Shown one piece after another: positions 1 to 34,715 of a DNA stretch of 34,715 nt. The stretch's first letter is position 1. Every line of letters begins with the position of its first letter. The stretch comes from an uncultured Clostridium sp. Lineage in GTDB: Bacteria; Bacillota; Clostridia; Lachnospirales; Lachnospiraceae. The translations under genes were made by a program, and so were the position numbers. The notes beneath the pieces were generated by a model, which worked only from the letters and a program-made list of their open reading frames with translations, was not told the origin of the DNA and did no database searches. The DNA is taken from positions 1 through 34,715 of the forward strand of contig CAMNRM010000053.1 of NCBI GenBank assembly GCA_946553025.1. The letters are read 5' to 3'.

Positions 1-2103
1 TTTTTTTTCAGAAATGCCCTTGAAAATATAAATGCCATTCGTTTTTAATTCCTTATATCCCTTTAGCCGTAAACTCTTGTAAAAATTATTTCTTGTCAGA
101 CTCTGCCGTTCAGCACTTTCACAATACTTTGCATACCTATCAAAAAGCTTTGTCCGTTCAATCCTGCTGCCATCATCCGGCGAACATTCCTCCATCAAGA
201 ACGCCTGCACTGTATCACTGTCACACCGCAACTGCGCCACGGCCTTTTCCGAATCAGCAGAAGTTACAATAATTTCATGCTCATACATCCGTTCTACCGC
301 CCGGACACATAATTGAGTGAAATAATCAATCTCCTGCATAAGTTCATCCATCAAATTAGGGTTTTTATTGTCCGGCACTCTGTTCATGGTAAGAACCAAA
401 AGCCGCCTATAAAATCCATTGGTCTTTTCATTCTTCACAAGCGGCAATTCATTTGTGGAGAAAATCAGCTTTGCATAAGACTTGAAAGAAATTGCATCAC
501 GCCCCTTTTGCTCCGCTCGCAATGTGTCCTCCCCCAATACCTTTTTAATAACTGCCGTGTCCTCCAGTGCGGATATTTCCAAATCGGCGCAACTGTTCAT
601 CAGCTTACCCATAAGCCCAAAACTGGCGAACCGCTGTTGTAATTCATTCAGCCCGATATTTGACAGATTCCGGCTCCCAACGGATGCTTCTATCAGCCTT
701 ATAAATGTGCTTTTTCCGCTGCCGCCCTCTCCAAGCAGGACAAGAAATTTCTGCTGCCCCACATCCTTTGTATACGTATATCCTGCAAACTGTAAAGCCA
801 TTTCCCGATTGTCCGGCTCCGGGCAGATAAAATTTAAAAATTCCTCTGTGCGCTTTCCCTGATATACCGCATCCGGCTTGTACTCATGGGGTATCTGATT
901 GATAGCTTTATATTTTGGGCTGTGTGGCAGCAGGCGTTTTTCTTTGCAATCGTACATCCCATTTTCAAAACATATCCAGTGTGCCGGATAGTGGTTCAAT
1001 TCCTCGAAAGATACTTCTAGGGATATATCACAAAGGAAACGGTCATATATCCTTTTCAGTGTGGTACTTTTAATGAACTGCGGATATATCAGCTTGCTAA
1101 TCATTGTTTTCAGCCTTGCGCCGCTTACATCAGCTTTAAAATAGCCGCCGTCATAAATATAGACCGTACCGCCGCACACAAATAAATCCTGCTGCCCTTT
1201 TATGTATTTAAAGATAGCTTCATCAAATACGCCTGTCGGAACGCCTTTATTATTCACAAGATGAAACTGCGACAAGTCCGGCGTGTTTCCCTCTGCCTTT
1301 TTTTCTGTAACGGCTCTGTCCTGCTGCAAAAGGCTCTCAAACTCTGCCTTGCTGTGTCCTGCTGCAAAGTAATCTGATATGTCAGCTTTGGGAATGTCCG
1401 GCACTGGAATAATTACCTTTGCACTTTTCGCTATGCCCCGCAGGTCACTCTGAATAGTATTTGCCACACGCCGCCCCGGTTCGTCATTGTCGGCCAGTAC
1501 GTAGACAACCGCCCCTTTGCAAAGCTGCGCCATATCTACCGACCAATCATTTACGCCCCCATAGGAAAACGCCGTATATCCTTGTTTTGCCAGCGTATCA
1601 GCGTCTTTTTCACCCTCCGGGATAAATATAGGCTTGCCCTCTGAAGCTGCTTTATTTACGGCTTGTACACCGTCAGGCGCATAGATAGCGCATAACTCTT
1701 TCCGTGTACGCCCTCCCAGTCCATAAGTGAAGCGTTCATTTTCCAATATGCCATATATCATTTTCTTTCCATGCATCCGCACTTTAGAAAAAGCATAGCT
1801 GCCATTAATGGAATCGTAATGATAAACAGCTTCAATCTTCCTTTTTTCCCGGCTCTCAACATAGGCTTGCCAACTGTTTCCGGCCCGCCTTTTTTGAAAG
1901 AATAAATCTGATTTTTTCAATCCTGCTGCCGAAAGCACATTATCAATATCACATCCTGCATGACAGTGTATAAGGGTAGAATCATTCCCCTTTGTGACCG
2001 CAAGGGAAGCCTGTTTATCATCATGTGCCGGACACTGGCACTGTGCCTTGTCCTGCTGCCGCTTTTTCACCTGAAAATGATTCAGTATTTCATCATAAGT
2101 CAC
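1..2103 (-). CDS. P4/D5-family phage or plasmid primase-helicase (partial, C-terminus off the left edge)
   Basis: This is a replication primase fused to a superfamily 3 helicase, the type that starts replication of P4-like satellites, phages and plasmids. The frame stays open from 2103 to base 1, about 701 codons. The start is GTG at 2103-2101, preceded by GGGGTG about 5 bases upstream; no in-frame ATG fits. In order there is an N-terminal zinc ribbon (CQCPAH near residue 22, then HCHAGC), a TOPRIM domain (PEGEKDADTL near 160 and LADNDEPG near 200), a D5-type linker, and the helicase with Walker A GEGGSGKST (K464) and the sensor-like FSTNELP (N551). It lies 50 bases downstream of the small HTH gene, probably in one transcript. 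The last codons before the edge read Ser-Glu-Lys-Lys with no stop, so only the extreme C-terminus should be missing. Confidence 0.9.
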   Translation of the reverse strand, partial: MTYDEILNHFQVKKRQQDKAQCQCPAHDDKQASLAVTKGNDSTLIHCHAGCDIDNVLSAAGLKKSDLFFQKRRAGNSWQAYVESREKRKIEAVYHYDSINGSYAFSKVRMHGKKMIYGILENERFTYGLGGRTRKELCAIYAPDGVQAVNKAASEGKPIFIPEGEKDADTLAKQGYTAFSYGGVNDWSVDMAQLCKGAVVYVLADNDEPGRRVANTIQSDLRGIAKSAKVIIPVPDIPKADISDYFAAGHSKAEFESLLQQDRAVTEKKAEGNTPDLSQFHLVNNKGVPTGVFDEAIFKYIKGQQDLFVCGGTVYIYDGGYFKADVSGARLKTMISKLIYPQFIKSTTLKRIYDRFLCDISLEVSFEELNHYPAHWICFENGMYDCKEKRLLPHSPKYKAINQIPHEYKPDAVYQGKRTEEFLNFICPEPDNREMALQFAGYTYTKDVGQQKFLVLLGEGGSGKSTFIRLIEASVGSRNLSNIGLNELQQRFASFGLMGKLMNSCADLEISALEDTAVIKKVLGEDTLRAEQKGRDAISFKSYAKLIFSTNELPLVKNEKTNGFYRRLLVLTMNRVPDNKNPNLMDELMQEIDYFTQLCVRAVERMYEHEIIVTSADSEKAVAQLRCDSDTVQAFLMEECSPDDGSRIERTKLFDRYAKYCESAERQSLTRNNFYKSLRLKGYKELKTNGIYIFKGISEKK

Positions 2104-2153
2104 AATTTCACCCCGATTCTGTCAATAGATTTCATAACGCTTTCCATCCCGCT

Positions 2154-2366
2154 TTATTCTCCTGCAATCACATCCATATACCGCCGAATTTTATCAACCT
2201 TATTTACTTTGCGGTTTCCTATCCGGCATACTGCGTTTGCATCTTCCGCTATCTTCCTTGCCGTTGGCAGACCGACACCAAGCATGAAAGCAAGTTCCTT
2301 GTCAGATACTGCTATGCGCTTTTCTAAAACTGCAACATCAAAACTCTCTGCGCTTGTTTTTCTCAT
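2154..2366 (-). CDS. Small helix-turn-helix protein (DUF6462/excisionase-like)
   Basis: A 70-residue protein. The middle, with VSDKELAFMLGVGLPTARKI at about residues 20-39, reads as a helix-turn-helix, followed by a basic segment around GNRKVNKVDKIRRY. This matches small excisionase-like DNA-binding proteins (DUF6462 type) that commonly sit upstream of primase genes in Clostridia integrative elements. The start ATG at 2366 has AGGAG about 12 bases upstream. Its role could be excision or regulation of the primase operon; the sequence does not decide this. It is divergent from the XRE gene and shares the 140-base control region with it. Confidence 0.75.
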   Translation of the reverse strand: MRKTSAESFDVAVLEKRIAVSDKELAFMLGVGLPTARKIAEDANAVCRIGNRKVNKVDKIRRYMDVIAGE

Positions 2367-2418
2367 ACTTTGTCACACTCCTATAATTTTTTTGTGCTTA
2401 CATTGCATTTTGTCCTTA

Positions 2419-2442
2419 CTTGTGATATTATAATAACACAAG
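2419..2442. promoter_or_regulatory. Near-perfect 24-bp palindromic operator in the divergent promoter region
   Basis: The arms CTTGTG and CACAAG flank a perfect 10-bp palindrome TATTATAATA. The whole 24 bp is symmetric except for one A-A mismatch pair. TATAAT-like hexamers occur inside it on both strands (plus 2429-2434, minus 2432-2427), so a bound dimer would cover the -10 region of both divergent promoters. It is the natural candidate operator for the XRE regulator at 2506. The -35 boxes are not convincing on either strand. Confidence 0.6.
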
Positions 2443-2505
2443 TTACTACCCATTATAACCTACAGTATATTTCTAAATTTTTAAAAAGAAAGGATTTTTA
2501 TACCC

Positions 2506-3180
2506 ATGAAATTATATAGTTTTGCAAAAGGGTTTAAACGGGCAAGAAAAGAATCGGGATATACCCAGGAATCTTTTGTCAAAAATTTTTTAGATGAGCA
2601 ACAACATGAGCTTACTTCATTAAAAACTGTGCAAAATTGGGAACAAAATCTCACAATTCCTGAGTTTAGAACAATAGAAAAACTATGTGATTTTTTTAAC
2701 TGTGATATTGATTATTTATTTTACAGAATTGACCAAAAAACACATGATATTAAATATATACATGAATATACTGGATTATCAGAAAGAGCTATAGAACAAC
2801 TTCATGGACTTTATCATTCTGGTAGTCCTAATTTGAAAAATAATATTGTTTCGCTCAATCATCTAATCGAAAAAAATATTTTTTCTGTGTCATTATTAGG
2901 AGATATCACAAAATATATATTCAAATATTGTGATTATGAAAAGGGAAAAAAGCTTTATGAAGAGGAACAGCAAAAAGCGCCAAAAGTATCTAATGATAAC
3001 ATCTTAGAAGCAATCAAAATTATGGACGAATATAAACCACTTATTACTAGCAAAAAGTTGTCAGAACTTACTGAAAAAAAAGAAGTTGCGCTTTGGCGTA
3101 TGACAAACAGATTTTCTGATATTGTTACCCAAATTACTCAATCTTTATTTTTGGAATCTCAAAATAGAAAGGACACTTAG
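2506..3180 (+). CDS. XRE-family helix-turn-helix transcriptional regulator
   Basis: A 224-residue protein whose N-terminal 75 residues form a Cro/CI-type helix-turn-helix (ARKESGYTQESF at about 14-25, then LKTVQNWEQNLTIPEF, and CDFFNCDIDYLF). The remaining 150 residues are helical and charged, and I do not recognise a domain there. ATG at 2506 follows AAAGAAAGGATTTTT. Divergence from the HTH-primase operon across a palindrome suggests an element repressor that also controls its own gene. Codon use is much AT-richer than in the core genes, consistent with acquired DNA. A dedicated terminator follows at 3260. Confidence 0.85.
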   Translation: MKLYSFAKGFKRARKESGYTQESFVKNFLDEQQHELTSLKTVQNWEQNLTIPEFRTIEKLCDFFNCDIDYLFYRIDQKTHDIKYIHEYTGLSERAIEQLHGLYHSGSPNLKNNIVSLNHLIEKNIFSVSLLGDITKYIFKYCDYEKGKKLYEEEQQKAPKVSNDNILEAIKIMDEYKPLITSKKLSELTEKKEVALWRMTNRFSDIVTQITQSLFLESQNRKDT

Positions 3181-3259
3181 TTTCCTTAAGGCATTGAGCG
3201 CCCCTCTCCCTCTGTACCTTTTTCTGTACCTTTTCAAAGTACAAAGACAAACAACAACA

Positions 3260-3301
3260 AATCAAGGCTCCTGCTGAAATTCCCAGGAACCTTGATTTTT
3301 A
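3260..3301 (+). terminator. Rho-independent terminator after the XRE regulator
   Basis: The 14-bp arms AATCAAGGCTCCTG (3260-3273) and CAGGAACCTTGATT (3284-3297) pair with one mismatch around a 10-base loop, and a run of T follows. A-rich sequence precedes the hairpin, so it could also work on the minus strand. Confidence 0.75.
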
Positions 3302-3450
3302 GATATATATAGGCAATGTCAAACAAAGACAACTCCAACATCACACTAATTTTCATTGAGTGCTAGTAATTTTATAAAAATTTTATGGAGTGCTCCTTCT
3401 GCGTTACTGTTTACACATTCAAAGCAACCTTTCTGCACCCTTTTTTACCC

Positions 3451-3479
3451 TTTTTTTTATGGGTGATTTGTGTTATATT
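3451..3479 (+). promoter_or_regulatory. Candidate promoter for the antitoxin-toxin operon
   Basis: TATATT at 3474-3479 is preceded by TGT, making an extended -10. A T-only hexamer lies 17 bases upstream instead of a true -35. An ACCC/GGGT mini-inverted repeat (3447-3464) overlaps the spacer and could be an autoregulatory site. Confidence 0.35.
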
Positions 3480-3549
3480 AGAGGTAGAAAAAAAGCCAAG
3501 ATAAACATAATAAAAATAAATAGCATGGACAAGAAAGGAAGTATATACA

Positions 3550-3795
3550 ATGAGCAACCAAGAAATTGCAAAAAATATGATTGACCTTCTGCCAGAAGAT
3601 AAACTGGTTTTCATCATTAACATATTGGAAAACATCGGAAAAATATCCGGTACAGATATTTACCCGGAATTCTCGCCGAATAAAGAAACACTGGACGCCA
3701 TGGACGAAGTTGAAGAAATGATAGCAACCGACAGAGGGCAGCATTTCCAGGGGAGTGCCGAAGCATTTACTGCTCTTCTGCTTTCGGAGGACTGA
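3550..3795 (+). CDS. RelB/DinJ-like antitoxin of a YafQ-type pair
   Basis: An 81-residue acidic protein. The C-terminal part (SPNKETLDAMDEVEEM, then a disordered-looking tail ending in LLSED) resembles the toxin-wrapping region of RelB-type antitoxins. The N-terminus (IAKNMIDLLPEDKLVFIINI) is helical and lacks the usual ribbon-helix-helix strand. The start at 3550 follows AAGAAAGGAAGTATATACA. Its stop is two bases before the toxin ATG, the usual antitoxin-first, coupled order. The toxin partner is interrupted, so the antitoxin may now have no active cognate, unless it neutralises a related toxin elsewhere. Confidence 0.75.
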   Translation: MSNQEIAKNMIDLLPEDKLVFIINILENIGKISGTDIYPEFSPNKETLDAMDEVEEMIATDRGQHFQGSAEAFTALLLSED

Positions 3796-3797
3796 TA

Positions 3798-4070
3798 ATG
3801 CTAAACTTAAATGCCTCTACCGCCTATAAAAAAGATTTAAAACTATGCAAAAAGCGAGGATATGACCTAAATTTGCTAAACACGGTTATCAATACTCTTC
3901 TTATTCCTGCATCCCTGCCCGTAAAAAACCGTGACCATAATTTATCCGGCAGCTATACAGGGAAAAGGGAGTGTCACATTACTCCGGACTGACTGCTGAT
4001 TTATCGTATTACGGATAAGGAACTATACCTTGTGCGAACAGGAACACACGCCGACTTATTCAATTTATAA
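3798..4070 (+). pseudogene. YafQ/RelE-type mRNA interferase toxin, interrupted by an in-frame TGA
   Basis: The reading frame continues from ATG 3798 to TAA 4068-4070 (90 codons) except for TGA at 3990-3992. The product reads like YafQ: KKDLKLCKKRGYDL at the N-terminus, RDHNLSGSY, RECHITPD, then the stop, then LLIYRITDKELYLVRTGTH and ADLF. The stop falls exactly where YafQ has its conserved Trp (PDW), so a single TGG to TGA change explains it. The upstream His and Asp are present, but the downstream catalytic His and the Phe (THADLF) lie after the stop. The 64-residue product should therefore be inactive, unless readthrough occurs. YafQ-type toxins cleave ribosome-bound mRNA. Confidence 0.88.
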
Positions 4071-4098
4071 TCTTAAACATAATGAAAGGAGCATTGCC

Positions 4099-4653
4099 AT
4101 GACCGAAGCTTTATTACAGCCTAATTTTTACACCGAAGAGGACTACTACAACCTGCCGGAAAATGTCCGGGCGGAATTGATTGACGGGCAGTTTTACTAC
4201 ATGTCAGCCCCCAGCAGGTTACACCAGAAAATCCTGAATTTCTTAAACACAGAAATCAATATCTACATCCGCTCCAAAAACGGCCCCTGCGAAGTCTACC
4301 CGGCACCTTTTGCGGTGAAACTGTTTGGCGATGATGATAAAACCATCGTAGAACCGGATATCAGCGTTATCTGCGATCCGGGCAAGCTTACCGATCGCGG
4401 CTGCACCGGGGCACCGGACTGGATTATTGAAATTATCTCTCCCAGTACTTCCAGCTATGACTATGTCAATAAGCTTAAGCTTTATGCCGATGCCGGGGTA
4501 AAAGAATACTGGATTATCGACCCGCGCACCAGCAAAGTTTTTGTGTATCTTCTGGGCGAAGATGCGTTTGATATCAACTCCTACAGCTTTCGGGACAAAA
4601 TCAAAGTAAATATTTATGAAGATTTATGGATTAGTCTTGAGGAATTTTCCTGA
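4099..4653 (+). CDS. Uma2-family (DUF820) PD-(D/E)XK endonuclease-like protein
   Basis: A 184-residue protein from ATG 4099, chosen because AAAGGAG lies 8 bases upstream; an upstream in-frame start at 4030 overlaps the toxin remnant and has no ribosome site. The Uma2 pattern is clear: YNLPENVRAELIDGQFY, SRLHQKI, EPDISVIC (the Asp), WIIEIISPSTSSYDYVNKLKL (Glu then Lys), and GVKEYWIIDP. These are the PD-(D/E)XK nuclease positions. The family is abundant in cyanobacteria and some Firmicutes and has no settled role. It lies just after the dead toxin and could be part of the same acquired segment. Confidence 0.88.
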   Translation: MTEALLQPNFYTEEDYYNLPENVRAELIDGQFYYMSAPSRLHQKILNFLNTEINIYIRSKNGPCEVYPAPFAVKLFGDDDKTIVEPDISVICDPGKLTDRGCTGAPDWIIEIISPSTSSYDYVNKLKLYADAGVKEYWIIDPRTSKVFVYLLGEDAFDINSYSFRDKIKVNIYEDLWISLEEFS

Positions 4654-4745
4654 AAGATATGTTCAAATACACTCCGGGCTGGCTTTATTTAAGCATGATT
4701 TATTATTTTTCGATTCTTTTTATTCAACGTTAAGAAAGGAAACTT

Positions 4746-5246
4746 ATGGTTGCGCTATCCATTGACGATTTAAAATCTTTTACCCAAAAACTCTTCCTGG
4801 GGACGGATTTTGATGATTTTTTATTAACCGAAGCAAAGATTGTTACCTTTAACACCTTTACCATTGACGGGCACATCCGCCGGGGTTTTTATACGGAAGA
4901 GGAGGCCGGGGAACTTAAGCTGCAGGAATGTTCCTTCTGGAAAACCATCCGCCCGATTTGCTTTTCTCTGATTAAGGGTAAACGTCTGCCGGGAAGCTTC
5001 CACATCAGTCTGCAGGCGAATCATCAGCAAACGGAGGATTTTTTAACCTCCAGACAAATCCCTGCGGTTTCCGGTGAACAAATCAAGGGGCTTTACCTGC
5101 ACATCCGCTATGACGACGGGAAACTTTTCTGTATCACGGGAAGCTCCCTGGCGATTTTTACGATGGACAAAACCTTAGATCGGGAATGGGATGCCTGGGT
5201 GGAGGAATTTCTTAAAAAAGCCGAAATTACGGCTGTTTTGGAATAA
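4746..5246 (+). CDS. DUF5721-type protein of unknown function
   Basis: A 166-residue soluble protein with no signal peptide. The N-terminus (ALSIDDLKSFTQKLFLG, then FNTFTIDGHIRRGFY) matches my recollection of DUF5721 proteins found almost only in Lachnospiraceae. I know of no function. Start ATG 4746 follows AAGAAAGGAAACTT. Base composition is like the core genes, unlike the AT-rich XRE region, so it is probably where the core chromosome resumes. A strong terminator follows at 5267. Confidence 0.75.
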   Translation: MVALSIDDLKSFTQKLFLGTDFDDFLLTEAKIVTFNTFTIDGHIRRGFYTEEEAGELKLQECSFWKTIRPICFSLIKGKRLPGSFHISLQANHQQTEDFLTSRQIPAVSGEQIKGLYLHIRYDDGKLFCITGSSLAIFTMDKTLDREWDAWVEEFLKKAEITAVLE

Positions 5247-5266
5247 ATTTCGAAATATAAGCATCA

Positions 5267-5306
5267 GCGGCACAGCAAAATCCAGTTTTTTGCTGTGCCG
5301 CCTTTT
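5267..5306 (+). terminator. Rho-independent terminator after the DUF5721-type gene
   Basis: A perfect 14-bp stem, GCGGCACAGCAAAA (5267-5280) with TTTTGCTGTGCCGC (5288-5301), encloses a 7-base loop and is followed by CTTTT. The opposite side lacks a T tract, so it serves the plus strand. Confidence 0.85.
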
Positions 5307-5354
5307 GTTCGGGATAACGGAGAAAAGCCGATTACTGTTCACGTAGTTCTGCCA

Positions 5355-6344
5355 TCAATCCGGGAAGTATTCCTGATATAATTCAAACAAATTGGTCGTT
5401 GTTGTATTTTCCTGGGTAACACAGCTTACATCCTGCCATATCCGGCCGGAAACCGTAACCAGGTTATCTTCCAGAAAAGCATCATAGTATTCATGGAAGG
5501 CGCTGTCCTTGCGAAGAAGCATCATCTCTTCTTTTCGTGCAAGGGTAGCCTCCTGATCGTAGGGATTATGGCAGTAGAAAAGATAAAACTGACCGTTATC
5601 CTCCATAATCTCGCTGATTTCATCTTGGTTCATGGCAAACACGGCTTCTTCCATCCCGGCAGGCAGCTCACCGCGCACGATTTCCCTGCGGATTTGTCCT
5701 TCTGTGCTGTTTGCCCGGGCAATGGCGTCAAAATCGGCACCTTCACTCCGGACCGCCTGCCAGACTTCCCTGGCATTAAATTCATTATCCAAAACAATCT
5801 GCGATACTTCAACGACCTTCGCCTCATTATCGCTGATCTCCAAATCGGCATTCTTCGTCAGCACATCCACCGTCTTACAGGCCAGATAATATTCCTGGTA
5901 CAGGTTGAGAACATCATCCGGTCCGGCTCCCGTATAGGCTTTATCCGCGTCGGTAAGCTGGCTGTAATAATCCTGGGCCAGACGGCGGAGCTGTTCCATC
6001 TCCCCGTTATCCAGTGTTATTCCATACTCCTGGGCCATTACGCCGATCCTTTTTAAATCCACCATAAACTGCTTAATCTGTTCCAGAAGATATTCCTGAA
6101 AGGTTGTCCCGTCCTCCGCTACGGCGATATCCCAGATCTGACCGGTATAAATCTGCTCATAGCGGTTTCTCTCCGTTGCCACAACCAGCATGATTTCCGG
6201 TCGGCGAAGCGTTACGCCGATTTCTTTTTTTACCGTTACCGGCGGTCTGGCTTCACAGCCTGCGGCCAGCAGCACCATGATCAGCACCAGACACCAAAGC
6301 CTTAACACCCTGCTTATATTCCTCATGCACACAACCCTCTGCAT
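5355..6344 (-). CDS. Parvulin-type peptidyl-prolyl isomerase lipoprotein (PrsA/SurA-like)
   Basis: An exported foldase-like lipoprotein. A hydrophobic signal segment (LVLIMVL) ends in the lipobox LAAGC, so the mature protein would be lipid-anchored outside the membrane. After a helical SurA-like region, a parvulin-type domain covers about residues 180-265 (VSQIVLDNEF, GADFDAIARANS, REIVRGELPAGM, AVFAMNQDEIS, FYLFYCHNPYD). The ATG at 6344 is possible, but the ATG at 6326 (MRNISRV) has AGAGGG at good spacing and gives a standard signal peptide, so the true start is probably 6326. It begins four bases after the HAD gene, in one operon with Maf. Family members help fold secreted proteins; the substrates here are unknown. 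Confidence 0.87.
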   Translation of the reverse strand: MQRVVCMRNISRVLRLWCLVLIMVLLAAGCEARPPVTVKKEIGVTLRRPEIMLVVATERNRYEQIYTGQIWDIAVAEDGTTFQEYLLEQIKQFMVDLKRIGVMAQEYGITLDNGEMEQLRRLAQDYYSQLTDADKAYTGAGPDDVLNLYQEYYLACKTVDVLTKNADLEISDNEAKVVEVSQIVLDNEFNAREVWQAVRSEGADFDAIARANSTEGQIRREIVRGELPAGMEEAVFAMNQDEISEIMEDNGQFYLFYCHNPYDQEATLARKEEMMLLRKDSAFHEYYDAFLEDNLVTVSGRIWQDVSCVTQENTTTTNLFELYQEYFPD

Positions 6345-6347
6345 ACT

Positions 6348-7130
6348 CTATAACAGCCGAAGTACCTTTAACACGCCGTCACGGACATTGGTATCTGCCT
6401 GGAAACGGGCGGCAGCTTTCACTTCCTGCCGGGCATTCCCGATGGCATAGCTGTAGTAAGCCCGTGCCAGCATCTCCACATCGTTCATCTGATCGCCAAA
6501 AGCCATCGTTTCTTCCGGGAGAATATCCAGGCTTTCCTGAATCTTCTGAATAGCCGCCCCCTTATTTACACCCAGGGCCATGCAGTCCATCCACATATCC
6601 CCCGATATGGTAATCTTTAACAGATCCTGATATTTTTTCCGGATGGCTGCCGTGCTTTCCTCTACGCCGTGTTTTTTATAGGCGGAAACCTTAATAAACT
6701 CGTCCGGAACCTTCGTAACATCAGCAACCTGCTTTACCTCAAAGCGGTAACAGTCCACCAGCCACTGGACAAGTTCTTGATTCTCGGTTTCAAGGTAGAC
6801 CACATCCGGGCCGCTTAAAACCACATCCAGTTCCTTATTCGCCCTTATCTCCTCCACAATAGCCAAAGCAAGTTCCCGCCGAATGGGATTTAAAAATAAG
6901 TTTCGGCCATAGCAGCCGACATAAGCTCCATTGTCCGAAACGTAAAAAATTTTTTCCTTTATCGGATAGAAAATCCGCTCAATGCTGTGCCACTGACGCC
7001 CGCTGGCGGCGGCAAACTGAATGCCCTTTTCCCGAAGCCGGAGAATCTCCTTATAGTACTCCGGATTCAATGTATTTTCCCCGTCCCGAACCAGTGTGCC
7101 GTCAATATCCGATACAATCAGCTTAATCAT
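6348..7130 (-). CDS. Cof-type HAD-IIB family phosphatase
   Basis: A 260-residue cytosolic hydrolase with the HAD motifs in order: SDIDGTLV (nucleophile D8 and D10), AASGRQWHS (motif II Ser), the cap domain in the middle, VNKGAAIQ (motif III Lys), and AFGDQMNDVEM (motif IV). This order and length fit the Cof/YidA group, which dephosphorylates sugar phosphates and flavin or PLP-type phosphates; the substrate cannot be read from sequence. The start overlaps the end of maf by eight bases, implying coupled translation. Confidence 0.93.
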   Translation of the reverse strand: MIKLIVSDIDGTLVRDGENTLNPEYYKEILRLREKGIQFAAASGRQWHSIERIFYPIKEKIFYVSDNGAYVGCYGRNLFLNPIRRELALAIVEEIRANKELDVVLSGPDVVYLETENQELVQWLVDCYRFEVKQVADVTKVPDEFIKVSAYKKHGVEESTAAIRKKYQDLLKITISGDMWMDCMALGVNKGAAIQKIQESLDILPEETMAFGDQMNDVEMLARAYYSYAIGNARQEVKAAARFQADTNVRDGVLKVLRLL

Positions 7131-7719
7131 ATCTGACCTCCTCCAAAACGCCCAGCGTTTTCAGTTCCTGGTAAAGCCTTCCCACCGGAAGCCCCACAAC
7201 ATTATTATAATCGCCGTGGATTTCCTTAATATAAGCGGCAAATTTCCCCTGAATACCGTAGGCCCCTGCTTTATCCATCGGTTCTCCGCTTTCCGTATAA
7301 CGGTAAATCTCTTCTTCGGTCATGGGAAACACAGAAACATCCGTACATGCAGAAAAGCTGGTCAAGGGTTTTTTTGCTCCCCCGGCGGTAACGGTTACGC
7401 CGGTGTACACCTGATGCACCTGTCCCTGAAGCTGCAAAAGCATCTCCACGGCCTCCTTATGGTTTGCAGGCTTTCCCAGAATCTTTCCCTGAACGGCAAC
7501 CACCGTATCTGCACCAATCACCAGTGTATCCTCACCGTATCTGGCCGCAACCTCCTGGGCTTTTTTTCGGGATAACTCCAGCACCAGCCGATCCGGCTGT
7601 GTTTCTTCCACATCCTCCTCAGCCATACTGGGCATAATCTCAGGCTTTAAACCAATCTGGCGCATAAGCTGGCTTCTCCTTGGCGAAGCCGAAGCTAAAA
7701 TTAAACGTCGTTTCATCAA
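7123..7719 (-). CDS. maf: Maf-family nucleoside triphosphate pyrophosphatase
   Basis: A 198-residue protein with all Maf signatures: SASPRR at 10-15, GADTVV with D71, KAGAYGIQGKFA, and GDYNNVVGLPV. Maf proteins hydrolyse dTTP, UTP or modified nucleotides to monophosphates and are linked to septum control. ATG 7719 and the next codon (also ATG) both fit the GGAG upstream. It is the first gene of the maf-HAD-PPIase operon. Three AAGTTACTT repeats lie just upstream. Confidence 0.95.
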   Translation of the reverse strand: MMKRRLILASASPRRSQLMRQIGLKPEIMPSMAEEDVEETQPDRLVLELSRKKAQEVAARYGEDTLVIGADTVVAVQGKILGKPANHKEAVEMLLQLQGQVHQVYTGVTVTAGGAKKPLTSFSACTDVSVFPMTEEEIYRYTESGEPMDKAGAYGIQGKFAAYIKEIHGDYNNVVGLPVGRLYQELKTLGVLEEVRYD

Positions 7720-7744
7720 TCTATTTGCTCCATTTCTATTTTTA

Positions 7745-7781
7745 AAGTTACTTCTTTTAAAGTTACTTTTTTAAGTTACTT
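7745..7781. repeat. Three tandem AAGTTACTT elements upstream of maf
   Basis: AAGTTACTT occurs at 7745-7753, 7760-7768 and 7773-7781, spaced 15 and 13 bases. Each copy is symmetric apart from its centre base. They sit 26-62 bases upstream of the maf start and could be regulator sites or a local duplication. Confidence 0.6.
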
Positions 7782-7819
7782 CCGACAAAAATTATTTATC
7801 AACCGGATAAATGCCTTTT

Positions 7820-8383
7820 TTAATAAACCTTCAGCCGTCCAATCACCTGTTCCTTTTCTTCCCCTTCGTCCGGCTGACGGTGCCGCTGCACATACAGGGT
7901 GTAGGTGAAATCACAGAAATAAAAGCTTACCAGCGCCAGAGCCGTCATCTTTTCATAGGTTTCGGGAATATAGCCCACCATGCGGTTGACAAAGCCATTT
8001 AAAAAACGGAAGAAGAAAATCCCCAGAAATCCCCAGGCAACACTGCTCTCCAGGCAGATAATTCCCTTGTAATTAAATGGCTTATGGCTGTAATCCCACC
8101 AGAACGAGCCAAAAAGGCGGATCATCATATGTGCCGTTACCAGTTCCATGGAGGTAGCCATAATCGTTGTGGCAAAATAAAGCTTAATTGTCTGTGAAGC
8201 AAAAGGCTGCAAAAACACACAGGCACCCAGGGCACCAAAACCATAGATAATGCAAAAAGGCCCGTGACCAAAACCCCGGTTAATCACCGGCGTGCGATAT
8301 TCATAGCTGAGGACAACACACTCCAGCAGATAGCCAAAAAAACTAAACACAAAAAAACAATTAATTAAATGATAGACATTCAC
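7820..8383 (-). CDS. CmpB-like multi-pass membrane protein (putative ABC transporter permease family)
   Basis: A membrane protein of 187 residues with about five hydrophobic segments. Characteristic blocks are FGYLLECVV, NRGFGHGPFCIIYGFGA, SMELVTAH, FWWDYSHKPFNYKG and CLESSVAWGFLG, which fit the CmpB/ABC-type IV family (PF06541 as I recall it), common in Clostridia and of unproven function. I chose GTG 8383 because GGAGAAATTTTT precedes it and the promoter at 8445-8473 starts transcription inside the longer frame, which otherwise runs up to a GTG at 8575 with a low-complexity Lys/Glu/Asn stretch. The C-terminal tail is charged and cytosolic-looking. Confidence 0.8.
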   Translation of the reverse strand: MNVYHLINCFFVFSFFGYLLECVVLSYEYRTPVINRGFGHGPFCIIYGFGALGACVFLQPFASQTIKLYFATTIMATSMELVTAHMMIRLFGSFWWDYSHKPFNYKGIICLESSVAWGFLGIFFFRFLNGFVNRMVGYIPETYEKMTALALVSFYFCDFTYTLYVQRHRQPDEGEEKEQVIGRLKVY

Positions 8384-8444
8384 AAAAATTTCTCCTTTCC
8401 CCTCTGCAGTCCACCTGACGCTTAACCTACACTTTAACCTGTTC

Positions 8445-8473
8445 AGTATAATATGGCTCCAGAAAAAAGGCAA
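8445..8473 (-). promoter_or_regulatory. Sigma-A-type promoter for the CmpB-like gene
   Basis: On the minus strand TTGCCT (8473-8468), a 17-base spacer, then TATACT (8450-8445). Transcription would begin near 8438, giving a leader of about 55 bases to GTG 8383. Confidence 0.65.
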
Positions 8474-8576
8474 GAACGAAATTCTTACATTTTCCTCATT
8501 TTCCTTATTTTCCTTATTTTTCTCAGCCTGCGGCCCGGGGGTCATAATAAATGTCGTCCCAGATGAATACTTCACC

Positions 8577-9470
8577 CTAATCCAGCAAAAGACGCTCTAC
8601 ATCCAAAAGCCCCCATCCCTGCTGGTTATGGGGAAGCCCCAGATCCACCGCCCGCTCCATAATCCGCAGCTTCACATCTTTATTCGTCATCCAGGGGTAT
8701 TTTTCTAAAAGAAGGGCTATTGCCCCGGATACTAAGGGCGTGCTCATGCTGGTGCCGCTCTTAATCTGGTACTTGGAGGGCATATTGGAACAGCTGATAA
8801 TTTTTGAGCCGGGTGCCACGATGTCCGGTTTTAAGATACAGGACTCGGTCGGCCCCCTTCCGGAATAATCCACCATCCGGTTTCCCATCACAAAAATAGC
8901 CTGGTTATCGTCGGAACTTCCCACGGTAATCGCCTTTCGGCTGATTCCCGGCGTGGTTATGGTCATGGCCTTCGGCCCCTGGTTTCCCGCGGCAATCACC
9001 ATGACCAGGCCGTCATCCCAGGCGGCATCCACCCCCTTAACCAGGGCAGAATCCTCCCCCATCACCTTGCGGTTAAAGGAACCTACGGAAATATTGACAA
9101 TGCGGATGCCGTACTTCTCCCGGTTCTCCCTCACCCAGCGAAGCCCTTCCAGCACATCCGAGGCAAATCCGTTCCCCTTTCGATCCAGAACCTTTACGCA
9201 AATCAGCCGGCACTCCGGTGCCATCCCCTGGAAACGCCCGCCGGAAGCCTGGCCGTCCCCGCCGATAATGCCGCAGACATGGGTTCCGTGCGAATTATCA
9301 TCATAAGGATTTCTCCGCCCCCGAAGCATATCCTGAAAAACCACCACCCGATCGCGGATATCCTGATGAAGAAAAACGCCGGTATCTAAAACGGCAACGC
9401 CCACATCTCTTCCCGTAATCCCGTATGAAAAAGCATTTCCCCAGCCTATTTGTCTTTTTACCTGCTCCAT
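8577..9470 (-). CDS. Subtilisin-like serine protease (S8 family), cytosolic form
   Basis: A 297-residue peptidase with the complete subtilase set: VAVLDTG (D29), NSHGTHVCG (H61), VIAAGNQGP (oxyanion N163) and SGTSMSTPLVSG (S241). There is no signal peptide and almost no prodomain: the catalytic core begins within 25 residues. It therefore resembles intracellular or spore-associated subtilases rather than secreted subtilisin. Start ATG 9470 follows GGGGAGAGGGGAC. It ends 193 bases before the CmpB-like gene, which has its own promoter. The cellular substrate is unknown. Confidence 0.93.
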   Translation of the reverse strand: MEQVKRQIGWGNAFSYGITGRDVGVAVLDTGVFLHQDIRDRVVVFQDMLRGRRNPYDDNSHGTHVCGIIGGDGQASGGRFQGMAPECRLICVKVLDRKGNGFASDVLEGLRWVRENREKYGIRIVNISVGSFNRKVMGEDSALVKGVDAAWDDGLVMVIAAGNQGPKAMTITTPGISRKAITVGSSDDNQAIFVMGNRMVDYSGRGPTESCILKPDIVAPGSKIISCSNMPSKYQIKSGTSMSTPLVSGAIALLLEKYPWMTNKDVKLRIMERAVDLGLPHNQQGWGLLDVERLLLD

Positions 9471-9636
9471 GTCCCCTCTCCCCGGTACATCCTGTCGAAC
9501 AATGTACTGGCATAATCACACACTCTTATCGATAGGATATTCCTGATTTTGCCAGCGGGTTACTGTGAACACACGCAAAGCATAACCCCCTTTTAAAATC
9601 AGCCTGGCAAAAGCCCGGCAAAAAGATAAAAATACA

Positions 9637-9665
9637 TTGAAATTACGCTTATATCGTGATAAAGT
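9637..9665 (+). promoter_or_regulatory. Candidate promoter for the HIT gene
   Basis: TTGAAA (9637-9642), a 17-base spacer and TAAAGT (9660-9665) lie about 50 bases upstream of the ATG at 9718. The -10 is only a moderate match. Nothing else stands out in the 9471-9717 gap. Confidence 0.4.
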
Positions 9666-9717
9666 AAAGGAAATAGCGTCATTTTTAAGAAAGCACAAGA
9701 AAAGGAGATTTTGACCA

Positions 9718-10164
9718 ATGAAAGATAATCATTGCGCGTATTGTATGCAGGGAGAATTAGTTGCTGCTTTTGCCTATCCGGTCTGCCCGATGAACACCGG
9801 GTTTTTATATGTATTTAAAGAACAGAGCAAACGGGGGCGGGTTATTCTTGCCCATAAAGAACATGTAGGAGAATTGATCGAACTCAGCGACGAAGATCGA
9901 AACCTCTTTTTTGCCGATGTTGCCGTGGCTGCCAGAGCCGTTCACGCGGTATTCCACCCGGACAAAGTTAATTACGGCGCTTACGGCGATACCGGACACC
10001 ACCTGCATTTCCATATCGTTCCCAAGTATAACGGCGGCGATGAATGGGGCGGAACGTTCCAGATGAATCCCGGCAAGCTGACCTTAACCGATGAAGAATA
10101 TGAGAAGATGGCTGCTGCCCTTCGTCAGGCACTGCATGATCTGGGCTATACCATTCCTCAGTAA
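9718..10164 (+). CDS. HIT-family nucleotide-binding hydrolase
   Basis: A 148-residue histidine-triad protein. The triad HLHFHIV (H95, H97, H99) is preceded by Gly-His, and an N-terminal CAYC (C6, C9) with H49 provides the zinc-binding pattern found in many bacterial HIT proteins. Family members hydrolyse dinucleotide polyphosphates or AMP-amidates; the substrate here is unknown. ATG 9718 follows AAAAGGAGATTTTGACCA. The next gene on the same strand starts 93 bases downstream and may be cotranscribed. Confidence 0.92.
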   Translation: MKDNHCAYCMQGELVAAFAYPVCPMNTGFLYVFKEQSKRGRVILAHKEHVGELIELSDEDRNLFFADVAVAARAVHAVFHPDKVNYGAYGDTGHHLHFHIVPKYNGGDEWGGTFQMNPGKLTLTDEEYEKMAAALRQALHDLGYTIPQ

Positions 10165-10257
10165 AAGCTGCTGTCCGCAGTCGAGGGAATGGCTGTCTTA
10201 TACGCACGGGTATATCTTTACCATTACGATTGAACTTATAGAAGGGATCTTATTTCC

Positions 10258-11061
10258 ATGACGATTGATCATAAATTTGCAATTAAAAAATTACAGAAAC
10301 TGAATGGATTTTTTACGATTTTCTCTCCGCTCACCCGTATGCCCTACATTCATTGTGATGAGGAAACCTATGACGATCAGGTTTATCTTTTCTCCTCGGA
10401 AGAAATGTGCAAGGAATTTGTAACCGAAGAAAATGAAAAGAAAAATCCGGTTGTTCTTATGAAAATCCAGCAGCCCCAGATGAACGGCTTTTTAAACAGC
10501 CTCTATGCATTAGATGTCAATATGGTGATTTTCCGTGACGATGCAGGAGAAAACCGTCTGGAGCTTGAAGAACTGGCAAACCGCCCGGATATGGAGAAGC
10601 TGGCAAAGGAAAAAATTCCCATTATGAACCCGCAGCTCACCCTGACCATGATTTATTTTCTTCAGGAACTGCGCCGTCCCATAAAGCACGATATGGCACA
10701 TCTGCGCGAACTTGAAGAAGAGATGATTGCCAACCTGGTAAAGTCAAACTTTATCCTGGCAGTGGAAGCCATGCAGGGGGAAAATCCCGAAGAACCAACC
10801 AAAGTAAATCTTAAAAACATTAAAATTCCCTATATTAAAAATAAGGAGGGCGATATTTATCAGCCCCTCTACTCCGATTTTTCAGAGTTCCGCAAATATG
10901 CCGGTCCCAATGCCCCGAAGCTGCGCATGTCCAGTTTAAGCTTTTATCAGCTTCCTCAGTTCTTAATTAAGGACTCCAAGGGCTTTGTTATTAATCCGGC
11001 GGGAACCAACCTTGTACTTACCACGGAGCAAATCCAGAGGATTGTAAGTGCCTACCGCTAG
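10258..11061 (+). CDS. SseB-like domain protein
   Basis: A 267-residue soluble protein. The N-terminal half has the SseB_N-like pattern (FTIFSPLTRMPYIHC, then YLFSSEEMCKEF), and the C-terminus carries KGFVINPAGTNLVLT, which fits the 'INP.G.N' signature of SseB-type proteins. These domains occur in many Gram-positives without an established role. The start has a weak ribosome site (GAAGGGAT about 11 bases upstream). It probably shares a transcript with the HIT gene. Confidence 0.65.
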   Translation: MTIDHKFAIKKLQKLNGFFTIFSPLTRMPYIHCDEETYDDQVYLFSSEEMCKEFVTEENEKKNPVVLMKIQQPQMNGFLNSLYALDVNMVIFRDDAGENRLELEELANRPDMEKLAKEKIPIMNPQLTLTMIYFLQELRRPIKHDMAHLRELEEEMIANLVKSNFILAVEAMQGENPEEPTKVNLKNIKIPYIKNKEGDIYQPLYSDFSEFRKYAGPNAPKLRMSSLSFYQLPQFLIKDSKGFVINPAGTNLVLTTEQIQRIVSAYR

Positions 11062-11199
11062 TTGTTTGTGCAGTGCTTTATGCATTCCTTTGCATTGGAG
11101 CGGAGCATGATTTTCCGTTGGAAAAAAAATTAAGAATTTCTTCATAATCTGTTCAAGTAACATTCAATCTTTTTATTCGATGCTGTGCTATACTTTAAC

Positions 11200-11293
11200 C
11201 ATAAGAAATGCACCGGATAAAAACCTTTGAAATTCCTTTTTGAACTTGAACTGCACTAGTGCAGACCCCGTGACGTCACACACGGGGTTTTTT
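11200..11293 (+). ncRNA. Candidate small RNA of about 93 nt
   Basis: An extended -10 (TGC then TATACT, 11186-11194) predicts a start near 11200. The transcript would contain the perfect 14-bp palindrome CTGCACTAGTGCAG (11251-11264), a small hairpin with a CTAG loop, and end at a strong terminator at 11266-11293. No ribosome site or plausible peptide is present and I recognise no known RNA family. Alternatively this is simply the 3' end of the SseB transcript, because the -35 is poor. Confidence 0.35.
11266..11293 (+). terminator. Strong rho-independent terminator
   Basis: CCCCGTG (11266-11272) pairs with CACGGGG (11281-11287) around an 8-base loop, directly followed by six T. The inner sequence includes the palindrome GTGACGTCAC. 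There is no T tract for the opposite strand. Confidence 0.85.
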
Positions 11294-11380
11294 CTTTGTA
11301 TTTGTATCTTTCTCCTGTCTTTTTCCATTTTTATTTATTATACCCGTCTTTTTGCACTTCTGCCTATATACAATCCCATC

Positions 11381-12415
11381 CTAATCGACCGTCCTGCAGC
11401 TCTCCCTCTCCACAAGCCGGTGGGGAACGATAATCTTGGTCGCCAGGAGGTTCGGGTTTTCAATATGGTTCATCAGCTGCGAGGCAGCCTCAATCCCCAG
11501 CTGGTAGGAATTGACATCGATGGAGGTCAGCTGCGGCGAGGTAATCCGGGCCAGAAGGGAATTATTAAAGGAGATAATGGATAAGTCCTCCGGGATGGAC
11601 AGACCGGCCCGCAGACAGACCTGTTCTAAGGCAACGGCAAAAATATCGTCGCTGACCACCATCGCCGTGGGGCGCTCCGGGCTTTCCAATAGTTCTTTAA
11701 TGCGCTCCGAGTTTCCCTTAGGGACGGAAGTCAGCTCCAGGCAGTATTCCGGGCGCAGGGCAATCTGATGGCGGGTCAGGGCAAGCTGATAGCCCGCCTT
11801 TCGATCCGCGGAGAACATCAGGCTGCTTTCGCTGCCCAGATAGGCAATCTTTTTATGGCCCAGCCCAAGAAGGTATTCCGTGGCCTCCTGCCCCGCCAGT
11901 AAATTATCGTTGTCGATATAAATCGTCTGGTTGACATACTGGTAAGCTTTTCCAATCAGGACATAGAGCAGCCCTTCATTATATAAATACTCCAGAATCG
12001 GGTCCTGATTTTTGACGTACAATAAGATAAAACCATCCACCTGACCATTCTGCACCATGGTCTGGATGACCTGAAACAATTCCTCCTCATCCTTCCCGGT
12101 AATGACCGTGCTGATCACCTGGCGGGGATTGCAGAACTGGCTGATTCCCCGGATAGCTTCCAGATAAAAGGAATTTTCATAGGTTTCCTTCTGCGAAGGC
12201 GGCAGGATAATACCGATGGTTTTCTGTACAAGACCTGGTGAAACCGCCGGGGAAGCCGCTGCGGAAGGCCCGGGCTCATAGCCAAGCTGCTGCATCGCCT
12301 GACGCACTTTTTCTTTGGTTTCTTCGCTGATGGAGGGATTATTTTTGCAAGTTCTGGATACCGTAGAAGGAGATACTCCTGCAAGCGCCGCCACTTCCTT
12401 AATTGTCACTGCCAT
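11381..12415 (-). CDS. LacI-family transcriptional regulator, probably of the maltose/glucan PTS operon (MalR-like)
   Basis: A 344-residue LacI-type repressor. The N-terminal helix-turn-helix (TIKEVAALAGVSPSTVSR at 4-21) and hinge helix are followed by an Ala/Pro/Ser-rich linker near residue 50 and a periplasmic-binding-protein-like sensor domain (GIILPPSQK, IYIDNDNLLAGQEATEYL, GHKKIAYLG, SDDIFAVALEQV, SLSIISFNNS). It is transcribed divergently from the PTS gene across a region full of ATTGC/GCAAT half-sites, and the PTS operon includes malQ. I therefore infer that it represses that operon and itself; the inducer is not visible. Its own promoter is at 12459-12487. Confidence 0.93.
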   Translation of the reverse strand: MAVTIKEVAALAGVSPSTVSRTCKNNPSISEETKEKVRQAMQQLGYEPGPSAAASPAVSPGLVQKTIGIILPPSQKETYENSFYLEAIRGISQFCNPRQVISTVITGKDEEELFQVIQTMVQNGQVDGFILLYVKNQDPILEYLYNEGLLYVLIGKAYQYVNQTIYIDNDNLLAGQEATEYLLGLGHKKIAYLGSESSLMFSADRKAGYQLALTRHQIALRPEYCLELTSVPKGNSERIKELLESPERPTAMVVSDDIFAVALEQVCLRAGLSIPEDLSIISFNNSLLARITSPQLTSIDVNSYQLGIEAASQLMNHIENPNLLATKIIVPHRLVERESCRTVD

Positions 12416-12458
12416 AAATGCATCCTCGCTTTCCTTTCATTTCTTTACTTTTACTTTT

Positions 12459-12487
12459 ATTGTAAATGCTGCCACAGGGAAAGTCAA
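12459..12487 (-). promoter_or_regulatory. Sigma-A promoter of the LacI-family gene
   Basis: On the minus strand TTGACT (12487-12482), a 17-base spacer and TACAAT (12464-12459). The predicted start near 12452 leaves a leader of about 37 bases. Confidence 0.75.
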
Positions 12488-12524
12488 TCGAATCATGCAA
12501 TTTTTCATTTTTTTTTAAATTTTA

Positions 12525-12608
12525 TTGCATAATCTATTGCAATTTTTATGCAAATATAGTATATTAATTGCAGTTAATTGCGTAACAGTTTAGTGCAATT
12601 TTACGCAA
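12525..12608. promoter_or_regulatory. Cluster of LacI-type operator half-sites, two dyads
   Basis: Two perfect 8-bp inverted repeats occur: TTGCATAA (12525-12532) with TTATGCAA (12546-12553), and TTGCGTAA (12578-12585) with TTACGCAA (12601-12608). ATTGC or GCAAT motifs lie between and inside them, including two TTAATTGC copies exactly 10 bases apart (12564 and 12574). The first dyad overlaps the PTS -35 region, the second lies just past the predicted start. This arrangement suits cooperative repression by the adjacent LacI-type protein. Confidence 0.6.
12537..12565 (+). promoter_or_regulatory. Promoter of the PTS-EEP-malQ operon
   Basis: TTGCAA (12537-12542), 17 bases, TATATT (12560-12565). 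Transcription would start near 12572, inside the operator cluster. Confidence 0.65.
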
Positions 12609-12636
12609 ACAAAAAAAGTACAGGAGGTTTGGTATT

Positions 12637-14883
12637 ATGAGTAACGCAGAAAAAATCCGCATTCTTTCTCCGGCTACCGGTCAGCTTGTTCCCCTGGATC
12701 AGGTTCCCGATCCGGTGTTTTCGCAGAAGATTATCGGCGACGGTATTGCGGTCATTCCCAGTGATGAAACCATCGTAAGCCCCGTGGACGGCGAAGTTGT
12801 TTCCGTCGCTGAAACACTCCATGCCTATGGTTTCCGCACAAAAGAAGGGGTCGAACTGCTGATCCACATCGGACTGGAAACCGTAGCCTTAAAAGGTGCC
12901 TGCTTTAAGCCCCTGGTCAAGGTCGGGGATCAGGTTAAAGCCGGAACCCCTGTGGCAGAGGTTGACTTAAACTTTCTTAAAGAAAAAGAACTAAACCCCA
13001 TCACCCCCATCCTAATCTGCGGCGGGGCCGAAGGTCTTAGCCTAAGCTACGGCGAAGGCAGTGCCAAAGCCGGAGAAACGGAAGTTCTTCTCCTCTCTGC
13101 CTCTGCCGAAGAAAATCAGGCGCAGGAAAGCACAGACGGCACAAAGACTGCATCTGCGCCAAAAGAATCCTCTGCGGCTTCCCGCAGTCAAAATTCTGCG
13201 GAAAAAAACAGTTCCGAAGAAAAGAAGGACGGCAAAAAGCTTAAGATTAATTTTGACTTCCTCCAGAAACTGGGTAAGGTTTTAATGGCCGTTATCGCCG
13301 TAATGCCGGCTGCCGGCCTGATGATCAGCCTTGGAAAGCTGGTGCAGATGGCAGGCGCAGATATGCACATGATTTTCATGGTGGGGAGCACCATGGAAAA
13401 TATCGGCTGGGCAGTGATTAATAACCTTCATATCTTATTTGCCGTAGCCATCGGCGGTTCCTGGGCCAAGGAGCGCTCCGGCGGTGCGTTTGCCGCGGTT
13501 ATCGCCTTTGTCCTGATTAACTGTATTACCGGTGCCATCTTCGGCGTAACGGCAGCGATGATCAATGACCCGGACGCCGTTACCCACACCCTCTTCGGAC
13601 GGGAAATCCTGGTCAACGGCTATTTTACTTCCGTTCTCGGTGCCCCAGCCTTGAATATGGGTGTATTTGTGGGAATTATCTCTGGATTTACCGGCGGAAT
13701 CATTTATAATAAGTATTATAATTACCGCAAGCTTCCCGATGCCCTGGCCTTCTTTAACGGCAAACGCTTCGTTCCCATGGTTGTTATTGTGTGGTCGGTG
13801 ATTATCTCCTTAGGGCTTGCCATCGTATGGCCGGTTGTCCAGACGGGAATTAACAACTTCGGTGTGTGGATTGCCAACTCTTCTTCCACTTCACCGGTGC
13901 TGGCTCCCTTTATTTACGGAACCTTAGAGCGGCTTTTGCTTCCCTTTGGACTTCACCATATGCTGACCATTCCGATGAACTATACCTCCTTTGGCGGAAC
14001 CTACACCATCCAGACCGGAATCAATGCGGGATCGCAGGTTTTTGGTCAGGACCCGCTGTGGCTGGCCTGGGTTACGGATTTAATTAACTTCCAGGATGCC
14101 GGAAACACCGCCGCCTATTCGGAATTAATGGCTACCGTTATCCCTGCCCGCTTTAAGGTAGGACAGATGATCGGCGCTACCGGCCTGCTTTTAGGCATTG
14201 CCCTTGCCATGTACCGCCGAGTAGAACCCGATAAAAAGCAGCGCTACCGCTCCATGTTCTTTTCCACTGTACTTGCCGTATTCCTCACCGGCGTAACCGA
14301 GCCGCTGGAATTTATGTTTATGTTCTGCGCCCTTCCGTTATACATCGTCTATGCGGTACTGCAGGGCTGTGCATTTGCCATGGCGGGAATCCTTCCCCTG
14401 CGGCTTCACTCCTTTGGAAACCTGGAGTTTATCACCCGTGTTCCCATGTCCTTAAAGGCAGGGCTGGGCGGCGATTTAATCAATTTCATCCTCTGCGTCC
14501 TGGTATTCTTTGCCGTTGGCTACGGTGTTGCCTATGTTATGATTGGCAAGATGAAATTTGCAACCCCCGGACGCCTGGGCAATTATACGGATGAAGGCGA
14601 GGACGAGGCAGGCGCAGCACCCTCCGCGGCAAAAGGAAGCTCCGGCGGTAACAGCCAGGCCGAGCGCATTATCGCCCTGTTAGGCGGACGGGAAAATATT
14701 ACCCTGGTTGACGCCTGCATGACCAGACTTCGCGTCACGGTTAAAGATCCGGCAAAGGTTGCCGAACTTGCCGACTGGAAAGCCGAAGGTGCCCTGGGCC
14801 TGTTAAAGAAGGATAACGGCATCCAGGCCATTTACGGGCCGAAGGCCGACGTGTTGAAATCGGATATCAATGATGTTTTATAA
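12637..14883 (+). CDS. PTS sugar transporter, IIA-IIC-IIB fusion (glucose/maltose family)
   Basis: A 748-residue phosphotransferase permease that imports and phosphorylates a sugar. Domain order is IIA (residues 1-150, Crr type, phospho-His H77 in LLIHIGLETV, partner H62), an Ala/Glu/Ser/Lys-rich linker (150-200), the membrane IIC domain (about 205-640, with FGLHHMLTIP and GVTEPLEFMFMF), then IIB (from about 670, phospho-Cys C694 in DACMTRLRV). Having IIA at the N-terminus differs from the common IICBA order. Clustering with malQ and a MalR-like regulator points to maltose or another alpha-glucoside, with glucose less likely. ATG 12637 follows CAGGAGG. The next gene starts 16 bases after the stop. 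Confidence 0.95.
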   Translation: MSNAEKIRILSPATGQLVPLDQVPDPVFSQKIIGDGIAVIPSDETIVSPVDGEVVSVAETLHAYGFRTKEGVELLIHIGLETVALKGACFKPLVKVGDQVKAGTPVAEVDLNFLKEKELNPITPILICGGAEGLSLSYGEGSAKAGETEVLLLSASAEENQAQESTDGTKTASAPKESSAASRSQNSAEKNSSEEKKDGKKLKINFDFLQKLGKVLMAVIAVMPAAGLMISLGKLVQMAGADMHMIFMVGSTMENIGWAVINNLHILFAVAIGGSWAKERSGGAFAAVIAFVLINCITGAIFGVTAAMINDPDAVTHTLFGREILVNGYFTSVLGAPALNMGVFVGIISGFTGGIIYNKYYNYRKLPDALAFFNGKRFVPMVVIVWSVIISLGLAIVWPVVQTGINNFGVWIANSSSTSPVLAPFIYGTLERLLLPFGLHHMLTIPMNYTSFGGTYTIQTGINAGSQVFGQDPLWLAWVTDLINFQDAGNTAAYSELMATVIPARFKVGQMIGATGLLLGIALAMYRRVEPDKKQRYRSMFFSTVLAVFLTGVTEPLEFMFMFCALPLYIVYAVLQGCAFAMAGILPLRLHSFGNLEFITRVPMSLKAGLGGDLINFILCVLVFFAVGYGVAYVMIGKMKFATPGRLGNYTDEGEDEAGAAPSAAKGSSGGNSQAERIIALLGGRENITLVDACMTRLRVTVKDPAKVAELADWKAEGALGLLKKDNGIQAIYGPKADVLKSDINDVL

Positions 14884-14898
14884 AAGGAAGGTTCTGCA

Positions 14899-15750
14899 AT
14901 GAAACTTTTAACCTTAAACACCCACAGCCTTGCAGAAGAACATGCCGACGAAAAACGTGAAATTTTTGCAGAAATGATTGCACAGGAACTTCCCGATGTT
15001 TTTGCCCTTCAGGAGGTCAACCAGAGGATCGGGGAAGAGCCGGTTTTCATGGACGGCGATCCGCAGTATGTCCCGTGCCGGGGTTTTTCGGGTCCTGTGC
15101 GCAGAGGAAACCACGCCCTTTTGCTGGCGGAACTTCTTAAAGAGAAAAACTGCCCCTATTTCTGGACCTGGGTTCCGGCAAAAATCGGCTATGGAATCTA
15201 TGAGGAAGGGCTTTCCCTGTTCTCCCGCTCTCCTATCGAACAGACGGAGCAGCTTTTTATCAGCCGGAATCAGGATTTTTCCAACTGGAGGACGAGGAAG
15301 AGCCTGGGCATAAAGACAAGGGGCGAATGGTTTTACTCCGTCCACATGGGCTGGTGGAAGGACGAGGAGGAACCGTTTGCCCGGCACTGGGACTGTCTTA
15401 GCCAACATCTGCAGACGGCAAGGTCTGCACAGGAAACCATCTGGATCTGCGGCGACTTTAACAGCCCATCCGATGTTTTGGGCGAAGGCTGCAGCTATGT
15501 GAAGGATTCCGGGTGGCAGGATACCTATGAACTGGCAAAAGAAAAGGATTCCGGGATTACGGTCGGCGGCGTTATTGACGGATGGAAAGACCAGAGCAGA
15601 AAGGAAAACGACGAGGGGATGCGTATTGATTATATCTGGTGCAGTAAAAAAAGGGCCGTCCGTCAGTCCCGGGTCATATTGAACGGAAAACATTATCCCA
15701 TCGTGTCCGACCATTACGGCGTGATGATAGAAACGGAGGAAATATCATGA
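14899..15750 (+). CDS. Endonuclease/exonuclease/phosphatase-family protein of the maltose operon
   Basis: A 283-residue cytosolic protein of the EEP (DNase I/sphingomyelinase) fold. Metal and catalytic motifs are LTLNTH (N7), FALQEVN (E39), WICGDFNSP and PIVSDHYGV at the C-terminus, with RIDYIW before it. EEP enzymes cleave phosphodiesters or phosphomonoesters. Its place between the PTS permease and malQ, with a four-base ATGA overlap into malQ, suggests action on a sugar phosphate or related ester rather than nucleic acid, but that is inference. AAAAGGAAGG precedes ATG 14899. Confidence 0.9.
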   Translation: MKLLTLNTHSLAEEHADEKREIFAEMIAQELPDVFALQEVNQRIGEEPVFMDGDPQYVPCRGFSGPVRRGNHALLLAELLKEKNCPYFWTWVPAKIGYGIYEEGLSLFSRSPIEQTEQLFISRNQDFSNWRTRKSLGIKTRGEWFYSVHMGWWKDEEEPFARHWDCLSQHLQTARSAQETIWICGDFNSPSDVLGEGCSYVKDSGWQDTYELAKEKDSGITVGGVIDGWKDQSRKENDEGMRIDYIWCSKKRAVRQSRVILNGKHYPIVSDHYGVMIETEEIS

Positions 15751-17240
15751 TTCGAGGAGCTGGCATCCTTATGCCGATTACCAGCCTGCCGTCTAAGTAC
15801 GGCATCGGCTGCTTTTCGCAAAGTGCTTATGATTTTATCGACTGGCTGAAGGAAGGCGGACAGCGCTACTGGCAGATCCTTCCCTTAGTTCCCACCAGTT
15901 TTGGGGATTCCCCCTACCAGTCCTTTTCCACCTATGCGGGAAATCCCTACTTTATCAGTTTAGAGGAACTTATCGAAGAAGGCGTGCTGACCAAAAAGGA
16001 ATGTGAAGGCGCAGATTTCGGCGACGATCCTAAAGATATTGACTATGAAAAAATGTATGAAAACCGCTACCCTCTTCTCTACAAAGCCTACGAGCGCAGC
16101 AACATCAGCGAAAATCAGGATTATCTTCGGTTTATGGAAGAAAACGGCTGGTGGCTGAAAGATTATGCTCTGTTTATGGCGGTAAAAGAGAGGTTTGACG
16201 GAAAACCCTGGACGGAGTGGGCCGAAGATATCCGCCTGCGCTGGGCCAATGCCATGGACTACTACCGGCGGGAAATGTATTTTACCATTGAATTTCACCA
16301 GTATCTTCAGTTTAAGTTCTACCAGCAGTGGACAAAATTAAAAGCCTATGCCAATGCCCGGGGAATCCAGATTATCGGGGATATCCCCATCTACGTCGCC
16401 ATGGACAGCGCTGATGCCTGGGCGCACCCGGAGTTATTTCAATTAGATGAAAACAATGTTCCGACCGCCGTAGCCGGATGTCCGCCCGACGGCTTTTCCG
16501 CCACAGGCCAGCTCTGGGGCAATCCGCTCTACCGCTGGGATTATCACGCACAGACCGGATTTTCCTGGTGGATTGAGCGCCTGCGCTACTGCTTTAAGCT
16601 GTATGATATCCTGCGGATTGACCATTTCCGCGGCTTTGACGAATACTACTCCATCCCTTACGGTGCCAAAACCGCCGCCAACGGAACCTGGGAAAAAGGG
16701 CCGGGAATTTCTCTCTTCCACCGGATGCGGGAAGTCCTTGGCGAACGGGAGGTTATCGCCGAAGATTTAGGCTATGTCACGGATTCCGTAAAGCAATTGG
16801 TTGCCGATACGGGATTTCCCGGAATGAAGGTTTTGGAATTTGCCTTTGACTCCCGGGATACGGGCTGCACGAACGATTACCTGCCCCACAACTATCCCGA
16901 AAACTGCGCCGCCTACACCGGAACGCACGATAACGAAACCCTGGTCGGATGGTTTAACAGCATTACCAAAGAAGAAATGGAAAATGCAAGAGATTACCTC
17001 TGCGATCACTATACGCCGAAAAAACACCTGCACTGGCCCTTTATCAGCCTGGTAATGCGAAGCCGGGCAAACCTCTGCATTATCCCGATCCAGGACTATC
17101 TTGGCTATGACAACACCAGCCGGATGAACCGCCCTTCCACCGTGGGAACAAACTGGCGATGGAGGATTACCGAAAAAGAATTAAGTAAAGAGCTGCAGGA
17201 AGAAATCTTTACTGTGGCAAAACGATATGGACGGATTTAA
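15747..17240 (+). CDS. malQ: 4-alpha-glucanotransferase (amylomaltase)
   Basis: A 497-residue GH77 enzyme that transfers alpha-1,4-glucan units between maltodextrins and releases glucose. Family landmarks are present: the N-terminal MPITSLPSKYGIGCF, SFGDSPYQSFSTYAGNPY, and the active site with nucleophile D292 (LRIDHFRGF), acid E339 (IAEDLGYVT) and D395 (YTGTHDNETL). Length and motif order are normal. It is the last gene of the operon, overlapping the EEP gene by four bases and ending before the terminator at 17270. Together with the PTS it would process alpha-glucans to glycolytic intermediates. Confidence 0.97.
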   Translation: MIRGAGILMPITSLPSKYGIGCFSQSAYDFIDWLKEGGQRYWQILPLVPTSFGDSPYQSFSTYAGNPYFISLEELIEEGVLTKKECEGADFGDDPKDIDYEKMYENRYPLLYKAYERSNISENQDYLRFMEENGWWLKDYALFMAVKERFDGKPWTEWAEDIRLRWANAMDYYRREMYFTIEFHQYLQFKFYQQWTKLKAYANARGIQIIGDIPIYVAMDSADAWAHPELFQLDENNVPTAVAGCPPDGFSATGQLWGNPLYRWDYHAQTGFSWWIERLRYCFKLYDILRIDHFRGFDEYYSIPYGAKTAANGTWEKGPGISLFHRMREVLGEREVIAEDLGYVTDSVKQLVADTGFPGMKVLEFAFDSRDTGCTNDYLPHNYPENCAAYTGTHDNETLVGWFNSITKEEMENARDYLCDHYTPKKHLHWPFISLVMRSRANLCIIPIQDYLGYDNTSRMNRPSTVGTNWRWRITEKELSKELQEEIFTVAKRYGRI

Positions 17241-17269
17241 GCCAATAACCGCCATTATCCTATACAACG

Positions 17270-17304
17270 AAAAGGAGGACGCCCCCAAAAAACGTCCTCC
17301 TTTT
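17270..17304. terminator. Bidirectional terminator between malQ and lysA
   Basis: A perfect 12-bp stem, AAAAGGAGGACG (17270-17281) with CGTCCTCCTTTT (17293-17304), has an 11-base loop. A and T tails on both sides suit both converging genes. Confidence 0.85.
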
Positions 17305-17334
17305 CCTCATTATTTCTTCCTCAATATTTCTTCT

Positions 17335-18603
17335 TCAATACTTCTTCAATAAATCACAAAAATCAAAGGTTGCAAAGTAATCCTTCGGCGTTTCTGCCCG
17401 GCGGATTAACTCCACGCTTCCATCCTCTTTCAGCAGAAGTTCCGCGGAACGAAGGCGTCCGTTATAGTTATAGCCCATGGCAAAGCCGTGCGCCCCCGTA
17501 TCGTGGATAACCAGGTAATCGCCCATGGCAATCTCGGGAAGCATACGATCCACGGCAAACTTGTCATTATTTTCACAAAGCGACCCTACAATATCGTACT
17601 TATGATCGCAGGCAGCCTCTTCTTTCCCGGCAACCGTGATATGATGGTAGGCCCCATACATCGCCGGGCGCATCAGGTTTGCCGCACAGGCATCCACGCC
17701 GATATACTCCTTATAAGTGTGCTTTTCATGAATCGCCTTCGTCACCAGACAGCCGTAGGGCCCGAGCATAAAGCGCCCGCACTCCGTATAGATGGCGACA
17801 TCGCCCATGCCTTCGGGAACCAGCACTTCTTCATAAACTCTGCGCACGCCCTCGCCGATGGCCAGGATATCGTTCGGTTCCTGCTCCGGGCGGTAAGCAA
17901 TGCCCACGCCGCCGGAAAGGTTGATAAACTCTGCCGAAATCCCCGTTTCCTTCTTCACCCGCACCGCCAGTTCAAACAAGGTTCTGGCAAGCATGGGATA
18001 ATAGTCATTGGTCACGGTATTGCTGACTAAAAAGGCGTGAATGCCAAAATGCTTTGCCCCTTTTTCTTTTAAGATCTTATACGCCTCCATCAGCTGGGCT
18101 TCGGTCATCCCATACTTGGCATCGCCGGGATTATCCATAATGCCGTTGCTAATCGTGTAGACCCCGCCGGGATTAAAGCGGCAGCTCACCGTTTCGGGGA
18201 TGGCACCTAAGGTTTCTTCCAGGCAGGCAATGTGCGTAATATCATCTAAGTTAATCACCGCCCCCAGCTTATGGGCCATGGCAAACTCCTCGGGCGGCGT
18301 ATCATTGGAAGAAAACATAATCTCCTTTCCCGAAAACCCGCAGCCCTCGGACAGCATCAGTTCCGTAGCCGACGAACAGTCCGTCCCGCAGCCCTCTTCC
18401 TTTAATATCTTTAAGATAAACGGATTGGGCGTCGCCTTCACCGCAAAATACTCTTTAAATCCCGGGTTCCAGGCAAACGCCTGATGAAGCTTCCTCGCAT
18501 TCTCCCGGATTCCCTTCTCGTCATACAGGTGAAACGGCGTAGGAAACTTCTCTGCCATCTCCTGAATCTGTTCCAGGGAAACAAACGGTCTTTTTTCCAT
18601 CAT
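17335..18603 (-). CDS. lysA: Diaminopimelate decarboxylase-type PLP enzyme
   Basis: A 422-residue fold-type III PLP decarboxylase. The Schiff-base lysine is K56 in YFAVKATPNP; other landmarks are CSSATELMLSEGCGF, INLSGGVGIAYRPE (phosphate-binding Gly loop), YTECGRFMLGPYG, and the C-terminal GSLCENNDKFA with the active-site Cys from the neighbouring subunit. This pattern fits meso-diaminopimelate decarboxylase, the last step of lysine synthesis, better than ornithine or arginine decarboxylase, although related carboxynorspermidine-type enzymes are not ruled out. No lysine riboswitch is seen in the 55-base gap to pyk, so it is probably cotranscribed with pyk. Confidence 0.85.
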   Translation of the reverse strand: MMEKRPFVSLEQIQEMAEKFPTPFHLYDEKGIRENARKLHQAFAWNPGFKEYFAVKATPNPFILKILKEEGCGTDCSSATELMLSEGCGFSGKEIMFSSNDTPPEEFAMAHKLGAVINLDDITHIACLEETLGAIPETVSCRFNPGGVYTISNGIMDNPGDAKYGMTEAQLMEAYKILKEKGAKHFGIHAFLVSNTVTNDYYPMLARTLFELAVRVKKETGISAEFINLSGGVGIAYRPEQEPNDILAIGEGVRRVYEEVLVPEGMGDVAIYTECGRFMLGPYGCLVTKAIHEKHTYKEYIGVDACAANLMRPAMYGAYHHITVAGKEEAACDHKYDIVGSLCENNDKFAVDRMLPEIAMGDYLVIHDTGAHGFAMGYNYNGRLRSAELLLKEDGSVELIRRAETPKDYFATFDFCDLLKKY

Positions 18604-18658
18604 GTACTCTCCTCTGCTTCTTTATTGCTGCTCACACATCCGCAGCAGCATTTCTTCC

Positions 18659-20113
18659 TTACTCGATAGGCACTACCCGCATAATATTCGTCTGCGTCGC
18701 CGGCTCGTTCCTCCTTGCATAGGACACAACGCCCGCGGTAATCACTGCCAGATCGCCTTCCCTGACAATCCCTTTCTCTTTCAGTTCTTCTAAGGAATAT
18801 TCAATCAGTTCGTCGGTAGACTCCGCACGCTTTGACCAGAGCGGCTTTACGCCCCAGTAAATCATCATCTGACGCACTGCGGACAGGCTGGGCGACATCC
18901 CGATAATCTGCGAAGCCGGACGCCACTTGGAAAGCATCTTTGCCGTATAGCCGGAAATCGTCGGCGTGACAATCACCTGCGCATGGAGATCATCTGCCGT
19001 CGCCACCGAAGAATAGCACACCGCATTGGAAATATGGTGCCCGTTCTTGGCAAATACATGGCGGTTGCGGTAGGAACTGTAGTCCAAGTGGGACTCGGTA
19101 TCGCTTACAATGGTCGCCATCATCTTTAAGGCTTCAATCGGGTATTTTCCCATCGCCGTTTCCCCGGAAAGCATAACCACATCGGTTCCGTCATAGACCG
19201 CATTTGCCACATCCGTTACCTCGGCTCTGGTCGGGCGAGGGTTGCGGATCATGGAATCCAGCATCTGGGTTGCCGTAATCACCACCTTGCAGGCTTCATT
19301 GCAGCGCCCGATAATGGTTTTCTGGATGTAGGGAACCTTCTCCGGCGGAATCTCCACGCCCATATCGCCCCGGGCAACCATAATACCGTCCGCGGCAGCA
19401 ATAATCTCATCTAAGTTATCAATACCCTCCGCGTTTTCAATCTTGGCAATAATCTGCATATTTGCCCCTTCTTCGCGCAGGATATCCCGAATTTCACGAA
19501 TGGCATCGGCATTGCGCACAAAGGATGCAGCGATAAAATCAAATCCTTCTTTAATTCCAAAACGAATATCTTCTTTATCCTTATCGGTCAGCGCCGGAAG
19601 CTTAATCTTAACATTAGGAACATTTACGCCCTTCCTCTGTCCCAGTTCACCGCCGTTAATGACCGTACAGACAATATCGGTTTCCTTAACCTCTTTGACT
19701 TCCAGCTCAATTAAACCATCGTCAATTAAAATCTTATTGCCCGGAACGACATCCTCGACCAGACCTGCGTAATTAATAAAGCCGATATGCTCATCGCCTT
19801 CCATCTCCCGGGTAGTCAGGGTATATTCCTGTCCTTCCTGAAGAATCACCTTTTTCTCATCTTTTAGTAAGCCGGTGCGGATTTCCGGTCCCTTGGTATC
19901 CAACAATGCGGCAATCGGGCGATCAACCTCCTTGCGCACCTGCTTTAACAGCTCCAGACGCGCCTTGTGCTCACTGTAACTGCCGTGGGAGAAGTTAAAA
20001 CGCGCCACATCCATCCCGTTCTCTGCCAGTCCCCGCATAATATCCGGGTTGTCACTGTTCGGCCCTAAGGTGCAGATAATTTTTGTCTTTTTCTGTCTTG
20101 TCATTTCTTCCAT
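18659..20113 (-). CDS. pyk: Pyruvate kinase
   Basis: A 484-residue glycolytic enzyme converting phosphoenolpyruvate and ADP to pyruvate and ATP. Seen in order: KTKIICTLGPNSDN, MDVARFNFSHGS, LLDTKGPEIRTG, the B-domain, IIAKIENAEGIDNLDEII (catalytic Lys region), GIMVARGDMGVEIP, TATQMLDSMIRNPRPTRAEV and LSGETAMGKYP, then the C-terminal allosteric domain. The C-terminal PEP-utilising extension found in Bacillus enzymes is absent. ATG 20113 has AAGGAG 9 bases upstream. No clear promoter was found; a TATAAC lies at 20163-20158 (minus) with a poor -35. Confidence 0.97.
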   Translation of the reverse strand: MEEMTRQKKTKIICTLGPNSDNPDIMRGLAENGMDVARFNFSHGSYSEHKARLELLKQVRKEVDRPIAALLDTKGPEIRTGLLKDEKKVILQEGQEYTLTTREMEGDEHIGFINYAGLVEDVVPGNKILIDDGLIELEVKEVKETDIVCTVINGGELGQRKGVNVPNVKIKLPALTDKDKEDIRFGIKEGFDFIAASFVRNADAIREIRDILREEGANMQIIAKIENAEGIDNLDEIIAAADGIMVARGDMGVEIPPEKVPYIQKTIIGRCNEACKVVITATQMLDSMIRNPRPTRAEVTDVANAVYDGTDVVMLSGETAMGKYPIEALKMMATIVSDTESHLDYSSYRNRHVFAKNGHHISNAVCYSSVATADDLHAQVIVTPTISGYTAKMLSKWRPASQIIGMSPSLSAVRQMMIYWGVKPLWSKRAESTDELIEYSLEELKEKGIVREGDLAVITAGVVSYARRNEPATQTNIMRVVPIE

Positions 20114-20227
20114 AACTCTTCTCTCCTTATCTTCCCACTTCGTACAACACTTTCGGTTATACCTGTTTCATCCCCACCCGATACAAGCCTGCAAAATCCA
20201 TCGGCTCTATCCCCATCGCACTTCTTC

Positions 20228-21073
20228 TCACTTCTTTTCTGTTACATGCTGATGCGTGTACAGATGATCCTGACAGTATTCATAACTGCCTGCACATTTG
20301 GAGCAATAGCGAAACTCCATCTGCGCCCCGTCCTCCTCCGTCCTCCCGCAGACCGCACAGCGATGGCGGGTTCTTCCGGCAGGCTTTATCTTGGTCTGTG
20401 CCTTAAATTCCTGCCTGCGCCGGATTTCCTTGGGCGAAAACCGCTGGGGCTTTCGGGTAAGCACAAAAAAGACCAGCACGTTTAACAGAGAAAGACCGAT
20501 TTCCAGCCGCGCAACAATATCCCCTGTAACAAACGAATAAATATACAAGGCCGTTTCGGCGACTGCCAGGTATTTTATCTTTATGGGGAGTAAGCCCCAG
20601 ATAAAAAACTCCATATTCGGAAACATCAGAGCAAAGGCGATAAACAGGGAAAAGTTCAGGTACACCGGCCTCAGTATCGTCCCGACACCCAAAATAAAAT
20701 ACACTGCAACCGCCCCGGCCACATGGCCAATCACCCCTAAAAGAAAGTACATATTAAAGCGGAACGAACCCCACACCCGCTCAAGCGTACTCCCAAGAAA
20801 ATAATAGGTGGGTATAATCATTGCATTAAGGAAAATCCCGATAATATCCCCCATCCCCCGAATAGAAAACGGCGGATATAAAAGGAAGGTAAACACCCTC
20901 CATATCTGCCCGTGAACGATGGCATCCCCGTTCAGGCTGAGAAAAGCAAGATAAAATGACGGCATAATAAAGGACAGCACCGCACCGATGGCATACATCC
21001 CCGCAATATACCTTGGCAGATCCCTGACTGCATACTTTCCAAACTTCTTCTCCAGCTGATAAAAAAATTTCAT
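20228..21073 (-). CDS. Rhomboid-fold membrane protein without visible catalytic residues, with C-terminal zinc ribbon
   Basis: A 281-residue protein. Residues 20-205 contain about six hydrophobic segments with rhomboid/derlin-like features (HGQIWRVFTFLLYPP after the first segment; FRFNMYFLLGVIGHVAGAVA). Where active rhomboids have GxSG, the sequence reads YLNFSLFIAFALMFPN, and no TM6 histidine is visible, so it is probably not a protease. The C-terminus is cytosolic and ends in a zinc ribbon: CAVCGRTE and YCSKCAGSYEYCQDH. Such pseudo-rhomboids may bind or chaperone membrane proteins. ATG 21073 fits; the upstream ribosome site (GAAAGACAGGAAGG) is good. Confidence 0.8.
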   Translation of the reverse strand: MKFFYQLEKKFGKYAVRDLPRYIAGMYAIGAVLSFIMPSFYLAFLSLNGDAIVHGQIWRVFTFLLYPPFSIRGMGDIIGIFLNAMIIPTYYFLGSTLERVWGSFRFNMYFLLGVIGHVAGAVAVYFILGVGTILRPVYLNFSLFIAFALMFPNMEFFIWGLLPIKIKYLAVAETALYIYSFVTGDIVARLEIGLSLLNVLVFFVLTRKPQRFSPKEIRRRQEFKAQTKIKPAGRTRHRCAVCGRTEEDGAQMEFRYCSKCAGSYEYCQDHLYTHQHVTEKK

Positions 21074-21200
21074 AAAACCTTCCTGTCTTTCTTTTGATGT
21101 TACTGTTCAACGATTTGCTGTAACCTTCTGACTTCCTGCCTGCTTGACCGCACTGCACCATACATCAACAGTAACCTGCATTCCCCACAGCTACACTAAA

Positions 21201-22142
21201 TTAAAAAAGATCCTTTTTGGAAAAAATCCAGGCAACAATCAGTGAAAGCACCACGGCAAAGCCCAGTACAATCACAAAACCATAGGGGCTGTCGGCAAAG
21301 GGCATACCTGCCGAATTGACATTCATCCCATAGAAGCTTGCAACCATGGTTGGAATCGACATCACTATCGTTATTGTTGCCAGAAACTTCATAACAATAT
21401 TCAAATTGTTGGAGATAACCGAGGCAAAAGCATCCATCGTACCGCTTAAAATACCGCTGTAAATATTTGCCATCTCGATTGCCTGCTTATTTTCATTAAT
21501 AACATCTTCCAGCAATTCTGTATCTTCCGGGTATTTTTTGATTTTTTCATTGCGCAGAAGCTTTTCCAAAACCACCTCATTCGAGCGAAGGGAGGTAGTA
21601 AAGTACACCAGACTCTTTTCCAGTTCCAAAAGTTCAATCAACTCCTGATTTTTCTGGGACTGGTGAAGCTTTCTCTCGATAACCTCACTCTTCTTATCAA
21701 TGATTCGCAGATATTGTAAGTAGAGCGATGCGTTCTTATACAAAATCTGTAAAATAAAGCGGGTCTTCATAAAAGTATGAAAATCCCTGACCCGTCCGTC
21801 CATAAACACGGAGAGCACCGGCGACTCTTCCAGGCAGACCGTAATCAGTAAATCCGCGGTCATCACAATACCCAGAGGGATCGTCACATACCAGTCTTTT
21901 CCGTTTCGCTCTTCAATCGCCGGGATATCCACCAGCACCAGGGTATAGTTATCCTCGACTTCGATACGGGAGCGCTCTTCCTCATCCAGAGGTGCCCGCA
22001 GATGATCCGGATCAATCTGGTAGGCATCGGAAATCTCCAGAATTTCCGTCGCTGTGGGATTTGTCAGTGCAATCCAGGAGCCGGGAAGGCGTTCATCTTT
22101 CTGATGGACAACACCGTCTTCAGTTCTAAAAATTTGTATCAT
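21201..22142 (-). CDS. corA: CorA-family magnesium/divalent cation transporter
   Basis: A 313-residue CorA-type channel. The N-terminal cytosolic domain is followed by a long helix (about 185-255) and two C-terminal membrane segments, the first ending in the signature YGMN (VASFYGMNVNSAG). Start ATG 22142 (MIQIFRTEDG) is chosen because GGAGG lies 8 bases upstream; an upstream frame to 22229 has no ribosome site and crosses the promoter at 22197-22225. The leader is about 50 bases, too short for an M-box riboswitch, so transcriptional Mg control by leader RNA is unlikely. Confidence 0.92.
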   Translation of the reverse strand: MIQIFRTEDGVVHQKDERLPGSWIALTNPTATEILEISDAYQIDPDHLRAPLDEEERSRIEVEDNYTLVLVDIPAIEERNGKDWYVTIPLGIVMTADLLITVCLEESPVLSVFMDGRVRDFHTFMKTRFILQILYKNASLYLQYLRIIDKKSEVIERKLHQSQKNQELIELLELEKSLVYFTTSLRSNEVVLEKLLRNEKIKKYPEDTELLEDVINENKQAIEMANIYSGILSGTMDAFASVISNNLNIVMKFLATITIVMSIPTMVASFYGMNVNSAGMPFADSPYGFVIVLGFAVVLSLIVAWIFSKKDLF

Positions 22143-22196
22143 TGCTTCAGCCTCCATTCCTTGAAAAATTGCACGCAAATTCCTCCATGCCCTATC

Positions 22197-22225
22197 ATTA
22201 TAATTTCTACCCTTCCTTTTGTCAA
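22197..22225 (-). promoter_or_regulatory. Consensus sigma-A promoter of corA
   Basis: On the minus strand TTGACA (22225-22220), exactly 17 bases, TATAAT (22202-22197): a perfect consensus promoter, with a start near 22190. Confidence 0.9.
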
Positions 22226-22342
22226 ACAAATGCGGGAGAAAAACTTATCCGAACCTATAAAGAAAGCATTACACACGATGGCGATACCGTTTTCCACAAA
22301 GCCTCTCTTGATTTTTCACGGTTTTTTAACAGTACCTACCAA

Positions 22343-22371
22343 TTGTTTTCCTTCCTATTTTATGATACACT
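22343..22371 (+). promoter_or_regulatory. Promoter of the activase/dehydratase gene
   Basis: TTGTTT (22343-22348), 17 bases, TACACT (22366-22371) with TGA directly before it, an extended -10. Confidence 0.6.
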
Positions 22372-22490
22372 AGGTATCGCTTTAGAAGGTATTTTAAAAG
22401 ACAAAGCATTTTTAAAGCATGGAAACAATAATAGAAACCATACAGGAAAATCAAGTTTTGAAACAAAGGAGGTAATGGGAGATTCCCTAT

Positions 22491-25400
22491 ATGATGAAAA
22501 AAACATTCACCCTTGGAATCGATATCGGTTCCACTACAGTCAAAGTTGCTGTTTTAGATCCTGGTGCTCATCTGGTTTTTTCCGATTACCAGAGGCATTA
22601 CGCCAATATCCAGGAAACACTTGCCGGTCTGCTGAAGAAAGCCAAAGATAAGCTGGGCGATCTTGAGGTTGTTCCCTCCATCACCGGCTCCGGGGGACTC
22701 ACCCTTTCCCGGCATTTACATATTGACTTCGTCCAGGAGGTGGTCGCTGTGGCGACGGCCCTTCAGGACTATGCGCCGCACACCGACGTCGCCATCGAGC
22801 TTGGCGGTGAGGACGCGAAGATTATTTATTTCTCCAACGGCATTGATCAGCGGATGAACGGGATCTGCGCCGGGGGAACAGGTTCATTCATCGACCAGAT
22901 GGCTTCCCTCTTGCAGACGGACGCCGCCGGTTTAAATACATATGCTGCCAACTATCAGGCGATTTACCCGATTGCCGCCCGCTGCGGCGTGTTTGCCAAG
23001 TCGGATATCCAGCCTTTAATTAACGAGGGTGCGACCCGTGAGGATCTGGCGGCTTCGATCTTCCAGGCCGTCGTCAACCAGACCATCAGCGGCCTGGCCT
23101 GCGGAAAGCCCATCCGGGGCAATGTCGCCTTCCTTGGCGGCCCGCTGCACTTCCTCCCGGAACTGCGCAATGCCTTTATCCGCACCCTGCGCTTACAGGG
23201 CGAGCAGATTATTGCCCCGAACCATTCCCATCTTTTTGCCGCCGTGGGTGCAGCCATGAACAGCAGCGCCGAACAAAAGCCGGTTTCCCTGGATAAGATG
23301 ATTCACACCTTAACCCGCGGGATTCCCATGGAGTTTGAGGTAAAGCGCATGGACCCGCTGTTTGAAGACGAAGCTTCCTACGACGAATTTTGCACGCGGC
23401 ACGATAAGCACCGGGTTGCTTCCGGGGATTTATCCACCTACAGCGGAAACTGCTTTTTAGGCATTGACGCCGGCTCCACCACCACAAAGGTTGCCCTGGT
23501 GGGCGAGGACGGAAAGCTGCTCTACCGCTTCTACAGCAACAATCAGGGAAGCCCCCTGGCTACCGCTATCCGGGCAATGAAGGAGATCAGCAGCCAGCTT
23601 CCCGACACGGCAAAGATTGCCTGGTCCTGCTCGACCGGCTACGGGGAAGCCCTCTTAAAATCCGCCCTGATGCTCGACGAAGGCGAGGTGGAAACCATTT
23701 CCCACTATTACGCCGCCGCCTTTTTTGACCCGGAAGTGGACTGCATCCTCGATATCGGCGGTCAGGATATGAAATGTATCCGCATCAAGGACGGCACGGT
23801 GGACAGCGTCCAGTTAAATGAAGCCTGCTCCTCCGGCTGCGGTTCCTTTATTGAAACCTTTGCCAAGTCCTTAAACTACAGCGTGGAGGACTTTGCTAAA
23901 GAAGCCTTATTTGCCAAAAACCCGACGGATCTGGGAACCCGCTGTACCGTATTTATGAACTCCAATGTTAAGCAGGCCCAGAAGGAAGGGGCTTCGGTTG
24001 CCGATATCTCCGCCGGACTTGCCTATTCCGTGATTAAAAATGCCTTATTTAAGGTAATTAAAATTACGAACGCTTCCGATTTGGGAAAGCACGTCGTCGT
24101 TCAGGGCGGTACGTTTTACAATAATGCGGTTCTTAGAAGTTTTGAAAAGATCTCCGGCTGCCAGGCCATCCGCCCGGACATTGCCGGAATCATGGGTGCC
24201 TTTGGTGCTGCCTTAATCGCCAGGGAGCGCTACAGCGCCGAAAAGAAGACCTCAATGCTTCCCATCCAGAAAATTTTAGACTTAACCTACCGCACCGTAA
24301 TGACCCGGTGCCAGGGCTGCTTAAACCACTGTGTACTGACCATTAACCAGTTCGACGGCGGGCGGCAGTTCGTCACCGGAAACCGCTGCGAGCGCGGACT
24401 TGGGCAGCATAAGGCAAAAAAAGAAGTGCCCAACCTCTTTGACTATAAATATCACCGGATGTTCGACTATGAGCCATTGCCCGCAGATAAAGCTTACCGC
24501 GGCGAGGTCGGGATTCCCCGGGTGTTGAATATGTACGAAAACTACCCCTTCTGGGCGGTTTTCTTTAAGGAACTGGGCTTTTCCACCACCCTCTCCCCGC
24601 AGTCGAACCGGCAGATTTACGAACTGGGCATTGAATCCATCCCCAGCGAATCCGAATGTTATCCGGCAAAGATTGCCCACGGGCATGTTTCCTGGCTGAT
24701 TAAGAAAAACGTGAAGTTTATCTTCTATCCCTGCATTCCCTACGAGCGCAACGAAACGCCCGACGCCGGAAACCACTACAACTGCCCGATGGTCACTTCC
24801 TATGCGGAAAATATTAAGAATAATGTGGAAGAACTGGAAACCGAGCATGTGCGGTTTATGAATCCCTTCCTGGCCTTTACCAGCGAAGAAATTCTGACCA
24901 ATGCCTTAGTGCGCGAGTTTTTAAACGCCTTTGGCTCACACTCCCGCACCGACCATCCGATGACCAGGGAAGAAATCCAAAAGGCGGCGCACGCCGGATG
25001 GCTGGAACTGGAAGCTTCCCGGAGAGATATTGAACAAAAGGGCGAAGAAACCCTGGCCTGGCTGAAAGAAACGGGCAAACACGGCATTGTCCTTGCCGGA
25101 CGGCCCTACCATGTAGACCCGGAAATCCACCACGGCATACCGGAAATGATTACCTCCTACGGGATGGCGGTATTGACCGAGGATTCCATCTCCCACTTAT
25201 CCGACGCGGAGAGGCCCTTAGTCGTCACCGACCAGTGGATGTACCACTCCCGGCTCTACCGGGCAGCCACCCTGGTAAAGACCAACCCGAACCTGGACTT
25301 AATTCAGTTAAACTCCTTTGGCTGCGGCTTAGACGCCGTGACCACCGACCAGGTCAGCGGGATTCTCACGGCTGCCGGGAAGATTTATACCGTATTAAAG

Positions 25401-26765
25401 ATCGACGAGGTCAATAACCTTGGGGCTGCGCGTATCCGCATCCGCTCCCTGATTGCCGCCCTGCGCGTGCGCGACCAGAAGCATTACCAGCACAAGGTCG
25501 TATCCAGCGCCTACAACCGCGTCATTTTCACCAAAGAAATGAAGCAGGACTACACGCTGCTCTGCCCGCAGATGTCGCCCATCCACTTTGATTTGCTCGA
25601 ACCGGCGATCCGATCCTGCGGCTACCATATTGAGATTTTGCAGAACGATAACCGCTCTGCCATCGACACCGGGTTAAAATATGTCAATAACGACGCCTGC
25701 TATCCGTCCCTGATTGTTATCGGGCAGATTATGGAAGCCCTGCTGTCGGGAAAATATGATTTGGACCGCACCGCAGTCTTTATGAGCCAGACCGGCGGCG
25801 GCTGCCGGGCTTCCAACTACATCGGCTTTGTCCGCCGTGCCCTGGAAAAAGCCGGCATGAGCCAGGTTCCCGTGATTTCGGTCAATGCCAACGGCATGGA
25901 AACCAACCCGGGCTTTACCATCACCCTGCCGCTCTTAACCAAGGGACTCCAGGCCGTGGTTTACGGCGACGTCTTTATGCGCGTCGTCTATGCCACAAGG
26001 CCCTACGAGCAGATTCCCGGAACCACCAATTCCCTGCATGAAAAGTGGAAGAGGCGCTGCATCCACTCCCTGTCCAAAAAAGGCGTGGATATGATGGAAT
26101 TTGCACGAAACATCAAGGGAATTATCCGCGATTTTGACGCCGTTCCCCGGGCAATGATTCAAAAGCCAAAGGTGGGAATCGTAGGAGAAATCCTGGTAAA
26201 ATTCTCCCCGCTGGCAAATAACCACATCGTCGAACTCTTAGAGGACGAAGGTGCCGAGGCGGTAATGCCGGATTTAATGGACTTTTTGCTGTACTGTTTC
26301 TATAACAGCAATTTTAAAGCCGACCACCTGGGCGGAAAGCGATCCACCGCCTGGCTGTGCAATATGGGGATTTCCCTTCTGGAATTTTTCCGCCGCACGG
26401 CAAGAAAAGAACTGTCACGAAGCAAAAACTTCAGCCCCCAGGCCGATATCCGAAACCTGGCGGAGATGGCAAAAGACTTTGTATCCTTAGGAAACCAGAC
26501 CGGCGAAGGGTGGTTTTTAACCGGAGAAATGCTGGAACTTATCCACAGCGGCGTAGGCAACATCGTATGCGCCCAACCCTTCGGCTGCCTGCCCAACCAT
26601 ATCGTGGGGAAGGGTGTAATTAAGGAATTAAGGAATAATTATCCTGAGGCGAATATTATCGCCGTAGATTATGATCCGGGAGCGAGTGAAGTAAATCAGC
26701 TCAATCGGATTAAACTGATGCTGGCGACGGCACAGAAGAATTTGAAACAGAAGAAAGAGGCTTAG
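22491..26765 (+). CDS. Fused 2-hydroxyacyl-CoA dehydratase activator / dehydratase-like protein (BadF/HgdC family)
   Basis: A 1424-residue cytosolic iron-sulfur protein. It has two tandem ASKHA ATPase domains: the first ([10 protein letters not shown] near 9-18) carries bridging-cluster cysteines C126 ([10 protein letters not shown]) and C165 ([10 protein letters not shown]), matching the two cysteines of HgdC; the second ([10 protein letters not shown] near 325) has C446 ([10 protein letters not shown]) and C485 ([10 protein letters not shown]). A DUF2229-type segment follows from about 600 ([14 protein letters not shown]), then HgdB-like dehydratase parts to the end ([25 protein letters not shown]). 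HgdC-type activators use ATP to drive an electron into the dehydratase cluster. The fusion is widespread in Clostridia; its substrate is unknown. It is monocistronic, with its own promoter and terminator. Confidence 0.92.
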
Positions 26766-26769
26766 AGAG

Positions 26770-26804
26770 CAAGAAAAAAGAGGCGGATGGCCTCTTTTTT
26801 CTTG
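26770..26804. terminator. Terminator after the activase gene (also serves the convergent AlbA_2 gene)
   Basis: A perfect 15-bp stem (26770-26784 with 26790-26804) and a 5-base loop, with A- and T-runs inside the arms, so it can act in both directions. It is part of a segment repeated at 28391. Confidence 0.85.
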
Positions 26805-26845
26805 GGCTTTGGGGGGATGATTATAATCGTAATCCATCAATGTAT
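26771..26845. repeat. Imperfect direct repeat, copy A, flanking the AlbA_2 gene
   Basis: Copy A shares AAAAAGAGGC, CCTCTTTTTTCTTG, ATGATTATAAT and CATCAAT, in the same order and near-equal spacing, with copy B at 28389-28467. In the distal part about 25 of 31 bases match. Copy A overlaps the stop codon of the AlbA_2 gene. Confidence 0.65.
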
Positions 26846-28187
26846 TTCCCAATATCCAAAACGCTTACCACCTTTTCGGACAATACGTCCGCTGTCCTTT
26901 AACCGACCCATAGCCCTTTGAACCGATGGAAGCGATGTCTGAAGTATCTCCGCCAGTTTCTTTTGACTTAATCCTGCATCCCGTTTTAATTCACCTACAA
27001 TCCTATTTTCCAAAACATCATCCAAAACATCATCCAAAACATCAGGCTGATGTTTTAGATTTTTGGAATCCGATATTTTAGCACGTTCAAGTGCAAAAAA
27101 CTTGACCGTAATATCGTTACCCAGCACCGTATATTCTGGCTCCGCTGTACCAAGCTCACGACATGACTCACAAATTTTCTGTATTCCCCTTCCCCATGCT
27201 TCGATATACCCTGCCCGATAAAACACATGCGCTATCGAAGGATTAAACGGTTCAGACTTATGAGGTTTCATTAATGTATCCACTGTCCAGTTTTTTGGAA
27301 GAATGCAATTATTGCTGATATACATAGCATCTTCTTCAATTCTGATCTGAATGGGAACACTTGCGGCATAATTATTATGTCCCAGGGCGTTATAAATGGC
27401 TTCCCTTACACCCTCACGAGGGAAAGGATAGGTTTCCACACGAACATCATGCTCATAGGTAATCTTTGCCTTCAGGTATTTTGTATATATCAAATCTATC
27501 ACTTTATCAGCAATATTAAAAAGTGAGCCTTCAACAGTATCTTGATACTGCAAATCAGAACCATCACCAAACTTTCCGATTTTAACATAACTCCCCGTGA
27601 TAATTCTTCCCGGCTTTCTATAAAACAACATCACGGCTGCCCGTTTTAATTTACCATTAATCAAGAGATCCAAATGATCCATCAATTCAGCGTTTGGAAT
27701 GTCCAGATCCTCCTTTGTCATTCTCTTTTTTCGCACAGCTTCCCGCTTAAATACCTCTATACTTTCCCGATCCAAATCCTCCACATCAATATTATCCACA
27801 GGAACTGCATCCCATAAAAACCCTGTCTTCTCCCTGATAAACTCCGTCAATGCAGCTCCCTGAAACTGCTGCTTAGTAGCACCACTCCTATAGTGATACT
27901 CGCCATGATAATTAACCGGATAACTGCTTGGTTCTACTTTAACTTCAATGTAATCCAGCCCGTCCTTTGTTCGCTTATTAACATCTGTAATGATACCCAA
28001 ACCAGATTGAATCTTATTGGGAATATCTTCCAAAAGTTTCTTAATATTTTTAACGCCAATGACATTTCCGGCATCATCGATACCGATATAGATCGTGCCT
28101 CCCTGAGCATTAGCAAAACCGCATACCCATTTCAGATATTCCGTCACGCCAAGATTCCTTATATTCGATATTCTGACTTTCTGCCAT
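26837..28187 (-). pseudogene. AlbA_2/Schlafen-type ATP-binding transcriptional regulator with N-terminal frameshift
   Basis: The long frame reads an AlbA_2 domain (EYLKWVCGFANAQGGTIYIGIDD), a GHKL-like ATPase region (REAIYNALGHNNY, GYIEAWGRGIQKI), then a winged helix at the C-terminus (LSQKKLAEILQTSLPSVQRA). Its apparent start at 28207 is false: those 22 codons cover the ribosome site. The proper start is ATG 28187 (GGAGG upstream), reading MAESQNIEYKESWRD, the expected family N-terminus. At 28141-28142 one extra C (G on the gene strand) shifts the frame; removing it joins WRD to EYLKW and gives 449 residues. So the gene carries a single-base insertion at codon 15-16, or a sequencing error. 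The family is common in defence islands and toxin-like regulators. Direct repeats flank it. Confidence 0.85.
27010..27044. repeat. 12-bp tandem repeat in the AlbA_2 gene
   Basis: The unit CCAAAACATCAT occurs twice exactly (27010-27033), plus a third copy differing in its last base. It encodes a DVLD-DVLD-DVLE linker between the ATPase region and the winged helix. In-frame slippage would change linker length. Confidence 0.85.
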
Positions 28188-28212
28188 ATAACCTCTACCT
28201 CCCGCATCAGTC

Positions 28213-28240
28213 CTTATAATCATGCCTCTCTATTGTCCAA
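28213..28240 (-). promoter_or_regulatory. Candidate promoter of the AlbA_2 gene
   Basis: On the minus strand TTGGAC (28240-28235), 16 bases, TATAAG (28218-28213). The start near 28206 gives a leader of about 20 bases that holds the ribosome site for ATG 28187, supporting that start over 28207. Confidence 0.5.
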
Positions 28241-28390
28241 AATGGCCTGCCCTATAGATTTTCCATACCTTATTTACAGACAATTTATTTTTTAATCATA
28301 TCATTTTTCCCTCTCAAACTCAAGAATTTCACAAATCTTTTATCGACGAAATCTATCTTTAATCGTTTCATTTTTGACACTTATAAAATA

Positions 28391-28416
28391 AAAAGAGGCA
28401 TGATACCTCTTTTTTC
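28391..28416. terminator. Orphan terminator-like hairpin in a divergent promoter region
   Basis: AAAAGAGG (28391-28398) pairs with CCTCTTTT (28406-28413) around a 7-base loop, with T following. No gene ends here: AlbA_2 reads away to the left and DUF4869 starts to the right. It is best explained as a relic copy of the activase terminator. Confidence 0.6.
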
Positions 28417-28445
28417 TTGTTCTTTTGCGATGAAATGATTATAAT
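28417..28445 (+). promoter_or_regulatory. Promoter of the DUF4869-ATPase pair
   Basis: TTGTTC (28417-28422), 17 bases, TATAAT (28440-28445); the start would be near 28452. Confidence 0.65.
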
Positions 28446-28524
28446 AGTAGCACATCAATATACTTGAAGCTTTATTTTTTCAAATTTCAGACACACTAAA
28501 AAATGCAGGAAAGGAACTTCGATT

Positions 28525-28962
28525 ATGCTGAATATCTTTTACGGAAAAATGCCGGAAGCCATTTTTAATACTGCCATATACTTTAAAAATGTCTATGAAG
28601 ACCATTGGATAACTGATCCCTTTTCCCGGGAAATGATTGCCGACGTTGACCAATCGACCGTTATCGGTGAAGCAGTGATTGACAGTCCCGTACTGGGCAA
28701 AATTTCCCCGCTCTCTCTGTCCGGCGGGGTAAAAACACTGATTCTGATAAAAAACGAGCCACAGACCATATTTAATGCCTCTACCTGCGGGGACAACTGC
28801 GCAAAATGGATATTAAAAATCGGAGAAATGCAGGATACCACGGTAAATCTCCGCCACCTGATGGACTTTGGGAGGGGAGAATTTACGATCCGTATCATCA
28901 ATACCGACCAGATTGTTCACAGTATGAAAGAATTAGTTCCCATTGCCGGGTTATATGTCTGA
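28525..28962 (+). CDS. DUF4869-type protein
   Basis: A 145-residue soluble protein with no signal peptide or membrane segment. The sequence style (FYGKMPEAIFNTAIYFKN, FNASTCGDNCAKWILKI, HLMDFGRGEFTIRI, MKELVPIAG) agrees with my recollection of DUF4869 proteins, which in Clostridia stand directly before a small P-loop ATPase, as here. The function is unknown; I infer a two-gene system, possibly defensive, from its position in the island. ATG 28525 follows GCAGGAAAGGAAC. The next gene starts 12 bases after the stop. Confidence 0.75.
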   Translation: MLNIFYGKMPEAIFNTAIYFKNVYEDHWITDPFSREMIADVDQSTVIGEAVIDSPVLGKISPLSLSGGVKTLILIKNEPQTIFNASTCGDNCAKWILKIGEMQDTTVNLRHLMDFGRGEFTIRIINTDQIVHSMKELVPIAGLYV

Positions 28963-28974
28963 TGGAGGGCGCAT

Positions 28975-29499
28975 ATGAAAGGGAATCACCGAATTATTAT
29001 CCAGAACAAACGCATCCGCTATGATTTTACCATCCGAAGGAACCTGACGGTTATCCAGGGCAACAGCGCTACAGGAAAGACCACATTAATTGCAATGATC
29101 CAGGAATATGACGAAAATGGTTCAGCCAGCGGCATACAATTAACCTCCGACAAAAAATGTACCACGCTTTCCGGGCAGCGGTGGGAAACAGAATTGTCGT
29201 CCATTAAGGACAGTATCATATTCATTGATGAAGGAAACAAATTTATTTTTGGCGATCGATTTGCTTCTCTTATTCAGCACACCGATAATTATTATGTCAT
29301 CGTCACCAGAGAAAGTATTCCCTCCCTGCCTTACAGCACCAAGGAAATCTATGAGATACGTAATTCAGGGAAATATGGGAGATTGAAACAGACGTATAAT
29401 GAATTTTTTCCTTTGTATCCTTCCGATCTTCCAACAAAAAAGGATGTACCAAAAATCATTATTACGGAAGATTCTAACATATCTCTGAGTAAACCTTGA
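28975..29499 (+). CDS. Small P-loop ATPase partner of DUF4869, probably C-terminally truncated
   Basis: A 174-residue ATP-binding protein with Walker A GNSATGKTTL near residue 29-38 and a Walker-B-like IIFIDEGN near 81-88, then YYVIVTRES (sensor-like). GGAGGG precedes ATG 28975. The sequence ends abruptly: KIIITEDSN is followed by ISLSKP and a stop. As I recall, homologues continue after EDSN with SGY/SGF and a second domain of about 100 or more residues, so I think the C-terminal domain has been lost, with the break near 29475. The stop codon lies in the CTTGAATAA repeats. Confidence 0.75.
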   Translation: MKGNHRIIIQNKRIRYDFTIRRNLTVIQGNSATGKTTLIAMIQEYDENGSASGIQLTSDKKCTTLSGQRWETELSSIKDSIIFIDEGNKFIFGDRFASLIQHTDNYYVIVTRESIPSLPYSTKEIYEIRNSGKYGRLKQTYNEFFPLYPSDLPTKKDVPKIIITEDSNISLSKP

Positions 29500-29545
29500 A
29501 TAATTCTTGAATAACCTTGAATAAATTTACTCAAGATTATTCAAG
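29495..29545. repeat. CTTGAATAA iterons with an inverted copy
   Basis: CTTGAATAA occurs at 29495-29503, 29506-29514 and 29516-29524, spaced 11 and 10 bases (one helical turn). An inverted copy lies at 29537-29545 within TCAAGATTATTCAAG (29531-29545), which pairs with 29495-29510 to form a long hairpin. It sits between the converging ATPase and winged-helix genes; it may be a protein-binding array, a transcription end or a recombination scar. Confidence 0.7.
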
Positions 29546-29548
29546 CGA

Positions 29549-29764
29549 TTATTTCAATATCCAATGAGAACGTTGTTGATTAGACGAATCCGTATCAATA
29601 ACATTATCTTTCTTCAATATTGCCAACAAATTACTTACTTTATGTTCTTTTTGAGCATCTGATAATGCATCCGGCAACTTATCCCATAGCAACCCTCGAA
29701 TATCTTTCTTTTTTGCTTTCCCATATTGCTTTAAATACTCAACAATCAAGTCTTTATTCTTCAA
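29549..29764 (-). CDS. Small winged-helix protein coupled to brxL
   Basis: A 71-residue basic protein. It reads as a winged helix: KDLIVEYLKQYGKAKKKDIR, LLWDKLPDALSDAQKEHKVS, NLLAILKKDNVIDT, then a short wing ending in HWILK. This is the kind of domain I recall as the C-terminal part of AlbA_2-type ATP-binding regulators, but here it stands alone. The start is TTG at 29764, overlapping the brxL stop (TTGA), so translation depends on brxL. It could be a small BREX regulator or a leftover fragment of a larger gene; the coupled start and intact frame favour a working gene. CTTGAATAA repeats lie 4 bases past its stop. Confidence 0.65.
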   Translation of the reverse strand: MKNKDLIVEYLKQYGKAKKKDIRGLLWDKLPDALSDAQKEHKVSNLLAILKKDNVIDTDSSNQQRSHWILK

Positions 29765-31893
29765 TTCGCCCCCAATGCCTTCATCACCGCCTCCTCCGCG
29801 CTTTTATACAGAATAAAATCAAACGCCGTAGAAAGGTCATCCGGCACGACCGCCAGTTCCGGCATGGAGATCGCCGGCATAAGGACTTTCTTTGCACCGC
29901 TGTCCAGGCAAACCTGCAGGGTATTCGCCAGTTCTTCCACCTTCATCAATGTACCGCTGATGCTCATCTCCCCCAAAACAGCCATGGAGCTTTGCAGGGG
30001 GCGTGCCAGGGCTATCGAACTCAGGGCAATCAATGTCGGCATCGCCAGCTTTCCCGTCATGCCGATTCCCTGCAAATCCTGATAATTAACGATATAATCC
30101 CTGGTTATCGTACTGATACTGCCACTGATCCGGTTTCCATTTGCCTTCAGAAAATGAAAGGCTGTGTTGGTCGCCTCCTTCGCCTCGCGGTCCGTGCCCA
30201 GACCCGTGCGCTCAAACTTGCCATTCCCCGGAAGCATCTGGCTTTCCAGGCGGAATACGCCGATCATCCCGCTTTTCCCATGGGCTACCGTGTAAACCTG
30301 ACCGGGATTGCACATGCCTTCGGGAATCAGCTTGCCGCCGCCCTGTTCCGGCACGGATACATAATGCTCTTCAAAAGTTTCATTATCGATGTAAGAAAAA
30401 TTCACATCATAAAATTCCATTCCCCCAAGCTTCTTAAGCTGTTCCTTCACGCGGCGGCGCATTTCCAGAGAAATCTGCAGCACCTCTTCCAGCTCTTCTT
30501 TTGTAAATTCCCCGTCCGGGTATAAGAGTTTCAGATAACCGTCAACCATCCTGCGCACAGCGATGGTATCCCTCTGGTTTAAATTCTTTCCCAGGCGAAA
30601 CGCGCTGTCTAGGGCGTCGCCGTACTGTTCCTTGCGCAGTTCACGGACAAATTCCGCCAGATAATCGCTGATAAACCCATAATCATTTGTAAAATGCTCC
30701 GGTCGGAATTTCGGAATCTCCCAGCCGGGAAGATAGGCATGGATGCGGTCAAGAAACGCCGTATCCGTTCCCATTTCCGGCGGAAAAGGGTCAAACAGGC
30801 TGCTTGTCTTTAGCAGAACATCCACACTCTGGTTGATATTGCCCACGAACACCATCGAAGCATTCGCTGCCTTCTCCTCCTTGCCCCGGGCAAAGGAACC
30901 GGACGCCATGTAATCCTTCATAATCTGGATTCCGTCCTTGTCCTTAAAGCGGATACCTGCCACCTCATCAAACGCCACACAGTCCCACATTCCCACCAGC
31001 CCCACAGTTTTTTTCCCCATATTGTAAAATAAATTCGCCACCGTCGTCTGTCCGCCGGAAACTAAGATACTGTTCGGCGAAATCTCTTTATACAGATGGG
31101 ATTTTCCGGTGCTTCTGGGGCCAAGTTCGCAGAGATTAAAATTATTTTCCGCCAATGGAATCATACGGGTCAGCAGAAGCCATTTTTCCCGGTAAGTCAG
31201 TTCATCCGGTTCCATGCCAATCGACCGCATCAGCACATCCAGCCATTCATCCTTGGTAAATGCTTTTCGCCCCTGCTTTAACTCAGCGATATCCATGTGC
31301 GGCATCTGGATAGGGGTGAGTTTGCGGATGGTCACGGGCGATACTTCCTTTGGTTTTTTCTGCCGGAAAGCCCATTCTCCTTTCCTGTCCGCAGGCCCGA
31401 TATTCTCCGCCGTGCCAAAACCGCTGTCTTCTTCTGCTTCATATTCTAACTGGATAATGCACCAGATTCCGCCGCAGAGCAGCCGGTCAAACTTCTCCGG
31501 GTACTCGTCAGCGATGGGAATCCCCCCCAGACCAAGATTGGAAAAATCGGCAAAAAAGCAGTTCTTTCTGATATCCAAATGCACTGTCACCATATCGATA
31601 ATCGTATGACTGCCCTTCCTGCGAAGCTGGGATAAAATCTTCTGCGCCTCGTCCGGGCGAACGAAATTATCTGCCAGAATCCGCTTTACATTTTGAATGC
31701 CCTTTTCAATCACCTCTTCATCATCCGAACTGCAGTACTGCCCTAACAGAAACTCAAGAACGTAAACCGGGACATTGGCACCCTCCTTGATTTTCTTTGT
31801 CAGATCCTTTCTTACAATTCTTCCGTCAAAATTCTCCCTGAGTTTTCGCTTTATCCCTTCGCGGACGCTCTCCTCCGCTGCCGATACCTCCAT
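29761..31893 (-). CDS. brxL: BREX type 1 protein BrxL (Lon-like AAA+ protein)
   Basis: A 710-residue AAA+ protein of the BREX phage-defence system. The N-terminal region (1-200) is followed by the ATPase with Walker A GPRSTGKSH (K264) and Walker B VAFDEVAG (D309, E310), FVGNINQS as sensor, and a C-terminal Lon-like domain (VLGEMSISGTLMKVEEL). Aligning that block with E. coli Lon, without gaps, puts Lys and Ala at the positions of the catalytic Ser and Lys, so protease activity is not supported. BrxL is understood as a DNA-binding ring needed for phage restriction in type 1 systems. AAGGAGGGG precedes ATG 31893. It lies 43 bases after pglZ, the canonical order. Confidence 0.93.
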   Translation of the reverse strand: MEVSAAEESVREGIKRKLRENFDGRIVRKDLTKKIKEGANVPVYVLEFLLGQYCSSDDEEVIEKGIQNVKRILADNFVRPDEAQKILSQLRRKGSHTIIDMVTVHLDIRKNCFFADFSNLGLGGIPIADEYPEKFDRLLCGGIWCIIQLEYEAEEDSGFGTAENIGPADRKGEWAFRQKKPKEVSPVTIRKLTPIQMPHMDIAELKQGRKAFTKDEWLDVLMRSIGMEPDELTYREKWLLLTRMIPLAENNFNLCELGPRSTGKSHLYKEISPNSILVSGGQTTVANLFYNMGKKTVGLVGMWDCVAFDEVAGIRFKDKDGIQIMKDYMASGSFARGKEEKAANASMVFVGNINQSVDVLLKTSSLFDPFPPEMGTDTAFLDRIHAYLPGWEIPKFRPEHFTNDYGFISDYLAEFVRELRKEQYGDALDSAFRLGKNLNQRDTIAVRRMVDGYLKLLYPDGEFTKEELEEVLQISLEMRRRVKEQLKKLGGMEFYDVNFSYIDNETFEEHYVSVPEQGGGKLIPEGMCNPGQVYTVAHGKSGMIGVFRLESQMLPGNGKFERTGLGTDREAKEATNTAFHFLKANGNRISGSISTITRDYIVNYQDLQGIGMTGKLAMPTLIALSSIALARPLQSSMAVLGEMSISGTLMKVEELANTLQVCLDSGAKKVLMPAISMPELAVVPDDLSTAFDFILYKSAEEAVMKALGAN

Positions 31894-31936
31894 GCCATCC
31901 CCTCCTTATCGCGTATGTATTCAGCCTAAGAAATAA

Positions 31937-34606
31937 TCAGCCAAAGAAATTAAATTCATCCACAGCAAAAGCAATATCAATCTGAAATTCTTCCTTCACT
32001 GGCATCTGCAGGCCGGATTCATCTGCAATCACCAGATAGTAGACTTTCCGGTTACTGTACTTTTGCGAGCGGAGATTAAAACTGCAGCGAAACGTTCTTT
32101 CCTGTCCGTTTTCGCTGGTTTTATCGGCAATGATTTTACAGGTATCACTGACGGGACTGCCGTTCTCATCCACAAAATACAAAAGATAATTTGCCGCTTC
32201 ACGATTATCGCCCACCGCCTCTTTCTGATAGAAATGCAGTGAGAAAATCATATTGCTGATCTTGCGGTTTGCGGACAATAAGCTTACTTCCACCGGCTTC
32301 GTGTCGATCTTATCCCGGTTGCGCCGATAAGCCATGGTCGTCGAGCGCAGATAATGATAGGTAATCACCGGAACAACCATTTCCTGCAGACTGGTGCCGC
32401 CGTGGACGTAATTTAACCCGCCGCCGTGCATCTTAATGCGGACATTTTCCCTTGGCGCAGCCGATGTGTACTCCGCTGTGCCTTCCATGAATTTTACCGG
32501 CATCAAAAAATCCGTCTGCGCATCCTTTTCCATAATGGCAAAACGCCTTCCGTACTCAACCATACGGCTGGAAAAACCGGGCTTATCCACCTTATCCACC
32601 TCTGCCAGAGGACTGTAGGTATAAAGGAAGCCGTGATCCGCCGTAATGATAATCTTCGTGCCGCCAAACTCATTGACAATCATGCGAACCATGTTTTTGA
32701 TTTCGTCAATAGCTTCATCACAGGCAGGAAAAACAGCACGGTCGGAAATATGGCTTGCCTCATCCACCTTATTATGATAAATATAGACAACCTCCATGCC
32801 CTTGACCAAAGCAGTACGTTCGGCATATTTCCTGCTGATGAAATCCTCATAGTTTAAGGCAATGCTTTTCGGATTGGCAGCCTTTAAACACTTATCCCTG
32901 TAACCTGCATCCGTAGACTGCCCGTCCGCCAGAATATCCAGAGCGCCGCTGGCATTTCGGACAGCCGTAAGCGCCTTGTGCGGCAGCAGCGCCGCCATGC
33001 CGAACTTGGTGATTGTAGGGAAGATCGCCTGACAGCTTCCCATTTCCACCTTGCTCTGCGTTTCCCGGCGAAGCTGCTCAGCCAGAGAAACCGCCGCTTC
33101 ATAGCGGAATGCATCGGATATAATGACAAACTTGCGCCGGTCTTCCCGCTTTACCTTGTCCTCATAGAAATTCACCTGCTGCGGCACTTCCAGGATATGA
33201 CCAAACCGCGCCAGATGATCCTCGCTTGCCGCCGACCAGTTCTGCCCTAACTGACCGATAAACCAATGCGTGTACAAGCCCTCCGCTGTTTCTGTGACAT
33301 GCTTAAATAAATCATCCAGCAGAGGATGGGAAAGTTTCAGACAGCGCTGGAAGCAAAGATGAAATTTCCGGTAATAGGTGTCCATCTTGTAATACTCTGC
33401 GGTATACTCCTTCCATAGTTTTGCCGGGTCTGCGGTGTGAAAGCCTTCAGCGTGTTCTAAGAAAAACGTCTGCATATTGGCAATCTGGCGGATACCCTCA
33501 TAATAACCGGAAACATTATCATACCAGACCATTGTCCGGCGCTTTTCCACAATGGCATGAATCCTGTCGGCATGGATAATCTGGTCACGGATTTCGGTCA
33601 TCAATTCGATTAATATACACTCGTCAATGCAGGGGAAATATTCGGTATCCAATAAATCATCCGCCGATAACTTTCCAAAACGCTTCGGCAGACGCGCCTC
33701 TTCCTCCACATAGCGGGCCACGTCATAAAGAAAATGTTTATCCTCACTGTGCAGCCAATCCGAAACAAAATCATAGCAGTAGGACTGGTGAGGAACAGAA
33801 ATAAACTTCTCCAGCCCCGCCAGATGGTCGGGATGCATGGTTCTTGATGCGGCAGTCAGCATAAGATGCACAGCAAGACGGCATAAGGGGGATGGATTAT
33901 CGCTATTGCTCTCGTTTTCATCATAAAAACAGCCCGAAGCCTGCGCAACCATTGCCCAGAAAGCTTTATCTGCACCGTAATGGACGAAATTCTGGTAGAT
34001 GGGATTTGCATCTGTATCCAGACCGGCGCAGAGGGTTGTGCGGATAATGCTGCCCGACTGCATGTCCCGGCTCTCGCAGAGCACCGCCATCACCGCCAGG
34101 TGCATCTGTGCGGCGGTGGAAATTGTATGGTTGGTGTGATTGGTGTGGTTTGTATGGTTTGTGTGGTTTAAATCTGCAATTTTGGCGCGGTGTTTCTTTT
34201 TGTCAAAAAACTTCCGGTAATACTTCACCTGCTTGCGGATAATCGGCGTAGCAGGAAGATTCATCTCATCCATCCAGATAGAATTTAAGTCGGCGCGGAA
34301 AGATTCGCTGTATAATTCGATATTAAGCAGCCAGTTGTCATCATCTTTTTGGTAAGAAAGAGGATTGTAGATTAGATAATTGCTGGCGGTACCCTCCTCG
34401 CAAAGTTGTTTTTTAACGGCAAATGTGTTGCTTCCGGTTAGTCGGAGAAGCTTTGCATTTGTCAATTGAAGTTCATCCAGCTTGTCCTCAAACTCCCGCT
34501 CCTCATCGTACCAGAAGATGATACGACGTTTGTAGAAGTCGGGGAGAGGGGTGGTAAAACGGCGGGTTAAATCGTGAATAATCGTGTTGATATCCATATC
34601 AGGCAT
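31937..34606 (-). CDS. pglZ: BREX type 1 protein PglZ (type A, alkaline-phosphatase-like)
   Basis: An 889-residue protein from ATG 34606, chosen for AAAGGAG 8 bases upstream; an in-frame TTG at 34690 is unlikely. The N-terminus (RRIIFWYDEEREFEDKL) is typical of PglZ. The phosphatase-superfamily core shows VIISDAFRYEAA (D498) and IITADHGFLYTY (D657, H658), with YIYHNKVDEA between them. BREX PglZ is required for defence and for DNA methylation complexes. Between residues 146 and 161 is an unusual run of five Asn-His-Thr repeats. The other core genes (brxA, brxB, brxC, pglX) are expected to the right, outside the window. Confidence 0.93.
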   Translation of the reverse strand: MPDMDINTIIHDLTRRFTTPLPDFYKRRIIFWYDEEREFEDKLDELQLTNAKLLRLTGSNTFAVKKQLCEEGTASNYLIYNPLSYQKDDDNWLLNIELYSESFRADLNSIWMDEMNLPATPIIRKQVKYYRKFFDKKKHRAKIADLNHTNHTNHTNHTNHTISTAAQMHLAVMAVLCESRDMQSGSIIRTTLCAGLDTDANPIYQNFVHYGADKAFWAMVAQASGCFYDENESNSDNPSPLCRLAVHLMLTAASRTMHPDHLAGLEKFISVPHQSYCYDFVSDWLHSEDKHFLYDVARYVEEEARLPKRFGKLSADDLLDTEYFPCIDECILIELMTEIRDQIIHADRIHAIVEKRRTMVWYDNVSGYYEGIRQIANMQTFFLEHAEGFHTADPAKLWKEYTAEYYKMDTYYRKFHLCFQRCLKLSHPLLDDLFKHVTETAEGLYTHWFIGQLGQNWSAASEDHLARFGHILEVPQQVNFYEDKVKREDRRKFVIISDAFRYEAAVSLAEQLRRETQSKVEMGSCQAIFPTITKFGMAALLPHKALTAVRNASGALDILADGQSTDAGYRDKCLKAANPKSIALNYEDFISRKYAERTALVKGMEVVYIYHNKVDEASHISDRAVFPACDEAIDEIKNMVRMIVNEFGGTKIIITADHGFLYTYSPLAEVDKVDKPGFSSRMVEYGRRFAIMEKDAQTDFLMPVKFMEGTAEYTSAAPRENVRIKMHGGGLNYVHGGTSLQEMVVPVITYHYLRSTTMAYRRNRDKIDTKPVEVSLLSANRKISNMIFSLHFYQKEAVGDNREAANYLLYFVDENGSPVSDTCKIIADKTSENGQERTFRCSFNLRSQKYSNRKVYYLVIADESGLQMPVKEEFQIDIAFAVDEFNFFG
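34124..34168. repeat. Five 9-bp repeats encoding Asn-His-Thr in pglZ
   Basis: Five in-frame 9-base units (minus strand, AAC CAC ACA type) differ only at third codon positions. They extend the linker near residue 150 of PglZ without breaking the frame. Confidence 0.9.
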
Positions 34607-34661
34607 GATATGATCTCCTTTTAGGTAATTTTGACTATCATTTTTTCTATCAATTATCAAA

Positions 34662-34677
34662 TTAACTTGTGAGTTAA
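34662..34677. promoter_or_regulatory. Inverted repeat upstream of pglZ
   Basis: TTAACT and AGTTAA flank the 4-base centre TGTG/CACA, 56 bases upstream of the pglZ start. On the minus strand a TTGAAA (34688-34683) and a GATAAT (34660-34655) bracket it with a spacer of 22 bases, too long for a normal promoter, so the site may instead be an operator. AAAGGGCTATTCTTTT near 34690-34705 could be a weak terminator of the preceding gene. Confidence 0.4.
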
Positions 34678-34715
34678 AAGTTTTCAACAAAAAGAATAGC
34701 CCTTTTGTATGGATT

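Follow-up and report, generated by a model that had tools for sequence, protein, structure and literature searches.

Type 1 BREX protects cells from phage and methylates a non-palindromic motif of 6 bp. In PglX of Salmonella, two long spacer helices (residues 850–960) lie between the recognition domain (residues 662–849) and the C-terminal region, and Ocr binds PglX and blocks BREX (PMC11341690). The same report describes BREX operons with an embedded PARIS ariAB pair or BrxU between pglX and pglZ. The BREX operon of genome G000, the subject of this study, shares with these a second defence or effector gene inside the operon, but here an extra gene lies within pglX, at a fixed codon, and the methyltransferase would become two chains. 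Compared with type 1 BREX in general, the operon has the same six core genes, in canonical order and on one strand once its two contigs are placed side by side. It differs in that pglX is present as two genes with a third between them, and in that a DUF2130 gene, RCC1 repeats and an insertion sequence (IS) lie between pglX and pglZ.

The gene of PrrC stands between whole subunit genes, and PrrC has its own ATPase domain. The extra gene in G000 is a HEPN gene between the halves of one gene, and the Pfam scan of its product shows HEPN only. What the two have in common is that a gene for an RNase, putative in G000, sits inside a modification operon. PrrC is an anticodon nuclease embedded in the type IC restriction operon EcoprrI, sequestered in the enzyme and released on T4 infection (PMC3874165); sequestration, reported there, is proposed here. 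The M and S subunits of type I restriction enzymes likewise have the methyltransferase and the helical spacer and recognition parts on separate, helix-joined chains (PMC3874165), whereas in G000 the recognition domain stays on the methyltransferase chain and the cut divides the spacer pair. Backup effectors of BREX with HEPN, Schlafen and OLD-TOPRIM domains are the subject of PMC12839542, in which the linkage of HEPN and Schlafen proteins to BREX is already reported. No description of a split pglX was found in the literature searched, which covered text without figures, supplements or subscription papers. The main text of PMC12839542 gave no word match for a split or fragmented pglX; an example drawn in its figures or supplements is possible.

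Structure of the BREX Operon

The window, that is, the whole stretch of DNA analysed, is the entire contig C53 (34,715 bp) of the G000 assembly, which comprises 4.87 Mb in 126 contigs. A sequence-only reading of the window had described the end of a BREX type 1 operon with intact-looking pglZ and brxL, and both genes were indeed open, full-length frames with the expected domain matches. The pglZ gene (31937–34606, minus strand; putative ATG start, scanned from 34630) matched the BREX-1 PglZ type A model TIGR02687 with 553.9 bits over positions 10–832 of 844, and also matched PF08665. The brxL gene (29761–31893, minus strand; 710 aa) showed BrxL_N, BrxL_ATPase and Lon_C matches. A 9-bp tandem repeat inside pglZ (34123–34169; 5.2 copies, 81% match) encodes (NHT)n, and in-frame length variation is possible there.

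The remaining BREX genes had been expected to the right of pglZ. This failed for the window itself, which ends at 34715, and held for a second contig, C22. The last bases of the window (34666–34715) are the end of a multi-copy IS at which the assembly breaks. Its terminal repeat was found 30 times in the genome, in every case no more than about 55 bases from the end of a contig. An IS of about 15 copies (30 ends) coincides with many contig breaks of the assembly. The 30 IS flanks were compared, and 11 pairs had a common 7-bp duplication and one pair an 8-bp duplication. The 7-bp sequence TTAATTT was common to the start of C22 and the end of C53 only, which carry opposite IS ends. Because of this target duplication and the gene order in three same-genus relatives, C22 was placed next to C53. 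The order on C22 was RCC1-repeat gene, DUF2130 gene, pglX C half, HEPN gene, pglX N half, brxC, brxB and brxA, followed by a resolvase gene, a short frame and a fructose-bisphosphatase gene. All six core genes, brxA, brxB, brxC, pglX, pglZ and brxL, were therefore present across the two contigs.

Between the pglX C half and pglZ, the RCC1-repeat gene (C22, also listed as locus L084, 56–1894) and the DUF2130 gene (2232–3542) had no match at E 1e-3 in any of the other 80 BREX loci. The space that separates brxC from the pglX N half (C22, 7511–7646) is made up of degenerate tandem repeats of 15 bp. No match to PARIS (AriA/AriB; OLD-family ABC ATPase and TOPRIM) was found among ten C22 genes scanned with Pfam.

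The borders of the island were examined in same-genus relatives. Left of the satellite genes of the window lies a 1424-aa plus-strand gene of the 2-hydroxyacyl-CoA dehydratase activator type, whose product has CoA-enzyme-activase domains. The fructose-bisphosphatase gene faces this activator gene in 3 of 10 same-genus relatives, at spacings of about 0.13, 0.18 and 0.7 kb; the 1.5 kb examined in each of the other seven did not contain it. By this adjacency, BREX and its worn satellites make up a single type 1 BREX island of about 22 kb, plus the IS, inserted between the activator-type and fructose-bisphosphatase genes, and the window ends in the left part of this island.

Division of pglX

G000 has no single-chain PglX of about 1200 aa. 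The N half (814 aa) matched the PglX model with 940.8 bits, and the C half (313 aa) matched positions 906–1209 of the 1210 positions of the model, with a 187-aa gene between them. By alignment to Salmonella PglX, the N half contains the helical bundle, the methyltransferase, the recognition domain and the first spacer helix. The inserted gene starts 9 nt after the stop of the N half and runs past the point where the C half begins, so that it contains the ribosome-binding-site-like sequence of the C half. The inserted gene was assigned to HEPN by PF18736 (30.2 bits against a cut-off of 26.6). It carries the R-x4-H motif RNALAH; an R-x4-6-H motif is the hallmark of the HEPN RNase superfamily.

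The position of the cut was determined by alignment to Salmonella PglX (8C45). Residue 808 of the N half aligned with residue 880 and residue 21 of the C half with residue 910. The cut therefore maps between residues of about 881 and 909, within the paired spacer helices. It thus divides the helix pair near its turn, plausibly a place where two chains could re-join.

Occurrence of Divided pglX

Eight split pglX loci were found. Both halves were present in seven: G000, L018, G332, G743, a Collinsella plasmid, G1102 and MT835838. In the eighth, MT837207, only the C half was visible, behind an AlbA_2 gene. All seven N halves stop equally far past the position of the SW.F motif (SSEF in L018), with the ending ..xL(V/I)-stop. 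All eight C halves can start at a common [MV][SAG]xL[IL]xxK[FY]; in L018 and MT835838, where an earlier in-frame start codon is present, this start was chosen by us. The distance from the N stop to the start of the inserted gene was 9 nt in five of the seven loci. All six core BREX genes were found in G332, G1102 and Collinsella, and no brxL match was found in MT835838. With a codon-exact cut in seven loci and differing genes in the gap, the split of pglX is no local accident.

The frequency of the split was investigated in several sets. Among the loci of the 80 nearest BrxL relatives, both PglX parts were found in 59; 55 of these had one frame, one was split (L018, Gemmiger An87) and three were broken or incomplete in other ways. 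The class search gave matches in 34 of 391 genomes, two of them split, and yielded G332. The search of the family of G332 gave matches in 7 of 200 genomes (2 split) and added G743, and the phylum search gave matches in 41 of 378 genomes (3 split) and added G1102. The four sets overlap; in the last three, candidates were picked by frame length and some of them opened, leaving out matches that were weak or cut by a contig end (e.g., G671, G889 and G917). Plasmid searches (best 40 of 266 records; best 60 of 268) yielded the Collinsella aerofaciens plasmid. In a phage collection 8 records matched, of which three fecal scaffolds were opened; one was fused, and the other two were MT835838 and MT837207. 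No relative of the PglX C half was found in viral_contigs. Split loci were rare in the sets searched.

Four further candidates were rejected. In G859/L060 and in G1128 the break was inside or near the recognition domain, away from the linker, and L052 and L079 were left out of the count because their pglX is broken or incomplete without being split at that point.

What fills the gap differed from locus to locus. A HEPN-like gene was present at three of them: G000, G1102 and Collinsella. The gene of G1102 matched PF18736 at 65 bits and was accompanied by a 172-aa partner gene. The Collinsella protein reached no Pfam cut-off (PF18735, E 0.14); it carries the motif RNGFAH and matched the G000 protein pairwise at E 2e-6, with 34% identity over 64 aa. 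In MT835838 the gap held two genes and an AlbA_2 gene. The first of the two matched PDC-S31, a PADLOC candidate, at E 3e-7, and the match of the second was weak (E 0.02). The gap of G743 held a RES-like gene, with a match below the cut-off and an apparent frame break. No recognised domain was found in the Pfam scan for the gap proteins of G332 (270 aa) and L018 (141 aa). The start of the former resembles a membrane segment by eye, and the latter has weak similarity to parts of two plasmid HNH endonucleases. A structure prediction of the 141-aa protein was discarded as unusable (mean pLDDT 38.5). The gap genes thus look effector-like in part, not in every case.

A search of plasmids with the G000 HEPN protein gave no match at E 1e-3. 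A relative of it (34%) in G088 (L127/L128) lies downstream of a cluster that resembles type I restriction M/S genes by eye, and is followed by a 1046-aa frame. In G743 (L241, 7238–8771), the stretch from the pglX C half to pglZ carries an AAA_15/AAA_21-type ATPase gene and one of 172 aa, a pair that is PARIS-like by position.

Phylogenetic Analysis

The FastTree tree of C halves contained 116 rows (8 split and 108 others). Six duplicates, six rows shorter than 230 aa and seven ids repeating split loci had been dropped, and the row of MT835838 was used without its first residue. Three changes between fused and split were counted, and five split rows grouped together, G000 and Collinsella among them. 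IQ-TREE was run on 60 rows, which comprised all 8 split rows and those 52 of the other 108 that stood nearest to them. It required 5 changes, 3 of them forced by well-supported branches, and 3 of 500 shuffles were as low as 5. G000 was placed away from its FastTree group, and Collinsella, on a long branch, stood loosely (92/78) beside G1102, G332 and G743. The FastTree tree of N halves, with 58 rows of which 6 were split, gave 5 changes; MT835838, whose N half is cut, was dropped from it.

Split and fused PglX thus intermix in the trees, and at least three changes between the two states are needed. These changes may be gains or losses, so that the number is given as changes and not as fissions. 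Repeated, separate fission of pglX is the simplest reading and a likely one; three changes could also be one gain and two losses, by re-fusion.

Flank of the Island

The sequence-only reading had seen a partly decayed defence island at the BREX end, in which every satellite gene was altered. The decay was borne out: the ATPase gene is truncated, the AlbA_2 gene has a broken frame and the third satellite is only the relic of a gene. The island is absent from 3 of 10 same-genus relatives. The same reading had proposed that BREX, a DUF4869–ATPase pair, AlbA_2 and a 71-residue protein form a recurrent, undescribed accessory set.

The DUF4869 gene (28525–28962, plus strand; 145 aa) is intact and matched PF16163 with 206 bits over profile positions 1–128 of 128. 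The P-loop ATPase gene paired with it (28975–29499, plus strand) encodes 174 aa. Its match to full-length relatives ends at residue 168 (28975–29478), and about 150 C-terminal residues are absent. In a DUF4869 search of 299 same-family genomes, 56 had matches and the 30 best loci were taken for comparison. The ATPase gene adjoined DUF4869 in 27 of the 30, with an open frame of 317–343 aa in 20 of them. The pair in the window is thus incomplete, with DUF4869 intact and the ATPase cut at residue 168 instead of the expected length of about 320 aa, as the earlier description of an ATPase gene missing its C-terminal part had it. In G000 itself 13 DUF4869 matches were found, many of them weak or partial, and four of these, including the window copy, had the ATPase gene beside them; DUF4869 is a multi-copy family. 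DUF4869 had no mention in the literature searched.

A second DUF4869–ATPase copy in G000 (contig C14; L129, 1830–3833) is cut at a TEDSN stretch like the window copy. The gene after it looks Fic-like by eye. In a third DUF4869-linked ATPase gene (L097), an in-frame stop follows directly after TEDSNSGY, and the C-terminal similarity carries on in frame. A shared truncation site was rejected, because of the gene that follows the C14 copy and because the tails of the window and C14 copies differ, and no mechanism was found. The missing C-terminal part was also not found on C22 (1–19000), and its location at the far end of the island was rejected.

The 71-aa frame (29549–29764, minus strand) starts with a TTG that overlaps the brxL stop. 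The interval 29480–29757 (minus strand) matched, for 279 nt and with 84% of the DNA identical, the 3′ end of an AlbA_2-type frame of 571 aa in a same-family genome (L180/L194); at the protein level, the match to the last part of that frame covered 67 residues at 90% identity. The supposed coupled winged-helix gene is thus the relic of the 3′ end of a gene of about 570 aa of the AlbA_2/RNA-binding type, and its role as a BREX regulator was rejected on the same 279-nt match. The relic begins 2 nt past the end of the ATPase homology and ends 3 nt before the brxL stop codon, so nothing but a foreign scrap lies between ATPase and brxL. Of the four relatives closest to the relic, two are full-length (about 571 aa), and none had a BREX gene in the 16–19 kb covered.

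The AlbA_2 (Schlafen) gene (26837–28207, minus strand) had matches above the cut-off to PF04326, PF13749 and PF13412 (AlbA_2, HATPase_c_4 and HTH). Its 456-aa ORF starts out of frame. The usual AlbA_2 start (MAESQNIEYKES..., compare VEFKEN in relatives) is in one frame and the remainder of the domain in another, and no single open frame includes the N-terminal (V/I)E(F/Y)KE stretch. With the conserved start and the domain body divided in this way, the frame changes within the first 25 or so codons, and an intact gene, as the 456-aa ORF would suggest, was rejected. The gene is flanked by two diverged direct repeats, a left copy (26775–26847, with a hairpin at 26770–26804) and a right copy (28390–28465). 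Identity between them was 78% for 26775–26810 and 28390–28425, 81% for 26817–26847 and 28435–28465, and 75–81% overall. Compared with the genome, the right copy matched at these two places only (E up to 0.01). A frameshifted AlbA_2 gene between direct repeats was thereby confirmed.

Recurrence was investigated in the listed loci of the 80 nearest BrxL relatives, of which 64 had at least 5 kb upstream and 56 at least 5 kb downstream of brxL. Among the matches listed, DUF4869, the ATPase and the 71-aa protein were each found in 0 of 80 loci. AlbA_2 relatives were found in 19 of 80; 16 of these were upstream of brxL, 13 of them between the pglX and pglZ matches. Fifty other DUF4869 loci, 4.3 kb long on average and with one place represented twice, contained no BREX gene. 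Recurrence therefore held for AlbA_2 and failed for the other three. The AlbA_2 association is also not undescribed: Schlafen proteins with a C-terminal kinase-like domain and a wHTH adjoin BREX/BR loci in at least 1017 taxa in a 2026 survey (PMC12839542). DUF4869 and its ATPase are a pair separate from BREX, and the satellites left of brxL are worn or cut pieces and no BREX accessory set.

Discussion

The best explanation of the split, held tentatively and quite possibly correct, is a two-chain PglX with built-in backup effectors that are kept silent by the PglX/BREX complex. The two PglX chains would re-join through the antiparallel spacer-helix pair divided by the cut and would form a working modification and recognition unit. 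The gap gene, in G000 a HEPN-type RNase, would be made in step with PglX and silenced by the complex. If a phage blocked PglX, as it might do by means of a DNA mimic like Ocr, the effector would be set free. The released effector would kill or arrest the cell and so stop the infection, as PrrC does from EcoprrI. The explanation draws on the codon-exact cut in seven loci, the common start of the C halves, the 9-nt spacing in five loci, the HEPN-like genes in three gaps, the position of the cut within the paired spacer helices, the intermixing of split and fused PglX in the trees and the complete core gene sets of G332, G1102 and Collinsella. The IS interrupts the operon about 60 bp upstream of pglZ in G000, so this copy may be poorly expressed, which was counted against this explanation. 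Also counted against it were the rarity of split loci, the possibility of one gain and two losses, the choice of C-half start in L018 and MT835838, the gap proteins of L018 and G332 without a recognised domain, the weak and apparently broken RES-like gene of G743 and the missing brxL match in MT835838.

In its widest form, which is rather unlikely, the explanation would describe a distinct form of BREX. PglX would consist of two chains, and the turn of the spacer helices would be a slot for interchangeable suicide effectors (HEPN, Schlafen with candidate defence genes, RES-like). The PglX assembly would be the lock, anti-BREX proteins or the loss of either half would release the effector, and the slot would lie at the same codon in separate PglX lineages.

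A two-chain PglX could also work without any control over its passenger. The linker would then be a tolerant landing site, at which recombination that swaps recognition domains ends in the spacer helices and picks up defence genes free of PglX control. This is possible, although doubtful. The linker is variable, with 31–69 residues between two motifs in the 70 loci that have both in one frame, and the variety of the gap genes would be expected of such a site. HEPN relatives also occur away from BREX (G088; a Treponema plasmid), and the gaps between pglX and pglZ likewise carry diverse genes (PMC11341690). A tolerant site accounts less well for an N end that is codon-exact in 7 of 7 loci, for the common start peptide of the C halves and for the 9-nt spacing in 5 of 7, which look like selected coupling.

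Decay is improbable as an explanation. By this account pglX was broken by insertions, and the operon of G000 is dying like its flank, which is full of relics. The IS upstream of pglZ and the broken or incomplete pglX genes of L052, L060/G859, L079 and G1128 would agree with it. However, the halves and the inserted genes are open in six of the seven loci, the N half of MT835838 being cut by the record end, and of the inserted frames that of G743 looks broken. In addition, the C half begins with a start of its own, and the same arrangement is seen in both Bacillota and Actinomycetota, in sequences distant from one another.

The proposed accessory set is very improbable: its members adjoin in the window and AlbA_2 does recur beside BREX, but three of the four members are refuted in the sets searched, by the 0 of 80 BREX loci, by the DUF4869 loci that have no BREX gene and by the relic nature of the 71-aa frame.

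Split operons can be misread as broken, since the C half can pass as a "hypothetical protein", as in the Collinsella record. The exact and repeated cut marks a site at which a PglX made of two chains may keep its function, a point of interest for the assembly of the recognition and C-terminal parts. Operons with pglX cut at one codon and an RNase-like gene in between would make it possible to test directly if a suicide effector is under guard by the BREX methyltransferase.
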